Shown here: one piece after another, positions 1-64,000 of the stretch | How the letters are laid out: every line of letters begins with the position of its first letter | How positions within the stretch are numbered: the first letter of the stretch is position 1 | Assembly: GCA_016207825.1 (NCBI GenBank) | Contig: JACQZI010000008.1 | Location: 255,763-319,762 of the forward strand | Source of the DNA: Planctomycetota bacterium | GTDB lineage: Bacteria > Planctomycetota > MHYJ01 > JACQXL01 > JACQZI01 | DNA length: 64,000 bases | Direction of reading: 5' to 3' | The notes under the pieces: generated by a model | What the model saw: the letters and a program-made list of their open reading frames with translations, nothing else | What the model was told of the DNA's origin: nothing | Databases searched by the model: none | Position numbers and translations under genes: made by a program

Positions 1-2
1 AG

Positions 3-1442
3 CCTGCCGATATCCCGGAGCTTAAAGCGGACGATATTGTTAATGTCGTGATAAGCCGATGGGGTGATGAGCGCGGACAATCCTACCACATTATGGGGTT
101 AAAATTAATCGGGAATAAATACCGGATGTTAATCAAACAATTGGGTGATAAGGATTTCGAAAAACGACAACAGGCCCAAAACGAGCTTGTTAAGTTCGGA
201 AAATCTATAGAGCCAATACTCAAAGAATATATCAACGATCCTGATACGGAAATAAAATCACGCGTCAACGCCATTCTGGAGGAATTCAAATGGCAGGGAT
301 GGGGACCGGAGAATAAAGGACTGCGCTGCCTGGTGGCCAGCGATAAGACATCATATACTATGGATGAGCCTGTTAATATTACCTGTAAAATTGCTAATCT
401 TTTAAATAAACCGCAAAACCTCAATGCAAACAGCTTACATATAATGGGATTGAATACAAAAGCATTTGTAAGGTTCAGTTTGAATGATAAAAATGGAAAA
501 GAGTTTCAATTTAAAGGCGAAGGATATGAGGATAATAAAACTCATGTATTAGAAATTGCCGCCCTTGAAACCAAAGCCATCTTCACGACTGAACTTAAAA
601 AATGGTTTGATATCACCGCAGCAGGGGAATATACGTTCAAAGCGGAATTCATGCTTGACTATACTAATGTCCAGGTGGCATCCAACCCATTAGCGATAAT
701 TCTCGCCGAAAAGAAAGCGATTGACGAAGAAGGCATAAATAAACTCATCAAACAATTAGGCGATAACGAATGGGAGATAAGAGAAAAGGCGACACGAGAA
801 CTAATTGTGGTTTGCGGGCAGATAGGGGAGTCGTCAATCGCTATTCTTAAATCACTCCTTGAAAAGGCGGATGACCCGGAGGTAAAGATGAGATTAAAAC
901 TTGTCTTATCTGAACTGAACGGCTGTTTTGGAAATCTCCTTGCCAATCCTTCTTTTGAGGATGAATTAAAGGGTTGGAAAATAGTAGATAACTGGAATAA
1001 CTCTAAAATTAAACTGGTGAAAGCGGAAAAAGGGGAAGCGCCTGACGGAGATTATTATATTGAAATGTGGCATGACCCGGCAATGGGGGATAAAGCCTGG
1101 TCTTCCAGTTGGTCATCCTGCGGGCAGGAAATCAGAAGCAAGTTAAAACCCGATACTTTTTATGAGATTAAATTCAGCTATAAAACAGGCCATAATTTTG
1201 GGTTCAGGGTTACTATTTCCGACGAAGCCATGGTAATGCACAGCACTGACATTATTGCTATCGGCAAATTGTTGCCGGATGGTAAATGGCATGAGGTAAC
1301 CGGCACTGTTAAATTTACGAAGGAACAATTGGAATACGAGCCGTTTTTTACTTTTATTTATGACTATTCTACTCCCGGCACGATTTGGTTTGATAAATTG
1401 AGTTTTAAAAAGGCTCTTGTTCCGGTAGAAGAGAAAAAGTGA
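3..1442 (+). CDS. Partial secreted-type protein: two LGD-motif HEAT-like segments plus C-terminal carbohydrate-binding-like domain
   Basis: The reading frame is open to the left edge, so the true start lies outside the window; the first in-window start (GTG at 48) is not a convincing one. Two copies of the motif 'LIKQLGDxxxExR' (translated near 120-190 and 740-800) mark short HEAT-like segments of a kind common in planctomycete exported proteins. Between them lies an Ig-like beta region resembling the middle of the gene at 22073. The last 170 residues begin 'NLLANPSFEDELKGW', typical of carbohydrate-binding-module-like jelly rolls that follow the phrase 'N.SFE'. Function is unknown; an extracellular or periplasmic binding role is inferred. 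A 10-bp perfect palindrome (1444-1453) follows the stop codon. Confidence 0.75.
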   Translation, partial: PADIPELKADDIVNVVISRWGDERGQSYHIMGLKLIGNKYRMLIKQLGDKDFEKRQQAQNELVKFGKSIEPILKEYINDPDTEIKSRVNAILEEFKWQGWGPENKGLRCLVASDKTSYTMDEPVNITCKIANLLNKPQNLNANSLHIMGLNTKAFVRFSLNDKNGKEFQFKGEGYEDNKTHVLEIAALETKAIFTTELKKWFDITAAGEYTFKAEFMLDYTNVQVASNPLAIILAEKKAIDEEGINKLIKQLGDNEWEIREKATRELIVVCGQIGESSIAILKSLLEKADDPEVKMRLKLVLSELNGCFGNLLANPSFEDELKGWKIVDNWNNSKIKLVKAEKGEAPDGDYYIEMWHDPAMGDKAWSSSWSSCGQEIRSKLKPDTFYEIKFSYKTGHNFGFRVTISDEAMVMHSTDIIAIGKLLPDGKWHEVTGTVKFTKEQLEYEPFFTFIYDYSTPGTIWFDKLSFKKALVPVEEKK

Positions 1443-1527
1443 ACCCAGCTGGGGTGGTTCTAAATAGGGAAGAATAATTGAACTAATTAACTAAGCAACG
1501 GTTGAATTATGCCCTCTACCCTAATTA

Positions 1528-1556
1528 TTGACAATATACTGCGGAGTTTTTATACT
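1528..1556 (+). promoter_or_regulatory. Sigma-70 promoter of kinase gene, leaderless type
   Basis: TTGACA at 1528-1533 and TATACT at 1551-1556 with a 17-bp spacer. The ATG at 1564 lies seven bases past the -10 box, so transcription should begin at or next to the start codon. Confidence 0.75.
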
Positions 1557-1563
1557 CATCAAT

Positions 1564-3807
1564 ATGGTCGATACCAAATTAAAAATACGGGAATTTAAAT
1601 CTCTGGATGACTTCCGTTTATGGTGGGAGGGAGATGAAGTAACCCAGTTCTGCCAGCGCCATCCGGAAAAGGTTGCCCGCTTGAAATCACACCGCTGGGT
1701 GGCTCCCTGGATAACCAGGCATACCCAGTCCGAGGGTGAGGAAATAAAACAGCCCTCCGGCAAGTCGTTCGGCAAATATATCATAGAAAAGAAGCTGGGG
1801 CAGGGCGGGATGGGCGCGGTGTATTTAGCCCATGACCCGGCGCTCAACCGTAAAGTAGCACTCAAAGTAATGCTTCTGAAAGGAGAGCTGGCAACTGAAC
1901 GTTTTAACAGGGAAGCCAAAGCCTCTGCCAAGCTTAAACATCCGAATATTATCTCCATTTACGAAGTAGGCGCAGTTGGCAAATACCACTATTTTACCAT
2001 GGAATATATAGAAGGCAATTCGCTGGACAAGCTGATAGCCGATAAGAAATTAACACCCAAACGAACCGCAGAAATCATAAGAGATATGGCAAACGCCTTG
2101 CATTACGCCCATAGCCAGGATATCATCCACCGCGATATCAAGCCTGCTAATATCCTGATAGATAAACAAGGCAAGGTTTACTTAACCGATTTCGGCCTGG
2201 CAAAGGAATTAAGCGGGACCGAGCATTCCCTGACCATGACAGGGACGATTATGGGGACAGCCGATTATATGTCGCCTGAGCAGGCACAAGGCGATAAAAA
2301 CAAGATAGACGCCAGAAGCGATATATTCTCTTTAGGAGCGACTCTTTACCACGCACTCACCGGGCATACGCCGTTTAAAGGGAAGGAACTCTACCAGATA
2401 CTGGAAAGTGTGGTGCGTAAAGACCCGATTCCGCCCAGCCGTTATATAAAGAATCTATCCAAAGATATAGAAACCATTTGCCTGAAAGCACTGGAAAAAG
2501 AGCAAAAGACGCGTTACCTGACAGCCAAGGAATTAGCCGATGATTTAATCCGCTATATTAACGGGGAAGCTATATCAGCCAGGCCGATTGGGTTTATGGG
2601 CAGGATACTCCGCAAGGCTAAGCAAAATAAGATTGCCAGCTTGTCAGCCGGCGGGGTGATTGTGGTTTTAGCCGCATATTTCCTGATAAGCTATTTCGTT
2701 TCACAGGCTGATTTCAAAGGGAAAGTAGAAGAAAACACAAGACTGGCTTATCAGGAATTTGAAAGCGGCAATTACGAGAAAGCCATTGCCTACTGTGATT
2801 TGGTTTTGGATTTGGTGCATTACGATGAAAAGATAGATGAATTAAAAGATAAATGCGATAAAGCGATAACTGAAAGGAAACAAGGCGAGAAAAACACGGA
2901 AAAACGGCAGAAGGCCTTAGCCTTATTACAGAAATTAATAAGTATAAGAAATCCGCAAGAACAGATTAAAGTGGCGCAGGAAGCTTTAGAGATTGACCCT
3001 TCATGCACCGATGCTTATTTGTTTATGGGCGAAGCTTATGAGCTATCTTTCAATGATTATAAAAAAGCAATCGAGTGTTATACCAAGGCTATTAAAGCTG
3101 ATTCTTCACTGCCGGTTTTTTATTTTAAGAGAGCGTGTTGTTATAGGGAAACAGATGAAACAGGTAAGGCTATTAATGATTATACCAAGGCGCTTGATTT
3201 AGAGCCGAATAACACCGAGTTTTTATATGGACGGGCGCTGGCTTATGAAAAAAAGAATGATTGTGATAATATGATTAAGGATTTAAGCAGGGCAATTACT
3301 CTTAATCCTAAAGATGAAAGATTTTGCCGCAGGAGAGGCGGGTATTACATGTCGGTTAAAAAGTATGAATTAGCTGTAAAAGATCTTGATAGGGCTATAA
3401 AAATACGCCCTGACGCAGAAACTTATAATAATCTTGGGTTTTCATATGATAACATCGCAGTATCATATGATAATATAGGCTTATTCCCTGAAAGAGATGA
3501 AGCCTGTGATAACGCAATAAGAAATTATACTAAGGCCATTGAGTTGGACCCGGATTACGGCATGGCTTATTTTAATAGGGGATGCTGTTATTTTTTGAGG
3601 CTGAATAAATCGGCTCAGGCGATTGATGATTTTACAAAGGCGTGTAATAATGGTTGTAGCAACGCATACTGGTCGCTTGCTTTGTGTTATGCAAAAATGG
3701 AGCAGTTTGATAAAGCAATCGCCGCCGCCCAAAAATATATTGAGCTCTATCCGGAAAGCGATGAAGCAGCCTCTTTAAAAAACCAGATGAAGCAATGGCG
3801 GAAATGA
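1564..3807 (+). CDS. Hanks-type Ser/Thr protein kinase with TPR repeats
   Basis: A membrane-anchored eukaryotic-like Ser/Thr kinase (747 aa). An N-terminal '[17 protein letters not shown]' segment precedes the kinase domain, which shows the Gly-rich loop GQGGMGAVYLA, the VALK lysine, the catalytic loop HRDIKPANIL, the metal-binding DFGLA and MSPEQAQGD. A single hydrophobic segment (IASLSAGGVIVVLAAYFLIS, near residue 365) is followed by about 350 residues of TPR repeats, so the repeats probably lie across the membrane from the kinase. The start at 1564 is chosen because the paralogue at 12529 begins with the same sequence and because the promoter abuts it; an upstream TTG at 1528 would overlap the -35 box. 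Substrates cannot be deduced. Confidence 0.92.
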   Translation: MVDTKLKIREFKSLDDFRLWWEGDEVTQFCQRHPEKVARLKSHRWVAPWITRHTQSEGEEIKQPSGKSFGKYIIEKKLGQGGMGAVYLAHDPALNRKVALKVMLLKGELATERFNREAKASAKLKHPNIISIYEVGAVGKYHYFTMEYIEGNSLDKLIADKKLTPKRTAEIIRDMANALHYAHSQDIIHRDIKPANILIDKQGKVYLTDFGLAKELSGTEHSLTMTGTIMGTADYMSPEQAQGDKNKIDARSDIFSLGATLYHALTGHTPFKGKELYQILESVVRKDPIPPSRYIKNLSKDIETICLKALEKEQKTRYLTAKELADDLIRYINGEAISARPIGFMGRILRKAKQNKIASLSAGGVIVVLAAYFLISYFVSQADFKGKVEENTRLAYQEFESGNYEKAIAYCDLVLDLVHYDEKIDELKDKCDKAITERKQGEKNTEKRQKALALLQKLISIRNPQEQIKVAQEALEIDPSCTDAYLFMGEAYELSFNDYKKAIECYTKAIKADSSLPVFYFKRACCYRETDETGKAINDYTKALDLEPNNTEFLYGRALAYEKKNDCDNMIKDLSRAITLNPKDERFCRRRGGYYMSVKKYELAVKDLDRAIKIRPDAETYNNLGFSYDNIAVSYDNIGLFPERDEACDNAIRNYTKAIELDPDYGMAYFNRGCCYFLRLNKSAQAIDDFTKACNNGCSNAYWSLALCYAKMEQFDKAIAAAQKYIELYPESDEAASLKNQMKQWRK

Positions 3808-4046
3808 TTTTATACCTTATGAAACCGCTTCTAATCACTAATTAACTTTCGAGTTTACTTCTTCGTTATCAGGATATCTCCCGAATGAATCAACCTGCTT
3901 GGGCTATCATAGGGATTACGCCGCCGAAGGCGAGCCTCCCGCCCATTAAAGCGAGGTTCGCTGCAGGCGACGCCAAAGGCGGGATGAAACTCTTCCCGGG
4001 CATTATCATTCGGGATAGATACGACCCGGCTTGTAAACAATTTCCC
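3808..4046. repeat. Intergenic spacer with palindromic elements
   Basis: No gene is supported here. The spacer holds two dispersed-type inverted repeats: CCCGCC at 3938-3943 paired with GGCGGG at 3978-3983, and CCCG...CGGG at about 3995-4016. Both resemble palindromic elements seen elsewhere in the window (8.1-8.7 kb and 23.85 kb). Confidence 0.5.
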
Positions 4047-4075
4047 TTGACAATTGCGTAAGCGAGGAATATAAT
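4047..4075 (+). promoter_or_regulatory. Consensus sigma-70 promoter of cas12
   Basis: TTGACA (4047-4052), a 17-bp spacer and TATAAT (4070-4075): both hexamers match the consensus exactly. The start codon is at 4086, so the 5' leader would be only about 3-5 bases. No Shine-Dalgarno sequence lies before the ATG. Confidence 0.85.
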
Positions 4076-4085
4076 CGCACATAGT

Positions 4086-6167
4086 ATGTCCACTAAAGCG
4101 ATTCAGGCAAAAGTTATTATAGAAAAGCCGGAGCAACTCCAAATCCTCTGGCAGGTGCATTCTACTTTTAACCAGTATTTACCTTTTGTTATCAAGCAGA
4201 TGTACCGGATGAAACGCGGTGAAGCAGGTAAGGAGTATCAGGAAATATTTAATTCTATTTCTTCCAGCCAGAATGCTGTAGGTAAAATGGAAGCGGTAAC
4301 TGATTTAAACTGGGAAACCAGTAAGGCAGATAGTGAAAACGAGAGAGACCAATGGGCAAAAGTCGCGTCTAAACTGGTAAAAGATAAGAAAATACTATTT
4401 GACCGTAAGAAAGAATTACCGAATATTTCCAGTGAATTCCGCCGTAAAATCTTTGAGATGGCATTCCAACTTATTTCCGGACACGATGAATTGATGAAGA
4501 ATTGGAAATCAGAACATAAGAAATGGATAGAAGATAAGAAAAAATGGGAAGAGAAAAATCAGCAATATCTAAAGGTTAGATCAGTATTTGACCAGTTTGA
4601 AAAAGCGGTTGGCGGTAAGGTTACTGGTCGCCGTCAGCGATGGCATAAGTACATAGAATTCCTTAAATCCCATCCTGAATTAGCCGCTTGGCGTGGCAAA
4701 GAAGCCAAAGTGTTAGAAATCTCTGATAAGGCAATGAAGAAAATCGCTAAAGCTCCTCTTCGCAAGAAGAATTCTATTTATGCAAAGGAGTTCTTCAAGA
4801 TAAACCCAGAATTAGAAGCACTGGATAGAATTCATAATTACTATGAAAGAGAATTTGTCCGGCGAACCGCTAAAAGGCGCAATTCAGATGGATTCAAACA
4901 TCCGCCTACTTTTACACAGCCTTCTGCAATTACTCATCCGGCTTGGTTCCAGTTTAAGAAGGGACCTGGTTATCAGGCTTTGAATATTAAAGATAGCTCT
5001 GTGGAATTGAATACTTTTAAAGGCTGGCTGAAATTCACCTTTAAGGCAGACCCAAGATTATACCAATTTGAACCAGTCAAAATAGTTAAGACCACGCGCG
5101 GTGGCAAGGAAAAGGAAGCTGATAGCTATGAATGGACTGACTCCAATCTACAATGTAAGCGCCCGGTAGATATTAAGGGGATAAAATTAGTCTTTAGAAA
5201 TATTGAGTTTGAGAACAAGACTGGTAATCTTATTAGTGCAGACCCGTATCTTATTTTTACCTGCGATATACCTGATTTGTCCTCCAAGCATAAGCTCCGC
5301 CAGGATTCCTGCGATAAATATTCATTTGACTGGGTGCGTAAAAGAATAATGAACGACACGGACGGGAAAATACCTGTTACCTGTGCAATCGACCTTGGTA
5401 TCAGGCATTTAGGCGCAGCAACTGTCCGTAAAGATGGCAAGATTATCCGCACCAGAATAATCTGGGAAGATTCCGTCTACGATACTAATGATTCTACAAA
5501 TATTTACCAGCGAGGCCCCGGTCTTGGGCATATTGCTTTACACAAACGCCAGATTAGTAAGATTCGCAGTCTGCGCGGCAAACCGATTAAGGGAGAAGAA
5601 TCTTCTATTGAACTCCAACAGCATATTGATAATATGGGCGAAGACCGATTTAAGAAGGGTGCGCGTAAGATTATCCAGTTTGCCCTGGGATTAGATGGCA
5701 GTAAAAATAATGATATTAAGGCAGATTTAATACTCATAGAGAAACTCGGCGGGAAAACATTTGTGCCTATGGCAGAGAGAGAACATGGGATTAATAAAGC
5801 CTTGATTAATTGGAATCGCGGCAATTTGGTTACATGGATTAAACGCTTGGCTGTGGATGCCGGGTTAAGAGTGGTGGAAGTTCCGCCTGCGTATACTTCG
5901 CAAGTCTGCAGTAAATGCGGAGAATTTGGCAAGCGATATTCGTATGAGAAAAATAAGGAAAAACAGATAATCGTAAAAGATGACCCATGTGGTAAACTAT
6001 TTAGATGCTCTAAACTTGGTTGTTATGCAGATGTTAATGCTGATTATAACGCCTCGGTTAACCTCCATAAGAAGTTCTTTGGTGAAATGTCTGATTACCA
6101 GAACCTCAAAGACAAATTTGAGGAATTTAAGAAGAAAGTAGTTGACTTCTTTGCCGGAAATAAGTAA
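4086..6167 (+). CDS. cas12: Compact Cas12 effector, type V-B-like
   Basis: A predicted RNA-guided DNA nuclease of 693 aa, far shorter than Cas12b (about 1,100 aa). The split RuvC site is intact: D436 in 'CAIDLGIRHLGA', E552 in 'LILIEKL' and D649 in 'ADVNADYNAS'. Links to Cas12b that I recognise are 'FTxPSAITHPAWFQFKK' near 276-292, 'HIDNMGEDRFKKGARKII' at 513-530 and the 'NKALINWNRGNL' helix after RuvC-II. Unlike classical Cas12b it has a TnpB/Cas12f-like zinc ribbon between RuvC-II and RuvC-III (C608, C611, C641, C646; an extra C635). The Lys-rich helical N-terminal half should bind guide RNA. It has its own consensus promoter and is followed by a candidate tracrRNA, the array, cas4-cas1 and cas2. 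Alternative: a Cas12f-type effector, but the fused Cas4-Cas1 favours a V-B relationship. Confidence 0.88.
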   Translation: MSTKAIQAKVIIEKPEQLQILWQVHSTFNQYLPFVIKQMYRMKRGEAGKEYQEIFNSISSSQNAVGKMEAVTDLNWETSKADSENERDQWAKVASKLVKDKKILFDRKKELPNISSEFRRKIFEMAFQLISGHDELMKNWKSEHKKWIEDKKKWEEKNQQYLKVRSVFDQFEKAVGGKVTGRRQRWHKYIEFLKSHPELAAWRGKEAKVLEISDKAMKKIAKAPLRKKNSIYAKEFFKINPELEALDRIHNYYEREFVRRTAKRRNSDGFKHPPTFTQPSAITHPAWFQFKKGPGYQALNIKDSSVELNTFKGWLKFTFKADPRLYQFEPVKIVKTTRGGKEKEADSYEWTDSNLQCKRPVDIKGIKLVFRNIEFENKTGNLISADPYLIFTCDIPDLSSKHKLRQDSCDKYSFDWVRKRIMNDTDGKIPVTCAIDLGIRHLGAATVRKDGKIIRTRIIWEDSVYDTNDSTNIYQRGPGLGHIALHKRQISKIRSLRGKPIKGEESSIELQQHIDNMGEDRFKKGARKIIQFALGLDGSKNNDIKADLILIEKLGGKTFVPMAEREHGINKALINWNRGNLVTWIKRLAVDAGLRVVEVPPAYTSQVCSKCGEFGKRYSYEKNKEKQIIVKDDPCGKLFRCSKLGCYADVNADYNASVNLHKKFFGEMSDYQNLKDKFEEFKKKVVDFFAGNK

Positions 6168-6177
6168 TATATTATTG

Positions 6178-6420
6178 CCTTCGGGTGACTAACGCGAAGG
6201 TGCTATTAGCCTATAGGGTTAATATGCCGAATGGGGTACCACACTTTGTGGTCTTGTGTTAACAACCGCTGGCTGTAAGGGCTTCGGCCTGATGCAGACT
6301 TGAGCGAGTCCCGAAGAAATTCGGGATAAGTGCGGCGGCAAAACCCCGTCGAATCTTTCCTTTAGGTAGCGAGCGGGGGCGGAATTCAGAGCCCCGCTTA
6401 CCCGCTCGCTTGTTATTACT
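6178..6420 (+). ncRNA. Candidate tracrRNA with split anti-repeat and terminator-like 3' hairpin
   Basis: The gap between cas12 and the array is rich in hairpins: 6178-6200, 6238-6252 and CCCGAA-GAAA-TTCGGG at 6310-6325. It contains an anti-repeat in two blocks. Bases 6351-6364 (GAATCTTTCCTTTA) pair with repeat bases 18-31 with one G-U wobble, and 6385-6393 (TTCAGAGCC) pair with repeat bases 9-17. Together they cover 23 contiguous repeat bases, interrupted on the tracr side by 20 bases (6365-6384). The insert starts a 10-bp hairpin, AGCGAGCGGG (6368-6377) with CCCGCTCGCT (6401-6410), followed by a U-rich stretch, which may be the 3' terminator. The 'GGCAAAACCCCGTCGA' just before the anti-repeat recalls the tracrRNA of characterised Cas12b systems. 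No clear promoter is visible; read-through from cas12 is possible. Confidence 0.72.
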
Positions 6421-6543
6421 CGTTAAGGCTCAAGGAATTAGAGTGAATAGTGGATTTAGTATTTATAACTAATAACCTGAATGATGCGACCATTCGCATT
6501 TCGCTCTTTAACAATTTGGAAATTAACGAGTTAAATAAAAGCC
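6421..6543 (+). promoter_or_regulatory. Probable CRISPR leader
   Basis: This is a 123-bp AT-rich gene-free stretch between the tracr-like hairpin and the first repeat. It is placed as the leader because the degenerate repeat lies at the opposite end of the array. No confident promoter hexamers are seen. Confidence 0.5.
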
Positions 6544-6934
6544 ATAGGAACGGCTCTGAATAAAGGAAAGGTTCGGACACCGTATTTAGTGGGCACTTCG
6601 ACATTTATCGTTTCTCCTTATAGGAACGGCTCTGAATAAAGGAAAGGTTCGGACACAATTCGCGCCTGTAAAATAGACGTTCTCGAAGCTCATATAGGAA
6701 CGGCTCTGAATAAAGGAAAGGTTCGGACACTACGCTGAAATGTAAAGGAAAGTTGGTTCCGCATTCGCATAGGAACGGCTCTGAATAAAGGAAAGGTTCG
6801 GACACGGGATGTGCGAATGTGAACGTTTCCAGAATGTCAAGGGATAGGAACGGCTCTGAATAAAGGAAAGGTTCGGACACATGGGTATATACGACCCCGA
6901 AGAGATAGAATCTATCCATAGGAACGGCTCTGAA
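6544..6934 (+). CRISPR. CRISPR array: five 37-bp repeats, five spacers, one truncated terminal repeat
   Basis: The five repeats (6544-6580, 6620-6656, 6694-6730, 6769-6805, 6843-6879) are identical. They start ATAGGAACGGCTCTGAA and end AAAGGAAAGGTTCGGACAC. Spacers are 39, 37, 38, 37 and 38 bp. A sixth repeat (6918-6934) keeps only the first 17 bases. Complementarity with the tracr candidate and the degenerate right end both support transcription left to right, so spacers would follow the GGACAC end. I found no spacer match elsewhere in the window. Confidence 0.97.
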
Positions 6935-6979
6935 CCCCGCACATAAAAACCATGTGCGGGACAGGTGACGGAAAGGTTT
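6918..6979 (+). repeat. Terminal CRISPR repeat interrupted by a hairpin
   Basis: The first 17 bases of the repeat are followed by CCCGCACAT-(7-base loop)-ATGTGCGGG (about 6936-6960) and then, after a few bases, GGAAAGGTT, which matches repeat bases 22-30. The hairpin therefore appears to sit inside a last repeat whose two halves survive. It could cap the precursor crRNA transcript, or be a palindromic insertion. Confidence 0.6.
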
Positions 6980-7007
6980 TAAATTATCACACGGTTGCTT
7001 TTTACTT

Positions 7008-7107
7008 AAGTCATACCACCTAAATTTCCGAATAAACTATCAAGAACACACTTCAGCTATGCGTTTCCTTGACATTGTGTTATAGTGTTCGTGAGAGGGT
7101 ATGACTT
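7008..7107. promoter_or_regulatory. 10-bp inverted repeat flanking the cas4-cas1 upstream region
   Basis: AAGTCATACC (7008-7017) and GGTATGACTT (7098-7107) are exact reverse complements, separated by 80 bp. The right arm ends next to the GGAG ribosome-binding site of cas4-cas1. A TTGACA lies between the arms (7069-7074) but has no well-spaced -10 partner. It may be an operator or an mRNA structure, or chance. Confidence 0.35.
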
Positions 7108-7117
7108 GGAGTGGTAT

Positions 7118-8890
7118 ATGCCCAGCAATACAGAAAATCTGCCTGTTTATTGTCTCAATGCCTTTGTCTATTGTACACGTAGGTTTTATTATGAATATGT
7201 TGAAGGCTTGAGTGTCGTTAATGACGCGGTAGCTGATGGCCAGATAAAACACCGCCGGGTAGACGAAGGCGTTGGCAAAACGACCGCCCCGGACGAAGAG
7301 ACACTACAGACCCGCAGTTTCCATCTTTCGTCAGAGAAATACGGCATCACCGGTAAGATAGATGTTTTAGAAGAAAAGGATAGCGAATGTTATCCGGTAG
7401 AATATAAGAAACGAGCCTGTCCCCGTGACCAGAACGACCAGCCTTTTGTCTGGGATAATGATAAGATTCAACTCTGCGCCCAGGCATTACTGCTGGAAAG
7501 CAATAATTATGGGAATATAGCCAAAGGCTATCTTTATTACGTTGGCTCTAAGATACGGGTTGAAGTCGTTTTTGATGATACACTACGGCAGAAGACAATA
7601 GAGACCATTCAATCCGCCCGCGCCTTAGCCGATAGCGATAAAATTCCTGAACCGCTTAAAGATGATAACCGATGTATCCACTGTTCGCTTCTGCCTATCT
7701 GTTTGCCTGAAGAAACCGGCGCGATAAAATTACCACCAGACCCCGCCAAACCCATCAGACGGATTATCCCAGAAAAGTCAGAGGGCTATGTGGCTTATCT
7801 CAACCACCAGGGGGCGCGGGTCACCAAGAAAGGCGAGAATCTGGTTATCCTTGATTCCAAGGGCGAGAAATTGCAGGAACTTCATCTTTATCATCTGGAA
7901 CAGATAGTCGTCTTCGGGAATATTTCTATCAGCACACAGGCATTATCCTGCTTACTGGAAAATAATATCCCCATCGTTTATCTTTCCATCCACGGCAAGT
8001 TTAAGGGCGTAACCACCGGTATTCCGCCTAAGAATATCTCATTAAGAATGGCGCAATATGAGGCGGCGAATAACCAGGCGCTGGCGTTAGCAATCGCCCG
8101 TTCCATCACCGCTACCAAGGTTCATAACCAACGGGTGATGCTGATGAGAAATGCCCAGAATAACACGAAGCAAAGCGGAGTCCCGAATAATATCGGGAGT
8201 GAAGAAGCCAAATATAAACTCCAACATCTTATTTCGGAATGTGTAAATGCACCTGCTTTGGAATCATTGCTCGGATTTGAAGGCACAGCCGCACGGTATT
8301 ATTTTGGCTCGTTCAACGAGATGCTAAAGCGAAGCGACAGTCCCGAAAGATCGGGAATCCAATCGGGATTAAATGGCAATGGTTTTACCTTTTCCTTTGA
8401 GGGCAGGAATAAACGACCGCCGTCTGACCCGGTTAATGCCTTGTTATCTTTTGCATATGCACTATTGGCGAAAGACTGTTTCTCGGCTTGTTTGACCGTT
8501 GGCTTAGACCCGTATTTAGGGTTTTATCACCAGACTAAATATGGCCGTCCGGCATTGGCGCTTGACCTGATGGAAGAATTTCGTCCGATTATTGCCGACT
8601 CGGTTGTCCTGACGCTTATTAATAACAAGATGGTATCCAACAATGATTTCCTGATTAACAACGGAGCGAAGCGGAGTCCCGATAGCCATCGGGGAGGTGC
8701 CTGTTACCTTACAGAATCCGGCAGACGTTCTTTCTTTGAGGCGTATGAAAGACGGAGAAATGATGTGGTAACGCATCCGGTGTTTGGCTACCAAATGTCC
8801 TACGGTCGTGTTCTGGAAACACAGGCTCGTTTACTTGCCAGAGTAATTACCGGCGAAGCACCGGAATATATCGGCTTCAAGGTTAGATAA
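7118..8890 (+). CDS. cas4-cas1: Cas4-Cas1 fusion (spacer acquisition nuclease/integrase)
   Basis: This 590-aa protein joins a Cas4 nuclease to the Cas1 integrase, an arrangement characteristic of type V-B and some type I systems. The Cas4 part (1-215) has GKIDVL (D82), VEYKK (E95, K97), a Q-containing helix, and iron-sulfur cysteines C19, C186, C189 and C195. The Cas1 part (from about 222) has E388 in GFEGT, H471 in GFYHQ, and D483/E486 in DLMEEFRP, so both active sites look intact. The ATG at 7118 is chosen because GGAG lies six bases upstream and Cas4 homologues start near here; a GTG at 7085 is the alternative. Three short segments unlike other Cas1 proteins coincide with palindromic DNA elements and keep the frame. 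Confidence 0.95.
   Translation: MPSNTENLPVYCLNAFVYCTRRFYYEYVEGLSVVNDAVADGQIKHRRVDEGVGKTTAPDEETLQTRSFHLSSEKYGITGKIDVLEEKDSECYPVEYKKRACPRDQNDQPFVWDNDKIQLCAQALLLESNNYGNIAKGYLYYVGSKIRVEVVFDDTLRQKTIETIQSARALADSDKIPEPLKDDNRCIHCSLLPICLPEETGAIKLPPDPAKPIRRIIPEKSEGYVAYLNHQGARVTKKGENLVILDSKGEKLQELHLYHLEQIVVFGNISISTQALSCLLENNIPIVYLSIHGKFKGVTTGIPPKNISLRMAQYEAANNQALALAIARSITATKVHNQRVMLMRNAQNNTKQSGVPNNIGSEEAKYKLQHLISECVNAPALESLLGFEGTAARYYFGSFNEMLKRSDSPERSGIQSGLNGNGFTFSFEGRNKRPPSDPVNALLSFAYALLAKDCFSACLTVGLDPYLGFYHQTKYGRPALALDLMEEFRPIIADSVVLTLINNKMVSNNDFLINNGAKRSPDSHRGGACYLTESGRRSFFEAYERRRNDVVTHPVFGYQMSYGRVLETQARLLARVITGEAPEYIGFKVR
8167..8205 (+). repeat. Palindromic element copy A inside cas1
   Basis: A GCGGAG lead-in is followed by TCCCGA-ATAATA-TCGGGA (8181-8198). 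It encodes a KQSGVPNNIGSE-like insertion in a surface loop of Cas1 without breaking the frame. Confidence 0.7.
8329..8372 (+). repeat. Palindromic element copy B inside cas1
   Basis: An AAGCGAAGCGACAG lead-in is followed by TCCCGA-AAGA-TCGGGA (8341-8356) and a further ATCGGGATT. It encodes an insertion before the conserved 'FSFEGRNKRPPSDPVNALLS' motif of Cas1. Confidence 0.72.
8664..8698 (+). repeat. Palindromic element copy C inside cas1
   Basis: A GGAGCGAAGCGGAG lead-in is followed by TCCCGAT-AGCC-ATCGGGGA (8677-8695). It encodes AKRSPDSHRG between 'DFLINNG' and 'GACYLTESGRR', which are normally nearly adjacent in Cas1. Confidence 0.75.
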
Positions 8891-8892
8891 AT

Positions 8893-8910
8893 CCCCTCTG
8901 ACAAGAGGGG
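8893..8910 (+). promoter_or_regulatory. Hairpin between cas1 and cas2
   Basis: CCCCTC-TGACAA-GAGGGG forms a six-pair GC-rich stem in the 34-bp gap; the G-rich right arm and the following TAGGGG could serve as the cas2 ribosome-binding site. It may tune cas2 translation. Confidence 0.45.
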
Positions 8911-8924
8911 TAGGGGTGTGTAAA

Positions 8925-9206
8925 ATGAATTATTACATTATCGCCTATGACATCGCCGACCCCAAAAGATTAAACCGCATCCATAAAACACTTAAGGATT
9001 ACGGCAACCCTTTACAGTTTAGTATCTTTGAGTGTTACTTGACACGTAAGGATTTAATTATACTACAGGATAAATTAGAGAGAATTATCAATAACGCCGA
9101 AGACCGGATTATTGTTCTTGCTTTATGCCCGCCCTGCAAAGACCGGATAACGATTATCGGCAAACAGGAAATGCAGGAGCAACCAAATGGGGCAGTAGTA
9201 GTATAA
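8925..9206 (+). CDS. cas2: Cas2 (spacer acquisition)
   Basis: A 93-aa protein with the Cas2 ferredoxin-like pattern: 'YYIIAYDIADPKRLNRIHKTL' at the N-terminus, 'YGNPLQFSIFECYL' in the middle and the 'DRIIVLALCPPC' strand. Cas2 dimers bridge Cas1 dimers in the integration complex. The ATG at 8925 gives the standard MNYYIIAYD start; a GTG at 8916 would add three residues. The last ten residues (EQPNGAVVV) look like a short tail. It is the last gene of the cas set, on the same strand as cas4-cas1. Confidence 0.95.
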   Translation: MNYYIIAYDIADPKRLNRIHKTLKDYGNPLQFSIFECYLTRKDLIILQDKLERIINNAEDRIIVLALCPPCKDRITIIGKQEMQEQPNGAVVV

Positions 9207-9224
9207 ACTATGCACAGAATTAAC

Positions 9225-9917
9225 TTACTTCCTCGTCACCAATATATCCAAATACAACCCGGCCTGCTCCTTGATATACTTATAATCAATATGGCATTCG
9301 CCGCCGGTTTCGAAGTCATTCAGGTTAAGCGATTTATCAACGTACCCGGCGACCATCTCATTAGTTGTATCGTTTTCTTCCTTGATAATCGCCGTATCAT
9401 ATCCGCTTGCCACGATATTGGCGCCTGCCTGAATGAGGCGCTGGTTTATCGCCGCCTTGAAACTTCCTTTCAATGCTACCTTGGTAATCAATATGGGCAT
9501 GCCGTTAACCTGCTCATCACCGGAAAGCAACCCCTCGGCGATATTATCCTTGGTGAGCCAGAGTGCCGTTAGGGGAGCGACACCGAGCCCGTCCACTTTA
9601 GTGCCGGTAAATGGCAATACTCTGGCAAGCACCCCGCGCGAGTAATTCTCCTTGGCGTGCTCCACGGCTTCCTTGAAACGCTTTGCCGGGATGCCGTCCA
9701 CCGTCTCGTAAGCCTTTTCAAGATTATTCTTGCCGACCACCTGGCTTTGGTATCTGATTTCATCAGGAATTTTCTTCAAGAGCTTGGCGTTGGTCCGGAC
9801 GGCATTGATGTGGAATCCGTCGCGCCATTTCTCTCCCAAATCCTTAAAGGGCTCGGTATACACGGGGACGGCCTTGGTCATGTGCAGTAAGAGCTTCTCA
9901 TCGCTTTTCTTAGGCAT
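9225..9917 (-). CDS. Unknown protein of a duplicated family, internally shortened copy
   Basis: This 230-aa protein has no recognised domain. It is nearly identical to the broken gene at 62837-63573 but lacks 40 residues present there between 'QVVG' and 'KNNLEKAYE', an in-frame 120-bp loss. Conversely it keeps a 'DGLGVAPLTALWLTKDN' segment lost from the other copy. The full-length family protein would be about 270 aa. There is no signal peptide or membrane segment. A good ribosome-binding site (AAAGGAG, six bases from ATG) fixes the start. The upstream 583 bp is non-coding and is also conserved in the other copy. Confidence 0.8.
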   Translation of the reverse strand: MPKKSDEKLLLHMTKAVPVYTEPFKDLGEKWRDGFHINAVRTNAKLLKKIPDEIRYQSQVVGKNNLEKAYETVDGIPAKRFKEAVEHAKENYSRGVLARVLPFTGTKVDGLGVAPLTALWLTKDNIAEGLLSGDEQVNGMPILITKVALKGSFKAAINQRLIQAGANIVASGYDTAIIKEENDTTNEMVAGYVDKSLNLNDFETGGECHIDYKYIKEQAGLYLDILVTRK

Positions 9918-10500
9918 AAATACTCCTTTCCGCAGATAAGCAATATCAATCTGACTAAGCAGTTGTTAATTGCTCACTGTTTACTTGTTACTTTTCACTA
10001 ATGGGGGAGTGGTCTTAACCAATCCCTATCTTTCTATCTGGTAAGCTATCAGATTATGCGAAGATAGTCAAGAATATTCATCACAAAGGGCATATCCGGC
10101 TATTGTAGTAGGTGGACATGTAGACAGTGCTGATAGGCCATGGTAATATTGACGGTTAGGCATAGTTATAAATACGGTATGTCATGGTATAATTATCCGT
10201 ATAATATATAGACATAGCTAATAGGATATAAACATATTGTCTGTATGCTACAATAATAATGACTATGGGTGATATATATGATGATACATGGATTTATAAT
10301 ACAATACTATAGGTCAATATAATATAGTTACAGGGGCATAATAGTATAGTGTGGGGGGGAGGGGGGCCATGCCCCCCTATGGTAGTATATATAGTAGACT
10401 AGTTGAAGTGGTTACACTACCTGTTGTATGAACCATATCGGGGTTTATGGAGTTATAGGGTTAGTAGGGTTTGGAGAGTCTATCGAGCCTATGAAGGTTA
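9225..10500 (-). repeat. Long inverted repeat, copy 1
   Basis: The unknown gene and its upstream region are repeated in opposite orientation at about 62250-63573. From the gene start outward, the unit contains a long AT-rich TA-repeat-like stretch, a G-tract hairpin near 10350-10380 (GGGGGG-CCATG-CCCCCC-like), a degenerate 9-bp-period tract, and a short pseudopilin-like reading frame at its edge. The non-coding portion is 583 bp in both copies, with scattered point differences. I see no gene in 9918-10497. Confidence 0.85.
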
Positions 10501-10620
10501 TTGGATGGGTGAGATGACGATATCTTTAGCCTGGTCTCCGTTATTATCCACCATATTCTCACCAAGACTATAGAGCCAGAGCGTGCCTTTATCATCCACC
10601 TTATGTATAAAGGGATAACA
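10498..10620 (-). pseudogene. Pseudopilin-like C-terminal tail A
   Basis: An open frame with no start codon encodes 'VDDKGTLWLYSLGENMVDNN' followed by GDQAKDIVISPIQ and a stop. The 'YSLG...DNNGD..DI' pattern is that of the C-terminus of GspG-type pseudopilins and related planctomycete proteins. Only the tail survives. Related tails occur at 12619, 13957 and about 62120. Confidence 0.5.
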
Positions 10621-10637
10621 GGGAATAGTATGGACGG

Positions 10638-12529
10638 TTAGCGTTGTTCCTGTAGGCAGATTTCGCAATCGCGAATTAAATCTTCCATCTGTTTCTTCAT
10701 GGCATGGCCCGGCGCTATTTTAATCAGTTTTTTAGCGTCTTCCATTGCTTTTTGGTAATCTTTTAGTGCCACATAAACATTAGCCCGGTTATAATAATTA
10801 TCCGGGTCTGCCGGGTTTAATTCTAATGCCTTGGAGAAATTTTCCATTGATTTAGCATAGTTGCCTTTTGCGTAATAACAAATGCCATTCAAGGAATAAG
10901 AACCCGAGTCCGCCGGGTTTAATGAAATGGCTTTTTCAAAATTCTTAATTCCCTCGTCCCAGTTTCTCAAATTGGTATACGCATAACCGATAAAATAATA
11001 ATACGTTGGGTATTCCGGGTCGGTTTTTGAGGCGTCTGAGGCGATTTGCAGTTGTTTTTGAGGGTCACCCGCGGCTTGCGTTATCAGCTCTTTTATTTTT
11101 TTCCTTTGTTCATTCAGCGCCTGCAGGCGTCTGGCTTCCTCTTCCTTTAGGCGTTTTTCATCTTCCAAACGCTTATTTTCCGCTTCCGCTTTATCGGTTT
11201 TTTCCTTTATTGCCTTGGCGCATTTATCCCGCAGGGCAATAACTGAATCATCGTCCGGTGCGAGCGCAAGCAGGCTGGCACATTCGGTCTTGGCTTCCTC
11301 GAATTTCCCTTCTTCGTAGTAATCCAGGGCGTTTTGGCGGTGCCGGGCAATACGGAGTGCGGTTTCGTTTGATGATATAACAGAGTTTACCGTAAAAACA
11401 GCCAGCGTAATGGCTATCGCCACCGCGGACGCCGATAATGCTTTATGCTTCATTATAACGCGGTATAATTTGGCAAGCGGTCCGACCGGTCGGGCGGAAA
11501 TGCTTTTCCCGTTTAAATAGTTTTTAATATCGCCGGCCAGTGCGCCGGCAGTTTGGTAACGGTCTTTCCTTTCTTTTTCCAGTGCTTTCAGGCAGATGGT
11601 TTCGATATCTTTAGGCAATCCTCGGACAAGGCTGCTCGGTGGTGCAGGAGCTTTGCGTATCACTTTTTCCAGTATCTGGTATAATTCCTTGCCTCGGAAC
11701 GGAGAATGTCCGGTTATGGCATGGTAAAGGGTGGCGCCTAAAGAGAAGACATCGCTCCTGGCATCTATGTTTTTCTTTTCACCCCGCGCCTGTTCAGGCG
11801 ACATGTAATCGGGCGTACCCAGTATCGTCCCGCTTAAGGTAAGCGAATGTTCGATTCCATCCACATCCTTTGCCAGCCCGAAATCCGTTAAATACGCCTT
11901 GAGTTTATCCTGAGCCTGGTCGAAGGATTTATCTATCAGGATATTAGATGGCTTAATATCGCGGTGGATGATTCCCTGGCTGTGGGCGTAATCCAGCGCC
12001 GAGGCAATGCTGGAGATGATTTCGGCAATCCGGCGTACCGGTAGTTTTTTATCCTTACTGTGGATGCAATCCTCAAGTGAAGGGCCTTCGATATATTCCA
12101 TGGTGAAATAATGGTATTTGTCCACTGTGCCGACTTCATAGACCTGGATGATATTGGGGTGTTTTAGCTTGGCAGAGGCGCGCGCCTCGCGCATGAAGCG
12201 TTCGACGGCGTCCTTGCTTTTAAGGACATTATTTTCAAGGCGACCTGCCTGTTTAAGCCCGGGTCGAGCGCCAGGTAGACCACACCCATACCGCCCTGTC
12301 CCAATTTTTTTGTCAGCTGATATTTACCGAAAAACTTGGCCGAGACCTGCGGGGCAGTGTATTCTTTTTTTAGCTCCTCCAGCCACGGTTTTACCCAGCG
12401 GTGTACTGCCAGCCGGCTGATTTTTTCCGGGTGGCGGCTGCGGAACTGGGTGACCTCCGCGCTCGCCCACCAGGCATTAAAATCCACCATCGATTTAAAC
12501 TCCCTGATTTTAAGCTTGGTTTTTTCCAT
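10638..12529 (-). pseudogene. Ser/Thr protein kinase with TPRs, split by a -1 frameshift
   Basis: A paralogue of the kinase at 1564. The N-terminal 121 residues (from the ATG at 12529; '[13 protein letters not shown]', Gly loop [17 protein letters not shown]) run out of frame near 12205. The rest (HRDIKPSNIL, DFGLAKD, MSPEQARGE, a membrane segment, a Glu/Lys-rich coiled coil, three TPRs) follows in another frame. Adding one A to the AAAA run after 'ATGTCCTT' would restore '[13 protein letters not shown]', matching the intact paralogue, so this is one lost base: a sequencing error or a recent mutation. A further DNA insertion encoding SFDQAQD lies after 'NILIDK'. Confidence 0.85.
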
Positions 12530-12535
12530 GTGTAA

Positions 12536-12564
12536 ATAATACAAATATTGCTTTATTTTATCAA
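12536..12564 (-). promoter_or_regulatory. Sigma-70 promoter of second kinase, leaderless type
   Basis: On the minus strand TTGATA (12559-12564), a 17-bp spacer and TATTAT (12536-12541) stand six bases from the ATG at 12529. Confidence 0.7.
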
Positions 12565-12618
12565 GTAATAATGCAGCACTGTGAGGTTATGGGGCATGTG
12601 GCTATGATATTTGAATGG

Positions 12619-12690
12619 TTATTTCATGGGGGAGAGAAGGATATCATCCTTCTGGTCGCCGTTATTCCCTATCAGGTCTTCGCCTTGCCC
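12619..12690 (-). pseudogene. Pseudopilin-like C-terminal tail B
   Basis: A short start-less frame reads 'GEDLIGNNGDQKDDILLSPM', then K and stop, in the 172-bp gap between the kinase promoter and the gene at 12718. It is the same tail family as at 10498 and 13957. Confidence 0.4.
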
Positions 12691-12717
12691 CCGATTTAAT
12701 ATACAGGCGGAGGTGGA

Positions 12718-13815
12718 TTATTGGCTTTCTGAGGATGCTTTTCCCAGTTTGCATATCCAAAGGGCGCCTTCTTTTACCACGTAAAACAATTCGTATCTTC
12801 CCAGCGCATCCTTTAAGGATTCTTTTAAGGGTTTATCTGCAATGGAAAAGCTTTTTATGGTAGCCGCATCAACAGTTTCCATGGTTTCCACTTCGCAATA
12901 AATCATTATATCATACTTGTCAACCAGGTAGTTTATTAAATCAGTCATAGTATGGGCCTTATCAATAATGATATTTTCTTTGGCTGTTTCAAGGACATTA
13001 AGTATTTTCTTTTCTGATTTATATTCGTCTTCTATCAATCCCACGATTGCCTGAGTTTTGTATGCCAGTTCGTAAATATTGGTATTGGCATAAGCGCTTT
13101 CGGCAACTTCCTCAATAGTTGTGATGTATACCGCATCATTTTTCACTACATATGACCAGCCCATTGTTTTGAGGATGTCTCGTAAAGCTGATTTTATTGG
13201 AATTTTTGCGGGACAATAGTATATCGGCAAGCACTGCTCAAGGTTGAATTTCTCATTAACATTGAATTTAACCTTGGGCTTATTCTCCGAAACAGGTAAC
13301 GATTTTTCGATATATTCAACCAACTGTTTTAAGGTAATTTCTTCAGAAAACTGAAAATCTATCCGGCAGTTTAAGGCGTCAATAACCGGCTGCGGCGGCA
13401 AAGAAAATCTATCCCGGATTTGCCTGGCACGGGTTTTTACCTCCGGGTCATCGTTTTGGGTCGCTGAGTAAATAGCCTGGCCGAGATTATCCAGCCTGGA
13501 TTTGATATCGGCTAATTCTTTTTCTTTTTCGCTGACCTTCTCGCTGATATTATTATAGTTTGTTTTCTCTGCTCTTAAAACATCTGTTTCTTCCTTTAAT
13601 TTACGCAACCCTGATAATATTTGGGCAGCGATTTCATTTAATTTCTGGCTTGCCTCATCCCGTGTTTCCCAGTCTTCATCCCCCAATTGCTTGATAAGTT
13701 CGGTGATTTTAGCGTAATCAAGTTTAGTGTCCGCTGGTTTAGAATCTTCTGCGCGGACTAAAAACGCCAAGAGGCTTGCCATAATCATGCCTATCAGCCA
13801 TATCTGCTTTTTCAT
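12718..13815 (-). CDS. Exported LGD-motif protein with two secretin-N-like (STN) domains
   Basis: This 365-aa protein has a signal peptide (MKKQIWLIGMIMASLLAFLV, RAED), then the LGD motif 'LIKQLGDEDWETRDEASQKL', a coiled coil (about 70-120), and two beta-alpha domains of the short-secretin/TonB type: 'IPIKSALRDILKTMGWSYVV' and 'KPLKESLKDALGRYELFYVV' are the equivalent helices. Such domains bind partners in the periplasm. A good ribosome-binding site (AAGGAG) and a sigma-70 promoter precede it. The leader peptide and promoter are nearly copies of those of the gene at 15674-17206, pointing to duplication. Function unknown. Confidence 0.8.
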   Translation of the reverse strand: MKKQIWLIGMIMASLLAFLVRAEDSKPADTKLDYAKITELIKQLGDEDWETRDEASQKLNEIAAQILSGLRKLKEETDVLRAEKTNYNNISEKVSEKEKELADIKSRLDNLGQAIYSATQNDDPEVKTRARQIRDRFSLPPQPVIDALNCRIDFQFSEEITLKQLVEYIEKSLPVSENKPKVKFNVNEKFNLEQCLPIYYCPAKIPIKSALRDILKTMGWSYVVKNDAVYITTIEEVAESAYANTNIYELAYKTQAIVGLIEDEYKSEKKILNVLETAKENIIIDKAHTMTDLINYLVDKYDIMIYCEVETMETVDAATIKSFSIADKPLKESLKDALGRYELFYVVKEGALWICKLGKASSESQ

Positions 13816-13850
13816 GTGTTTCTCCTTTTATTCGTGCACTTCCGTTGATG

Positions 13851-13878
13851 AGTATACTATTTAATGGCGGCATGTCAA
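13851..13878 (-). promoter_or_regulatory. Sigma-70 promoter, duplicated copy 1
   Basis: TTGACA (13873-13878) and TATACT (13851-13856) with a 16-bp spacer. The 60-100 bp around it are almost identical to the region before 17206. Confidence 0.75.
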
Positions 13879-13886
13879 GGGTAAAT

Positions 13887-13945
13887 CTAGAGTTTATAGG
13901 GTTCGCGGAGTCCATGGAGTCTGAAGAATTTGTGGAGTCAATACG
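13887..13945. repeat. Degenerate 9-bp tandem tract
   Basis: On the minus strand the sequence repeats GACTCCNNN/AACYCTNNN with a 9-bp period for about six units. Similar tracts lie at 10440-10500, 17281-17340 and 62257-62320, in two cases next to a pseudopilin-like tail. Confidence 0.55.
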
Positions 13946-13956
13946 GGGACCAATGG

Positions 13957-14080
13957 TTATTTAAGCGGGGAAATGAGGATGCCATCTTTCGGGTCGCCGT
14001 TATTATCTATCTGGTCATCGCCAAGGCTATAGAACTGGAGTATGCCTTTATCATCCACCGAATTTCTGGGCGGTGTGGAG
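13957..14080 (-). pseudogene. Pseudopilin-like C-terminal tail C
   Basis: A start-less frame encodes 'VDDKGILQFYSLGDDQIDNN', then GDPKDGILISPLK and stop. DNA upstream of it (TAATTAACTGATAG near 14088) is shared with the tail at about 62080-62256, so the dispersed unit is longer than the coding tail. It fills most of the 328-bp gap between 13815 and 14144. Confidence 0.5.
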
Positions 14081-14143
14081 ACTATCAGTTAATTAGTGAT
14101 TAGTGAATTAGCAGGGGAATCAGCCTTTTTCTAATCAACTAAT

Positions 14144-15646
14144 TCACTTCTTATCTTCTTTTGGCGCAAAGAGTTTGGAAAGTTCTTCGGGAAATGACGG
14201 GGAAAAATCAGCATAACTGCTCAGCGTAGTCAAAAACTTCTTGTTTCTGCCTAAGATATCATAAATTCCTACCGAATATATGCCGGATGGCTTCTCATCT
14301 TTAGGTGCGTAACCGAGAAGCAGAAACCATTTGTTATCAGGGCTCCACTTTAACTTCGGGATTCTCATCGGGTTTTTATCATGTCCATAATCATTGAGAA
14401 CCGTAACTTTTTGGGTATTCTTGTCGTTGATATCGCTGGTGAAAAGAGACATCGCCGCTTTATCAACAAGCCAAAATGCTATTTTTTGGCCGTCCGAGCT
14501 CCAGCAAGGTTCGCCTTCGTAAATATTTTCATCATCTTTGGCATCAGTAAGTTTTTTGAGATTCTGGCCATTTGAGTCAATGAGATAAATCCGCCGGAAG
14601 CCTTCTTTATTCCTGAAAGCAAAGGCAATCTTTTTATTGTTCGGGCTCCAGTTAATTGTATTCAAACTCCATAACAGTTCGCCTAATTCATCATTCTCAT
14701 CCTGGAAAGAGATATCATTAGTCAATCTGACCTGATTTTTTCCGTCCGAGTCCATTATATGAAGCTCAGGCATTTCTTTAATATAGGAAACAAAAGCAAT
14801 CTTTTTACCGTCTGGGCTCCAGGACGGGCTGACATTCTGACGTCTATTTTTAGTAAGCTGGGTGAGGTTTTCCCCATCCGCATCAACCGTAAAAAGCTCG
14901 TATTTTTCAGTTGTTTTGTCCTGAGCGTCTTTATTTGAAAGGAATAAAATCTTCTTGCCGTCCGGGCTCCAGCGAGGATTCAGGTTGTATCCGCCATTAT
15001 TAGTTAATTGCTTTCGGCCAGTTCCTTCTCTGCTAATAATGAATATTTCACATTCATTGTTTGTATTCATATTAAAAGCAATCCTTTTACCGTCCGGGCT
15101 CCATTCGGGGTTCCCGGTCATTAGCATATAACCGCCTCCAGCTGCCGGAATGGTGTCGTGGAATATAAGTAATCGTTTGTTCTCACCGTTGTAATCCGCT
15201 ACATAAAGCTCCTGTTTGGCGCTTTTTCCTGTCATCGCCGCCCATTCTACATAAACTATTTCATTGCGAAGTAGTTTTCGAAGGATGCCGTTAATGTGTA
15301 TAGCACGAGTTTTTATTTCGAGGTCAATGCTTTTGGATGCTTCGTTCAGGGATTCGGCAAGATGCTTTATTTCTGCCAAAAGCTTTGCCAGCTCCTTATC
15401 ATTCTCTTTACTTTTAGCCTCATTCCTAACCTTTTTATACTGCTCAAATAATTTACCGCCGTATTCAATTAAATCATTCTGCGCCTTATCCCGCGTTTCC
15501 CAGTTGTCATCGCCTAACTGCTTAATCAACCCGTTTATTTTAGCGTCATCTGGTTTGGTATTCGTTTGTTTGGCGTCTTCGGCGCGAACCAACCAGACCA
15601 AAAGGCTTGCCAGTATCATGCTTACGAGACATATTCGCCTTTTCAT
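14144..15646 (-). CDS. Exported TolB-like (PD40) beta-propeller with LGD motif
   Basis: This 500-aa protein has a signal peptide (MKRRICLVSMILASLLVWLV), 'AEDAKQTNTKPDDAKINGLI', the LGD motif (LGDDNWETRDKAQNDL), a helical linker, then a six-blade-type propeller with repeated 'SPDGKRIAF / WSPDGKKI' blades and interleaved 'DADGENLTQLT' strands, typical of PD40/TolB repeats. It probably acts in the periplasm as a binding platform. It lies 27 bp behind the gene at 15674-17206 and is probably co-transcribed from the promoter at 17242. Its first 45 residues almost match that neighbour's. The gene at 17475 is a divergent relative. Confidence 0.88.
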   Translation of the reverse strand: MKRRICLVSMILASLLVWLVRAEDAKQTNTKPDDAKINGLIKQLGDDNWETRDKAQNDLIEYGGKLFEQYKKVRNEAKSKENDKELAKLLAEIKHLAESLNEASKSIDLEIKTRAIHINGILRKLLRNEIVYVEWAAMTGKSAKQELYVADYNGENKRLLIFHDTIPAAGGGYMLMTGNPEWSPDGKRIAFNMNTNNECEIFIISREGTGRKQLTNNGGYNLNPRWSPDGKKILFLSNKDAQDKTTEKYELFTVDADGENLTQLTKNRRQNVSPSWSPDGKKIAFVSYIKEMPELHIMDSDGKNQVRLTNDISFQDENDELGELLWSLNTINWSPNNKKIAFAFRNKEGFRRIYLIDSNGQNLKKLTDAKDDENIYEGEPCWSSDGQKIAFWLVDKAAMSLFTSDINDKNTQKVTVLNDYGHDKNPMRIPKLKWSPDNKWFLLLGYAPKDEKPSGIYSVGIYDILGRNKKFLTTLSSYADFSPSFPEELSKLFAPKEDKK

Positions 15647-15673
15647 GTATTTCTCTCTCTTAATAATAGCAGG

Positions 15674-17206
15674 TTATTTAATTTCATTTTCATTTACGCC
15701 TAATTCTTTTAAAGCTCTCTTGGCCCTGTTCCGGCTGCCCCATTCCGAAACACAGCTCTGGATCCTGCTTATTTTTATAACGTGTTCAATAACTCCTTTT
15801 TTAACTTTATCCTTTGCCCCAAGTTCGACCAGTGCAATCGAAACCACTCCCTGTTTTGTAGCATCTTTGTCATCAAGATGTTTTACAAGTTCAGTGATGA
15901 CATCTTTATTTCCGGATTTGCCGCATTCAAGGATTGCATTGATACGAACAGATTCATCTTCATCGGCAATTAGTGAATGTATCTCTGTGATAGATTCCCT
16001 ATCGCCCAATTTGATAAGTCCAATAATGGCATTAATGCGCACGGTATCATCTTGGCTCTTAATCATTTTACGTATTTCCGGTATTGATGAGGTATCCACT
16101 AATTTAGAAAGTGCTTCTATGGCTGTAATGCACACGCTGCAATCAGTATCTTTAAGCATCTCCCTGATTTGGGCCGTCTGTTTTTTGCCGCCTGACTTTC
16201 CGAGCATTTCAATCACTGCGCATCTCACTTCGGATTCTTTATCCTTAAGGAGTTCGGGTGCTTTAGGCAGGAGTTCTTCATCACCTAATTCAGCAAGCGC
16301 CGCAACCGCTGCCGCGCGAATTCGACCGTCTTCACCATCGAGAAATTTCCTAATCTCATTGACGGACGCCTTGTCGCCTAATTTAGAAAGTGTATATATA
16401 GCTTGCACCCGAACCAGATGCTTTGAATCGCCAAGAAGCTTGCGTATTTCCGGCAAAAAATCTTTATCATCCATGTTGCCGAGCGATTGGGCCGCTCCTA
16501 ATCTTATAAACTGCTCTTCATCAGTTAATAGTTTCCTGATTTCAGGCAATGCTTTCTTGTAGCCGAATACTCCCAAGGCGTAAATAACGTCATAGCGCAC
16601 TTGCCCGTTTTCGTCATTAAGCAATTTCATTATGGACGGAGCGGTTGAAGTAATCGGCCCCCAGAAACGGTCCTTGCTTATTCTTATAAGCTCTGATTTT
16701 TGCTCCGCGCTTAATCCATTGCCGCCATCCGCAAGGATTTCACTTATCAAAACTGAGATATCCTCCGCGGCTATTTTATATTGGACGCTTTCGTTTGCGG
16801 CCACGTTTTCCATCAATTCAAATTTACTGACACAGGAGTCTACAGAACCTAAGTTAGAATACATATCCGGGAAAACCGTGAGGAATGAATCAGAGAATTT
16901 AATCCGTTTTTTAACCTTAAGCGTTTTTAGTATTTTTACGGCGCGGGAGCGTATTTCAGGCGCGTCGCTTTTCGATGCTTCGTCAAGAGACGGCTCTATT
17001 TCCGGGTGTTTATCGATTGGCCAGTCTTCCAGGGTTTTCTGAGCTTTCTCACGCGTTTCCCAGTCGTCATCTCCTAATTGTGTAATCAACCCGTTTATTT
17101 TAGCGTCATCTGGTTTGGTATTCGTTTGTTTGGCGTCTTCGGCCCGAACCAACCAGACCAAAAGGCTCGCCAGAATCACGCCTATCAGCCATATCTGCTT
17201 TTTCAT
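15674..17206 (-). CDS. Exported HEAT-repeat protein with LGD motif
   Basis: This 510-aa protein has a signal peptide (MKKQIWLIGVILASLLVWLV), the shared 'AEDAKQTNTKPDDAKINGLI' stretch, an LGD motif (LGDDDWETREKAQKTL), and about ten HEAT/PBS-lyase-type repeats of 30-33 residues ('PEIRKLLxDxxxxVRxxAxxxLxxLGD'). Such solenoids are protein-binding scaffolds; the partner is unknown. It is first in a two-gene operon with the propeller gene at 14144, with its own promoter (17242-17269) and an AAGGAG ribosome-binding site. Confidence 0.88.
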   Translation of the reverse strand: MKKQIWLIGVILASLLVWLVRAEDAKQTNTKPDDAKINGLITQLGDDDWETREKAQKTLEDWPIDKHPEIEPSLDEASKSDAPEIRSRAVKILKTLKVKKRIKFSDSFLTVFPDMYSNLGSVDSCVSKFELMENVAANESVQYKIAAEDISVLISEILADGGNGLSAEQKSELIRISKDRFWGPITSTAPSIMKLLNDENGQVRYDVIYALGVFGYKKALPEIRKLLTDEEQFIRLGAAQSLGNMDDKDFLPEIRKLLGDSKHLVRVQAIYTLSKLGDKASVNEIRKFLDGEDGRIRAAAVAALAELGDEELLPKAPELLKDKESEVRCAVIEMLGKSGGKKQTAQIREMLKDTDCSVCITAIEALSKLVDTSSIPEIRKMIKSQDDTVRINAIIGLIKLGDRESITEIHSLIADEDESVRINAILECGKSGNKDVITELVKHLDDKDATKQGVVSIALVELGAKDKVKKGVIEHVIKISRIQSCVSEWGSRNRAKRALKELGVNENEIK

Positions 17207-17241
17207 GTGTTTCTCCTTTTATTCGTGCGCTTCTGTTGATG

Positions 17242-17269
17242 AGTATACTATTTAATGGCGGCATGTCAA
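17242..17269 (-). promoter_or_regulatory. Sigma-70 promoter, duplicated copy 2
   Basis: TTGACA (17264-17269), a 16-bp spacer and TATACT (17242-17247). The flanks match those at 13816-13940 with only a few differences. Confidence 0.75.
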
Positions 17270-17280
17270 GGGTAAAATCT

Positions 17281-17340
17281 AGAGTTTATAGGGTTCGCGG
17301 AGTCCATGGAGTCCGAAGAGTTTGTGGAGTCCATAGAGTC
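17281..17340. repeat. Degenerate 9-bp tandem tract, second copy
   Basis: About six to seven 9-bp units of the GACTCCNNN type on the minus strand, directly upstream of the duplicated promoter. Confidence 0.55.
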
Positions 17341-17474
17341 CCGGGGAAATAGGGGAGAGGGGTTGTTTTTCCGTAGAATAATTTTTTCTTGATTTAATTT
17401 CCTTTTATGTTCTAATATCGATAGGGGTTACTGGTTAAGTTTGATATAACACGTATTTGATTATGGAGAATAAC

Positions 17475-18713
17475 ATGGGACGTATCGTGTTAGTAATAAT
17501 GGCAGTGACGGTGATTTTCGGCGCGGTTGATTTTGGCCGTCCGGCGGAGACCCAAACGGTTTCTGTGCCGGAACCAGCCGACGGCAATAATTATAATAAA
17601 CTAATGCTTCAACTGGGCGATAATGATTGGGATGTGCGTGAGGCTGCCCATATCGCTTTGCAATCCGGAGCCGAGAAGCTATTCCAGGAATATCGTAGAG
17701 CAAAGAAAACACTCCGGAAGGAAAAGAATCCCTCGGTTGAGCGTAAACTGACGGAACTGAAAGAAGAAATCCAAAAGTTAATAGAGGTGATTTGGGAAGG
17801 GCGACGGGATTCTGACCCGGAAGTGGTTCTGCGCACAAAGATGATATGCCGCTATCTTTACTCGCTTACATGTCCAAAGATTTTATTTATAGATATTAAT
17901 AAAGGGACGCAGATATACCTTATGGATGCAGATGGGCAGAACCGGCAGGAAATAACCAAAGATAATACGCAAAAGGATTGTCCTGCCTCTAACCATGACG
18001 GCAGCAAAATTGCTTTCAGCGGCGGCGTAGAAGAAAAAATGGATATTTATGTAGCTGATTTAGTGGAAAGTGTGAACGGATGCGAGGTGAAGAACCAGTT
18101 GAAATTAACCAATAAAGGCCATAATATTAAACCGGCATGGAGCCCGGACGGGACGAAAATCGCTTTTGTTTCTGACCGCGATGGCGAATTCGAGATTTAT
18201 GTGATGGATGCGGACGGTAAAAACCAAACCCGGTTAACAAATGACATGGGTTATAACAATTCGCCTTCCTGGAGTCCGGACGGCAGTAAAATCTCTTTTG
18301 CTTCAATGGGCGGCGATAATCCGGGAATATACACTATGGATGCCGATGGCCGGAATCAGAACAGGCTCTTTGACGGACTAAAAGAAACTTCGAACATAGC
18401 ATGGAGCCCTGATGGAAGTAAATTAGCGGTTGTTTCCAATATAGAGCTTCATGTGTTAGATGCCGACGGAAAGAATCAGAAGCGCCTGACTGATGAGCAG
18501 GTGATGGATATGCGTCCTTCCTGGAGTCCGGACGGAGCGGTGATTACTTTCGCCATACTGACGAACCAGCATATTGGCGTAGCCGTCGTGGATGCAGAGG
18601 GGAAAAAAGTCACGCTTTTGACCCCAGTTGATGAGGATAATTTTAATACCGCGCCGTCCTGGAAACCGACTGAGCTGGAAGAATTTATCGCTCCTCTTTC
18701 CGAAAAGAAGTAA
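17475..18713 (+). CDS. Exported TolB-like beta-propeller with LGD motif
   Basis: This 412-aa protein begins at the ATG at 17475, which has TGGAG six bases upstream; starts at 17457 or 17463 would overlap that site. It has a signal peptide (MGRIVLVIMAVTVIFGAV), the LGD motif (MLQLGDNDWDVREAAHIAL), a charged helical region, and PD40 blades ('PAWSPDGTKIAFVSDRDGEF', 'SWSPDGSKISF') with 'MDADGKNQTRLT' connectors. It is closely related in layout to 14144-15646. A possible promoter is TTGATT (17389-17394) with TAATAT (17413-17418), 18-bp spacer. Role unknown; an export-linked binding propeller is inferred. Confidence 0.88.
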   Translation: MGRIVLVIMAVTVIFGAVDFGRPAETQTVSVPEPADGNNYNKLMLQLGDNDWDVREAAHIALQSGAEKLFQEYRRAKKTLRKEKNPSVERKLTELKEEIQKLIEVIWEGRRDSDPEVVLRTKMICRYLYSLTCPKILFIDINKGTQIYLMDADGQNRQEITKDNTQKDCPASNHDGSKIAFSGGVEEKMDIYVADLVESVNGCEVKNQLKLTNKGHNIKPAWSPDGTKIAFVSDRDGEFEIYVMDADGKNQTRLTNDMGYNNSPSWSPDGSKISFASMGGDNPGIYTMDADGRNQNRLFDGLKETSNIAWSPDGSKLAVVSNIELHVLDADGKNQKRLTDEQVMDMRPSWSPDGAVITFAILTNQHIGVAVVDAEGKKVTLLTPVDEDNFNTAPSWKPTELEEFIAPLSEKK

Positions 18714-18894
18714 AAATCCTGCGTATATAGTTAAAGAATTTATAGGGCAATAGTCAGGGTTTCTAAGGTGGATGGTTTTCCGGTGATTTTTCGCATACCG
18801 TGCTATCATATCACCAGTTAAATAATCTAGGCGCTTTAATATGAATAAAACAATTAATTATTTGGCTTCGCTAAATCTTTTGATATATATTGAA

Positions 18895-19156
18895 AGTTAG
18901 TTCATACCGAATTGCCTTCTTATCGCCGGAATGCCATACGTTACCTTGCCAAAATGGAGAGACAAGAAAGCACGCATTATTGATATAGAAACTACGGGAT
19001 GGCTTACCGGGCATCCGTAAAACAGCATTGTTGACACTGCAGGGTGTTTCCGGTAAAACCTTTGAGTTTGATGAACAGGCAAGTGAAGCAGATAGGGAAA
19101 AGGCTATTCAAAATATAGAAAAGTGGTGGAGTGAAAATAAAAAAGAGACTCAATAG
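18895..19156 (+). pseudogene. Remnant of a HEAT-repeat protein C-terminus
   Basis: One frame reads 'ALLTLQGVSGKTFEFDEQAS' then EADREKAIQNIEKWWSENKK and stop, the classic tail of planctomycete HEAT proteins (compare 'ALQSLTGRSFGYDAKKWESW' in the gene at 54964). Upstream, another frame gives 'YRRNAIRYLAKMERQ', so the remnant is frameshifted and has no start. It occupies most of the gap between 18714 and 19236; nothing else is seen there. Confidence 0.55.
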
Positions 19157-19235
19157 TTTCCCGCAGGGTCAGGGCTTTGCTGGCACTACGTATAGGATTC
19201 ATAGAGTCCATATGGTTTTAATTAGTGGGGGAGTG

Positions 19236-19265
19236 AAAAATGGGGGAAAGCATGGCTTTCCCCCA
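19236..19265 (-). terminator. Rho-independent terminator of the Cys-rich lipoprotein operon
   Basis: On the minus strand a ten-pair stem GGGGGAAAGC-CAT-GCTTTCCCCC (19243-19265) is followed by ATTTTTCAC. It stands just beyond the stop of the gene at 19283. Confidence 0.85.
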
Positions 19266-19282
19266 TTGCTATTGATAGTATT

Positions 19283-20425
19283 TTATTTTTTATTCTTATG
19301 CTCACAATTGTCACCGCATTTTGGGTCTTCTTTGCCGTCTTTATGATCGCAATCACCGGTGCATTTGCTGTTTTTCGCATCTTTCATTTTCTTATCGCAA
19401 TCGCCGGCGCATTTGCCTTCCTTTAAGCATTTATCATGGTCAGGGCACTGGTCACAGCCATCATGCATGTGTTTGTGGCCTTCTTGGGACTTTTTTTCTA
19501 TTTCTTTTACCGGGCAGCTATCGCAATCACCTCCGCAACCGCCTTGTGTCCCGTCGGGATAGTTGGTTTTCAAGGTTCCGAGAATCTTTTTGTATGCATC
19601 TTCCCCGCGGATATTATCCAAATCCGTATCCTTTTCCATGTGTTTCCAGTCGAAATAACCGCTTTCGACGGATTTATTAAGGTATTCACAGGCTTCTTTT
19701 TTACTGCCTTTCAAGGAATACGCACAGCACATATTGTAATATGCAAATGTTGCCTTTGGTTCTGCTTTAAGAAGATTATTGTAAAGCTCGATGGTTTTAT
19801 CGTAGTCGCCTTTTTTCATGTAGGTGCAGGCTACGGCATCGGTTATGCTCGGTTCATTAGGGAAACGTTCAAGAAGCTTGTTATAAATTCCCAGAGCCTT
19901 GTCATTATCGCCTTTCATGGTGTAGATATTGGCGATATTACCGAGTAAGTTCGGGTTATCCGGAAAATCTTTGAGCATTTCATTGTAGATAGCAAGCGAG
20001 TTGTCATAATCACCCTTGAGGGTATAAGTATAAGCGAAACTTGCTTTAACATTGGAATTGTTGGAGAGTGTTTCATCCATTTGCTTTAAGATACCAAGCG
20101 CTTTATCGTAGTCCTCTGCTTGTAAAGCCATTCCCCACTGTTGGGATAATGTTTGCATTTTTTCTTCTATCTGTCCGGCTTTTGACTTGCAATTATCACA
20201 GGGGCCTTTCCCTTCGGCTATCGGGCATTTTTCCCCGTCGCTTTCGCAGGGAATCCCCATTTCCTGTATGGGGCATTTCTCGTTGGAGGCGGCGGTTTCG
20301 GTGTTTTTAGCAGGTAGCGTACCGGTATTTTTCGCCGTGGTAGTGCTTTGGGTGGTTGTTTGCTGGCAGGCGGCAACTGCTATAAGCATCCACATGGCCA
20401 GCACAATATGTAATATCCTTTTCAT
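19283..20425 (-). CDS. Cys-rich TPR lipoprotein
   Basis: This 380-aa protein begins with a lipoprotein signal (MKRILHIVLAMWMLIAVAAC; lipobox AVAAC). A Thr/Asn-rich linker leads to a Cys cluster (CPIQ...CES...CPI...CDNC), then about six TPR repeats (residues 85-280), then a second Cys/His/Asp-rich tail (GGCGGDCDSC, HKHMHDGCDQCPDHDKC, repeated CxGDC). The tail looks like a metal-binding or redox-active region. It is the last gene of an operon after an ECF sigma factor, its anti-sigma factor and a Cys-rich microprotein, so a role in metal or thiol stress is inferred. The ribosome-binding site is AAAGGA. Confidence 0.85.
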   Translation of the reverse strand: MKRILHIVLAMWMLIAVAACQQTTTQSTTTAKNTGTLPAKNTETAASNEKCPIQEMGIPCESDGEKCPIAEGKGPCDNCKSKAGQIEEKMQTLSQQWGMALQAEDYDKALGILKQMDETLSNNSNVKASFAYTYTLKGDYDNSLAIYNEMLKDFPDNPNLLGNIANIYTMKGDNDKALGIYNKLLERFPNEPSITDAVACTYMKKGDYDKTIELYNNLLKAEPKATFAYYNMCCAYSLKGSKKEACEYLNKSVESGYFDWKHMEKDTDLDNIRGEDAYKKILGTLKTNYPDGTQGGCGGDCDSCPVKEIEKKSQEGHKHMHDGCDQCPDHDKCLKEGKCAGDCDKKMKDAKNSKCTGDCDHKDGKEDPKCGDNCEHKNKK

Positions 20426-20442
20426 TTTCTGTTCCTTTCTAT

Positions 20443-20499
20443 CTATTTTTTACTTTTCTTTGTTTTCTTGGCTTTCTTTCCGCAACAACATCCGCACAT
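20443..20499 (-). CDS. 18-residue Cys/Lys-rich microprotein
   Basis: This tiny frame encodes MCGCCCGKKAKKTKKSKK. It is preceded at a five-base distance by AAAGGAGGTGAT, twelve bases fully complementary to the usual 3' end of 16S rRNA and the strongest ribosome-binding site I noticed in the window. It ends 17 bp before the Cys-rich lipoprotein gene and starts 22 bp after the anti-sigma gene. Four cysteines in the first six residues suggest metal binding, or a regulatory leader whose translation senses cysteine or thiols. I do not recognise a named family. Confidence 0.7.
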   Translation of the reverse strand: MCGCCCGKKAKKTKKSKK

Positions 20500-20521
20500 C
20501 AATTATCACCTCCTTTAAATT

Positions 20522-21340
20522 CTATTGTTGTTTTAAACATTTATTGCATTTTTTGTCAGTTGCCCCCATGTCTATTAGCAACTGTTTCAATATTTCTTGC
20601 TCCACTTCGCCGATAGCACAAACGATATTCGGCCCGATACGAACCAGTGCATAGTTGAATCCTTTTGATTTAGCCGTATAAATTTCATAGCATTTTTCTA
20701 GGCGCGCTTCGGCTTCAGGGAAAGCATTCAAGTCGTCTTTTGGTAACACCAGGATTGATACCGGGATAGAGTTATAATCTATGACAATATGCATTGCCTG
20801 CCGTTGTTTCAATGTGCACATACGTCCGCCTCTGAGGCTGCAATCCTTTTTGCATGTTGTGTAAGTGTTACAGTCAGGCGTTTCTCCCTTATATTGTGCA
20901 TTAAAGTATTTATTCAATGTTTCAGGTGAATCTGTTTTTAAATCAAGCCGGAAATTCGGACGGAGGACTGATTGATGGATTTGCTCGGCAGCTTCTAATA
21001 AATCAAGTGAAGATGATGCAGGCGGAAATAACAATAGCATCCCGAGAGTAATCATAATAAGCGCGGCGGATGCAATCGGGACGAAGTAATTTAAGAGGCG
21101 TTTTTTCAGCCCGGAGTCCCCGAGTGAATCTATTGCTTTCGCCCAAATTTCAGCATCATTTCCAGACGTTTGGGCAAGTATTTTAACCAGGTTCTTTTCA
21201 AGCCTGGCTTCTTTATCAAACCAAGCGCGGCATGACGGGCATTTTGAAAGGTGTTCTTTTACGGCCGAATCCGTCGCGGCATCCGGTTCTTTATCCAAAT
21301 ACCGGTTCAGGTGTTCTTTAATATTTGAGCAGTTAATCAT
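20522..21340 (-). CDS. Zinc-finger anti-sigma factor
   Basis: This 272-aa membrane protein has an N-terminal ZAS domain (H30, C34, C37 in 'EHLSKCPSC'), which in this family clamps the cognate ECF sigma factor. A transmembrane helix near 90-110 (PIASAALIMITLGMLLLF) is followed by a periplasmic domain with several cysteines (NTYTTCKKDCSLRGGRMC). The start codon overlaps the sigma gene stop by four bases (ATGA), indicating translational coupling. The Cys-containing outer part may sense a metal or redox signal. Confidence 0.88.
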   Translation of the reverse strand: MINCSNIKEHLNRYLDKEPDAATDSAVKEHLSKCPSCRAWFDKEARLEKNLVKILAQTSGNDAEIWAKAIDSLGDSGLKKRLLNYFVPIASAALIMITLGMLLLFPPASSSLDLLEAAEQIHQSVLRPNFRLDLKTDSPETLNKYFNAQYKGETPDCNTYTTCKKDCSLRGGRMCTLKQRQAMHIVIDYNSIPVSILVLPKDDLNAFPEAEARLEKCYEIYTAKSKGFNYALVRIGPNIVCAIGEVEQEILKQLLIDMGATDKKCNKCLKQQ

Positions 21341-21894
21341 AATACACCTTGTTCTTTGGCATAATTAAGGAGTTTGCTTCTTAGTTTTATGCGGGAACGC
21401 GCCAGATTACCCATAACGCTGCCGATTGGTATTTCGAGTGTTTGGGCGATTTGGGCATAATCCAGCCCCGCCAATGAACGCAGTAAAAATACCGAGCGTT
21501 CGTTATCGTTTAAAACAGAGAGTGATGTTTTTACTTCATCGGAGATTTTTTCCAGAATCCGGTCGCTGCCTTCCAGCAGTTTAAGATAATCCGGGTTATC
21601 CGTTTGTTGTGGGGCAGTCAAACAGGTCTCATCATCCAGCTTGACCATCCTGTTGGATTCTTTGTTGTATTTTCTGTTCATATTAAACACGGTAAAAGTG
21701 GCTATTTGGAAAATCCAGCTTTTAAAATCAGTTCCTTCCTTAAAGTGAGCGAGTTTCTCATATGCTTCTGTTAGGACGTTTTGCAGGGCATCTTCCATAT
21801 CATCTCTTTTCCACAAGAGATGTTTTACATATCCTGATAAAGGCTGTTTCAGAGGAGCCAGCAACTCTAGAAAATGCGCCTGTTTACTATCCAT
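21337..21894 (-). CDS. ECF RNA polymerase sigma factor
   Basis: A 185-aa RpoE-type sigma factor. Region 2 is seen as 'DDMEDALQNVLTEAYEKLAH' and 'FKSWIFQIATFTVFNMNRK'; region 4 as 'LNDNERSVFLLRSLAGLDYA' and 'IPIGSVMGNLARSRIKLRSK', a helix-turn-helix for the -35 element. It leads an operon with its anti-sigma factor, the Cys-rich microprotein and the Cys-rich lipoprotein. ECF factors usually control their own operon; a promoter could lie in the AT-rich 21895-21990 but is not obvious. Confidence 0.93.
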   Translation of the reverse strand: MDSKQAHFLELLAPLKQPLSGYVKHLLWKRDDMEDALQNVLTEAYEKLAHFKEGTDFKSWIFQIATFTVFNMNRKYNKESNRMVKLDDETCLTAPQQTDNPDYLKLLEGSDRILEKISDEVKTSLSVLNDNERSVFLLRSLAGLDYAQIAQTLEIPIGSVMGNLARSRIKLRSKLLNYAKEQGVL

Positions 21895-22072
21895 ATATAT
21901 TAATGTTACAACCCGTTTGAAATATTACAAAATTAAATAATATTAAATGTTTTTACTTGGATGGTTTATCAATAATGTGTTTTAGTATGGAGTAAGTATT
22001 TTTTGTTTATTCCCGATATTTTTTGAACCAAAGCGTGTTTTTTACGTTTATATAATATAGGAGGAGAATCGT

Positions 22073-23548
22073 ATGAGAAAAAACACTTCATTTATTGTAA
22101 TCATATTCTGGATGATTTTTGGTTTGAGTATATGGATGTATGCAGGGGAAGGACAGGCTGCTGAAGGGGATGCGGAAATGCAGAAACTTATGGGGCAACT
22201 GGGCGATAATGATTTTGATACCAGGGATTTTGCGATGCGTCGTTTGATAGAAATAGGGGAGCCTGTCTGGCCTTTGTTGGAAAAGGCCTGCGATTCCGAA
22301 GACGCGGAAGTAAGACTGCGTGCCAGGCTTATTGCAAAAGAAACAGGGATGATTTTACCGGCTCTAAAAAAGATCGTTGAGCCGTTACTTGAGAAATTAA
22401 AATCCAGAAACGACGACGAGCGTTGTAAAGCGTTGGATGAGGTATTGAAAATAATACCGGCTTATTCACTAAAGAAAATACTTTCTGCAGCACCGGGGAA
22501 ACTGGAGATGTCTTTTATCGCTCCGCCGCTCATTACCTCGACTGTCGGAGCGAAACTTGAGTTTAAAGTTAAGGTGACTAATATTGATACTAAGCCTTTT
22601 TGGATTGCCAAAAGCGCCGTAAATAAATATTACCCGTCCTATGATACTCATCTGGATATAAAAAAGACGAATTGCGGTCCGCATATTAGTGAGACTGGTG
22701 GCGGGGGAGGGCGTGGCCGTGTTTGGGGAGACGGGAGGATGAGGCTAATGGGAAAAGTTGTTTTGCCTAATCCGTTAAAGGATTTTATCCTGTTGGCTCC
22801 GGGGGAATCTATAGAGGGCGCGGTTAACAGCGCATCCCCGGATGAATTATTCATGAAAGTAACCGCCATTGGTTTCTATAAAAGCGGTAAATCAGCAGTC
22901 GTAGAATCACTTAAAAAATGGGAGAATGACAGTCCAAACAACAAAGGGTATATTGAAACATATGATTTGCTTAATCCCTTTAACGGGACGGTCAGCGCTA
23001 CTTATTACGTCCAGGCGCTGGAGTTCCCGAAAACGGACAAGGGAAATACACAGCCAGTAAACGGGCTGAAAATAATAACCGATTTTGAAAAGGCGCAGTT
23101 TAATGCAGGCGAGGTGATAAAGTTTGCGGTAAGCTTTACCAATACGGCTAACGAGATAATAAAACTGACCAAACACGAAAAATATGGATATCCATTATGG
23201 GCGGTTATTGAGAATAAAGGAAATGTTTTGGTAGGCGCGGTTGGAAACGGTGGATTTTCCGAAACCTGGTTTACGATGATGGACAACGAGTTTGAGGCGG
23301 TTGAACTGATGCCCGGGGAAACAATCTGTGAGCCTGTCGCCATTGATAATTTTAAGAAGGGGGCAGGCGATTATAAAATAACAGTCGGTTACAGGGCGGA
23401 TATGGGGGAAATTAAGTTATTAAAGGAAACCGGCACCGGTGAATCCGGAGAGTTTTATGGCACAGAGGAAAAAGTTTCTATCTGGAAAGGCGAGGCTATC
23501 GGAAATACAACAGTTTTTGAAATAATTGAAGGGTCGGGCGGCAAATAG
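22073..23548 (+). CDS. Exported LGD-motif protein with Ig-like domains
   Basis: This 491-aa protein has a signal peptide (FIVIIFWMIFGLSIWMYAGE), the LGD motif (LGDNDFDTRDFAMRRLIEIG), a HEAT-like helical stretch, and two beta-rich domains; 'GAKLEFKVKVTNIDTKPFWI' and 'AGEVIKFAVSFTNTANEIIK' mark Ig-like folds that recall BsuPI-type and gene 3-1442. Function unknown. The ribosome-binding site is GGAGGAG, and a TATAAT at 22051-22056 is a probable -10 box with no convincing -35. Confidence 0.8.
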   Translation: MRKNTSFIVIIFWMIFGLSIWMYAGEGQAAEGDAEMQKLMGQLGDNDFDTRDFAMRRLIEIGEPVWPLLEKACDSEDAEVRLRARLIAKETGMILPALKKIVEPLLEKLKSRNDDERCKALDEVLKIIPAYSLKKILSAAPGKLEMSFIAPPLITSTVGAKLEFKVKVTNIDTKPFWIAKSAVNKYYPSYDTHLDIKKTNCGPHISETGGGGGRGRVWGDGRMRLMGKVVLPNPLKDFILLAPGESIEGAVNSASPDELFMKVTAIGFYKSGKSAVVESLKKWENDSPNNKGYIETYDLLNPFNGTVSATYYVQALEFPKTDKGNTQPVNGLKIITDFEKAQFNAGEVIKFAVSFTNTANEIIKLTKHEKYGYPLWAVIENKGNVLVGAVGNGGFSETWFTMMDNEFEAVELMPGETICEPVAIDNFKKGAGDYKITVGYRADMGEIKLLKETGTGESGEFYGTEEKVSIWKGEAIGNTTVFEIIEGSGGK

Positions 23549-23887
23549 TAGGGCGTATTATAAGTTTTTTTTCGAAAGCACGCATACCTTTAGATAAATC
23601 GAAAGCTTTAGAAGGTGTGTTTTTTGTCTTTGAAAGACGTTTATTTTTAAATCCAAGTGAAGCCCTGGTTGTAAGAGGAATGGTGGAGAGTAAATCTAAA
23701 AAGGCATTAATCATGTATACATAAAGTATAAATGTAAATGTTTAAGTGTTTTTAAGCCTAATTATTTTGCAAAAACAAATGGTAGATGTTAGATTGGGGC
23801 CTCTTAAAAGTGTGTAATATTTATCGTAATTGATTTGATAGGCCGCCCCGATTTGTCGGGACGAGCTTCGCCTTTGGCGGGGAGTGA
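23549..23887 (+). other. Spacer with start-less reading frame and palindromic element
   Basis: From about 23555 to 23723 a plus-strand frame lacking a normal start reads 'FFSKARIPLDKSKALEGVFF' and 'LNPSEALVVRGMVESKSKKA', protein-like but unidentified, possibly a gene remnant. At 23842-23882 lies a palindromic element (CCCCGA-TTTG-TCGGGAC followed by GCCTTTGGCGGGG), of the same style as those near 3.9 kb and in cas1. It directly precedes the next start codon. Confidence 0.4.
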
Positions 23888-23890
23888 ATG

Positions 23891-24976
23891 ATGGAAACAG
23901 GCATAGTAAGTTACGGGACGTGTATTCCAAAACACAGGATTGATGTTCAAGAGATTTATCGGGTCTGGCGTAATGTGACGCCTGAAATATTCGATAAGTT
24001 CAGCTTGAAGGAACGCGCGGTTTTGATGCCAGATGAGGATTCGATTTCTTTGGCAGTGAACGCGGCGCAGATGGCGCTGGATCGTTCAGGCTTGGATAGG
24101 AAATCAATCGGCGGGTTGTTTTTCGGTTCGTGCACAAATCCTTATGCAACAAAACCCGCTGCAACGGTTGTTCAGGATGCGTTGGGCTTGAAAGGCGATA
24201 TAGTTTCTTATGATATCCAGTTTGGTGGAAAATCAGGAACGTCCGCGATAATTACAGCTTATGCAATGGTTTCAGCCGGATTAATGGATTACGCAATTGC
24301 CATTGGTTCGGATACATTGAATCGACATTTCCCACCGGGTACGCAGATGGAGTATGCCGCGTCAGCCGGTGCTTTTGCCTGTGTGGTTGGTAAAGAGAAT
24401 ATCATCGCGAAGATGGAAGGATTTGTTTCATACAGCTCCGATCTTTCTGATTATTTCAGGCCGGAAGGCGAAAGGTATATACAATTAGGCGGCGGGTGGA
24501 TTGGATATGTTTCAGCATGGGGTTTGCTTGAACATATAGTGCCGGCAGGAGAAAGATTATTTGCCAAACTCAATTTGAACCCCAATAAAGATTTTAATTA
24601 CGTGGCGATTCATCAGGCGAACGGGATCCAGCCGATGATGGCGGCCGGAAAACTTGGGTTGGATATGTTTTCTGTTATGCAGAATGTCTTGACCCCGTCC
24701 ATAGGCGATTGTGGTTCAGCCGGAGTCCTTATTCCTTTAGCTCATATCCTGGATAATGCTAATCCCAAGGAGCGTGTTTTAGTGGCTTCGTATGGCTACG
24801 GCGCGGGAAGCGATTGTTTGTCATTAATGACTACGGATGCTATTGAGTCAAAACGACCTAAAAAAGGGTTGGTTATGGAGCAGATAGATGATAAACTTAT
24901 GATAGATTATGCGGTTGCCTCTAAATACGAATATAAGTATATACGGTCACCGTTTATGATGACCAATTATCTATAA
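23891..24976 (+). CDS. KAS III/HMG-CoA-synthase-like protein lacking the catalytic cysteine
   Basis: This 361-aa protein has the fold signature of archaeal-type hydroxymethylglutaryl-CoA synthase and ketoacyl-ACP synthase III: 'GIVSYGTCIPKHRI' at the start, 'FGSCTNPYATKPAATVVQDA', 'AIHQANGIQPMM' with the conserved His, and 'LVASYGYGAGSD' near the end. The nucleophile site, normally F-A-C-K-A-G, reads 'QFGGKSGTSA', so Cys is replaced by Gly (residue 113). Without it, condensation through a covalent acyl-enzyme should not work. The protein may be a decarboxylase-like or structural homologue. The ATG at 23891 has GGAG six bases upstream; 23888 is an alternative. Confidence 0.82.
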   Translation: METGIVSYGTCIPKHRIDVQEIYRVWRNVTPEIFDKFSLKERAVLMPDEDSISLAVNAAQMALDRSGLDRKSIGGLFFGSCTNPYATKPAATVVQDALGLKGDIVSYDIQFGGKSGTSAIITAYAMVSAGLMDYAIAIGSDTLNRHFPPGTQMEYAASAGAFACVVGKENIIAKMEGFVSYSSDLSDYFRPEGERYIQLGGGWIGYVSAWGLLEHIVPAGERLFAKLNLNPNKDFNYVAIHQANGIQPMMAAGKLGLDMFSVMQNVLTPSIGDCGSAGVLIPLAHILDNANPKERVLVASYGYGAGSDCLSLMTTDAIESKRPKKGLVMEQIDDKLMIDYAVASKYEYKYIRSPFMMTNYL

Positions 24977-25219
24977 ATGTTAAAGATGATTACATAAAAG
25001 ATAGCTTAATTTAATAGGTTTTGGCGTAATTAGATGTAAAAAAACGATAGCAGTATGTAAAAAGAATTTACGTAAAATGATGTAAAGAGCCTTTAACGCA
25101 TAGTGATTTCATATTATTATTAAGATTATTTTCAATATATTTGAGTTGATGAATATTTTTAAAGATAAATAGAAAATTAAAGCATAATTGGCATGGATAT
25201 TGCTAATAATATATATTGA
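24977..25219 (+). promoter_or_regulatory. AT-rich upstream region with repeated YGTAAAA motifs
   Basis: The motif ATGTAAA/ACGTAAAA occurs at 25034, 25055, 25070 and 25080, 110-155 bp upstream of a sigma-54 promoter, a usual place for enhancer sites. CGTAAAA also occurs twice beside the other sigma-54 promoter (44230 and 44249). Binding by the activator encoded at 44362 is an inference. Confidence 0.4.
25188..25205 (+). promoter_or_regulatory. Sigma-54 promoter upstream of the giant surface gene
   Basis: TTGGCATG-GATA-TTGCTA matches the sigma-54 consensus TTGGCACGnnnnTTGCT, with GG (25190-25191) and GC (25202-25203) separated by exactly 10 bp. Transcription would start near 25215. Confidence 0.75.
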
Positions 25220-25435
25220 ATGTCTATTCAGATTGATATAATAGGTGGTATGAAAGAAATGATTGCAAGGCGAAATAGCGTGTTTTTGCCTAAGTCCACA
25301 TTTTTGGGCGTGAGTAGCTTTTTGCGTATAGCAATTGGTTTAAGCGTATTAGGAGTAGGCAACATAATATATATTATCGGACATATGTTTTATGCGAATA
25401 GCTGTTTTATCAAGAATATGTCTTGCTTTTATTGA
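25220..25435 (+). CDS. Possible small membrane protein
   Basis: This 71-aa frame starts about five bases after the predicted sigma-54 transcription start. It has a hydrophobic segment (FLRIAIGLSVLGVGNIIYII). There is no homology I recognise and no ribosome-binding site for the first ATG, so it may instead be part of a long leader to the gene at 25463. Confidence 0.35.
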   Translation: MSIQIDIIGGMKEMIARRNSVFLPKSTFLGVSSFLRIAIGLSVLGVGNIIYIIGHMFYANSCFIKNMSCFY

Positions 25436-25448
25436 TTAAATTTGATAG

Positions 25449-25454
25449 TATAAT
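25449..25454 (+). promoter_or_regulatory. -10 box before the giant surface gene
   Basis: A perfect TATAAT ends eight bases before the ATG at 25463. The best -35-like hexamer, TTGCTT (25423-25428), has a 20-bp spacer, so this is weaker than the other promoters listed. Confidence 0.4.
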
Positions 25455-25462
25455 ATTATTCT

Positions 25463-28400
25463 ATGAGAAACTTTACGCGTATAATTTATCTGGTGTTTTT
25501 TATCATACTTAGCAGTATGTTGCTTTCCTGTAGTATAAATGATTCCATGCAGGTAAGCAGTCATAACGTTGATCAAAAGCATGTTAATAATCCCCTTTTG
25601 GCTAATGATTCTGATGTGTCTGTTGCTCAACAAGATGTGGAGAATAAGATATATAGCGATGATGATCTTATACCAATTCCATCCGGTTTTGTAAAAGCAA
25701 CGTCTCAATTATTTAGTTTTTCTCCATTGAAGATATTCGCACAAACCTATAGCCGCCGAACAGCTCCTAAAACAACCATAGCCGGATTGAGTCCTATGAC
25801 TTTTGCATGGTTTGCCGGTATAACGGCGGCGACGGTTGTATTAGTTTTTAGACAGCAGACCGAACAAAGACCTTCTCCTGTTCTTGCATCTGACGTAGCG
25901 CAAAATAATACGGCACCTACCGCTTCATTTACCTTATTGGTTACATCTGAAACGTCGACCACCATTTCTATACAGGCCAATGCTTCTGCATCTTCAGATG
26001 TTCAGGATAACGTGGCGAGTTTGCAGGTAAGATGGGATTGGAACAGCGATGGAGTTTGGGATACTAATTATTCGACTACAAAAACAGCAACCGTTCAGTT
26101 TAATAAGCCTATGGTACAGGTAAGGACGGTTACCCTTCAGGTTTTAGATACAGGCGGATTGACGTCAAGCACAACCTTAAACCTATCGACGCCTACGCCT
26201 GATTTTACTATCAGCGCATTAACTCCAATTACCCAAAGCAATCTTGTGTATCTTCTGCTTGATGCCAGCATTTCTGCGGATGCCCAGGACAGCTCAAGTG
26301 CTTTGCAGGTAGCCTGGGATTTTGAAGGAGATGGTACGTGGGATACTGCTTACAGTACGTCTAAAACCGCCATAAACGGATATGCTAATCCGATGAGCAC
26401 TACCAATAATATAATTCTTCAGGTAAGAGATTCAGTTGGTTTGACTGCATCGATAACTCGAACCGTTAATTCGCCAAACCCCGTGTTTAATTATACGGTA
26501 GGGTCTGTTGTTCCGGGCGGACTGTCGATTACTCTAGACGCGTCTGCATCTACTGATACTGAAGATACGACTGCTAATTTAAGGGTAAGATGGGATTATA
26601 CAAATGATGGCTTTTACGATACGCTTTATTCATATAATAAAACAGTAGTTACAGATTATGTCACTACTGGGGTGAATTATGTTGCTAAGCTTGAAGTTAC
26701 AGATACGTTAGGATTTTGGACATCGGTTACCAGCACTCTTGTATTCGCCCCCCCTACTGCAGCTTTTACGGTTACCCCAACGAGTGGAATTATTAACACC
26801 ACTGTTTTTACCGCTGATGCTTCTGCTTCTACTGATCCACAGGATTCGTTAAGCGCTTTACGCGTCAGATGGGATTGGGAAAACGACGGCGTTTATGATA
26901 CTGCACTTAGTACGAATAAAGTTGCCACTAGAACTTATACTACCGGAGGATATAAGACTATTAAGCTGGAAGTGACCGATACAAATGGATTAACCGATAC
27001 AGAAACAACCCAGATTTTTGTCAACGAGACCCCTACTGCATCTTTTACGGTAAATCCTACTTCCGGAGGAAAAATGACGGTCTATAGTGTGGATGCTTCT
27101 GCTTCAACAGATCCTCAAGATGGAACAGGAAGTGGGAGTTTATTGCAGGTCAGATGGGATTGGGAAAACGATGGAACATGGGATTCCCCCATAGCTGGGT
27201 ATGTAATTACCAAGACCGCAACTCATCAATATAGTACATTAGGAACAAAAACAATCAGGCTGGAAATTATTGATACAAGCGGTATAACTGCTACAACTAC
27301 CAGAACGGTAGATATAACGGGTGGCGTTTTAGAAACTTCATCCTGCCCTGTATTCAGGTGCGATGCTCAAAGGACCGGACAAAGTCTTTATACAGCTTCT
27401 CCTTATACACCGACAATCAGATGGAGCTATGCGACGGGTGTTCCCCTTGTTTCTTCAACAACCATAGGGAAAGACTGGGTTCTTTATTTTGGTTCGGGAA
27501 ACAACTTGGTTGCGGTAAAGGCGACGGACGGGAGTTCGGTGTTTACTTTTACCGCAAGCGCAAATGTACGCTCCTCTCCGGCAATAGATGTGGATGGTGT
27601 TATTTATTTCGTTGACCAGAATGACAGGTTGTATGCAGTGAATACGAGTGGAACGGAAATATGGAGTCGTGCATTAAGTGGTGCGCCTCGTACAGGAACC
27701 GTTTTTGATTCTTCTCCAGTAATCGGGCCGGATGGAACGATTTATGTCGGAGCTTCTGCCAGCGAAAGATTATATGCGATAACACCGGATGGAAATGTTA
27801 AATGGTATTTGCCAACTAACGGTATCGTAGATTCCTCCCCCACCATTGGGATAGATGGAACCGTATATGTCGGTTGTGATGACCACCGCTTATACGCGGT
27901 TACCCCAACCGATGTGAGCGGCGTTATAACCGCCACTTGGACTTATGACACCATAGATTATGTCCGTTCTTCTGCTGCAATCGGAGATGACGGAACAATA
28001 TATTTCGGGTCTGGGGATACTAAATTATATGCGATCAACCCAAATGGAACGTTAAGATGGACATATACAGTAGGCGGAGCAATTATTTCTTCGCCTGCAT
28101 TTTCAATAGATGGCTATGTTTATATTGGAGGGGCTGATGGAATATTAAGGGCCTTAACAGCCTCAACTGGATTACAAATTTGGGATTCTACACAATACGG
28201 AAATTTAGGGAATATTGTTTCTTCTTCAATAGTTGGAGCTGATGGTTCGGTGTATATTACCACTGATAATGGGAGTCTTTATGCCTTCCTGAACGATGGA
28301 ACATTAAGATGGACATGGAATGCTATTTTAGGTAACTCTATTCGCACCTCACCGGTTATTGATTCAGATGGGACAATATACATAGGAGCCAATAATGGAA

Positions 28401-31021
28401 GGCTTTATGCTTTAGAGTATCCGAGTATCGGGGGATTGATGGCATCTCCCAGCCCAATGTTTCATAAAGACATATGGCATACGGGACGAGAGCAATATCC
28501 GGGTCCTCTTAATAATACTAAAAGGTGGGAGTTTACATTAGGTGATATTTCAGAATCATCGCCTGCCCTAGATATGGATGGAAATATATATCTTGGTTGC
28601 CGTGACGGCAAATTATACGTGCTGGATAGTATAGGTGCGTTTAAATGGTCTTACCAGACAGGGGGTGCAATAAATTCGTCTCCGGCTATAGGGCGTGATG
28701 GAACTATTTATGTCGGAAGTGACGATAATTACCTTTATGCGCTTAATCCTGGCGGAACCTTGAAGTGGAAATATATAACAGGCAGCCTTATTTATTCGTC
28801 CCCATCTATAGCCCGTGACGGAACGATTTATGTAGGTTCAAATGACGGTAAGCTTTATGCCATAAATGCGGATGGGACTTTTAGATGGGCGTATACTACT
28901 CCTAATGGACAACCGGTTCGTTCTTCCCCTGCCATTTCTGCAGATATGAGCACTGTTTATTTCGGATGTGATGACGGAAGACTTTATGCTGTGAACACTT
29001 CAAACGGTTCTTTGAAATGGTTTTTTAATACCGGATCTACGGGCGTTCGTGCGTCGCCAACACTTGGCATGAATGGATTTATTTATTTCGGAGATGATGC
29101 GGGTGTGTTTCATTGTGTTCGAGATGATGGGGCGGGATCCCCTAATCAGCTATGGTCTTTTACTACGGGAGTTAATGACAATCTCTTTGGGTTATCAATA
29201 ACTTCTTCAGAGTTGATTTATTCTACAGCTGCGATAGATGAGGGGCCAGGAGTTACTACGCCTACCATTTATTTCGGATGTTACAACGGTAGGATATATG
29301 GACTTTATTTAAATGCTTATCCAGCTTTTGGTATAAATGCTGGTGATGGTAGGTGGGGTTATGTGACAGGTGATTTTGTCCATTCTTCTCCTGTGGTTGA
29401 TATAGATGGTATGGTTTATGTCGGTTCAGAAGATTCTCGTTTATACGGTTTTAACAGTAACGGCAGTTTAAGATTTACATTCCAGACATCGGGTAATATC
29501 AGGTCTTCTCCAGTTGTTGCCGAAAACGGCAGCGTTATCACAGTGTCAGAAGACAATAAAGTATATGCGATAGGCCTGATTATAGGTGGATTAGCCAATA
29601 CCCCGAGTCCAAGATTCCATTATAATCAGGCTCAAACCGGGCTTAATTCGTATGGAGGACCATCAACCAATACTCCGGCTGCGAATACTTTCACTGGGGA
29701 TCAGATTTGGTCATCACCTGCTATCGGCAGCAATGGCGTGATATATTTTGGCTGTAATAATGGTAATTTGTATGCCATGGCAAGCAACGGGACTATAAGG
29801 TGGACATATCCAACTGCTGAGGGGGATGATATTCAATCTTCTCCTGCTATAGGGGCTGATGGAACCATTTATTTTGGTGATATGGGTGGATATGTATATG
29901 CATTGGTTGATAATGGAGGAAGTCCTACTCTTCTTTGGACTTATCAAGTTCCCACTACTGAAGCAATTTATTCCTCCCCTAATATTGATTCCCAGAGCAA
30001 TATTTATTTTGGTTGTATAGACGGAAATCTGTATTCGCTTAATGCGCGTGGAACATTTCGCTGGCGTTTCCAAACAGGCGGTGAAATTTGGTCATCACCT
30101 GCGTTGACGGCTACTGGAGCCACTACTTCTATTATTTACATTGGTTCTAATGACGGAGTTTTATATGCGATAAATTCAAACGGATCAGAAAGTTGGTCAT
30201 ACCAGACAGCTCCAGCAGGAGCTATTCGTTCTTCGCCTGCCATCGGGACAAACAACAGGGTTTATTTCTGTTCGGTTAACGGAAATTTATATTGCCTTGA
30301 TGCTGTTACCGGTAATCCTATACTTGGATGGCCGGTTGGTGTTGGTGCAATTGAGTATTCATCGCCGGCTTTGGATAGTGCTAATAATGTTTATGTCGGA
30401 ACTGCTGCTGGGCTGTTATATTCTGTTGCTGCTAACGGAGGGATAAGGTGGGGATACAATACTCAAAGCGGCGGTATACAATCATCGCCTATTATTTCCA
30501 ATGCTTCGGGATTACTTTATTTTGGGACATATTCAGGTGGCGCTAACGGAGCCCGTATCTGGTGTTTAAGAACATCTGGTGTAGGAGGTCCTTTTGCTCC
30601 ATGGAATGGGGCTGAAGCTGCGCTTCAATGGGCTTATCCACACTATGTTCCAATAGGTGTTCCGTTTGGTTTAATGGGTTTTACAGTTGGAGATTTGAAT
30701 GCGACTTATGGGATAGAAAGTTCTGTGCATTCCTCTCCTGCTTTAGGACAATATGCGAGCGGAGGCAAGGTGATAGTTGGTTCTTTCAACGGGCGATTAT
30801 TTAGGGTCGGCATTGACCCTGCTGATATTACGGTCACGAAGGAATCCAACAAGCAGAGAGTAAGTATTGGGGACGTGGTTACATACAAGGTAACGGTGAA
30901 AAACAGCGGTATAGACCCGTCGCTTCAGACGTTGATATACGACCGTATTCCTTACGGATTTAAATACATAAAAGGTTCTACGTTGCTGTATCGTACCAAT
31001 TGGTGGTGGGAAGCGGAGTAA
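25463..31021 (+). CDS. Giant surface lipoprotein: five PKD domains and PQQ-like propeller repeats
   Basis: This 1852-aa protein has a lipoprotein signal (IIYLVFFIILSSMLLSC), a short hydrophobic segment near 115, then five PKD-type Ig domains of about 90 residues (150-620) marked by 'VRWDWENDGVWDT'-like strands. From about 625 to 1780 run more than twenty PQQ-type propeller blades ('SSPAIGxDGTIYVGSxDxxL', 'YAINxxGTxxWxYxT'), organised as several propellers separated by 'ARTGQ/HTGRE'-like linkers. The last 60 residues are the first half of a DUF11 domain, which stops abruptly at 31021. The second half continues in another frame in the next gene. An extracellular adhesion or matrix role is inferred. 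It lies behind a sigma-54 promoter. Confidence 0.9.
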   Translation: MRNFTRIIYLVFFIILSSMLLSCSINDSMQVSSHNVDQKHVNNPLLANDSDVSVAQQDVENKIYSDDDLIPIPSGFVKATSQLFSFSPLKIFAQTYSRRTAPKTTIAGLSPMTFAWFAGITAATVVLVFRQQTEQRPSPVLASDVAQNNTAPTASFTLLVTSETSTTISIQANASASSDVQDNVASLQVRWDWNSDGVWDTNYSTTKTATVQFNKPMVQVRTVTLQVLDTGGLTSSTTLNLSTPTPDFTISALTPITQSNLVYLLLDASISADAQDSSSALQVAWDFEGDGTWDTAYSTSKTAINGYANPMSTTNNIILQVRDSVGLTASITRTVNSPNPVFNYTVGSVVPGGLSITLDASASTDTEDTTANLRVRWDYTNDGFYDTLYSYNKTVVTDYVTTGVNYVAKLEVTDTLGFWTSVTSTLVFAPPTAAFTVTPTSGIINTTVFTADASASTDPQDSLSALRVRWDWENDGVYDTALSTNKVATRTYTTGGYKTIKLEVTDTNGLTDTETTQIFVNETPTASFTVNPTSGGKMTVYSVDASASTDPQDGTGSGSLLQVRWDWENDGTWDSPIAGYVITKTATHQYSTLGTKTIRLEIIDTSGITATTTRTVDITGGVLETSSCPVFRCDAQRTGQSLYTASPYTPTIRWSYATGVPLVSSTTIGKDWVLYFGSGNNLVAVKATDGSSVFTFTASANVRSSPAIDVDGVIYFVDQNDRLYAVNTSGTEIWSRALSGAPRTGTVFDSSPVIGPDGTIYVGASASERLYAITPDGNVKWYLPTNGIVDSSPTIGIDGTVYVGCDDHRLYAVTPTDVSGVITATWTYDTIDYVRSSAAIGDDGTIYFGSGDTKLYAINPNGTLRWTYTVGGAIISSPAFSIDGYVYIGGADGILRALTASTGLQIWDSTQYGNLGNIVSSSIVGADGSVYITTDNGSLYAFLNDGTLRWTWNAILGNSIRTSPVIDSDGTIYIGANNGRLYALEYPSIGGLMASPSPMFHKDIWHTGREQYPGPLNNTKRWEFTLGDISESSPALDMDGNIYLGCRDGKLYVLDSIGAFKWSYQTGGAINSSPAIGRDGTIYVGSDDNYLYALNPGGTLKWKYITGSLIYSSPSIARDGTIYVGSNDGKLYAINADGTFRWAYTTPNGQPVRSSPAISADMSTVYFGCDDGRLYAVNTSNGSLKWFFNTGSTGVRASPTLGMNGFIYFGDDAGVFHCVRDDGAGSPNQLWSFTTGVNDNLFGLSITSSELIYSTAAIDEGPGVTTPTIYFGCYNGRIYGLYLNAYPAFGINAGDGRWGYVTGDFVHSSPVVDIDGMVYVGSEDSRLYGFNSNGSLRFTFQTSGNIRSSPVVAENGSVITVSEDNKVYAIGLIIGGLANTPSPRFHYNQAQTGLNSYGGPSTNTPAANTFTGDQIWSSPAIGSNGVIYFGCNNGNLYAMASNGTIRWTYPTAEGDDIQSSPAIGADGTIYFGDMGGYVYALVDNGGSPTLLWTYQVPTTEAIYSSPNIDSQSNIYFGCIDGNLYSLNARGTFRWRFQTGGEIWSSPALTATGATTSIIYIGSNDGVLYAINSNGSESWSYQTAPAGAIRSSPAIGTNNRVYFCSVNGNLYCLDAVTGNPILGWPVGVGAIEYSSPALDSANNVYVGTAAGLLYSVAANGGIRWGYNTQSGGIQSSPIISNASGLLYFGTYSGGANGARIWCLRTSGVGGPFAPWNGAEAALQWAYPHYVPIGVPFGLMGFTVGDLNATYGIESSVHSSPALGQYASGGKVIVGSFNGRLFRVGIDPADITVTKESNKQRVSIGDVVTYKVTVKNSGIDPSLQTLIYDRIPYGFKYIKGSTLLYRTNWWWEAE

Positions 31022-34000
31022 CTTTCGGCAAATACGAAAACAAGGCAGTAGCCAATTATTTTGATACCCAGTGGAAAACATCCAACGTGGCAAAGGAAAC
31101 GGTTTTAGTCGTACCCGACCCGTTATTTGACTTGGGTACGATAATCGGCAAAGTGTTCGATGATTCAAACGGAAACGGGATGCAGGATGACGGCGAAAAT
31201 GGAATAGGCCATGCCAGGATAATAATGGAAGACGGTACTATCGTGGTGACTGATAAAGACGGCAAATACCACGTGCCCGGAGTAATACCCGGCACCCACC
31301 TTTTGAGGCTTGTTTCGGTACCGGGAAATAGCGAGAATTCCAATAAGAGTTCTAGGAAAATAGATGTAAGCGAAAACCCGAAGGTGGTAAGAGTAACCGA
31401 AGGGTTGTTATGTAAGGTTAACTTTGGGGTGATAAAGGGCGGAAACGTATCAGGATCAGAGGGCAAGGGATCTGATGTTACCGAAGGAGAGCCTGATTTG
31501 ACGATACTGGCATTGGGAGAAGGAGTTGCCGGATATAATAATTCTACCGGTAATCTTGACCCGGTAGCTCATGATGATGCCTATGATGACGGTTTTTATT
31601 CCAGGGGTAGGATGGCTTATTATTTAAAATATACCACGGATAACCGAAGGTACCGCGTGACTTCGTCATTTGATTCCAAGCGCAATAGATACCGTGAGTT
31701 ATACCGGTATATAGACCCCGATAAGTATTACCCGAATTACGGGGATGATTCCACAATAAGCTGGGATGCGACCAATACCCAAGGTTTATTATATTTAAAA
31801 GGAGAGCATCTGCCTTCTAATTCAAGCTTCCTCTTAGGTAATTACCAAACTGACTTAAATGGGACGGAGCTTTTGAATTATAACCGTACATTATACGGGG
31901 TGGAATTCAAACTGAATAATAATGTTTCCGGACAAGGAGAATACTTCCTCTTACCTAATACCGGGGTAAAACTGTTCGGGGCGCAGGCGTACCAGATAGC
32001 TGCGCATAACGAGCTTAAGGCGACCGGTGGATCATTCTATTACCTAAAGCATAATAATATCGTGGCAGGGTCGGAACGGGTGTCCGTTGAAGTACGCGAT
32101 AAGGTAAGTAACATGATGCTTTCAAGGGTTACCAAGGTTATGGGAATTGATTATGAAATAGATTACGGTAACGGCCGGATAATGTTTAACTATCCGATAC
32201 AGTCCGTGGAATCATCTGATACGATAATATCGACAGGCATACTGGATGGCAGTCCGGTATATGTAGTGGTTGATTACGAATACGAGCCGGATAGGCTGCA
32301 TTTAAATGAAGGGACATACGGCGGAAGAATTGAGCACTCCCCCACCAAGGATATAAAGATAGGTGTAAGCGCCGTATCAGAGGAAGAGGATGATACGGAT
32401 TATATGCTTCAGGGAGCCGATATAAAATGGAGCCTGCCGAAAGATACGACAATCACTGGTGAATATGCTGAATCAGAGTCCCGTGGAATACCCAATCATA
32501 TTTCACTTAACGGTGGATTAAGCTTTGATACGGTAACGAACGGTCCTACGACAGAAGGCAGCGGTTATCAGGTAAGGGTAAGCTCAAAGCCTTTGGAAAA
32601 AGTGGATACGGGTGGCTATTACCAGAGATTAAGACCGGGATTTATAAGTTCAGGCACATTTATCCATCAGGGTACGGAGAAATACGGCTTTAATGCATTA
32701 ACCAGACTGACTGATGAGTTGAGTGTCCTTATTAAATACGATGCACAGGAATTATTGAGGCAGTATAACCTTGTTTCAGGGGCATTAGTCGGAGGACAGA
32801 AGACTAGGGTAACGAGCTTGCAGGGAATATATCAGAAAAACCGGTTAAGCCTGACCGGTGAATACCGTTACCAGAGCGTGGAAGACACCCTGGCTAATAC
32901 CACAAGCGAAAGCAACCGTGATACGGCGTTAGGTGCCTTAAGGGCCGGATATAAACTGACAGATAAGTTTAACTTATATATGGAGCAGCAGGCGACATTA
33001 AAGGGAGATACAAACCACCAGACGACTTTGGGTGCAAGCGCCGAAGTGATGAAGGGAATGCATACCAATTTGCAGGGAACAAGCGGGACGACCGGTAACT
33101 CGGTATTATTGGGAATTACATCAAATGTATCGGAAAAGACGAATGTATTTACTAATTTCAGTTACGGGGTAACCAGCGGTGCTAATCCGGTCCGGACAAC
33201 GACTACGACAGGAGGTTTATCCAGCCAGTTGACACCCGAGACCAGGGTATATGTGCAGGAGCAATACCAGACTTCTCCATCATCCGTGGCAACTGCCGAG
33301 GCTGTTGGACAGGAAAGCAGTCTTGATGATAAATGGCGGCTGGGTTGCAGTTTTGAGCGTGGCATGGTGAATAACTTTGACGGGACAGATACGGTAAGGA
33401 AGAGCGGAAGCATTAACTTAGGATATAATGATAAAGAAAGCCTTGTATTCGGGACCAAGCTGGAAGGTCGGCTGGATGAAGGCGTATCAGACCGGACGCA
33501 ATATACGACATCAAACGACATAAAATATAAATTAACGCATGATTTCTCTATATTAGGGCGTTTAAAGTGGTCACGGACAGAAAACGATACGACCGATGAG
33601 ATAGAAGGATTATTTAAGGAGTCTGGGGTTGGACTGGCATTCCGTCCTGTAAGCTGGGACAAGCTTAATCTGATAGGGAAATATACGTATTTGATAGACC
33701 AGCATCCGCAGACCAAGCTTGCCGGGACAGCGGCGAATATAGACCCCTTGGATATAACCAAAGAACGGGCATCGGTATACGCATTGGAAGGCGCGTATGA
33801 TCTGCCTTGGTGCCAGGTAGTGGGCAAATACGCCTTTAAGAATGGACAGGAAAAGGTAGGCGGACGCGCTTATACGGATAGCGATACGATATTATGGATA
33901 AGCCGGATTAATTATCATGTGATAAACAAATGGGATGCGGGAGTGGAATACCGGGTGTTGGAGCAAAAGTTAGCCGATGACAAGAAAACAGGAATGCTGG

Positions 34001-34143
34001 TGGAAGCGATGTATAAGATAAACGAATACGCGCAATTGGGAATCGGGTATAATTTTACTGACTTTACCGATGATTTGATAAATGATAATGATTATAAAGT
34101 CACCGGACCGTTTATCAGGTTTGTCGGGACTTTTTCTAGGTAA
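31000..34143 (+). CDS. SdrD-B domain plus large outer-membrane barrel, probable C-terminal part of the giant gene
   Basis: This 1047-aa frame overlaps the previous gene by 22 bp in a different frame. It begins inside the second half of a DUF11 domain ('GSGVTFGKYENKAVANYFDT'), has an SdrD-B/Cna-like domain ('GKVFDDSNGNGMQDDGENGI'), then from about 170 onward a long series of amphipathic beta strands with alternating polar residues, ending 'TGPFIRFVGTFSR'; a terminal Phe/Arg is usual for barrels. Roughly 25 residues of the DUF11 domain are missing at the junction, so the two genes were probably one of about 2,900 codons. Whether this is real, an assembly fault or a true split is unknown. The piece lacks its own signal peptide. 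Confidence 0.82.
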   Translation: MVVGSGVTFGKYENKAVANYFDTQWKTSNVAKETVLVVPDPLFDLGTIIGKVFDDSNGNGMQDDGENGIGHARIIMEDGTIVVTDKDGKYHVPGVIPGTHLLRLVSVPGNSENSNKSSRKIDVSENPKVVRVTEGLLCKVNFGVIKGGNVSGSEGKGSDVTEGEPDLTILALGEGVAGYNNSTGNLDPVAHDDAYDDGFYSRGRMAYYLKYTTDNRRYRVTSSFDSKRNRYRELYRYIDPDKYYPNYGDDSTISWDATNTQGLLYLKGEHLPSNSSFLLGNYQTDLNGTELLNYNRTLYGVEFKLNNNVSGQGEYFLLPNTGVKLFGAQAYQIAAHNELKATGGSFYYLKHNNIVAGSERVSVEVRDKVSNMMLSRVTKVMGIDYEIDYGNGRIMFNYPIQSVESSDTIISTGILDGSPVYVVVDYEYEPDRLHLNEGTYGGRIEHSPTKDIKIGVSAVSEEEDDTDYMLQGADIKWSLPKDTTITGEYAESESRGIPNHISLNGGLSFDTVTNGPTTEGSGYQVRVSSKPLEKVDTGGYYQRLRPGFISSGTFIHQGTEKYGFNALTRLTDELSVLIKYDAQELLRQYNLVSGALVGGQKTRVTSLQGIYQKNRLSLTGEYRYQSVEDTLANTTSESNRDTALGALRAGYKLTDKFNLYMEQQATLKGDTNHQTTLGASAEVMKGMHTNLQGTSGTTGNSVLLGITSNVSEKTNVFTNFSYGVTSGANPVRTTTTTGGLSSQLTPETRVYVQEQYQTSPSSVATAEAVGQESSLDDKWRLGCSFERGMVNNFDGTDTVRKSGSINLGYNDKESLVFGTKLEGRLDEGVSDRTQYTTSNDIKYKLTHDFSILGRLKWSRTENDTTDEIEGLFKESGVGLAFRPVSWDKLNLIGKYTYLIDQHPQTKLAGTAANIDPLDITKERASVYALEGAYDLPWCQVVGKYAFKNGQEKVGGRAYTDSDTILWISRINYHVINKWDAGVEYRVLEQKLADDKKTGMLVEAMYKINEYAQLGIGYNFTDFTDDLINDNDYKVTGPFIRFVGTFSR

Positions 34144-34148
34144 TTATT

Positions 34149-34781
34149 ATGATGATAGTTTTTATTTTACTGTTTGTGCCTGTTGCGGGTAAAGCTTATT
34201 GTGAAGATGAAGAAAGAACAGGGACCGAAGCATTCATGGAAAAATATGCCTTGGCGGAAACCTTAGAATTGGGGATTCAGCCTATCTTCAAATGGAGTGG
34301 TAGCCATAATACCACGGATTTAGAATGGTTTAATTTTACGGCGACCCATATGATGAACCGTGACAGTGGATTAAGGCTGGCCTTTGGATATTTGGCATAT
34401 GATGTTTTGGATAGCGGCCAGAATATAGGCCGTTTGCGCTCAATGACTTTCAGGCCGACCCTGTTTCAGAATTTAGCGTCAGGCGCTGAAATCACCCCGT
34501 ATTTCGGTTTTGGTTTGAATTACTATCGCACGACCGATGAGATTGCCGCCCAATATGGACAGAAGATTTTTGTCCGGACTGATGTTACTTGGGGTGCTCA
34601 TTTGGCCGCTGGTTTAAGGTATCTTTCTGAAAGAAGCCTTTCTTTCTCATTTGATATCTATCGCGATTGGATGATGGATGATTTTAAGGTTTGGCAGATT
34701 CAAGGACGAAGCGAATTGCCCGGCGTAAAGATAGATATGGACATGTGGGCGCTGGGCCTAAACGTTTCCTTAAGGTTCTAA
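34149..34781 (+). CDS. Outer-membrane beta-barrel protein
   Basis: This 210-aa protein has a signal peptide (MMIVFILLFVPVAGKAYC) and alternating beta strands such as 'LRLAFGYLAYDVL', 'ITPYFGFGLNYYR' and 'GAHLAAGLRYLSERSLSFSF', ending 'ALGLNVSLRF' with terminal Phe, the signature for barrel assembly. The size suggests an eight-stranded OmpW/OmpA-like barrel. It starts five bases after the large barrel gene, so the two are probably co-transcribed and may act together at the surface. Confidence 0.82.
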   Translation: MMIVFILLFVPVAGKAYCEDEERTGTEAFMEKYALAETLELGIQPIFKWSGSHNTTDLEWFNFTATHMMNRDSGLRLAFGYLAYDVLDSGQNIGRLRSMTFRPTLFQNLASGAEITPYFGFGLNYYRTTDEIAAQYGQKIFVRTDVTWGAHLAAGLRYLSERSLSFSFDIYRDWMMDDFKVWQIQGRSELPGVKIDMDMWALGLNVSLRF

Positions 34782-35018
34782 GCGGCTGCCGCCCCTACCA
34801 ACTTTAATCGATTGGGCGTCCTGGCCCCCGTCCTACCAGTTATAATCAATCGGACGTCCCGTGACGAATGTCACGGGACACTAAAGCATCGGGATACTTC
34901 AAATAACCCACTCGCATCTACCCGGAACGAAGTGACGTCCCTTGCGGCTGCAAGGGATTGTTCCATAATATCCGTGCATCCCTTCCGCTAGGAAAGGGAT
35001 TTTTCCTTAATATGCCTT
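34782..35018 (+). terminator. Spacer with several hairpins, terminator-like near 34978-35010
   Basis: GTCCCGTGAC-GAAT-GTCACGGGAC (34854-34877) is a perfect ten-pair stem. CCCTTGCGGCTGCAAGGG (about 34938-34955) and ATCCCTTCC-GCTA-GGAAAGGGAT followed by TTTTTCC (about 34978-35006) are further stems; the last is terminator-like for the plus-strand operon. No gene is seen here. Confidence 0.5.
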
Positions 35019-36101
35019 TTAGGCGATCCAGCCTAAAAGATACACATTCACCGTCGTCGTAATCCCATTTCTCTCGGCACTCACGAATACCTTCCTGGTC
35101 GGGGTCTTGACGGCCAGTTCCACCTTGCCCGCATTGCATGAAGGGTAACCATCCGCCTGCGTTCCGGCATGCAGTGTCGCCCGGCAGGCGTAGTAATTGC
35201 CCGGCCCGCCCACAGAGGCAATCGCGGCAAAGGTCATCGCTTCACCCGCCTGATGCTCCAGTTCTATAAAGACCGCCTTTGCCCCGTCCGGCACAAGCGC
35301 GGATAAATCGACCTGCAAGCCGAAATCATCACTCCCCGCGTTCTGGTAGACCGGAAGGTTCTGTCCGAAATTGACGATTTGCGCCCCGCCCGGAGTAAAT
35401 GAAAGCTTCGCCGGGGTGACCGCGCCATCCTTGATTTTATCCGTCTCCACACTGTTCACTGCTAACTTATCACTGGTTACTTCTCCATTAATAATCTTCT
35501 CCCGATTAATGCTGTTGGAGGCGATTTGGGTATATCCGATATCGTAGTCCTTGACCTTCGCGCCGGTCACGGCTTGGTTTTTTATCTTAGCGGTCTCTAT
35601 TGCGTTGTCTGCAATCTTGGTTACGGTTACGGCGTTTGGGGCAATCTTATCCTCCTCCACACAATTGGTGCCTAATTCGGCGGCGACCAAGGGTGGCACA
35701 AGAGGACGCGCCACGGCGGGCGGAGTGAAAGATAATTTTGCCGGAGTGACCGAGCCATTGGCAATTTTCTCCGTGGTTATGGCGCTCCCGGCAATCTTTT
35801 CTGTCGTTATCGCTTTGTCTTGTATTCTGGAACCGGTAACTTGTAACTCCCCTATCTTTGAGGTGGTTATTGCACCGGCGGCGATTTTTTCAGACTTGAC
35901 CGCGCCGTCCCTGAGTTTGGAGCCGGTCACGGCATTATCAGCCAGTTTAGAACCGGTCACCGCACCAGTAGCTAATTTCTCTGTCTTGACACTTCCGTCT
36001 TGTAACTTAGAACTGGTAACCTGTAACTCCCCAATCTTTGGTGTGGTCACTGCTTCGCTGGCGATGTTTTCTGTTTTGACTTCACCTGGATTTAATGCCA
36101 T
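35019..36101 (-). CDS. Fibre-like protein of ten-residue repeats
   Basis: This 360-aa protein has no signal peptide. Residues 5-235 consist of about twenty degenerate decapeptides of the type 'GAVTGSKLADNAVTTEKIAN', known from tail-fibre-like and trimeric beta-solid proteins. A Pro-rich break lies near 130. The C-terminal 120 residues ('VPDGAKAVFIELEHQAGEAM', 'VNVYLLGWIA') look like a compact beta-sandwich head. It resembles phage or contractile-injection fibre architecture, but no tail genes are nearby. A partner could be the gene at 36192. DNA repeats in the gene reflect the protein repeats. Confidence 0.75.
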   Translation of the reverse strand: MALNPGEVKTENIASEAVTTPKIGELQVTSSKLQDGSVKTEKLATGAVTGSKLADNAVTGSKLRDGAVKSEKIAAGAITTSKIGELQVTGSRIQDKAITTEKIAGSAITTEKIANGSVTPAKLSFTPPAVARPLVPPLVAAELGTNCVEEDKIAPNAVTVTKIADNAIETAKIKNQAVTGAKVKDYDIGYTQIASNSINREKIINGEVTSDKLAVNSVETDKIKDGAVTPAKLSFTPGGAQIVNFGQNLPVYQNAGSDDFGLQVDLSALVPDGAKAVFIELEHQAGEAMTFAAIASVGGPGNYYACRATLHAGTQADGYPSCNAGKVELAVKTPTRKVFVSAERNGITTTVNVYLLGWIA

Positions 36102-36191
36102 ACAAATATACTCGTATAAGTTGATACGATTATACGTTAATAAGTGTGTTCTTCCCTTATCAACTTATCATCTTAATATCTTACTAATAAA

Positions 36192-36608
36192 TCACGCAAT
36201 GACCGCTTTCATTGCCTTGGTCCAGAGTCCGGAGTTGGCCGGGATGCTTGTGTTCACCCAGCGGAAGAAGCCGTAGAAACTATCCCCGGCATTCTTGTCG
36301 CCGCAATCAATGGTAAAGCGCGCCTTTCTGGAGACCACGGTTTTTTTGACGTCATCTACGCCTTCAGGCGGCATCTCGCCCTTGGGAACGAGTGTCCACC
36401 GGCATTCAATTCCGTCTGCCAATTTATGCATACTGACTCGGGTGGCGTCTTTTTCGGTCTGGGAGCGCACCTCAATCACGCCGCCGCCGAGCGCCTTCAG
36501 GAAGATATAAGGCACCAGTTCAATCTTGCCGCGCGGGGTGGGCTCAAGATCATACTCCTTGCCGACCAGCATCCGCAGGTCATTCTTGGAAATGTGGGAA
36601 TTACTCAC
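36192..36608 (-). CDS. Unknown protein, possibly N-terminally truncated
   Basis: The annotated part starts at a GTG (36608) and encodes 138 aa with no recognised domain. The same frame continues upstream for about 40 codons ('SARTGGDVTAHRDCRKRYAA', 'WRKFHKEYV') with no ATG or GTG before a TAG TAA pair. This suggests that the real N-terminus was lost to a deletion or that a non-standard start is used. It lies 90 bp before the fibre gene on the same strand and may be co-transcribed. Confidence 0.6.
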   Translation of the reverse strand: MSNSHISKNDLRMLVGKEYDLEPTPRGKIELVPYIFLKALGGGVIEVRSQTEKDATRVSMHKLADGIECRWTLVPKGEMPPEGVDDVKKTVVSRKARFTIDCGDKNAGDSFYGFFRWVNTSIPANSGLWTKAMKAVIA

Positions 36609-36781
36609 GACATATTCCTTGTGGAATTTACGCCAGGCCGCGGCATAGCGCTTACGGCAGTCGCGGTGGGCGGTGACATCGCCGCCGGTCCGGGCGCTGG
36701 TATTCTGAATCTTATGATATAACGGCTCATAATTTTACTAATAGTTGGGGAATTCTTTAGGGCTTTTTGTGCTATACCTAC

Positions 36782-36975
36782 AGGCCAGGATGTCCTCATC
36801 CCGGCTTAGGATGTCTTCATCCCGTGCCAAGATGTCCTCATCCTGCATCAGGATGTCTTAGTCCTAAGTCAGGATGTCCTAATCCTAAGTTAAGATGTCT
36901 TCGTCCCATGTCAGGATGTCTTCATCCCGTATTGGGATGTCCTCATTTCTGGTTGAGATGTCTTACCTCCTTTCT
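36782..36975. repeat. 21-bp tandem repeat of palindromic units
   Basis: About nine units of the form AGGATGTCCTCATCCCNNNNN follow one another with a strict 21-bp period. Each unit is itself an inverted repeat (GGATG....CATCC), with compensating changes in some units (AGGATGTCCTAATCCTAAG). They lie between the genes at 36608 and 36984, beyond the end of the sigma-54 cluster; no other gene is supported in 36609-36983. Confidence 0.85.
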
Positions 36976-36983
36976 TAAATAGA

Positions 36984-39194
36984 CTACGGTGGTACGCCTA
37001 CACACGTTGCATCCTCAAACTCTAAATAAGAGCTATCCGTAATTTTTACTCCGGCACGAGTACCGCCGCTAATATCATTTGCCAGTTTATATACAATGTA
37101 ATAAGTCTTTTGAGTGGTCGTCACCTGCCACTTTTTCATATTGAGCCAACAGGTGCCGTTGGAGAAATTGCCCTTGCTGATAAGCGTATCGCCGCTGTCC
37201 CAAAATCCGTTCCCGTTTGCATCGCACCAGACCTGGACCTCTATTTTGCAATCAGGACAAGCGCTATTGGTGTATCCTTTCAATCCCTTATCAATCCGGA
37301 ACCGCTTCCAGCGGGCAGTTCCGCCTGTAGTTTTGGCATCAAACTTGATGTGTGCAATGGATTGCCCCATCTGGATGGCCTGTCCCTGACACACATCGGT
37401 CCAGTTGGTCGTTGTTACCGTAAGCCCGCCAATCGCATAATTTAACCCCCAATCCAAAAGCTTTGGAGTTTGGGATGTCACCGAGGTTGAAAAATTAGCA
37501 CGCAATTTAAGCGCATAACACATTGGTTGCGGGAGAACAGCAGATAAATCAGTTCCTGAAGCCACATTGGAAACGAGTAGAGAATTATCCAGCGCCTTTA
37601 AAACATCTATGGCCATGGAAGTATCGGTCGGCGAATATACCGTATAGGTTAATACGCCCCACGATGTAACGCCTTCCGGATTAATTACCGGAGAAATATA
37701 ATTTCCTGATGACTGGTATGGGACTGAAAAGCCATCAACCGCGGTTGCATAAACCGGATTAGTCGAACCGGTTGCAGTTCCTAAAACGGCAATCCTTCCG
37801 ACCCCTCCAGCGCCGAGGCCACCGCCGCCTGTTCCGCCCAATGCGGTAACCAGATTAGCGCCTAAAGTTAAACTATTACCAATCAAACAAACCGAGCCGC
37901 CGGAACCGCCTCCTCCTGTGCTGTCAACAGTGCTTATTCCATTAGTTCCGTTGCAAACAATTAAACCGGTAACGGAGATTTGAGATGCCTTGATGACGAT
38001 AATACCGCCGCCGTAACCGCCTTTAGCATTTAGTGCTAGTGTTAGATATCCACCTGCGCCTCCACCGCTACCAGAAAATAATAGCCTAAGATCAGTAAAG
38101 CCAACAGAACCACCACCGCCACCGCCACCGGCTCCGCAATAATATGCGGAACCACCGCAAGGACCACCGTTTCCGCCCGAGGCATATTGTCCTGATGCGC
38201 CGGTAGTCCCCATAGCGCCGTTTTGTCCTGCTGGATTAGTACCATTTCCAGCTCCAAACTTTCCGCCGCCTCCGGCAGTTCCATAACCGCCGCCGCCGCC
38301 ATATCCTGGATAGCCGCCGTAAGTGGTGCCGGATATCCAACCACAACCGCCGCCAGCACCGCCGCTACCAATAGTGCCTGTGCCAGGTACTCCAGCATAA
38401 GCAGTTCCGCCACCACCACCGCCTTGCATAGTAGCAGGCTGGCTATAGCCGGCTCCTCCTTTTCCATTGTAGGTTTCTCCGCCGTATGAAACGCCGGTGC
38501 CAGGTTGTGTTCCGCCCAAAAACCCTAATCCATTAGCAGAAATAGTTCCGGCAACTGTAACAGTTCCTGATGCCTTAAAGAAAATCACACCGCCCTTTGT
38601 CCCATCCCAGGCGGTTGCCGTCATGACATAACCGGCATTGATGGTAACATCCGTATAATTCGGCACGCGCTGGACCATTATCTTCTGGGTTGAGGCATCT
38701 CCATAAGTATTGGAAATAGGCTGGCTAAAGGTAAGGGTATTACCATTAATAGCGGAAATAAATTTGGTTTCGTATTTTCCGACATTGGCGTAATCACCGG
38801 AAGTGCCTTTGAGATTGATGACAAGGACTTCGTCATTGATTGCTAATCCGGTCGGTGCGGCTGTCAAAACGATAGAATTATCCAAACTGTCAATAACGCC
38901 GTTAGTGGCATCGGCAACGAAATTAACGGCATCTCCAGCCGTGCGCCCGCCCTGCTGGGTTTGGGTATTGATATTGAAATCAGCCGAGTTGATATTAAGC
39001 GCGCCATCCGCGCCGGTACCGATAGCGCCGGAGGCAAGGGTGACATCCGCCGAGCCGGTGGCGCTTACGGTGCCGTTGAACGAGCCGGAATTGAAGTCCG
39101 TCTGCGACCAGCTATCGGAGAATGCGGGAGAATTCACCGCAGAGACGCAAAGAATACAAAGAATGCCGATTGTTAATTTCCAATGTTTTTTCAT
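36984..39194 (-). CDS. Gly-rich exported surface protein
   Basis: This 736-aa protein starts at the ATG at 39194 (AAAGGAAA upstream) with a signal peptide (MKKHWKLTIGILCILCVSAV). An adhesin-like beta region (25-210) precedes a region with about 40% Gly (215-470; GGGGGG, GGAGGG, YGGYPGYGGGGGY), a beta domain, and a C-terminal domain of about 110 residues ('ARWKRFRIDKG', 'VQVWCDANGNGFWDSGDTLI', 'NGTCWLNMKKW') shared with the gene at 59290. It is probably surface exposed. It is the last gene of the sigma-54 cluster. Confidence 0.82.
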   Translation of the reverse strand: MKKHWKLTIGILCILCVSAVNSPAFSDSWSQTDFNSGSFNGTVSATGSADVTLASGAIGTGADGALNINSADFNINTQTQQGGRTAGDAVNFVADATNGVIDSLDNSIVLTAAPTGLAINDEVLVINLKGTSGDYANVGKYETKFISAINGNTLTFSQPISNTYGDASTQKIMVQRVPNYTDVTINAGYVMTATAWDGTKGGVIFFKASGTVTVAGTISANGLGFLGGTQPGTGVSYGGETYNGKGGAGYSQPATMQGGGGGGTAYAGVPGTGTIGSGGAGGGCGWISGTTYGGYPGYGGGGGYGTAGGGGKFGAGNGTNPAGQNGAMGTTGASGQYASGGNGGPCGGSAYYCGAGGGGGGGSVGFTDLRLLFSGSGGGAGGYLTLALNAKGGYGGGIIVIKASQISVTGLIVCNGTNGISTVDSTGGGGSGGSVCLIGNSLTLGANLVTALGGTGGGGLGAGGVGRIAVLGTATGSTNPVYATAVDGFSVPYQSSGNYISPVINPEGVTSWGVLTYTVYSPTDTSMAIDVLKALDNSLLVSNVASGTDLSAVLPQPMCYALKLRANFSTSVTSQTPKLLDWGLNYAIGGLTVTTTNWTDVCQGQAIQMGQSIAHIKFDAKTTGGTARWKRFRIDKGLKGYTNSACPDCKIEVQVWCDANGNGFWDSGDTLISKGNFSNGTCWLNMKKWQVTTTQKTYYIVYKLANDISGGTRAGVKITDSSYLEFEDATCVGVPP

Positions 39195-39209
39195 GAATTT
39201 TCCTTTCAA

Positions 39210-39722
39210 TTAAAAAGCATCTATTATTTCCGGTGGCGCATTACGCACCAGCATATACGGAGTAATACTAAGGCGCAATCCCTTAATACTGCCATCAGGA
39301 TTCTTATCCCAGGAACCGATGCAACCTTTTTCATTATTCAGAAGAGTTACCGAAAGAGCGAGGGTGTTTTTTTCGCAGTATTTATCACGGAATTTTGCTT
39401 CCACCCTGATAGCCCCATCAACACATATTTCAGGCCGGACGCTAAAGACCAAATTATCATCTTTTGTCTGAAGAAAACCAGTTTCCTTTTTATTAATGCA
39501 AGCTATTGAATCATCAAAAATAACCGCATCATCTTCTACCAAAGAAATCCCCAAACAAACATGTTCGTCTGTTTGGTCCGTCGTTTCCCAAGGATTTTGT
39601 TTTTCCGGCGTTTTCACGCTTGGCGCTCCAGACGAGACGCATCCGGGAAAGACGATTAACAAGACAAACGCTGCAACAACAAACACTGTTGTCCTTAAAC
39701 AAACCGATATCATTTTTTTCAT
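39210..39722 (-). CDS. Small lipoprotein of unknown function
   Basis: A 170-aa protein with a lipoprotein signal (TTVFVVAAFVLLIVFPGCVS; Cys near 28) and a beta-rich domain with five cysteines ('ACINKKETGFL', 'EICVDGAIRVEAKF', 'YCEKNTLALSVTLLNNEKGC'). It lies 18 bp behind the HEAT gene and 15 bp before the Gly-rich protein, so it is co-transcribed with them. No family is recognised. Confidence 0.75.
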   Translation of the reverse strand: MKKMISVCLRTTVFVVAAFVLLIVFPGCVSSGAPSVKTPEKQNPWETTDQTDEHVCLGISLVEDDAVIFDDSIACINKKETGFLQTKDDNLVFSVRPEICVDGAIRVEAKFRDKYCEKNTLALSVTLLNNEKGCIGSWDKNPDGSIKGLRLSITPYMLVRNAPPEIIDAF

Positions 39723-39740
39723 AAAGTTATCTCCTGTTTT

Positions 39741-41816
39741 TTAATCCGGTTTACTGAAAAATATATGGTCCTGAATCAGCATCTTAATCTTAAAATTCAT
39801 ATTACCGGTAATCTTATAAAGCGGGTTGATATCACTTTTATCCAGGATAAACCCCAAAGCAAATACAGAATATAACCGCAGGTCATCATTCTTTTCGTTA
39901 TTATAGAATTTCACCAGGTGGTCAATGGAGTTTTTTTCGCCGATATAACCTATGCCGTGGAGAGCTCTCGTTTTTATTTCAACAGGTGTAAGTTTATTTT
40001 GAATTTGTTTGTATAATATATCCAGAACTTCCTGCCGTTTCCCAAGCATGGCTAAAGCTACCGTTAAGTTATTGTATCCGGTTACAGCCAAATCAATACG
40101 TTCCTGAGCTTTCTTGAAAGCTTCCTCCAGCGCAGGAACGGCTTTGGGGTCGCCCAGCATTCCCAAAGCCAAAACCGCATAATTCCAACTTATGGGGTCA
40201 GAAAAAGCCTCCTTTTTAACAATTTCAATCAAGGCATTAACTGAAGTCGAATCCTTCATCAATCCCAATGCCAGTATGGCCGCGCCGCGCGACAGGGGTT
40301 TGGTTTTTTTAATGGCTATTTTCTGAAGCTCCGGCAAAGCGGTTTTATTTCCCAGTATACCGATTGAAAGAAACGCTATTCCTTCTATATTGAAATCGAT
40401 TTTTTTAGTGAGGGCGATCAATTCGTTATAAACACTATTATCGCCAAGCTGAGCCAAAGAAATCGCGGCAAATGCCTGGACTTCCGTTGATTTATCCCGC
40501 AATAAAGTAAGAAGTTCTGGCTTACCCTTAGGCGAGGCAAGCAATCCAAGCGCTATGGCGATTCCTGACCTTACTGGAATTTCGCGCGCATTCATTGCTT
40601 TTTTGAGGCAGGGTAAAATTGATTCATCTTTAACGCGACCCAGGGCTATCGCGGCGTATGAACGGACGGTTTCGTCGTATGCCTCATTCGTAAGTATTTT
40701 ACCGATAAAATCAACCAGCGATTTATCCTGTAAATTACCCAGGGAAAGAACCGCCGAACATTGGACTTCCTTATGGAGTTTTTTATTAAGATTCAGGGCA
40801 TCCTTAAGCGTATTGATAGAAGCTTCGGTTTTTATAAACCCAAGCGCCAGGGCGGCATAAGCCTGGCTAATCATCTGTGAACGCTGGTTGGTCTCGTTCA
40901 ATAAAATTGCTTTTAAATTATCAACAACAGACTCTTCGCCCATGATACCCAATGATAAGGCCGCAATATTCTTCACATCAAGCGTGTCGTCATTAAGCAT
41001 TGCATCTTTTAAAGCCGCCACCGCGTTCTTATGCTTAAACTTTCCCAAAGCCAAAGCGGCATTCGCCCGGATGAACGGGCTGACATCTTCTTTTAAACAC
41101 TTTATTAAAGTATCCAGAGCCTGTTTGCTGACAGAATTAGCATTCATTTCTACCGAGATGGTGCCATCGGTTGGCTTGCTTGAAGGGACATCCTCCCATT
41201 GAATTTGTTTTTTAAAAGAAAGATAATAAAGACGATTCCTTGACCACCAGTTTTCCCACATGGGAACAGAAGCTATTGGATTAAAAACCAACGGCTCAAG
41301 ACCCGTCCCGGCTGGCGGCCTTGGAGGAGGAGACGGCGGCTTGGGCGCATTTTTATTATCAGGAGGTTTAACACCTGGATTTTGTTTAGGGTCGGGGGTT
41401 GAATTCGGAGTCTCAACAGGCGGTTGAGTTACACTGGGCTCTGGATCCGGGGTTACTGCCGGAGCTGGAGCAGGCGTCGGTTGAACAGGTTCCGATTGCG
41501 GAGCCGGTTGGACGGTTTCAGGCTGCGGAAGCGGTTTAGTTTCCGAAGGTTTAAGTTCTGGAGCTGGGGTCTCAGATGGTTTAGTTTCAGGCTGGGGAGC
41601 CGGTTGTACAGGAGTTGTTTGTTGCGGTGTTGGCGAAGGGGCAGGGTCGGGTTTCTTGTTACCATATCGCTCGCTCAACTCTTTTAACTGCTGCCAGTAA
41701 CGAGGAGGATTATCTTGCCCACAAGGACACCATGCCATAGCGGGAATTATCATTAAGACCAGAAGGCATGCTCCCAATAAAATTTCTACCCCTAAAAGCA
41801 GTCTACTTTTCCCCAT
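39741..41816 (-). CDS. Exported HEAT-repeat protein with Pro-rich linker
   Basis: A 691-aa protein with an N-terminal signal or anchor (LLLGVEILLGACLLVLMIIP), then a 120-residue Pro/Gln/Glu/Thr linker (55-175) with 'QPAPQPETKPSETPAPELKP', then about fourteen HEAT/PBS-lyase repeats (215-680: 'AALALGxxKxxxxxxxLKxA'). The rigid linker suggests it spans the periplasm or wall, displaying a binding solenoid. The ribosome-binding site is AAAGGA. It is part of the sigma-54 cluster, 34 bp after the STAS gene. Confidence 0.85.
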   Translation of the reverse strand: MGKSRLLLGVEILLGACLLVLMIIPAMAWCPCGQDNPPRYWQQLKELSERYGNKKPDPAPSPTPQQTTPVQPAPQPETKPSETPAPELKPSETKPLPQPETVQPAPQSEPVQPTPAPAPAVTPDPEPSVTQPPVETPNSTPDPKQNPGVKPPDNKNAPKPPSPPPRPPAGTGLEPLVFNPIASVPMWENWWSRNRLYYLSFKKQIQWEDVPSSKPTDGTISVEMNANSVSKQALDTLIKCLKEDVSPFIRANAALALGKFKHKNAVAALKDAMLNDDTLDVKNIAALSLGIMGEESVVDNLKAILLNETNQRSQMISQAYAALALGFIKTEASINTLKDALNLNKKLHKEVQCSAVLSLGNLQDKSLVDFIGKILTNEAYDETVRSYAAIALGRVKDESILPCLKKAMNAREIPVRSGIAIALGLLASPKGKPELLTLLRDKSTEVQAFAAISLAQLGDNSVYNELIALTKKIDFNIEGIAFLSIGILGNKTALPELQKIAIKKTKPLSRGAAILALGLMKDSTSVNALIEIVKKEAFSDPISWNYAVLALGMLGDPKAVPALEEAFKKAQERIDLAVTGYNNLTVALAMLGKRQEVLDILYKQIQNKLTPVEIKTRALHGIGYIGEKNSIDHLVKFYNNEKNDDLRLYSVFALGFILDKSDINPLYKITGNMNFKIKMLIQDHIFFSKPD

Positions 41817-41850
41817 TTTTTAATTTTTCCTTTCACTAACTTTTTATAAA

Positions 41851-42246
41851 TCATCCATGGATATTTTCAGAACTATGCAGAAGATCCCAAAAACTAATAG
41901 AGGTGTGCGGGAGGCATAATTTTTTATTGCCGGTAACAACAGAAAAAACTTTAGATATGCCAAGAAGATCAAAAACATCCCGAACATTTGGCTGGGGGTT
42001 GATCAATACGATTTTACCGTTATTTTCCGCAATAACGCCATAAGCTTTAATAAAGACTCCAGCGCAGGCACTGCCTAAATAATCAACACCGGATAAATCT
42101 ATCGCAATTTTATACTGTTTTTTACCCAGAAGGTTATTAAAAGTTGCGTCCAGCTTGGCCATTGCGTATATATCAAGCGAGCCTGAAAGCGTGACTGTTA
42201 CCGCGCCGTTTTTATCTGTTTGTGTTTTAATTTCTAAATTTTCCAT
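41851..42246 (-). CDS. STAS-domain protein (anti-sigma factor antagonist type)
   Basis: This 131-aa protein is a single STAS domain: 'VTLSGSLDIYAMAKLDATFN', 'KIAIDLSGVDYLGSACAGVF' with the Ser at the usual phospho-acceptor position, and 'GKIVLINPQPNVRDVFDLLG'. In this family the protein switches partners on dephosphorylation. No anti-sigma kinase lies next to it. It sits between a membrane UbiA-family gene and a HEAT protein in the sigma-54 cluster, so it may connect that operon to phospho-signalling. Confidence 0.9.
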   Translation of the reverse strand: MENLEIKTQTDKNGAVTVTLSGSLDIYAMAKLDATFNNLLGKKQYKIAIDLSGVDYLGSACAGVFIKAYGVIAENNGKIVLINPQPNVRDVFDLLGISKVFSVVTGNKKLCLPHTSISFWDLLHSSENIHG

Positions 42247-42274
42247 TATTTATTCCTATTTAAAAAACTGGCCA

Positions 42275-43924
42275 TTAATTATACTTTCCGCTAATCAAGA
42301 GCGAAGAAAACATTATTACCAAGCAAATAAAATAATTGATAAAGAACATATTTTCATTCCATGCTTTTTCCAGAACTAATAAAACCGCCAGTATCCCAAA
42401 AAGGATGGAAACAACCCATAGTTGCGGCATGTTTAAGCCCAAGGGGACGATAAGATACGACAGCAAAACAAGGCCGGCAATAACCAGTTTGCCGTATTTT
42501 TCCCCGAATAAAACAGGCAGGGTAATCACGCCATCCTGCTTATCCGCTTTGATGTCCTTAATGGTAATAATATTAGCCGCCAGGAAAAACACAAGCGGAA
42601 TCAATATCATAAACTCCTTTGGAAATTTCTCTACGGTTTTTGCGCCCCCTAAAAGAGAATACCCCAACAGCATCGCCACTAATGAGTTTATCCCTATTAC
42701 CATCATATTAAGCGGGAAAACACGCTTTAGGCGGAAAGGCGGAATGGAATAAACAATATATAAAGCCATGAAGAAAAGCAGAATCATCAAGGAGACATGA
42801 GAAACGTTGATTGAAAAATAAACCATCAGGAAGAAACAAACTATCCCGATAATTTTGTATTCGGCTAACGGGATAGCCCCCTGAACCAGCGGCCGGTCTT
42901 GATTAGAGATGCGGTCGCTTTCAACATCAACAATGTCATTGACGACTATCAGGGATTGAATCCCAAAGAATAGAGCCAAAGACACACTCACACAAGCAAG
43001 ATAGTCCAGGGGGTTGCCGAAAACTCCCGGTAAATTTTTACCCTCAACAAGATATCCTAATATGATGCCGCCAACGACTAATCCACAGTAATGGACACAT
43101 CTGGTTAACCTTATATTATGTAAGAAAGCGGCGCATTTCTTGCGGTCGTATAATAAAAACCAGGTAAATAACGCAACAACAATAACGAGCAGGAAAATCA
43201 AGCCCGGTTTTTCATCCAGCACAAGCAGTAAACTTGGGGTAAAAAACATTTTCTCAAAAGGCGTCGGCATATTTGCTGGCGGAAGATGCGGGAAAACTGA
43301 ATTCCAGAGATGGGTTATAATGGCAAAGAAACCACCGGCGTAAAAAACAAAAGTCAGATAGAATATAATCGCGCCGGAAATAGATTTAATCCAGTTTTGG
43401 GTCTTGATATATACATATATAATGGCTAATATCGTTACCGTGACAAATTCCACCCTGATTCCGGGTGAAGCATTTTGTGAAAAATCCACCCATGGATTGG
43501 CGCAATAAATGAAGAAACGCCAGACTTCATTAATTGTGTGAAAATATATGATATTCGCACCTTTACCGCCGGAGATAAAGAAATCAAAGATAGGAACACA
43601 GCAAGTAATAGTCCAGAATACTATTACGGTTTTGGTTACTTTTTCTATCCGTTCTTTTGTCAGAAGCCGAAGTATGATTGCCAAAATGAGCGCCTGGCTA
43701 ATATAGAACAAGGAATAATGCCCAAAGAACCTAATAATAGACGAGTACGGCTGGTCAACAAACCCGATAGTTTTATCGCATTCCAAAACGCCTTCAAGGA
43801 AATTACGGATAGCTATAATGCAAGCAAAAGTGACCATCCACCAGCCAAAACCGATGTTAGTTGATTCAATCGAATCAATAAATCTTTTTAACTTATCAAA
43901 AACAGTTTTAAAAAACGGTTTCAT
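42275..43924 (-). CDS. UbiA-family prenyltransferase with extra N-terminal membrane domain
   Basis: The C-terminal 290 residues of this 549-aa protein show both UbiA metal/diphosphate motifs: 'NDIVDVESDRISNQDRPL' and 'KDIKADKQDGVITLPVLFG', with about eight membrane helices. UbiA enzymes move a prenyl chain to an acceptor in the membrane. The first 260 residues hold about seven further hydrophobic helices and no known motif, making the protein almost twice the usual length. The acceptor is unknown. It starts 10 bp after the small gene at 43934 and is followed by STAS and HEAT genes. Confidence 0.82.
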   Translation of the reverse strand: MKPFFKTVFDKLKRFIDSIESTNIGFGWWMVTFACIIAIRNFLEGVLECDKTIGFVDQPYSSIIRFFGHYSLFYISQALILAIILRLLTKERIEKVTKTVIVFWTITCCVPIFDFFISGGKGANIIYFHTINEVWRFFIYCANPWVDFSQNASPGIRVEFVTVTILAIIYVYIKTQNWIKSISGAIIFYLTFVFYAGGFFAIITHLWNSVFPHLPPANMPTPFEKMFFTPSLLLVLDEKPGLIFLLVIVVALFTWFLLYDRKKCAAFLHNIRLTRCVHYCGLVVGGIILGYLVEGKNLPGVFGNPLDYLACVSVSLALFFGIQSLIVVNDIVDVESDRISNQDRPLVQGAIPLAEYKIIGIVCFFLMVYFSINVSHVSLMILLFFMALYIVYSIPPFRLKRVFPLNMMVIGINSLVAMLLGYSLLGGAKTVEKFPKEFMILIPLVFFLAANIITIKDIKADKQDGVITLPVLFGEKYGKLVIAGLVLLSYLIVPLGLNMPQLWVVSILFGILAVLLVLEKAWNENMFFINYFICLVIMFSSLLISGKYN

Positions 43925-43933
43925 AATATTAAT

Positions 43934-44176
43934 TTATATAGCCACTTGTTTCCATCCAACCATATAACCACATTCAAATATATAATGCTCCTCGGTCATT
44001 TTGTTTTGGCCGTTTGTTTTACAATAAACCCATGTTTGAGGCAGTTTATCAAGCGGCAATTTATATTTGGATGGTTTAAATATTTTTGCCATAGGTTTAC
44101 CGCGTATAACCAGTAAATCAGCCGCTGTTAACGGAGGATATTTCAAGGCGTTTTTATTCATAAATAACGTTTCCAT
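43934..44176 (-). CDS. Small protein of unknown function, first gene after the sigma-54 promoter
   Basis: An 80-aa frame ('LKYPPLTAADLLVIRGKPMA', 'YIFECGYMVGWKQVAI') with no membrane segment. It could start at 44176 or at the ATG at 44161. It begins about 25 bp after the predicted sigma-54 start site and leads directly into the UbiA-family gene. I do not recognise it. Confidence 0.6.
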   Translation of the reverse strand: METLFMNKNALKYPPLTAADLLVIRGKPMAKIFKPSKYKLPLDKLPQTWVYCKTNGQNKMTEEHYIFECGYMVGWKQVAI

Positions 44177-44207
44177 TTATTCCGTTTCGTCCATATATGA
44201 TGTATAT

Positions 44208-44225
44208 ATGCAAATATCGTGCCAA
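44208..44225 (-). promoter_or_regulatory. Sigma-54 promoter of the envelope cluster
   Basis: On the minus strand TTGGCACG-ATAT-TTGCAT: the -24 half matches the consensus exactly, and GG and GC are exactly 10 bp apart. Transcription would start near 44198 and run into 44176. Confidence 0.88.
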
Positions 44226-44229
44226 CATT

Positions 44230-44270
44230 CGTAAAAATTTGCAAAAACCGTAAAACCATTTAACCGGTTA
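44230..44270. promoter_or_regulatory. Possible activator sites
   Basis: CGTAAAA at 44230 and 44249 (19 bp apart) and the palindrome TAACCGGTTA (44261-44270) lie directly upstream of the sigma-54 promoter. Either could bind the adjacent activator. Confidence 0.4.
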
Positions 44271-44361
44271 TAAATAAGGAGGTTAGGCTTAATGAATCAA
44301 TCTGCTAAGAATCAATTTTGAAGAAAGGTGTATTAAAAAGAATACCAGTATTACTAAGACG

Positions 44362-46329
44362 TTACCGCTTCGAAACAAAATCGGAAGAATAAGATATGTT
44401 TAGCTGTTTTATCTTATTGTGAAGATTGGCGCGACCATATTTAAGAAGACGGGCAGCTTGGCTAATATTGCCATTACATTTTGTTAGGATGTCTATAATA
44501 ATATTTTTTTCAGCTATTTTTTTTAATTCTTTAAAGGTTAAAGAGTGAGATGAATGGATAGTTTGTTTATAGTTTTGGATAGGTTCTGAAAGCATTGTTT
44601 CTGTAATAGTTTTGGCATCCGGGTATAAGATACATATGCGTTTTATCTCGTTTTCCAATTCACGGACATTGCCGGGCCAAGGATAGGCGACCAGAAGCGC
44701 TAAAGTGCTGGGCGATACTTCGGGAATTTCCTTACGGGGAATAGAGCATTTTCGTAAAAAATGCTGGGTTAAAAGAGGAATGTCTTCTTTTCGGTCGCGA
44801 AGAGGAGGGAGATTAATAACGATAGTGTTAATACGGTAAAACAAATCTTCTCGGAAAAGTTTATTCTTTACCATTTGTTCAACATCCTGATTAGATGCAA
44901 AAACAAAGCGAGTGTCAACCGGAATTGGTTTCTGGGCCCCAACTCGCCAGAGAAGTTTTTCCTCTGAAACGCGCAGGAGTTTTTGTTGCATTACCGGAGA
45001 CATATTAGCAATTTCATCAATAAAGAGTGTTCCGTTTGAAGTAAGTTCAATATAACCTTTTTTATCTTCCTTGGCATCTGTAAAAGCGCCTTTAGTATGC
45101 CCAAAAAGATGGTTTTCCAAGAGTGTTTCGGTCGGTACACCTGCATTAATCGCTAACCATTGTTTATCTTTACGGTGGCTATTCTGATGAATCGCATTAG
45201 CAATCACTTCTTTCCCTGTGCCGGTTTCACCCTGAATTAAAACCGGCAAATCAGTCGGCGCAACTTTTTCCAGCAACTGCCACACATCACGCATCAAAGG
45301 TGACTTCCCGATTACAATTTCTTTAGTAAAAGATAATTCACAACGGTAACCAAGCGTCTGAACAAGAACAGACGGGACGGAATAAGATGTTTTCGTTAGT
45401 GCGGATAATTGACGAAAGAACCGTTCAAATTCACGGGTCTTTTCATAAAACCAGGTTATATCTAAATTAGATACTATTGGCTTAATGCGTTTTTCCATTT
45501 TCTCTGCTTTTTGTGGCATATTATTTAAAAAATAACATTTACTTAAAAGCAAAAGAGATTCGCATACAAGATCGTTTAGTTTTAATCGGCGGGCATCTTT
45601 GGCAATGCCTTCTAAAACCGCAACAGCGGAATCCAATTGCGATTTCAATATTTCAATCATAGCCAAGTGTATTTTTGCCTCAAGCGCTTTTTCCGGGAAT
45701 GAATCTTGTTCGCTAATCCTGATGCACTCCTTAAAAGACTGCGCGGCATCATCATACTTTTTTATTGCTATTTGATATTCGCCGACAAGATGGTGATAAT
45801 GTAACCCGATAAAACCTGTTGATAGAAATGTCTCGTCCCGAGGCAACTTCTTCTCAATTATTTCCTGCACACCACCCAGTTTGTTTTCAGCAAGATAGCA
45901 AAAAGCTAATTCAATGAGGGTTTTAATGTAACTATTTTTATCCATCACGATAGCAGCATCACCGTATTTTTGATAATATTCTTCGACCTTCTGGAAATGA
46001 TACAAAGCTTGATTAATACCCCCAATAGCAGAGAGGTTTAACCCCAAACCATAATGAACAATAGAAAGATAAGCTGCCGGAAGTGTATGCTTTAATGCAA
46101 TTGACTGCGCTTTATAACAAGCTTCTAAAGATTCAGAATATTCAGAGAGCTGGCTATACGCTGTTCCCAAATAATAATATAGGTAATACTTTTCAATTGG
46201 AGAACATTTCAGGGAAGAAATTCTTTTTGCTGCAATTTCACCGTAATATTTAACTTTAGCCCAATTTTTGTTATCCAAAACAATCTTAATTTGTTCCAGA
46301 TAACCCGATAACGGCTTACGGGTTTTCAT
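44362..46329 (-). CDS. Sigma-54-dependent transcriptional activator with TPR-like sensor
   Basis: This 655-aa protein has about 320 residues of TPR-like helices in place of a receiver domain, then a AAA+ domain with Walker A GETGTGKE, 'GHTKGAFTDA' (the sigma-54 contact loop, GAFTGA in most relatives), Walker B 'GTLFIDEIANM' and the 'REDLFYRIN' arginine-finger region, then a Fis-type helix-turn-helix (NISQAARLLKYGRANLHNKI). It hydrolyses ATP to open sigma-54 promoters. The Asp in GAFTDA is unusual. The start at 46329 is chosen because a sigma-70 promoter ends seven bases before it. It is transcribed toward the cluster it may control. Confidence 0.93.
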   Translation of the reverse strand: MKTRKPLSGYLEQIKIVLDNKNWAKVKYYGEIAAKRISSLKCSPIEKYYLYYYLGTAYSQLSEYSESLEACYKAQSIALKHTLPAAYLSIVHYGLGLNLSAIGGINQALYHFQKVEEYYQKYGDAAIVMDKNSYIKTLIELAFCYLAENKLGGVQEIIEKKLPRDETFLSTGFIGLHYHHLVGEYQIAIKKYDDAAQSFKECIRISEQDSFPEKALEAKIHLAMIEILKSQLDSAVAVLEGIAKDARRLKLNDLVCESLLLLSKCYFLNNMPQKAEKMEKRIKPIVSNLDITWFYEKTREFERFFRQLSALTKTSYSVPSVLVQTLGYRCELSFTKEIVIGKSPLMRDVWQLLEKVAPTDLPVLIQGETGTGKEVIANAIHQNSHRKDKQWLAINAGVPTETLLENHLFGHTKGAFTDAKEDKKGYIELTSNGTLFIDEIANMSPVMQQKLLRVSEEKLLWRVGAQKPIPVDTRFVFASNQDVEQMVKNKLFREDLFYRINTIVINLPPLRDRKEDIPLLTQHFLRKCSIPRKEIPEVSPSTLALLVAYPWPGNVRELENEIKRICILYPDAKTITETMLSEPIQNYKQTIHSSHSLTFKELKKIAEKNIIIDILTKCNGNISQAARLLKYGRANLHNKIKQLNISYSSDFVSKR

Positions 46330-46336
46330 GATAATA

Positions 46337-46365
46337 TTTATACAGAAAAAAGGAGTGGTTGTCAA
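46337..46365 (-). promoter_or_regulatory. Sigma-70 promoter of the activator gene, leaderless type
   Basis: TTGACA (46360-46365), a 17-bp spacer and TATAAA (46337-46342); the ATG at 46329 lies seven bases further on. Confidence 0.78.
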
Positions 46366-46505
46366 GCGAATATTAACCCCACGCAGTTTCGTGTTATTTT
46401 CGGTGAATAGGATACTTGAATCCAGAAAGCTATCCGGTTGTGTTGGTAGAGAAATAAAAACGCTCCCGACTTTATCGCCGGGGCGGTTGTGATTAGGTTC
46501 TGTTC

Positions 46506-48740
46506 TTATTTAATCTCGAATTCTTCCGTAGCGGTTCCGAAGTTTCCCGCATCGTCAAATCCCATGATGGTTACGGAATGCATTCCCTTATCCAGCTTAG
46601 CGAGCGAAAACTCGAATCCCTCTTCTTTAGTGTCAAGCAATCCGTCTTTAGGCATAAGCTGATTCCACTCTTTGCCGTCAAGCGCATACTGGATTTTCCT
46701 GATAGGCGAAAGCTGGTCCATTATCTTGCCTGAACAGGTTTCTTTGGCAATCTTAACCGTAACTTGTGGAGCGGTATTATCAATTCTGAACGTATTGGAT
46801 ATTTTCTCATCACTAAGCGCGGCTTCCGGCGAGTTTGATTTTTCATCGGTAACGATAACCTTTACGCGGTATTCTCCGTCTGCGAGGCTGCCGGTATCCC
46901 ACATAAACGCATTGGTAAAAATAAGCGTTTCGGTATGCATAGGAATCCAGTATTTTAAGCCCTCTTTCTTGTAAAAAACCTTATAGCCCAGATGTTCGCC
47001 TTCCGTATCCAATGCCTGCCAGGTCACTGTTTTCATGGTATTACGAACGATAGGCATCTGGGGCTGTCCCGGTTGGGGCGGTTGAGGCGGTTGCGGTTGC
47101 GCCTGATCGGCGGCAAATGCCAAAGCCGACAGCTTTGGTTTCTGGTTATTGATTAAATATGCCAGGCATGTTTGTTTTAGTTCCGCCTTATTATCCGTTT
47201 CCCAGGTCAGTTTAAACTGGAAATAACGCCCTTCTTTATTTTCCGGCATAAACGGTTCTTCGGGTGAAATAACCTTTTCCTTAGACCAGTCCGACCAGGT
47301 TTCGTCCGGTTTATTGGTGTTGCCGCTACGGGATTGGAAAGCAAGTTTACCGGTTCCTTTCCAGGTAAAGTTGCCCCATTTAGAAACGAACTTGGCGTCA
47401 AATGCTTCTGATGTATAACTTCCATCTTTGGCGCCCTTATGGCTCACTTGGTAGATTCTTCCTTGACCTCCTGTCCCGATTAAGTTAAGGTTGCCGTCTT
47501 TATCTAATAGTAATGTCAAAACCTGCTTTGTTTCAAAGTCAAAAGGTATGGAGTATTCACCTTGCTCGTTTATCTTGAAGACCTTACCGGTATTATCTGT
47601 TCCCGCAAATATCTCGTTGCGGTCATTTGCTTTTATTTCAGTTAAATAGCAATTATCGAATGTGATAATTTCCTTCAGCACTCCTCCCCCGTTTAGTTTA
47701 TAAATGTAGCTTTGTACCGGTGCTTTTGGCTCGGAAGAAGCCGGTGGCGCGCATGGCTGGATATCATTATCCCCTTCTTTTTCAGCCGGTTCGGAATCTT
47801 CGTCCGTATCTTTTTCCTGCGGTTTAGTTGATTCTTCTTGCGGGGCTGGTTGCGGTGTTTGGGGCGGTTGCTGGGGAGTTTTTTCCTTTATCTTTTGGGG
47901 TTGATTAGCCGCATTAGCCATTGCTTCCAGAAATTCCTGGGGAGGCACCTGGATTCCGCTGTTGACTGCGATATAAAGGGTTTGATTGCTGAAATACAGG
48001 TGTTTTATTTCGTTCGGTCCGAAATCGCTGATTACCTCTGGTTTACCTTTAAGAGATATCCTATAAAGTATTCCAGGGTTGCTTGTCCCGAAATAGAACG
48101 CGTCTTTTCCATCAAAGACCATTGACAGTATATTGGCTTTTTTCTTGGTATCGTAAAATATTGTTGGCGTTCCTTTGGAGTCGATTTCGTATATGATGCC
48201 TTCCTGTCCGGTTGCCGCATAGAGCTTGCCATTGGGTCCGAATAATAATGACCATACATATGTTGAAGGAAGCGTGCTGAAAAGCTCGCCTTTTTCATCC
48301 TTGCCGATTTTGAATATCTTGCCGTTGGGGATAGTTGCCACGAACAGTTCTCCTGAGTCGGAAAACGCCAGCGAAGTAACCAGCAGTTCTTTGGTATCAT
48401 AAACAATGTCAAGTTTTTCTCCGTCCATCTTGTAGGTTTTTCCTGAACCGCTTCCGAAATAGTAAATGTCTTTTTTGCCTTTCACCCCTGTCCAGATGCT
48501 TGGTTCATACGTACCTGTTGGCGAAACAGGAACTTCCATTTTAACGACGGTTTCCCCGAGAACCACCGTCCCGTCGGCTGTTATTACCAGGTTTTCCATT
48601 TCACCTTGGCGTGCGGCGGGTTTATCTTTTATTTCCCAGTATGCCGTTCCGACTGCGTAGGTATTCAGATTACATATACAACAGAGCCCCACGCCGAGTA
48701 TCAGTATCATAACCTTGTTTAAAAGTTTTCTCTTGCTCAT
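46506..48740 (-). CDS. Exported beta-propeller protein with fibronectin-like C-terminus
   Basis: This 744-aa protein starts at the ATG at 48740 (AGGAG just upstream) with a signal peptide (VMILILGVGLCCICNLNTYA). Residues 30-260 form NHL/SMP-30-like propeller strands ('FGPNGKLYAATGQEGIIYEI'), interrupted near 275-345 by a Pro/Gln/Glu-rich linker, with more blades after it. The last 250 residues contain Ig/fibronectin-like domains ('GYKVFYKKEGLKYWIPMHTE', 'SVTIMGFDDAGNFG'). It follows the SpoIVB-like protease gene with overlapping ends. Function unknown; extracellular binding is inferred. Confidence 0.82.
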   Translation of the reverse strand: MSKRKLLNKVMILILGVGLCCICNLNTYAVGTAYWEIKDKPAARQGEMENLVITADGTVVLGETVVKMEVPVSPTGTYEPSIWTGVKGKKDIYYFGSGSGKTYKMDGEKLDIVYDTKELLVTSLAFSDSGELFVATIPNGKIFKIGKDEKGELFSTLPSTYVWSLLFGPNGKLYAATGQEGIIYEIDSKGTPTIFYDTKKKANILSMVFDGKDAFYFGTSNPGILYRISLKGKPEVISDFGPNEIKHLYFSNQTLYIAVNSGIQVPPQEFLEAMANAANQPQKIKEKTPQQPPQTPQPAPQEESTKPQEKDTDEDSEPAEKEGDNDIQPCAPPASSEPKAPVQSYIYKLNGGGVLKEIITFDNCYLTEIKANDRNEIFAGTDNTGKVFKINEQGEYSIPFDFETKQVLTLLLDKDGNLNLIGTGGQGRIYQVSHKGAKDGSYTSEAFDAKFVSKWGNFTWKGTGKLAFQSRSGNTNKPDETWSDWSKEKVISPEEPFMPENKEGRYFQFKLTWETDNKAELKQTCLAYLINNQKPKLSALAFAADQAQPQPPQPPQPGQPQMPIVRNTMKTVTWQALDTEGEHLGYKVFYKKEGLKYWIPMHTETLIFTNAFMWDTGSLADGEYRVKVIVTDEKSNSPEAALSDEKISNTFRIDNTAPQVTVKIAKETCSGKIMDQLSPIRKIQYALDGKEWNQLMPKDGLLDTKEEGFEFSLAKLDKGMHSVTIMGFDDAGNFGTATEEFEIK

Positions 48741-48751
48741 ATTCACTCCTC

Positions 48752-50593
48752 TCATTTTTTAGTTTTTATCTTTACTATTTTTAAACTGATAGAGCCGCCT
48801 CCGTCAATGACAAATTCCGATGGTTGTATGAATTTAAGGCTTTTAGGGGCCAAAAAAATGGGATTATTATGAGAAGGAGTGGGATCGGCTGCATTAATGC
48901 CGTTAGTTCCGATAACTGGTTCGCGTGTTTGATTAATTAACTGGCTGATAATAGAATTCGGCAGCCGCGGCAGAGTTTTTCCGTTTACCCTGAAATCTAT
49001 TTCCTTTATTGGTATTGATGCGACAATAGTATCGCTGTCATAATAGGATTTCATAAAATGTATCATTTCATGGACGTTTGTCGGAGGCGGAAGTTCAGGC
49101 ATAAGGTCGTTCCCTCCGGAAATAATTATATTAATGGTTTGCGGCTCCATATCCTTAGGGATTGTAATAGGCATTTGCCTGAGAACTGCCGGTTTAAGAT
49201 AAGGCCTGATTAGCATATTGATGGTTACAGTTTCGCCGGGGATTGTTTCTTCCTGGTCAATCCAAACTTTCTGGATTATACCGCTTTTATTCTCGCTCAG
49301 GACTTTAACTTCAAAAGAGACGCTTTCAACCTCTATTTCCTTATAAGGATTTTGCCAGATCGGCAGGAATACGTTGTTTACGCTCCCGCAACCGGCCCCG
49401 GATGGACTGTCAATTGTCAGGCGGCGGATAGATATAGGATCGGCCCCTTTTAGTTTAATCATGGTGATAACCTCGATCATGCCGGATTCAGGGATTGGTT
49501 CGGCCTCAGTCGCCGCAGACATAAGTGTGGGTAATACCCCTCCCATAACTTGACGGTGTTTTACGATTTCGTAATTGAATTCATGCCGGTTATGGGTTTT
49601 GGCGTTTTCGACCGTTATTTTTACCGGGACCATACCGACTGTTTTAGTCCCATCGACAAAGCCAGAGATACCGGTTTTTTCGTCTTTGGTCATCACTCCG
49701 AGAGATTTCGCCGGAGAGCCTAATTTAAATGCGCTTTCGATTGTCGGGATTATTCCGTAAATGTAAGCGTTTGAAATGGGATAAGCAAGCTCCCCTTTCA
49801 ACTCGTTTTGATGCCCGAAAGCGATAAATTTGTCTCCATCACGGTAGGTAACCGTTCCGATGCCGGACCATTCTGCATCGCCGCGGACCACGTTAACCCC
49901 GATGGCGCTGCCCGGTTCCATATCCATGGGGACCATTTCTTTAACGGCGGCTGATGCGGAACCTGTTTGTACCGGGACAATATTATACGGCGCTAGGTAT
50001 TTTTCCACCAGTTTAATCTTATTGGCGGTCATTCCTGAGATAAACAGCGGTGTTTGTAAAGGCCGCATGTAGCCGGCTTTTGACGGCGTATTCCCTTCGC
50101 CTTGGGCCGTTTTTTCTTCTTTATAGACGGGTTCTGTATTGCCTGCTTTTTCCGGCGGGCGGTTCATGTCTTCAATCATTAATTCAATCGGGGTCACCCC
50201 GGCAATCGGTTCTTTGCCGTATGCCCAGCCGCCCCACCCATATGCCAGCGCTCCGATTAATCTGCCTTCCGGTTCTTTTTCCGCGTCTTCGACAATATAA
50301 ATCGGGCTTCCGCTCATTCCCTGGATAATACCGGCTTTATCGGTTATCGGGTGTTTGCATTTTATCAGTATCATATGCAGTTTCGGACCGATGGAGTCTT
50401 CCATAACACCGAGCACCTCGATATCGAATTTTTCTATCTTCGTCCCTTCAAACACGGTTTTTCCGTAGCCTTTCATACCGATTTTTATTTCTGACAGCTT
50501 CATGATTTTAATATCTGTAGATTCATTTCCCAAGCTGATTCCTATAAGTGCGGCTATGGAAATGGCTATGAAAACAAATAATCTCTTTTTCAT
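48752..50593 (-). CDS. SpoIVB-like (peptidase family S55) exported serine protease
   Basis: This 613-aa protein has a signal peptide (LFVFIAISIAALIGISLG), then the S55 pattern: 'IKIGMKGYGKTVFEGTKIEK', 'IIQGMSGSPIY' with the catalytic Ser, 'FIAFGHQNELKGELAYPISN' and 'GIIPTIESAFKLGSPAKSLG'. In sporulating bacteria SpoIVB cuts a membrane partner to release a sigma factor; here no sporulation genes are near, so a secreted regulatory protease is more likely. The Ser-containing motif sits near residue 103, with a long C-terminal beta domain. It is divergently transcribed from the gene at 50729 and coupled to the propeller gene downstream. Confidence 0.85.
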   Translation of the reverse strand: MKKRLFVFIAISIAALIGISLGNESTDIKIMKLSEIKIGMKGYGKTVFEGTKIEKFDIEVLGVMEDSIGPKLHMILIKCKHPITDKAGIIQGMSGSPIYIVEDAEKEPEGRLIGALAYGWGGWAYGKEPIAGVTPIELMIEDMNRPPEKAGNTEPVYKEEKTAQGEGNTPSKAGYMRPLQTPLFISGMTANKIKLVEKYLAPYNIVPVQTGSASAAVKEMVPMDMEPGSAIGVNVVRGDAEWSGIGTVTYRDGDKFIAFGHQNELKGELAYPISNAYIYGIIPTIESAFKLGSPAKSLGVMTKDEKTGISGFVDGTKTVGMVPVKITVENAKTHNRHEFNYEIVKHRQVMGGVLPTLMSAATEAEPIPESGMIEVITMIKLKGADPISIRRLTIDSPSGAGCGSVNNVFLPIWQNPYKEIEVESVSFEVKVLSENKSGIIQKVWIDQEETIPGETVTINMLIRPYLKPAVLRQMPITIPKDMEPQTINIIISGGNDLMPELPPPTNVHEMIHFMKSYYDSDTIVASIPIKEIDFRVNGKTLPRLPNSIISQLINQTREPVIGTNGINAADPTPSHNNPIFLAPKSLKFIQPSEFVIDGGGSISLKIVKIKTKK

Positions 50594-50651
50594 ACGGAGA
50601 ACTCCTTTTTAAGGCGTGTTTTGATGTGCATAAATTTATAAATTTTCGTTT

Positions 50652-50679
50652 AGTATAGGTTTATTTTTTTAAATGTCAA
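50652..50679 (-). promoter_or_regulatory. Sigma-70 promoter of the SpoIVB-like gene
   Basis: TTGACA (50674-50679), a 16-bp spacer and TATACT (50652-50657). The leader before the start at 50593 is about 55 bp and carries AAGGAG. Confidence 0.75.
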
Positions 50680-50691
50680 GAAAATACTATC

Positions 50692-50721
50692 TTGACAAAC
50701 CAAATAGTTTTTTGGTAATAT
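50692..50721 (+). promoter_or_regulatory. Sigma-70 promoter of the GGDEF gene, leaderless type
   Basis: TTGACA (50692-50697), an 18-bp spacer and TAATAT (50716-50721); the ATG at 50729 is seven bases beyond. Its -35 box lies 12 bp from that of the divergent promoter. Confidence 0.75.
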
Positions 50722-50728
50722 ACGCTAC

Positions 50729-53700
50729 ATGACATACCCTAAAACAGATGATTTGGCGAAGCTTATTTTTCAGGATGAGCTTACCGAATTATATAACCGG
50801 CGGTATATGTACCAGTACCTCAAAGACCAGGTTGACTGGAAAGCCGTCGGTAAAAACAGCACTTTCACCTCCTTGCTCATGATAGATGTCGATTTCTTTA
50901 AGGAGATTAATGATAATTACGGCCATTTGGAAGGCGACAATGCTCTGAAGTTCCTTGCCGGTGCAATTAAAAAATCCGTTCGCAAAGATGATATTGCCAT
51001 CAGGTATGCAGGCGATGAATTTACGGTAATCATGCCGGCGACAGATAAGAATTCCGGATGCGATATCGCCGAAGCGATAAGAAAAAAAGTCGCAGGAACG
51101 GTTTTCCGGATCAAGGGCGGCGCTAAAGATTTAAAACTCAGCATCAGTTTGGGAATTGCCTGTTTTCCTGATGATGGACGCACCCCAGAGGAGCTTATCG
51201 ATGCCGCGGACAAGGCTTTATATATTTCTAAAAAAGGCGGTAAAAATAAGGTTTCGATTGCCGGAACTAAAGAGGAAAAAGCTGTCGTTTCAGAGAAAGA
51301 ACTGCTTAAAAACTTCCCCCCGCCTGTTTTTATCAACAGGGAAAAAACAATCTCGGAGATAAAAGACGTATTTTCGTCCGTCAAGGAAGGAACTAATTCT
51401 TTCGTCCTTATCGCCGGCGAAGCCGGTATAGGAAAATCTCGTTTCTTGAAAGAGATTACCGTTTTGACCGGGAACGAAGCTTCTGCCTTTTATTTTACCT
51501 GCCTTGAATCTGAAAAACGGATTCCTTACAAACCCTTAACTTATGTGCTGTCAAAACTGATTAACCGCTATACGGAAATAACCAATAAATTTTGGTCTGC
51601 CGCTTCGTATTTGCAGCAGTTGGAATTAAAAAGGCTTATTCCTGTGCTGCCTGAGGTGTCTGCTTTGCCTGAAAGCAAGGAAACTACCGATGAAGCCAGA
51701 CGTAAAACGCTTTTCGAAGGTCTGTCTGTGTTTTTGACGGAGTTTTCGGAAAAACATTCTGTGGTGGTTGGGCTTGATGAAATGCAGAATGTCGATGAAG
51801 GAACTCTTGAAATAATAAATTACCTTAACAGTTCCGACCGCGGACGGGTAATGATTTGCGGAGCCATCCGTTCTTCAATCCTTGATGTCTTGGAAAAAAA
51901 GCATCCGGAAATAGATAGTTTCCTTACCGATCTTTCCGGAACGGAGTGGTTCAAGTATGTGTTGATCGAAGCATTGGACCAGCCGAATACTTCAGCGTAT
52001 ATATCCGCTTTGCTTGCCAATCGATCATCTGATACAGCTTTTGACCATAAGGTTTTTGAAGTAACCAAAGGTAATCCTCTCTTTATCGAAGAAATGGTCA
52101 AAAACCTGATTCTCAAAAAGCATATCGTTCCCAAGGCTAATACGTGGGTGGTTAATATAATCCCGGAAAACGCCTGGCATTACACGCTGGAAAGCGTTAT
52201 CCAGGATAATTTCATGTTGCTGGATAAAACCACCATGGAAATGCTGAGCCAGGCGTCGGTCGGCGGATTACAAATCGACCTGAAACTCCTCAAAAACCTG
52301 GCCGGGAAGAACGAAGGTGAAATCCTGGATTTGATTGACAAAGCGAAAAGCGCCCGTTTAGTCGGGGAAACAAAATCCTTCCAGTCTGATTTGTTCAATT
52401 TCTTAAGCCAGCGCATTCAGGAAGTGACTTACGAGAATATAGATGATTCTACCAAACGTAATTTACACCAGCAAATCGGCGAGGCAACTGAAAAGCTCCA
52501 TAAGGATGATATAGATGCGGTTGCTTCCACGCTTTCTTATCACTATAAGCAATCCGGTAATAAAGACCGGGCAGAGTTGTATGCTGGCAAGACCGATCAG
52601 ATGGCTTCGCAATCGTTCCGACATGATGAAGCTAAGGGATATTACGAACATGGTAAGATGATAATACGTTCCAAGATTAAGGAAGCTACGGATCCATTAG
52701 GAGAAGATTTAATGAAGCTGATGAAGGATATCTTGAGAGGCGTATGCGCTACTGCTAAGAATATGCGTTTGTACCCGGAAGGAAGCCAGTTAATTGTCCA
52801 GTCATCTGTAGGCTTAATCAAGACATTCGAAACAGTTTTGGCGCGAGCGGATAAAATAACTTTAAGTGAAATAAAAAACCAGTTAAATGTCAATACCATA
52901 CCCCTTGACCCAAAAACATACGGGACAGGGGTAACCGATTTCCTTAATCTGATGAGGGAGCATTATATAAAAAGCTGCACCATCCGCCACGGCGTAAACG
53001 CCAAGGAAATGGAACTTTTCCTGCGCGATTTAGATAATTCCCCTAATAAAAACTATGCCGAGCCTGGTTACTGGAATACTTTCCTGGACGCTAAAGCCAT
53101 CACCAATATCGGCATAGCCCAGCGTGCGTTCGTCGTGACATCACCGGTTGGAAAAAGCAAATCAGATAAATCCACCCAGAAAAGCGGTATGGAAATCAAT
53201 GCAGAGAACACTCCTGTTATACGTGACTATTTGCGCCATCTTATTGCGGCCATAGATAATGTCCGCCTTTATCCCGAGGGAAGCCAGTTGACTACCCAGG
53301 CGGTCCAATTGCTTCAGGATGTTTTAGGTAAACTCTTCGTGTCTGCTGACGCGGTTGATTTGAGCGAGGTGGAAAATAACCTGCTGTTTAACGGAACTTT
53401 GCTTAATTCACGCACCTTCGGCGTTCCGACCCAGCTGCTCGCCAAGTTAATTCGTGAAAACAACATTAGAAGTATCGGCATAAACCGTTCTTATACCGCC
53501 ATGGAGCTTGAAAAAGTCCTGCGTTTGATTAATAACCCTCCTTTGGGTGAACAGACTAAAACCGAGGATTGGCATATGGCACTGACAAGCCAGGGTGTTT
53601 TCGGCATTGTTATAGGCCAATCGGTATATAGTGTTGCCGAGCATAAGAAGAGCGCCTGGCGTGAAAAACTTACCGGTAAAGGGGAAGGCGTAGGGGAGGG

Positions 53701-54967
53701 TTCAGGTGAAGAAAAAGAAGCCAAAGAGGTTCCGTTAGATGACCAGATTATCCAACTGCTTAAAAATGCGCCTGAACAGCTTATCAGCGCGGAATTTCTT
53801 GAAGTCGCCAATAAATTAGCCCAATCCCAAACCTTGAAACAACTGATTGATTTGGTTGACCGGTTCATAGAGAATTTTAAAAGCAATAAACCTGAAGTCC
53901 GCGCGCGGGCGTTGTCGTTCTTTGCCAATTCGTTTGAAAGGATGTCCGACCCGGTGAAAGAATATATCTCCAGCCATGCTACCCCGTTTTTGGTCGAGTG
54001 CATTAAGTCAGAGCAATCCCCGGCCGGCCACGCACCCTTATTGCAGGCGTTTTATCAAACGGTTGATTTTTATTTGTCTGTCAAAAACTATGAAGATGCC
54101 GGCTCATTGGTTTCCGCCCTGAAAAGGGAATCAGGAAATATTAAGAACCTCGACGATAAAATGAAAGAAGAACGGCGCAAGAAAATAGCGGAAATTATAA
54201 AGGCGGAAAACTTTGCGGGTGTAATAAATGACCTGGAAAGCCCTGATCCGAACATTAAAACCTCTGCGCTCGTTTTTCTTTCCGCATTTGAAGAATTGGT
54301 AACCCCGCTCCTGATGGAACGGCTTAAAGCAAGCGAAAACATTCCTGAGCGTGAAATCCTGGCAACCTTAATGAGGCAATCAGGTGAAAGCGCCGTTGCG
54401 GATTTTGTTACCGTAATGGCATCGGCAACCGAGCCGGAAGATATCAAAAAATTATTAAGCGTTATAAATATAATATCTCCGCCGGGTATCGTCGAAATAA
54501 TTATTCCTTTCGTTAAACATAAGGATGATGCAATCAGGAAGGAAGCCTTGGGTGTTATAAAAAAAATGCCTAAAGAAGTTTCGCTGCCCATATTAGCCGG
54601 GCTTTTAAAAGAAGCAGAAACCTTGGCCATGCTTTCAGCTGGTATAATTGAGGAGCTTGGTTATCAGGAAGCCTCAGATAATCTTGTTGAGATATTTGAA
54701 CGGGTCGGCGATAATAATAAGATCGAATTATTGCACGTCATTGGCCGCTTGGGTTCATCCACGACAGTTCCTTTCCTGACCAATATTCTTTTTAAGAAAA
54801 AGAGTTTCTTGGGTATGGGTAGTGGTTATAGTGATACCATACGCGGCGCGGCTGCCTGGGCGTTGGGACATATCAAAAGTCTCGATGCGAAAGCTGCTCT
54901 GGAAAAAGCCCTGAAAGATAAAAGCCCGGAAGTCAGTTCCGCCGCAAAATTAGGGATGCGAAAATGA
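50729..54967 (+). CDS. GGDEF diguanylate cyclase fused to STAND ATPase, duplicated unknown domain and HEAT repeats
   Basis: This 1412-aa protein lacks membrane segments. Residues 10-180 are a GGDEF domain with active site 'RYAGDEF' (94-98) and an inhibitory RxxD site (RKDD, 85-88) five residues before it, so it should make and be restrained by cyclic di-GMP. Residues 205-560 are a STAND-like ATPase (GEAGIGKS, Walker B VVGLDEMQ). Next come two copies of a 130-residue domain each carrying 'RLYPEGSQL', about 670-780 and 830-940, separated by a charged linker. The end is HEAT-like. The combination suggests a large signalling hub that couples a sensed protein ligand to the second messenger. It overlaps the next gene by four bases. 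Confidence 0.88.
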   Translation: MTYPKTDDLAKLIFQDELTELYNRRYMYQYLKDQVDWKAVGKNSTFTSLLMIDVDFFKEINDNYGHLEGDNALKFLAGAIKKSVRKDDIAIRYAGDEFTVIMPATDKNSGCDIAEAIRKKVAGTVFRIKGGAKDLKLSISLGIACFPDDGRTPEELIDAADKALYISKKGGKNKVSIAGTKEEKAVVSEKELLKNFPPPVFINREKTISEIKDVFSSVKEGTNSFVLIAGEAGIGKSRFLKEITVLTGNEASAFYFTCLESEKRIPYKPLTYVLSKLINRYTEITNKFWSAASYLQQLELKRLIPVLPEVSALPESKETTDEARRKTLFEGLSVFLTEFSEKHSVVVGLDEMQNVDEGTLEIINYLNSSDRGRVMICGAIRSSILDVLEKKHPEIDSFLTDLSGTEWFKYVLIEALDQPNTSAYISALLANRSSDTAFDHKVFEVTKGNPLFIEEMVKNLILKKHIVPKANTWVVNIIPENAWHYTLESVIQDNFMLLDKTTMEMLSQASVGGLQIDLKLLKNLAGKNEGEILDLIDKAKSARLVGETKSFQSDLFNFLSQRIQEVTYENIDDSTKRNLHQQIGEATEKLHKDDIDAVASTLSYHYKQSGNKDRAELYAGKTDQMASQSFRHDEAKGYYEHGKMIIRSKIKEATDPLGEDLMKLMKDILRGVCATAKNMRLYPEGSQLIVQSSVGLIKTFETVLARADKITLSEIKNQLNVNTIPLDPKTYGTGVTDFLNLMREHYIKSCTIRHGVNAKEMELFLRDLDNSPNKNYAEPGYWNTFLDAKAITNIGIAQRAFVVTSPVGKSKSDKSTQKSGMEINAENTPVIRDYLRHLIAAIDNVRLYPEGSQLTTQAVQLLQDVLGKLFVSADAVDLSEVENNLLFNGTLLNSRTFGVPTQLLAKLIRENNIRSIGINRSYTAMELEKVLRLINNPPLGEQTKTEDWHMALTSQGVFGIVIGQSVYSVAEHKKSAWREKLTGKGEGVGEGSGEEKEAKEVPLDDQIIQLLKNAPEQLISAEFLEVANKLAQSQTLKQLIDLVDRFIENFKSNKPEVRARALSFFANSFERMSDPVKEYISSHATPFLVECIKSEQSPAGHAPLLQAFYQTVDFYLSVKNYEDAGSLVSALKRESGNIKNLDDKMKEERRKKIAEIIKAENFAGVINDLESPDPNIKTSALVFLSAFEELVTPLLMERLKASENIPEREILATLMRQSGESAVADFVTVMASATEPEDIKKLLSVINIISPPGIVEIIIPFVKHKDDAIRKEALGVIKKMPKEVSLPILAGLLKEAETLAMLSAGIIEELGYQEASDNLVEIFERVGDNNKIELLHVIGRLGSSTTVPFLTNILFKKKSFLGMGSGYSDTIRGAAAWALGHIKSLDAKAALEKALKDKSPEVSSAAKLGMRK

Positions 54968-56571
54968 GCCTTAGGGCGCAATATAAATTATTTTTTATAT
55001 TAATCTTCATTGTCCCTTTCTTATTTGCCGCTGATAATAATGATTTTGTAACGGTTAAAGACACCTCTTACGGTAATTACTGGGACCGTCTTGATGCCAT
55101 TGAGCGCCTGGGGAAAAAGGAAACCAAAGAGGCAATTGACGCGCTAATTATCCTTCTGGATGATAAGGAAGCTCCTATTCGCGAGGCGGCTGTTACCGCA
55201 CTTTCTAAAATGAGGAACAAGGAAATGGCGAAGTATTTTGCCGATAAAACCTTGAACGTTTCCAGAATACCATTAAATACAAAGGCGAATGCCTGCCTGG
55301 TGCTTGGGTTGATAAATGACGCCGATATGTTCCCTTGTCTTGTTAAAGCCCTTGATGATACTAATGCCGCGGTGGTTGTCAAGGCGCTTGAGGCTCTTGA
55401 ATCGCTTAAGGTCTCCGGTGCTTATGAGGAATCCGTCATCCGAAAGATGGAGCATTCCGACCACTTAGTCCGTATTGCCGCGATTCGCCTGCTTATAAAA
55501 ACAAAAAGTAAGGATATTACGGATTTGCTCGTAAAGAAATTAAGCGACCGCTCGGACGAAGTTCGTGGCGTATTGCTTCAAGCTATTGCTGCCGTGAGCG
55601 ATCCGGGAAAATCACTCCCCCATCTCCTAAAAGGTTTGACCGATGCTTCGCCTGAGGTGAAGATAGCCGCGCTGGAATCCCTGACAAACGAATCCCCGGA
55701 CGAAGCGTTAAAATGTGCAATAGCGCTTTTGGATAATAAAAACTGGCAGGTTCGTTCTTCAGCCGTCGGCGTCCTTCGCAAAATAAGGCGTCCGGAATGC
55801 CTTAACCCGCTGGTTACCAGGCTTTCCAAGGAAGGCGGGCGCTTGCGTTATGATATCGTAAATGCCCTGCAGAGTCTTACCGGGCGGTCATTCGGCTACG
55901 ACGCCAAAAAGTGGGAAAGCTGGCTGGCTGCAAACAAGAATGTTCAAATCGAGCCGGAAGGATTGGAAAATCCGTCAAAACCGGATGAATCGGAGACCAT
56001 CTCTGTCCCGCGCTTCTTTGAGATACCGGTTCTCGGGGAATCCGTTATCTTTATTATAGATTTTTCCGGCAGCATGAAAGCGGAAATGGGTAAAACCGGC
56101 AAGCGCCGTATTGATATTGCCCAGGAACAATTGGCGCTGGTTTTAAAGAACTTTAAGCCGAATGTTCATTTTAATATTATCCTGATGTCAACGGAAGCTT
56201 TGCGGCTTAATAAAAGGCAGTCTTTTCAGAATATTGTCCCGGCTACGGACCAAAACAAGCAAAAGGCTCTGGATTTTGTTTCGGATTCCTGGAAAATACT
56301 GGAAGATATTAAGCGCGGCCGCGGTGATATGTATAATACCATTATTGAGGCGTTTAAGGAAAAAGATATTGATACCGTATTCCTTCTTTCCGACGGCAAG
56401 CCGACTTACGGTGAATTTATCGAGCCGGACAATATCCTGAAAAACCTGTCCGAACTGAACCGTTATCGCAAGGTTGTGATACATACTATTCAGACCGGCA
56501 GCAAAGGCGCTGGCGCTAAATTGATGAAGAATATCGCGGAATTAACCAACGGCGTGTATGTAGATAAATAA
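54964..56571 (+). CDS. HEAT-repeat protein with von Willebrand factor A domain
   Basis: This 535-aa protein has a signal peptide or anchor (LFFILIFIVPFLFAAD), then nine or so HEAT repeats (25-300) ending in the 'ALQSLTGRSFGYDAKKWESW' tail typical of this group, then a VWA domain (from about 350) with metal-site motif 'FIIDFSGSMKAEM' (DxSxS) and 'VFLLSDGKPTYGE'. VWA domains bind protein ligands through a metal ion. The start codon overlaps the GGDEF gene stop, so the two are co-translated and may work together across the membrane. Confidence 0.9.
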   Translation: MSLRAQYKLFFILIFIVPFLFAADNNDFVTVKDTSYGNYWDRLDAIERLGKKETKEAIDALIILLDDKEAPIREAAVTALSKMRNKEMAKYFADKTLNVSRIPLNTKANACLVLGLINDADMFPCLVKALDDTNAAVVVKALEALESLKVSGAYEESVIRKMEHSDHLVRIAAIRLLIKTKSKDITDLLVKKLSDRSDEVRGVLLQAIAAVSDPGKSLPHLLKGLTDASPEVKIAALESLTNESPDEALKCAIALLDNKNWQVRSSAVGVLRKIRRPECLNPLVTRLSKEGGRLRYDIVNALQSLTGRSFGYDAKKWESWLAANKNVQIEPEGLENPSKPDESETISVPRFFEIPVLGESVIFIIDFSGSMKAEMGKTGKRRIDIAQEQLALVLKNFKPNVHFNIILMSTEALRLNKRQSFQNIVPATDQNKQKALDFVSDSWKILEDIKRGRGDMYNTIIEAFKEKDIDTVFLLSDGKPTYGEFIEPDNILKNLSELNRYRKVVIHTIQTGSKGAGAKLMKNIAELTNGVYVDK

Positions 56572-56576
56572 CCTGG

Positions 56577-57497
56577 TTAAACCAGCGCCTTAAGATGAGC
56601 TTCGATGCATAAAGGAATGCCGTCAAGGCTGTATCCGCCTTCAAGAGCCGAAACAATCCGTCCCTTGCATAACTTATCCGCCATTGTTCTTGTCATCTCG
56701 GTTAGCTTGAAGTAATCTTCCACCTCTAATCCCAGTCCTCCTAAAGGGTCGTCTTTGTAGGTATCGAATCCGGCGGAAATGAGGATGAACTCTGCTTTGA
56801 ATGACTCCGCGGTTTTTAGGGCTTTCTCAAAACTGCTGAAGAAATCTTTGCGGCTGGCGGAGTAATCAAGCGGGAAATTTACGGTGAATCCTTTGCCGCC
56901 ATTACTTCCACTTTCATCCTCATGGCCGGTGCCCGGATAATACGGATACCTGTGGAGAGAAATATAAAGGACACTGCTATCATCATAAAAAGCTTCCTGC
57001 GTGCCATTGCCGTGATGCAGATCCCAATCTATGATAGCCACTTTTTTAATCTTATGCTTTTTCTGGAGGTATCGCGCGCCAATAGCCACATTATTAAAGA
57101 GGCAGAAGCCCATCCCGTGGTTCGGCCGGGCATGGTGTCCGGGAGGTCGCACCAGGCAAAAGGCATTGCCTGATTCCATTACTTTATCAATGGCTGAAAG
57201 CACCCCCCCGGCTGCATAGAGCGCCGCTTCATAAGACCCTTGCGAAAGCACCGTATCCGCATCGAGATATCCGCCGCCTTTTACGGCTACTTCCTCAACT
57301 GATTTTATGTAGTTTGGTGAATGAATATAAGCGATTTCCTCAAAAGTTGCCGCTCGCGGTTTTAGCCAGGTGAGCTTCTTGTTGATAGAGGATTGTTTTA
57401 GGTGCTGAACGGTATTTATGAGTCTTTTGGAATTCTCCGGATGCATACCGGTATTGTGCTCGAGGTAGATATCGTCATAGACTAAAAACGTTGCCAT
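56577..57497 (-). CDS. Histone-deacetylase-family amidohydrolase
   Basis: This 306-aa enzyme has the zinc-dependent deacetylase motifs: 'RPPGHHARPNHGMGFCLFNN' with the catalytic His pair, 'IIDWDLHHGNGTQEAFYDD' with Asp and His zinc ligands, 'SAGFDTYKDDPLG' with the third ligand, and 'ALEGGY' near the end. Bacterial members act on acetylpolyamines, acetoin-linked substrates or acetyl-lysine; the substrate here is not clear. The ATG at 57497 gives the family-standard start (MATFLVYDD); the longer open frame upstream has no support. It ends five bases from the convergent gene at 54964. Confidence 0.93.
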   Translation of the reverse strand: MATFLVYDDIYLEHNTGMHPENSKRLINTVQHLKQSSINKKLTWLKPRAATFEEIAYIHSPNYIKSVEEVAVKGGGYLDADTVLSQGSYEAALYAAGGVLSAIDKVMESGNAFCLVRPPGHHARPNHGMGFCLFNNVAIGARYLQKKHKIKKVAIIDWDLHHGNGTQEAFYDDSSVLYISLHRYPYYPGTGHEDESGSNGGKGFTVNFPLDYSASRKDFFSSFEKALKTAESFKAEFILISAGFDTYKDDPLGGLGLEVEDYFKLTEMTRTMADKLCKGRIVSALEGGYSLDGIPLCIEAHLKALV

Positions 57498-57510
57498 AAC
57501 TTTAAATTTA

Positions 57511-57539
57511 ATTATAATAAATGCAACTTGCAATCTCAA
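57511..57539 (-). promoter_or_regulatory. Sigma-70 promoter of the deacetylase gene
   Basis: TTGAGA (57534-57539), a 17-bp spacer and TATAAT (57511-57516), ending 13 bases before the ATG, so the leader would be only about six bases. Confidence 0.65.
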
Positions 57540-57557
57540 GAATATAAAGGAATAATT

Positions 57558-58703
57558 ATGAAACAGCCGGTTTATCTGGATTATAATGCGACTACTCCGC
57601 ATCACCCGGAAGTGATTAAAGCAATGAAGCCGTATCTGGAAAAGCATTTTGGTAATCCTTCCAGCTCGTATGTTTACGGCATTCAAACGAAAAATGCCGT
57701 GGAAAATTCCCGTCTTCAGGTTGCTGCCCTATTAGGATGCTCGGCGCCGGAGATTACCTTTACCAGCGGAGGAACGGAATCTAATAATTATGCCATCAAA
57801 GGCATTGCCTTTTCAAAGCGGCATAAAGGGAATCATATCATTACTTCACAGATAGAGCATCCCGCGGTTATCGAGGTGTGCCGGTACCTGGGAAAGCAGG
57901 GATTTAAGGTGACTTACCTTCCTGTGGATGAATTCGGGATGGTTAGAGTTAATGATGTGGCCGACGCTATTACCAGGGAGACTATTCTTATCACCATCAT
58001 GCATTCAAATAACGAAGTCGGGACCATCCAGCCGATTAAGGAAATAGCAAAGCTTGCCGGAAAGCGCGGGATTGTCATGCACACGGATGCCGCGCAGTCC
58101 ATGGGTAAAATTCCCGTAAATGTCAACGATTTAGGAGTTGATTTATTGTCGGTTGCCGGCCATAAACTATATGCCCCTAAAGGTGTCGGCGCTATTTATA
58201 TAAAGGATGGCATCCAATTAGATAAGGTCATTCACGGCGCCGGACAGGAAAAAGGGAAACGCCCGGGAACGGAAAACGTCCTGGAAATAGTCGGATTAGG
58301 AAAGGCATGCGAAATCGCTAAACGGGATTTAACGAAAAGCACGGAACATCTTAAAACCATGAGGGATAAATTATATGACGCTTTAAAGAGATATATTGAT
58401 GATATCAGGCTTAATGGCCATCATGAAAAACGGTTACCCAATACACTCAATATCAGTTTCCGAGATGTTCTTGCCGGAGATTTGATTAACGAGATAAAGG
58501 ACAAATTGGCGGTTTCTGCTGGTGCCGCCTGCCATTCCGACCATTTTGAAATATCCACGGTTCTTAAAGCCATGAATATCCCCATTGAATGGGCAAAAGG
58601 CACTATCCGTTTTTCAACCGGCAAGATGACTAAAGAAACAGAAATAAATAAAGCGGCTAAAACTGTAGCTGAAGCCGTAACGCTTTTGAGGAAGCAAGGT
58701 TAA
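57558..58703 (+). CDS. NifS-like cysteine desulfurase / selenocysteine-lyase-like enzyme
   Basis: A 381-aa class V aminotransferase-fold PLP enzyme. Seen are 'YLDYNATTPHHPEV', 'TSGGTESNNYAIKG', 'HTDAAQSMGKIPV', the PLP lysine in 'SVAGHKLYAPKGVG', and the catalytic loop 'SAGAACHSDHFEIS'. The GAACHSD form is the one I know from selenocysteine lyases rather than the 'SACTSG' of IscS, so the substrate could be cysteine or selenocysteine. The start at 57558 has AAGGA six bases upstream. It shares one base (TAATG) with the next gene. Confidence 0.9.
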   Translation: MKQPVYLDYNATTPHHPEVIKAMKPYLEKHFGNPSSSYVYGIQTKNAVENSRLQVAALLGCSAPEITFTSGGTESNNYAIKGIAFSKRHKGNHIITSQIEHPAVIEVCRYLGKQGFKVTYLPVDEFGMVRVNDVADAITRETILITIMHSNNEVGTIQPIKEIAKLAGKRGIVMHTDAAQSMGKIPVNVNDLGVDLLSVAGHKLYAPKGVGAIYIKDGIQLDKVIHGAGQEKGKRPGTENVLEIVGLGKACEIAKRDLTKSTEHLKTMRDKLYDALKRYIDDIRLNGHHEKRLPNTLNISFRDVLAGDLINEIKDKLAVSAGAACHSDHFEISTVLKAMNIPIEWAKGTIRFSTGKMTKETEINKAAKTVAEAVTLLRKQG

Positions 58704-59245
58704 TGTATTGTCCTGTTTGCACGTATCCGAATCCGCCCACAACGCCGAAATGCGGCAAATGTAAAAGCTCTCTTCGAACTCCTGAAGAGGCGGAAGAACA
58801 GCAGAAACTATGGGATGCATTGCCTGAACCTGCTCGCCTGGAATTTGAGGAAAAATGCTTTCTTGAACGTCGAAAATACCGGAAACGTCGGTTTTTCCAA
58901 CTCAAAAACAGGCTTAAACAGATGGTTATCGGCGGTATACTTATCGGAGGGCTTGGGTTTCTCCACGGTAAATATATCACCCCGGATATTATTACCGGCT
59001 GTCTGATTGGTTTTATGCTTAACCGCAAACGCGGAGGCAGATTTTGGGGAATGGCATTATCCGGCGGCGCTTATTTCGCTTCCTACATCTATAAGGGAAC
59101 TCACGGGTTGACTTATGACAAAGCCGGACCTTTTGATGACCCTGAACTTTCTCTTTTGGTATTTGTCGGTTTGGTTGTATCTGTATGCGCTGGCTATACC
59201 TGGGGATTTTATCTGGATAGAAAATACTCCGACCGGTTATCGTAA
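58703..59245 (+). CDS. Zinc-ribbon membrane protein of unknown function
   Basis: A 180-aa protein starting with a zinc ribbon (C3, C6 in 'CPVC', then 'CGKC'), a charged Arg/Lys helix (50-70), and three or four hydrophobic helices ('MVIGGILIGGLGFLHG', 'LSLLVFVGLVVSVCAGYTWG') that contain Gly-rich stretches. It overlaps the desulfurase-like gene by one base and is translationally coupled to it. I do not recognise a named family. Confidence 0.75.
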   Translation: MYCPVCTYPNPPTTPKCGKCKSSLRTPEEAEEQQKLWDALPEPARLEFEEKCFLERRKYRKRRFFQLKNRLKQMVIGGILIGGLGFLHGKYITPDIITGCLIGFMLNRKRGGRFWGMALSGGAYFASYIYKGTHGLTYDKAGPFDDPELSLLVFVGLVVSVCAGYTWGFYLDRKYSDRLS

Positions 59246-59289
59246 TAAAAGCTTGTATTTTAGGTGGTTTTTGGTAAATTAGGTTAATT

Positions 59290-62001
59290 ATGCCGCAAAT
59301 AAAATCAGTTGTATCAATTAGCTTTTTAGTTATTACGTTTTTTAGCTCTTCAGTTATATATGCCGGTTCTTTCCCTGATTTTTCCACCGAAGGCGGATCC
59401 GCCTTTGGCGGAGATAATTCCGGGGAAGGCGATTGGGCTGATGGCTACTACCGGACTATTTCCATCACGAATACATCCGGCGTGATTACATATTACCAGA
59501 TTGCCATTACCCCATTCGTTGATAAATCATTTATTGATAATACCGATCTGGTCGGTTCGTGGCATTTCTCGGAAACAAGCGAAAACACTATTACTGATGC
59601 GTCAGATTATCATAATACCCTTATTAATATGGGCGCAACTATCGCCAAAGGAAAATTCGGTAATGCCGCAGGATTTGATGGAACAAAGAAACAATATCTT
59701 TATGGAACACATATTTCAGCATATGAATCAGCAACTCCTGCCATTGAAGCCTGGATAAAACCGAATGCGATCAAAAGCTCGCCCATTCTCATTTATGTCA
59801 ATATACAAGGAGCCGGACACGACGGACGAGGTTATTATTTAGCTCTTAATGAAGATAAAGCCATGTTTGCTATCGGTGATAGAAGTGGGAACTTCAAACA
59901 TGTTAAAGGGAATACAACTCTTAAGATTGATACTTGGTATTATATAGTCGGATTATATGACGGAAAAACCCTGAAAGTTTATATTGATGGAGTTGAAGAC
60001 GGGGCTAATAATATTGGTGCGGCAAAAATTGCCTACGAGCCTAATCAGTCGGAAGGGCCAACACCAAGCACATTTTATATAGGAAGCGGGCATAACGCTA
60101 ATAAAAGCGGCCCCGCTGATGTTACTGATATATTTAATTCGTTTAATGGTTTAATTGATGAAGTCCGTATATATAACCGCGCCTTATCCGCTGAAGAAAT
60201 CAAGACGCGCTATGATTATTACACCACAAAAATCCGGGCGGACTATGCTGATATCAGGTTTACCGACCGGGACGGCAAAACCGAACTCCCCTACTGGCAA
60301 GAAACGGATAATAAGTTTTGGGTCAAAGTTCCACAATTACCAATTGGAGATTCGCAATTATATATGTATTACGGCAATATCTCCGCTACTTCAGTGTCTA
60401 ATGGTAATAAGACTTTTATCTTCTTTGATGATTTTACCTCCGGCTTTGACAAGGCCAAGTGGGAAACAAATAATGATGCTTCAAACGGTGGTTGCGGCGC
60501 TTTTGTCCGTGGTGGAATTATGAATATTTATTCAGGGGATGGTAATGCTCCGGGATGGCTTCATTCAAAGCGAGACCTTCCTAATAAAATCACCGTGGAA
60601 AGCACTTGGAAAGTCCATAGGAACAATGATTATGCGCTTGGTGGATTATGGATATCTAATGCAGATTTCAGTATATTGCTCACTGGAGTTGTTTATAACT
60701 ATTATACCTATGATGACACGACCCCTCTGGGTGCCCATGCTTTTAAGAATCAGAATAGTTTTTACCTAAACCTGATGTCTGAGAAAACCGCTCAACTTAA
60801 ACCTTACTGGCATGATATCTGGTTTAGGCAAAGCCTTTCGTATGATGGGACATCATCGGCAGATAACGCAAGATACGCCAGAAGCAAAGCCAATGAATCG
60901 TGGGAAAGCATTAAGGATACGGCGCCGATGACCACAACGAATCTCCGCTTGGTGGCCGCCCCGTGGGCATGGAACTCTGCGCCTAACCACTTGTTTTTTT
61001 GCGACTGGATAGCCGTCCGCAGGCATTTATCTCCGGAGCCGGCGGTGGGGGGGCCGCAAAACGAACTAAAGCCTAAGAATTATGTTTCGCTTTATTCCAC
61101 GGTGGAATTAGTTAATAAAAACTGGGTTGGGGAAGATGAAAAACGAATTCATATCAAATTAGAGCTGAAATTTGTTCCGCTGGCCAAGTCTAATCAAACA
61201 TCTGCTCGTTGGAAGCGTTTAAGGATAGATAAATACATTTCGCCGGATGGCGTCGGCAGCCCTAAATCCGATGCCGAAATATCCGTCTGGTTGGAAGCGA
61301 ACAATAATAATCAATTTGATGATAAAGATAAGATGATAGCAAAAGGCTCTTTTGAGAGCAATACGGTGTTGTGGTTGGATATGAATAAGCTTAAAATAGC
61401 CGCTGAGCCGAAAATCTTCTATCTTGCCTACGGAACATATCGGCAATCAACTTGCGGGCTGGAAATAAAAGACACTGCTTATTTGGAATTTGAAGAAAAT
61501 GATATCTGGGTTAGGTATGACAAAAACACTTCATTCTCCAAAATTTCCGCTTTGGATATCTCTTGCCCTCCGGATAAAGACAGGGCGTTGGAAACTGCGT
61601 TAAAACATGAAACAGAGGCGGCTGATTATAAATCCTGGTCGATTTATTACGACCTGGTATCCCAAACCGTTGAAGAAGATAGGGATAATCTTACCTGGCG
61701 CGTGATATTATATTATCACCGTCCTATCGCGCGCTCAGTGTTGCAGCTGGATATTAAAGGAAAAGCACTTATTACGGAAACTGATTTAATACGAATGATT
61801 ATACTGCCACATCCCTTAAAACCGGAGATAGAAAACCTGATAAAGTTATTGGGTGATGACGATTGGGAAAACAGGGAACAGGCTACACAAAAGCTTATCT
61901 CTATCGGCCGCCCGGCAATCGGCCTTGTCAAAGAAGCATTGGCGAGTTCCGACCCGGAAGTCAAAATGCGGGCAAAGCTTATTTTGGATAGCATAAGATA
62001 G
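59290..62001 (+). CDS. Exported DUF2341/LamG surface protein with LGD tail
   Basis: A 903-aa protein with a signal peptide (VVSISFLVITFFSSSVIYAG). A DUF2341 domain begins ('YYQIAITPFVDKSF'), is interrupted at about 90-310 by a LamG/concanavalin-like domain ('LVGSWHFSETSENTITDASD', 'GLIDEVRIYNRALSAEEI'), and resumes ('YADIRFTDRDGKTELPYWQE', 'LYMYYGNISATSVSNG'). Near 600-720 comes the 'ARWKRLRIDKY' domain shared with the gene at 36984. The end carries the LGD motif (LIKLLGDDDWENREQATQKL). A polysaccharide-binding surface role is inferred. A weak promoter (TTGTAT, 16-bp spacer, TAAATT) ends close before the ATG. Confidence 0.85.
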   Translation: MPQIKSVVSISFLVITFFSSSVIYAGSFPDFSTEGGSAFGGDNSGEGDWADGYYRTISITNTSGVITYYQIAITPFVDKSFIDNTDLVGSWHFSETSENTITDASDYHNTLINMGATIAKGKFGNAAGFDGTKKQYLYGTHISAYESATPAIEAWIKPNAIKSSPILIYVNIQGAGHDGRGYYLALNEDKAMFAIGDRSGNFKHVKGNTTLKIDTWYYIVGLYDGKTLKVYIDGVEDGANNIGAAKIAYEPNQSEGPTPSTFYIGSGHNANKSGPADVTDIFNSFNGLIDEVRIYNRALSAEEIKTRYDYYTTKIRADYADIRFTDRDGKTELPYWQETDNKFWVKVPQLPIGDSQLYMYYGNISATSVSNGNKTFIFFDDFTSGFDKAKWETNNDASNGGCGAFVRGGIMNIYSGDGNAPGWLHSKRDLPNKITVESTWKVHRNNDYALGGLWISNADFSILLTGVVYNYYTYDDTTPLGAHAFKNQNSFYLNLMSEKTAQLKPYWHDIWFRQSLSYDGTSSADNARYARSKANESWESIKDTAPMTTTNLRLVAAPWAWNSAPNHLFFCDWIAVRRHLSPEPAVGGPQNELKPKNYVSLYSTVELVNKNWVGEDEKRIHIKLELKFVPLAKSNQTSARWKRLRIDKYISPDGVGSPKSDAEISVWLEANNNNQFDDKDKMIAKGSFESNTVLWLDMNKLKIAAEPKIFYLAYGTYRQSTCGLEIKDTAYLEFEENDIWVRYDKNTSFSKISALDISCPPDKDRALETALKHETEAADYKSWSIYYDLVSQTVEEDRDNLTWRVILYYHRPIARSVLQLDIKGKALITETDLIRMIILPHPLKPEIENLIKLLGDDDWENREQATQKLISIGRPAIGLVKEALASSDPEVKMRAKLILDSIR

Positions 62002-62079
62002 AATGAATTAGCGGAATAGTTAATCAGTTAATAAAAAAAATTGAACCCCTTGCTAATTCACTAATCGCTAATTAACTGA

Positions 62080-62256
62080 TAGGCTCCCTCCCCACCTAGA
62101 AATTCGATGGAATGATAGAGGCACATCTGGCCTGCCTACCGAAGCCTTGGCGCAGGCAGGCTTATACCCCCGGCGAAGACCTGCCTACGGCAGGCAGGCC
62201 TGATAGATAATAACGGCGACTCGGTTAAGGATATCCTAATCTCACCCATCCAATAA
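62080..62256 (+). pseudogene. Pseudopilin-like C-terminal tail D with two palindromic insertions
   Basis: The tail reads 'GEDLIDNNGDSVKDILISPI', then Q and stop (62254-62256), with upstream DNA matching that of tail C. It is interrupted by CCTGCCTACC...GCAGGCAGG (62131-62160) and by CTGCCTACGGCAGGCAGG (62181-62198), both GC-rich palindromes absent from the other tails. Confidence 0.55.
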
Positions 62257-63573
62257 CCTTCATAGGCTCGATAGACTCTCCAAACCCTACTAACCCTATA
62301 ACTCCATAAACCCCGATATGGTTCATACAATAGGTAGTATAATCTCTTCCTCTAGCCTACTATATATGCCACCATATGGGGGCATGGCCCCCCTCCCCCC
62401 CCCACTATACTATTATGACCCTGTAACTATATTATATTGCCTTATATACTAGTATTATAAATCCATGTATAATTATCTATATCACCCATAATCATTAATA
62501 TTATAGCCTATTGACAATATTGATATATCCTATAATCTATGTCTATATATTATACGGATAATTACACTATGCCATACCGTATTTATAATTATGACTACCC
62601 ATCAATATTACCATGACCTATCAGCACTGTCTACATGTCCACCTACTATAATAGCCGGATATACCCTTTACGATGAATATTCTTGACTACCGGCGTATAA
62701 TCTGATAGCTTACCTGATAGAAGGATAGGGATTGGTTAAGGCCACTCCCCTATTATAGGAAAGTAATCAGTGATTAGTTCTCAGTAGCCAGTCACGCTGT
62801 TTACTGCGCACTGCCTACTGACGGAAAGGAGTATTTATGCCTAAGAAAAGCGATGAGAAGCTCTTACTGCATATGACCAAGGCCGTCCCCGTGTATACCG
62901 AGCCCTTCAAGGATTTGGGAGAGAAATGGCGCGACGGATTCCACATCAATGCTGTCCGGACCAATGCCAAGCTCTTGAAGAAAATCCCTGATGAAATCAG
63001 ATACCAAAGCCAGGTGGTCGGCGCCTCCACCAAGATATTTAAAACCGTATTCAACCCTGACTTCATCAGCCGCAAGGGGCTTAAGACGCGCGATATCATC
63101 AATAAGCACGCCATAAATCTTGGGCGTTCCTATGAGAAATACAAGAATAATCTTGAAAAGGCTTACGAGACGGTGGACGGCATCCCGGCAAAGCGTTTCA
63201 AGGAAGCCGTGGAGCACGCCAAGGAGAATTACTCGCGCGGGGTGCTTGCCAGAGTATTGCCATTTACCGGCACTAAAGTGGAGAGCAAGTCCACGGCATG
63301 CCCATATTAATTACCAAGGTAGCATTAAAAGGGAGTTTCAAGGCGGCGATAAACCAGCGCCTCATTCAGGCAGGCGCCAATATCGTGGCAAGCGCGTATG
63401 ACACGGCGGTTATCAAGGAAGAAAACGATACAACTAATGAGATGGTCCAGGGCTATGTGGACAAGAGCCTGAACCTAAACGACTTCGAAACCGGCGGGGA
63501 ATGCCATATTGATTATAAGTATATAAAAGAACAAGCCGGGTTGTATTTGGACGTACTAGTGACGAAGAAGTAA
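62250..63573 (+). repeat. Long inverted repeat, copy 2
   Basis: It matches 9225-10500 in reverse. The non-coding part, 62254-62836, is 583 bp, exactly as in copy 1, with scattered substitutions. It holds a 9-bp-period tract (62257-62320), a C-tract hairpin (about 62375-62402) and a long AT-rich stretch with no gene. Confidence 0.85.
62837..63573 (+). pseudogene. Second copy of the duplicated unknown gene, broken by a 76-bp deletion
   Basis: Codons 1-153 match the gene at 9225-9917 and include the 40 residues that copy lacks ('ASTKIFKTVFNPDFISRKGL...'). After 'TGTKVE' a 76-bp deletion relative to copy 1 shifts the frame and causes a stop at 63310. The remainder (63298-63573, 'MPILITKVALKGSFKAAINQ' to the end) is intact in another frame and could be made from its own ATG. 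The start has the same AAAGGAG site as copy 1. The two fragments could still be expressed. Confidence 0.8.
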
Positions 63574-63670
63574 GCACAGATGTTAATTGCGAATTAGCCA
63601 CCATGAACGATAGCCTAGTTGATTAGTTAGCAGTAAATGACTGAAATGATTCTCTTGGTTTACTGCCTGG

Positions 63671-63950
63671 TTATTTATTCATTAAATTATATAGCTTATC
63701 GGCCAGTTCTTTATTCAGGCTTTTAAGGATATTATATTCCGCTAATGCTTTATCGCGGTTACCTGACAACAAATAAGCAATTCCAAGATTATTGTGCGCC
63801 TCGATATAATCGGGCTTGAGACGTATGGCTTCTTTATATGATTCTATTGCCTTAGGATAATCCCTGCTCTGTTGAATAATTTTTATAAGTTTCTTCTTTC
63901 GGTTTATTAGCTGTTTTACCTCTACGCTATGGCTTTTTCTTTCCGATAAC
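63671..63950 (-). pseudogene. TPR protein fragment at the window edge
   Basis: A minus-strand frame ends at 63671 and encodes two TPR repeats ('YPKAIESYKEAIRLKPDYIE', 'AHNNLGIAYLLSGNRDKALA'). Upstream it meets a TAG near 63950 without a start codon. A separate short frame beginning with an ATG near 63979 (MNLFKFVSRGYRKEKAIA) stops just before, so a frameshift is likely. It may be a small TPR gene with a damaged 5' end. Confidence 0.55.
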
Positions 63951-64000
63951 CTCTGCTAACAAACTTAAACAGATTCATTATGTTACCCTTAAACCTTAAC

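What the first reader, a model, noticed from the sequence alone, without database searches (positions are those of the whole stretch)
4086..9206. Compact type V CRISPR system that mixes Cas12b and TnpB/Cas12f features
The effector is only 693 aa but carries Cas12b-like segments (HPAWFQF, HIDNMGEDRFKKGARKII) and is paired with a fused Cas4-Cas1, as in type V-B. Yet between RuvC-II and RuvC-III it keeps a TnpB-like four-Cys zinc ribbon that classical Cas12b lacks. All RuvC, Cas4 and Cas1 catalytic residues are present and the array is intact, so the system looks functional. It could be an early or minimal V-B branch.
Basis: partly seen in the sequence, partly recalled or inferred. Interest (0 to 1): 0.92.

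Follow-up and report, generated by a model that had tools for sequence, protein, structure and literature searches.

The report
Compact Cas12b (V-B2-type) CRISPR locus
A planctomycete genome carries a complete, small CRISPR immune system whose cutting protein is half the size of ordinary Cas12b; it belongs to an already profiled but rarely seen compact Cas12b family, and its cutting domain is unusually close to that of a transposon protein of the kind from which such systems arose.

Summary
At 4086-9206 there is a 693-aa Cas12 with an intact RuvC triad (D436, E552, D653) and four ribbon cysteines, then a CRISPR array, a fused Cas4-Cas1 and Cas2. It is not a new subtype: the effector matches two compact 'Cas12b / CAS-V-B' profiles in PADLOC end to end (E 3.6e-161, 6e-140), i.e. 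what recent classifications call V-B2. It lies outside canonical Cas12b (62.9 bits, cut-off 150). Membership in the wider V-B lineage rests on Cas12b-specific N-lobe motifs (absent from Cas12g and every TnpB tested), the Cas4-Cas1 fusion, and a GGACAC repeat end shared with three canonical Cas12b arrays. I add a predicted tracrRNA with a bipartite anti-repeat (6351-6364, 6385-6393) and a nearest transposon relative, an IS607-type TnpB of the same phylum (34-38% identity over RuvC). The exact branch is unresolved; profile scores place it between Cas12b, Cas12g and TnpB. The 'zinc ribbon that classical Cas12b lacks' is not exclusive: one full-length Cas12b of the phylum also has four cysteines there. 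Most likely it is a working tracrRNA-dependent DNA-targeting system; RNA targeting is the main rival.

The parts
4086..6167 (+). Compact Cas12b-family effector (V-B2 type), 693 aa; RuvC D436/E552/D653; zinc ribbon C608, C611, C641, C646; N-lobe motifs LWQVHSTFN (21-29) and HPAWFQF (284-290)
6200..6410 (+). Predicted tracrRNA: structured 5' part, 3' bipartite anti-repeat (6351-6364 GAATCTTTCCTTTA and 6385-6393 TTCAGAGCC); ends are approximate
   Evidence: best duplex with the repeat in the locus, -34.7 kcal/mol against -24.3 for the next site; -36.7 against -30.7 for the best of 60 shuffles of the intergenic region; fold z -4.4; cofold
6544..6880 (+). CRISPR array: five identical 37-nt repeats ATAGGAACGGCTCTGAATAAAGGAAAGGTTCGGACAC with spacers of 39, 37, 38 and 38 nt
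6881..6917 (+). Fifth spacer, between the last perfect repeat and the degenerate terminal repeat
   Evidence: sequence
6918..6984 (+). Degenerate terminal repeat interrupted by a 35-nt hairpin segment (6935-6969); marks the leader-distal end of the array
7085..8890 (+). Fused Cas4-Cas1 (601 aa from GTG 7085; probable true start ATG 7121)
8916..9206 (+). Cas2 (96 aa)

Best explanation
A complete and probably working type V CRISPR-Cas system of the compact Cas12b (V-B2) kind. Inferred order of events: Cas4-Cas1 with Cas2 takes up new spacers at the upstream (effector/tracrRNA) end of the array; array and tracrRNA are transcribed on the + strand; the tracrRNA anti-repeat pairs with the repeat, and a host RNase III-like activity matures the crRNA; the 693-aa Cas12 binds this dual guide, recognises a PAM next to a DNA target and cuts with its single RuvC site. 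Shown by sequence: genes, catalytic residues, array, anti-repeat, family. Inferred: transcription, processing, PAM, DNA (rather than RNA) as the target, and activity.
For: Full-length match to two compact Cas12b profiles (E 3.6e-161, 6e-140). Homologues in two other planctomycete genomes (46-50% and 27-31% identity over the full length), one with a 13-14-repeat array just downstream. N-lobe motifs shared with canonical Cas12b: LW..H...N in 3 of 6 phylum Cas12b and in both solved Cas12b aligned; HP.[WF]..F in 5 of 6 phylum Cas12b; none in 2 Cas12g and none in the TnpB-type proteins tested. Fused Cas4-Cas1 as in four canonical V-B loci of the phylum (33-35% identity). Repeats of both arrayed compact loci and of three canonical V-B loci end in GGACAC; Cas12g repeats do not. 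Bipartite anti-repeat between effector and array. All RuvC, Cas4 and Cas1 catalytic residues present.
Against: Alignment to canonical Cas12b is weak outside RuvC, and canonical Cas12b form a clade that excludes it (98/95). Sequence and profile scores to Cas12g, an RNA-targeting type, are at least as good as to Cas12b, so the target could be RNA. No protospacer was found, so no PAM. The structure prediction failed (pLDDT 39.7). No expression data.
Confidence: 0.8

Rival explanations
1. An RNA-targeting effector that works like Cas12g (RNA-guided RNase with collateral activity) and merely carries a V-B type adaptation module.
For: The best PDB sequence match of the family profile is Cas12g (E 1.7e-23 against 2.6e-14 for BthCas12b), colinear from WED to the end; profile-profile comparison 3.8e-19 over 375 columns for Cas12g against 2.7e-15 over 110 columns for Cas12b.
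Against: Repeat 3' end and both N-lobe motifs are Cas12b-like and absent from Cas12g. The two Cas12g genomes found here hold no intact Cas4-Cas1 fusion. Part of the score gap reflects the large inserts of Cas12b, which break local alignments.
Confidence: 0.15
2. A separate capture of an IS607-type TnpB by a CRISPR array and V-B-type adaptation genes; the Cas12b resemblance is convergent or patchwork.
For: The nearest RuvC outside the family is an IS607-type TnpB of the same phylum (L008; 34-38% identity, E about 1e-25 to 1e-27; profile E 1e-29); AU tests do not reject the family plus this TnpB as one clade (p 0.31).
Against: That TnpB matches only from RuvC onward and lacks the Cas12b N-lobe motifs. 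Family plus Cas12b as one clade is equally unrejected (p 0.27). At 27-31% identity among its own members the family is old.
Confidence: 0.12
3. A decayed locus kept by chance.
For: Degenerate terminal repeat with an insert; three dispersed palindromic repeats inside cas1; only five spacers.
Against: Terminal repeat decay is usual at the leader-distal end (general knowledge); five identical repeats; the palindromes sit in frame in loops of variable length and leave all catalytic residues; all three ORFs are open.
Confidence: 0.06

Closest known systems
Compact Cas12b / type V-B2 (PADLOC PDLC01655 and PDLC01654; 'V-B2', 'Cas12b2' in the literature)
   Same: Full-length match, size about 690-750 aa
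   Different: Nothing found that separates it; the equation of the PADLOC compact profiles with the name V-B2 is from size, the published list and memory, not from a labelled reference sequence
Canonical Cas12b (V-B1; NCBIfam NF033949; AacCas12b, BthCas12b)
   Same: RuvC and the preceding EDRxKK segment, N-lobe motifs, Cas4-Cas1 fusion, repeat 3' end
   Different: About half the size; score 62.9 against a cut-off of 150; four-Cys ribbon kept (as in one of six canonical Cas12b of the phylum, L016)
Cas12g (V-G; PDB 6xmf, 8i16)
   Same: Similar size; best PDB score; colinear match over WED-RuvC; ribbon cysteines
   Different: No Cas12b N-lobe motifs in Cas12g; different repeats; no intact Cas4-Cas1 fusion in the two Cas12g genomes seen
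IS607-type TnpB (L008, genome G123, beside a serine-recombinase tnpA)
   Same: Closest RuvC and ribbon outside the family
   Different: 467 aa, transposon context, no array, no shared N-lobe

Membership tests
Compact Cas12b (V-B2) | Full-length match to compact Cas12b profiles | tested here: met
   E 3.6e-161 over 21-684 and 6.1e-140 over 1-669
Compact Cas12b (V-B2) | Named V-B2 reference sequence as nearest neighbour | not tested
   no labelled V-B2 reference was available; name taken and from memory
Type V-B (wide sense) | Cas12b-specific N-lobe motifs | tested here: met
   absent from Cas12g and TnpB
Type V-B (wide sense) | Cas4-Cas1 fusion plus Cas2 | tested here: met
   the NCBIfam Cas4g/Cas1g model also fires on canonical V-B fusions, so it does not separate I-G from V-B
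Type V-B (wide sense) | tracrRNA with anti-repeat | tested here: met
   predicted from sequence only; not shown to be transcribed
Type V-B (wide sense) | Grouping with Cas12b in a RuvC tree | tested here: inconclusive
   same side of a 91/92 branch with Cas12b, TnpB L008 and three other TnpB; one clade with Cas12b not rejected (p 0.27) and not shown
Type V-B (wide sense) | PAM-dependent dsDNA cleavage | not testable with these tools
   no protospacers found
Canonical Cas12b (NCBIfam NF033949) | Score over the curated cut-off of 150 bits | tested here: not met
   62.9 bits
Cas12f | Full-length match to Cas12f models | tested here: not met
   Cas12f2 63.8 bits, cut-off 450, RuvC part only; PADLOC Cas12f at most 57.9 bits
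Cas12g | Full-length match to Cas12g models | tested here: not met
   49.6 bits, C-terminal part only; true Cas12g of the phylum score 890-980 bits

The most novel reading that the evidence does not exclude
The compact family is a surviving intermediate between IS607-type TnpB and both Cas12b and Cas12g: it keeps the transposon-like RuvC and ribbon and has already gained the Cas12b N-lobe, tracrRNA and adaptation module, so V-B and V-G share a root near it.
Probability: 0.25. Interest if true: 0.65.

Novelty: new member of a known kind. Interest (0 to 1): 0.42.

Why it matters
Members are rare (3 of 392 planctomycete genomes sampled, the window's own included, at full-length score), and I found no paper in the searched library that characterises one. 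This locus is complete: effector, predicted tracrRNA, array, Cas4-Cas1, Cas2. It gives a ready construct to test whether a 693-aa Cas12b cuts DNA or RNA, and a nearby TnpB with which to test how V-B effectors arose from transposons.

Tried and rejected
Structure prediction with two sequences gave pLDDT 39.7, so no fold search was run; loci from the genome search were not handed to the folding tool because its rule does not list them. Relatives in viral contigs: none in two scans. Protospacers: 20-nt starts of all five spacers gave no exact match in viral contigs, and the whole array gave none in phages or plasmids; no self-match in the own genome beyond a 19-nt hit at E 0.6. Rfam: no hit. Anti-repeat at the L007 locus: only marginal (-29.9 against -29.0 for the best shuffle). 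Shuffled repeats can reach -32 kcal/mol in the window locus, so the anti-repeat claim rests on the rank gap and the two sequence blocks, not on energy alone. Huge-phage hits L055/L056: the longest ORFs were not the matched frame, so they were left out of the tree. The papers of Altae-Tran 2023 and Tordoff 2025 are not held.

Full report
Observation. The effector has RuvC residues D436, E552 and D653, and a ribbon C608-x2-C611 ... C641-x4-C646 between RuvC-II and RuvC-III. Cas4 (C30, D93, E106, K108, C197, C200, C206) and Cas1 (E399, H482, D494/E497) keep their active-site residues by alignment with four V-B fusions. The array has five identical 37-nt repeats and five spacers, the last one closed by a degenerate repeat that carries a 35-nt hairpin segment; the hairpin occurs once in the genome.

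What family. PADLOC's two compact Cas12b profiles match nearly the whole protein (E 3.6e-161 and 6.1e-140), while long Cas12b profiles, Cas12f, Cas12g and Cas12u profiles match only the C-terminal part. NCBIfam's Cas12b equivalog is not reached (62.9 against 150). In 392 planctomycete genomes the compact profile finds three full-length members, this one included: G145 (the same contig as VGYV01000169.1, a named Planctomycetota MAG; 46-50% identity) and G287 (27-31%), plus the RuvC part of a TnpB in G123. The G287 member is followed by an array and has no adaptation genes beside it; its genome holds separate cas4 and cas1 genes elsewhere. The published type V list already separates V-B1 and V-B2 (PMC10137550), and an inactivated V-B3 is described in PMC12669027. 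That the PADLOC compact profiles are the V-B2 of those papers is my reading from size and from memory.

Relation to Cas12b, Cas12g and TnpB. Two N-lobe motifs link the compact family to Cas12b: LW..H...N near the N-terminus (3 of 6 canonical Cas12b of the phylum, and both solved Cas12b aligned) and HP.[WF]..F in the WED region (5 of 6). Neither occurs in the two Cas12g or in any TnpB-type protein examined, and each is expected in 0-3% of shuffled sequences of the same composition. The segment before RuvC-II (HIDNMGEDRFKKGARKII) has counterparts in AacCas12b and BthCas12b. Against this, profile comparison scores the compact family closer to an IS607-type TnpB (1e-29) and to Cas12g (3.8e-19, 375 columns) than to Cas12b (2.7e-15, 110 columns), while Cas12b and Cas12g hardly see each other. 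A tree of RuvC blocks puts the compact family, Cas12b, this TnpB and three other TnpB on one side of a 91/92 branch, with Cas12g and IS605-type TnpB on the other, keeps canonical Cas12b as its own clade (98/95), and leaves the order inside unresolved. None of the eight clade hypotheses tested is rejected by AU tests (p 0.10-0.43). So 'early branch' and 'reduced branch' are both open. Cas12f was not in the tree; its exclusion rests on profile scores.

The ribbon. In five of the six canonical Cas12b of the phylum the first C-x2-C pair is broken (for example TSRQCSRTG), but L016, a 1400-residue Cas12b well over the NCBIfam cut-off (496.6 bits), has SSRYCSHC ... VCANTKC at this place. The ribbon is therefore best read as an ancestral trait kept in part of Cas12b, not as a mixture of two systems.

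Guide RNA. Between effector and array, on the + strand, GAATCTTTCCTTTA (6351-6364) and TTCAGAGCC (6385-6393) are complementary to two adjacent stretches of the repeat, with 20 nt between them. This is the best duplex site in the locus by 10 kcal/mol and exceeds all 60 shuffles of the intergenic region. The 5' part is strongly structured (z -4.4); part of that structure is a copy of a dispersed palindrome (6306-6326), so the z-score is not all due to a tracrRNA. V-B is known to use a tracrRNA (PMC6452270). Repeat 3' ends GGACAC agree between the window, G287 and three canonical V-B loci.

Adaptation. The Cas4-Cas1 fusion is 33-35% identical to the fusions of four canonical V-B loci. The NCBIfam model that it matches is named for I-G, but it fires on those V-B fusions too, so its name does not argue for a type I origin.

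Function. I judge DNA targeting by a dual-guide RuvC nuclease most likely, by membership in V-B. The closeness to Cas12g, which targets RNA (PMC10511118 abstract), leaves RNA targeting as the main rival. No protospacer was found, so no PAM can be named.

Noticed in passing
8165-8198, 8335-8372, 8661-8696 (inside cas1) and 6306-6326 (predicted tracrRNA): Copies of a short palindromic repeat (GCGAAGCGGAGTCCCGAT..ATCGGG) dispersed through the genome: 32 matches to GAGTCCCGAN{2,10}TCGGG against 0 for the reversed control. Three lie in frame in cas1, adding roughly 9-16 aa each in loops of variable length, reminiscent of Rickettsia palindromic elements.
   Followed up: partly
6935-6969: A 35-nt hairpin segment (CCCGCACAT..ATGTGCGGG) replaces TAAA inside the terminal degenerate repeat; the hairpin occurs once in the genome.
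   Followed up: partly
1528-3807 (+) and 10638-12544 (-): Two paralogous Ser/Thr kinase-TPR genes in opposite orientation flank the CRISPR locus (inverted matches of 70-90%); the second one is split into two overlapping ORFs, as by a frameshift.
   Followed up: no
L008 / L022:6560-8576: IS607-type transposon in genome G123 whose TnpB is the nearest transposon relative of the compact Cas12b RuvC domain; no other TnpB in the 392 genomes comes as close.
   Followed up: partly
L023:3598-6930: A Cas12b-related ORF of at least 1110 aa cut off by the contig end, below the NCBIfam cut-off (125.7 against 150): possibly another divergent Cas12b.
   Followed up: no
9225-9917 (-): 230-aa protein beside cas2 without any Pfam or NCBIfam match.
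   Followed up: no

What the first reader, a model, noticed from the sequence alone, without database searches (positions are those of the whole stretch)
6351..6410. Split anti-repeat in the candidate tracrRNA
Two blocks (14 and 9 bases) complement 23 contiguous bases of the CRISPR repeat but are separated by a 20-base insert that begins a strong hairpin with 6401-6410. The second block lies in the loop of that hairpin, and an alternative inner stem (GGGGC/GCCCC) would sequester part of it. The RNA could therefore switch between a terminator-like fold and repeat pairing.
Basis: seen in the sequence. Interest (0 to 1): 0.8.

Follow-up and report, generated by a model that had tools for sequence, protein, structure and literature searches.

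The report
V-B2 tracrRNA with hairpin-split anti-repeat
This is the helper RNA (tracrRNA) of a small, uncharacterised Cas12b-type CRISPR system; its crRNA-binding site is cut in two by a 19-20 base hairpin arm that eight related systems lack, most likely a tolerated structural variant and not an on/off switch.

Summary
6350-6364 and 6384/6385-6393 pair with adjoining parts of the CRISPR repeat (18-32 and 9-18 of 37). They are separated by 6365-6383/4, which forms a 10-bp perfect stem with 6401-6410; the second block is exactly the apical loop. The RNA is a real tracrRNA of a 693-aa Cas12b ('V-B2'-like) system. A covariance model built from four relatives, without the window, finds it (E 1.6e-4). 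This short plus long anti-repeat pair lies at the same spacing (87-101 nt) in all nine loci examined, with a compensatory change in one. Eight relatives have no comparable long tracr-side insert, so the split is peculiar to this locus. The insert is nearly an inverted copy of the 17 bases downstream, as a replication template switch would leave.

The proposed switch is not supported by energetics: opening the hairpin for full repeat pairing costs about 11 kcal/mol, and co-folding keeps the hairpin while block 1 pairs. Outer stem plus both blocks may coexist as a pseudoknot. Type V-C tracrRNAs have disjoint anti-repeats, so the principle is known; the hairpin around the second block is a new variant. 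No expression data exist.

The parts
4086..6167 (+). cas12b-like effector, 693 aa ('V-B2'-type); catalytic-type residues D436, E552, D653 and the Zn-binding Cys motif present
   Evidence: PADLOC Cas12b models PDLC01655 E 4e-161 and PDLC01654 E 6e-140; D436, E552, D653 invariant among relatives
6142..6170 (+). sigma70-like promoter (TTGACT-17-TAATAT) placed to start the tracrRNA at about 6177
   Evidence: one hit; shuffles give 1.7 on average, so weak; several relatives have TATACT at a similar place after cas12b
6177..6425 (+). tracrRNA; both ends inferred, conserved core 6253-6352
   Evidence: covariance model from four relatives hits 6253-6379, 26.1 bits, E 1.6e-4; whole-region fold z -4.4
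6256..6260 (+). short anti-repeat GTGTT, pairs with last five repeat bases GACAC (terminal G-U)
   Evidence: GTGTC at the same distance from the long anti-repeat in relatives; G755 has CTGTC for repeat end GACAG
6350..6364 (+). long anti-repeat, block 1 (pairs repeat 18-32)
6365..6383 (+). insert that interrupts the long anti-repeat; near-inverted copy of 6394-6410
   Evidence: no comparable insert in eight relatives
6384..6393 (+). long anti-repeat, block 2 (pairs repeat 9-18); apical loop of the hairpin
6368..6410 (+). hairpin enclosing block 2 (outer stem 6368-6377/6401-6410, inner stem 6378-6382/6394-6398)
6503..6517 (+). boxA-like antitermination motif GCTCTTTAACAATTT ahead of the array
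   Evidence: exact match, the only one in the window; boxA-like motifs follow the anti-repeat in six relatives
6544..6917 (+). CRISPR array, five repeats and five spacers
6918..6978 (+). terminal sixth repeat, split after repeat base 17 by a 35-nt insert holding a hairpin (CCCGCACAT/ATGTGCGGG), remnant GGAAAGGTT
7085..8890 (+). cas4-cas1 fusion
   Evidence: NF049935 E 3e-199
8916..9206 (+). cas2
   Evidence: TIGR01573 E 9e-15

Best explanation
The region is the 3' half of the tracrRNA of a small Cas12b (V-B2-like) system. The tracrRNA grips the crRNA repeat in three places: a short anti-repeat (6256-6260) on the five bases next to the guide, block 1 (6350-6364) on the next 15 bases, and block 2 (6384-6393) on the next 10. 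Blocks 1 and 2 were once one continuous anti-repeat, as in relatives. A 19-20 nt inverted copy of downstream sequence was inserted between them, making a hairpin that presents block 2 in its loop. Block 1 plus the short anti-repeat suffice to dock the crRNA. Block 2 pairs inside the loop with the outer stem kept (pseudoknot), or stays unpaired. The hairpin may mark the tracrRNA 3' end. Shown by sequence: the complementarities, conserved spacing, homology and the insert's uniqueness. Inferred: the order of events, the pseudoknot, transcription and function.
For: Covariance model without the window finds the tracrRNA. Short and long anti-repeats are spaced 87-101 nt apart in nine loci, and the long anti-repeat starts pairing exactly five bases from the repeat end in all. 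A compensatory change in the short anti-repeat is seen in G755. Relatives' long anti-repeats have only small internal loops: six essentially continuous for about 20 nt, G161 with two 2x2 loops, G290 with several small loops. The insert aligns to the reverse complement of the downstream sequence over 17 nt with one mismatch and a 2-nt gap, and occurs nowhere else in the genome. Co-fold keeps the hairpin and pairs block 1. Two-duplex guides are the rule for V-B, and in BhCas12b the long duplex tolerates bulge removal and sequence changes (PMC11246509). Block 2 still matches the repeat at 10 of 10 bases, which argues for retained pairing or a recent insertion.
Against: No RNA data. The closest protein relative (G161) is only 50-51% identical and its repeat is inferred from one and a half copies, so the insertion cannot be dated or polarised at base level. 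The pseudoknot energy (about -55 kcal/mol before a penalty of roughly 7-10) is within error of the simple state. A perfect 10-nt block 2 in a hairpin loop could also be there for a purpose.
Confidence: 0.66

Rival explanations
1. RNA switch or attenuator: crRNA repeat pairing with blocks 1 and 2 as they emerge from RNA polymerase prevents the hairpin (a terminator) from forming, so crRNA level controls read-through toward boxA and the array.
For: Block 2 emerges before the 3' arm 6401-6410; the hairpin is followed by TTGTTATT; a boxA motif and the array lie downstream on the same strand. Second halves of the anti-repeat in several relatives also tend to be paired with downstream bases in silico.
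Against: Equilibrium favours the hairpin by about 11 kcal/mol over full repeat pairing; the U-tract is weak; no relative shares the design.
Confidence: 0.1
2. The hairpin is only the tracrRNA's terminator or 3' cap and block 2 pairing no longer matters; the system works with block 1 and the short anti-repeat.
For: Hairpin directly follows the anti-repeat in several relatives; Cas12l tracrRNA has a terminator-like hairpin right after the anti-repeat that is dispensable for cleavage (PMC9724661).
Against: Block 2 is still a perfect 10-nt match in the exact register.
Confidence: 0.17
3. Decay: the insertion damaged the tracrRNA and the locus is dying; the split terminal repeat and small array point the same way.
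For: Only five spacers; sixth repeat disrupted; cas1 carries extra in-frame palindromic inserts.
Against: cas12b, cas4-cas1 and cas2 are intact open frames with conserved residues; the five repeats are identical; degenerate terminal repeats are usual.
Confidence: 0.07

Closest known systems
Type V-B Cas12b tracrRNAs (BhCas12b, BthCas12b; PMC11246509)
   Same: Short repeat/anti-repeat pseudoknot next to the guide plus a long repeat/anti-repeat duplex with an internal bulge
   Different: Here a 19-20 nt tracr-side insert forms a hairpin that encloses the second half of the long anti-repeat; the effector is about 693 aa, not 1100-1300
V-B2-like tracrRNAs of Planctomycetota relatives (L031, L043, L045, L046, L048, L049, L021, L022)
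   Same: tracrRNA between cas12b and the array on the same strand, same short/long anti-repeat spacing, conserved core
   Different: No comparable insert; their hairpin, where present, follows the anti-repeat, and six have a boxA-like motif right after it
Type V-C Cas12c tracrRNA (PMC9522604)
   Same: Anti-repeat in separate pieces divided by stems, with pseudoknots
   Different: Much shorter pieces, different effector, no homology tested
Type V-L Cas12l tracrRNA (PMC9724661)
   Same: GC-rich terminator-like hairpin next to the anti-repeat
   Different: The hairpin follows the anti-repeat and does not enclose part of it

Membership tests
Type V-B (V-B2-like) CRISPR-Cas | Cas12b-family effector | tested here: met
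   PADLOC Cas12b ~700-aa models E 4e-161; but NCBIfam Cas12b NF033949 63 bits, below its cut-off of 150, and Pfam C2c1 RuvC-like 21.6 bits, below its 27, as expected for the short branch. The V-B2 name itself was not tested against a reference tree
Type V-B (V-B2-like) CRISPR-Cas | RuvC-type catalytic residues and Zn motif | tested here: met
   D436, E552, D653 invariant in the six aligned proteins
Type V-B (V-B2-like) CRISPR-Cas | Adaptation genes cas4-cas1 fusion and cas2 with CRISPR array | tested here: met
Type V-B tracrRNA | Short anti-repeat pairing next to the guide | tested here: met
   6256-6260; conserved spacing and a compensatory change in G755
Type V-B tracrRNA | Long anti-repeat duplex | tested here: met
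   15 + 10 bp in two blocks; the interruption by 19-20 nt is outside the usual form
Type V-B tracrRNA | Homology to tracrRNAs of relatives | tested here: met
   covariance model E 1.6e-4
Type V-B tracrRNA | Transcribed, processed and needed for interference | not testable with these tools
   no RNA or interference data
Intrinsic terminator | Stable GC stem followed by a U-tract | tested here: inconclusive
   stem strong, tail TTGTTATTACT weak, not returned by the scan, which caps loops at 8 nt
RNA conformational switch | Two folds of comparable stability, exchanged by ligand RNA | tested here: not met
   full opening about 11 kcal/mol worse than hairpin plus block 1; kinetics not tested

The most novel reading that the evidence does not exclude
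The tracrRNA is a crRNA-sensing attenuator: repeat RNA captures block 2 during transcription, blocks the hairpin, and lets polymerase read on toward boxA and the array, tying array expression to crRNA supply.
Probability: 0.07. Interest if true: 0.75.

Novelty: new variant of a known kind. Interest (0 to 1): 0.36.

Why it matters
It gives a family-level anatomy (short plus long anti-repeat, conserved core, nine loci) for the tracrRNA of compact ~700-750 aa Cas12b enzymes, for which I found no experimental description in the papers searched. It also shows a natural case where the long duplex is interrupted by a hairpin, a useful test of how much insertion a Cas12b guide tolerates.

Tried and rejected
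Rfam has no match in the region. Mobile or dispersed element: the hairpin has no second copy in the genome. Shared origin of the anti-repeat insert and the terminal-repeat insert: not similar beyond CCCCGC (388 of 2000 shuffles as good), though both break after repeat base 17. L004 (G140), a weak effector hit, is a TnpB beside a serine-recombinase-like gene, not a relative. First anti-repeat choices in G290 and G473 by duplex energy were replaced after anchoring on the short anti-repeat. Multiple alignment by sequence alone misplaced the window anti-repeat. Four spacer 20-mers gave no match in viral contigs. The effector structure prediction did not finish.

Full report
Locus. The window lies in an anonymous genome (G000:C8:255763-319762); relatives with the same effector were found only within its phylum, and one of them is a Planctomycetota MAG (VGYV01000169.1). 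On the + strand are a 693-aa effector (4086-6167), a non-coding stretch, a CRISPR array (five 37-nt repeats from 6544), a cas4-cas1 fusion (7085-8890) and cas2 (8916-9206). The effector matches PADLOC's ~700-aa Cas12b models at E 4e-161 but scores below the NCBIfam Cas12b cut-off. It belongs to the short Cas12b branch, called V-B2 here by recollection of the published subtypes; a V-B3 variant is named in PMC12669027. The three RuvC residues are invariant among relatives.

Observation. Block 1 (6350-6364) and block 2 (6384-6393) pair with repeat 18-32 and 9-18. The 19-20 nt between them form a perfect 10-bp stem with 6401-6410, and block 2 lies in the 11-nt loop. The register-specific second block arises in 68 of 100,000 shuffles, the stem in 6 of 5,000.

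Relatives. Searches of about 1,400 genomes gave eight further loci with a readable tracrRNA region (G161, G290, G473, G750, G718, G700, G755, G552); seven have a clear array and G161 has one and a half candidate repeats at its contig end. A motif complementary to the last five repeat bases (GTGTC for GACAC, CTGTC for GACAG in G755) lies upstream of a long anti-repeat in all of them; the distance is 87-101 nt in all nine loci, and the long anti-repeat always begins five bases from the repeat end. In the window this short anti-repeat is GTGTT, 6256-6260. This is the short-plus-long duplex layout reported for V-B guides (PMC11246509). A covariance model from G473, G750, G718 and G700 finds the window RNA at 6253-6379, E 1.6e-4. 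In six relatives the long anti-repeat runs about 20 nt with only 1-2 nt internal loops; G161 has two 2x2 loops, and G290 several small ones, the largest about 9 nt opposite 5. None has an insert like the window's. G161's repeat is inferred from one and a half copies at the contig end.

Origin of the insert. AGCGAGCGGG--GGCGG in the insert aligns with the reverse complement of 6394-6410, one mismatch and a 2-nt gap. It has no second copy in the genome. A template switch at replication that copied the downstream 17 nt in reverse would produce this hairpin and leave block 2 as the loop; this is inference.

Energetics. Hairpin -27.1, block-1 duplex -20.3, block-2 duplex -15.2, outer stem alone -19.4 kcal/mol. 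Hairpin plus block 1 is about -47.4; both blocks paired with the hairpin open is -36.5. Both blocks plus the outer stem is about -54.9 before a pseudoknot penalty (my estimate 7-10), so it is about level with the first. The co-fold MFE keeps the hairpin and pairs block 1. A switch that melts the hairpin is thus unlikely at equilibrium; a pseudoknotted, coexisting form is possible. With linkers of 6 and 7 nt around a 10-bp helix it looks sterically feasible (inference).

Transcription. A weak sigma70-like promoter sits at 6142-6170. A boxA-like GCTCTTTAACAATTT lies about 27 nt before the first repeat; in six relatives a boxA-like motif comes right after the anti-repeat. BoxA ahead of CRISPR arrays is reported (PMC7862264, citing Stringer et al.). 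The hairpin is terminator-like only in its stem.

Verdict. A genuine tracrRNA; the split anti-repeat is real and locus-specific. Anti-repeats in separate pieces are known (V-C, PMC9522604; V-B two-duplex guides), so this is a new variant of a known kind. The switch reading stays possible only as a kinetic, co-transcriptional effect that was not tested.

Noticed in passing
6918-6978: The sixth, terminal repeat is interrupted after base 17 by a 35-nt insert holding a 9-bp hairpin; this is the same repeat position at which the anti-repeat is split, yet the two inserts are not similar.
   Followed up: partly
8165-8197, 8330-8366, 8661-8693: Three palindromic stretches sharing a TCCCGA..TCGGG core (two of them GCGGAGTCCCGA) lie in frame inside the cas1 part; a related GAGTCCCGAA..TTCGGGA forms a stem of the tracrRNA (6306-6327).
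   Followed up: partly
6503-6517; L031, L043, L045, L046, L048, L049: BoxA-like motif (CTCTTTRACAA type) between the anti-repeat and the array; in the relatives it directly follows the anti-repeat.
   Followed up: partly
6731-6768: Spacer 3 contains TAAAGGAAAG, identical to repeat bases 18-27, so it could also pair with anti-repeat block 1.
   Followed up: no
6177-6194 / 6412-6430: The tracrRNA MFE closes with a ~16-bp helix between the presumed 5' end and bases just past the hairpin; competes with a local 5' hairpin.
   Followed up: no
L043, L045, L046 leaders: GCGAGTGCG recurs in direct and inverted copies between the tracrRNA and the array, once just before the first repeat in L043 and L046.
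   Followed up: no
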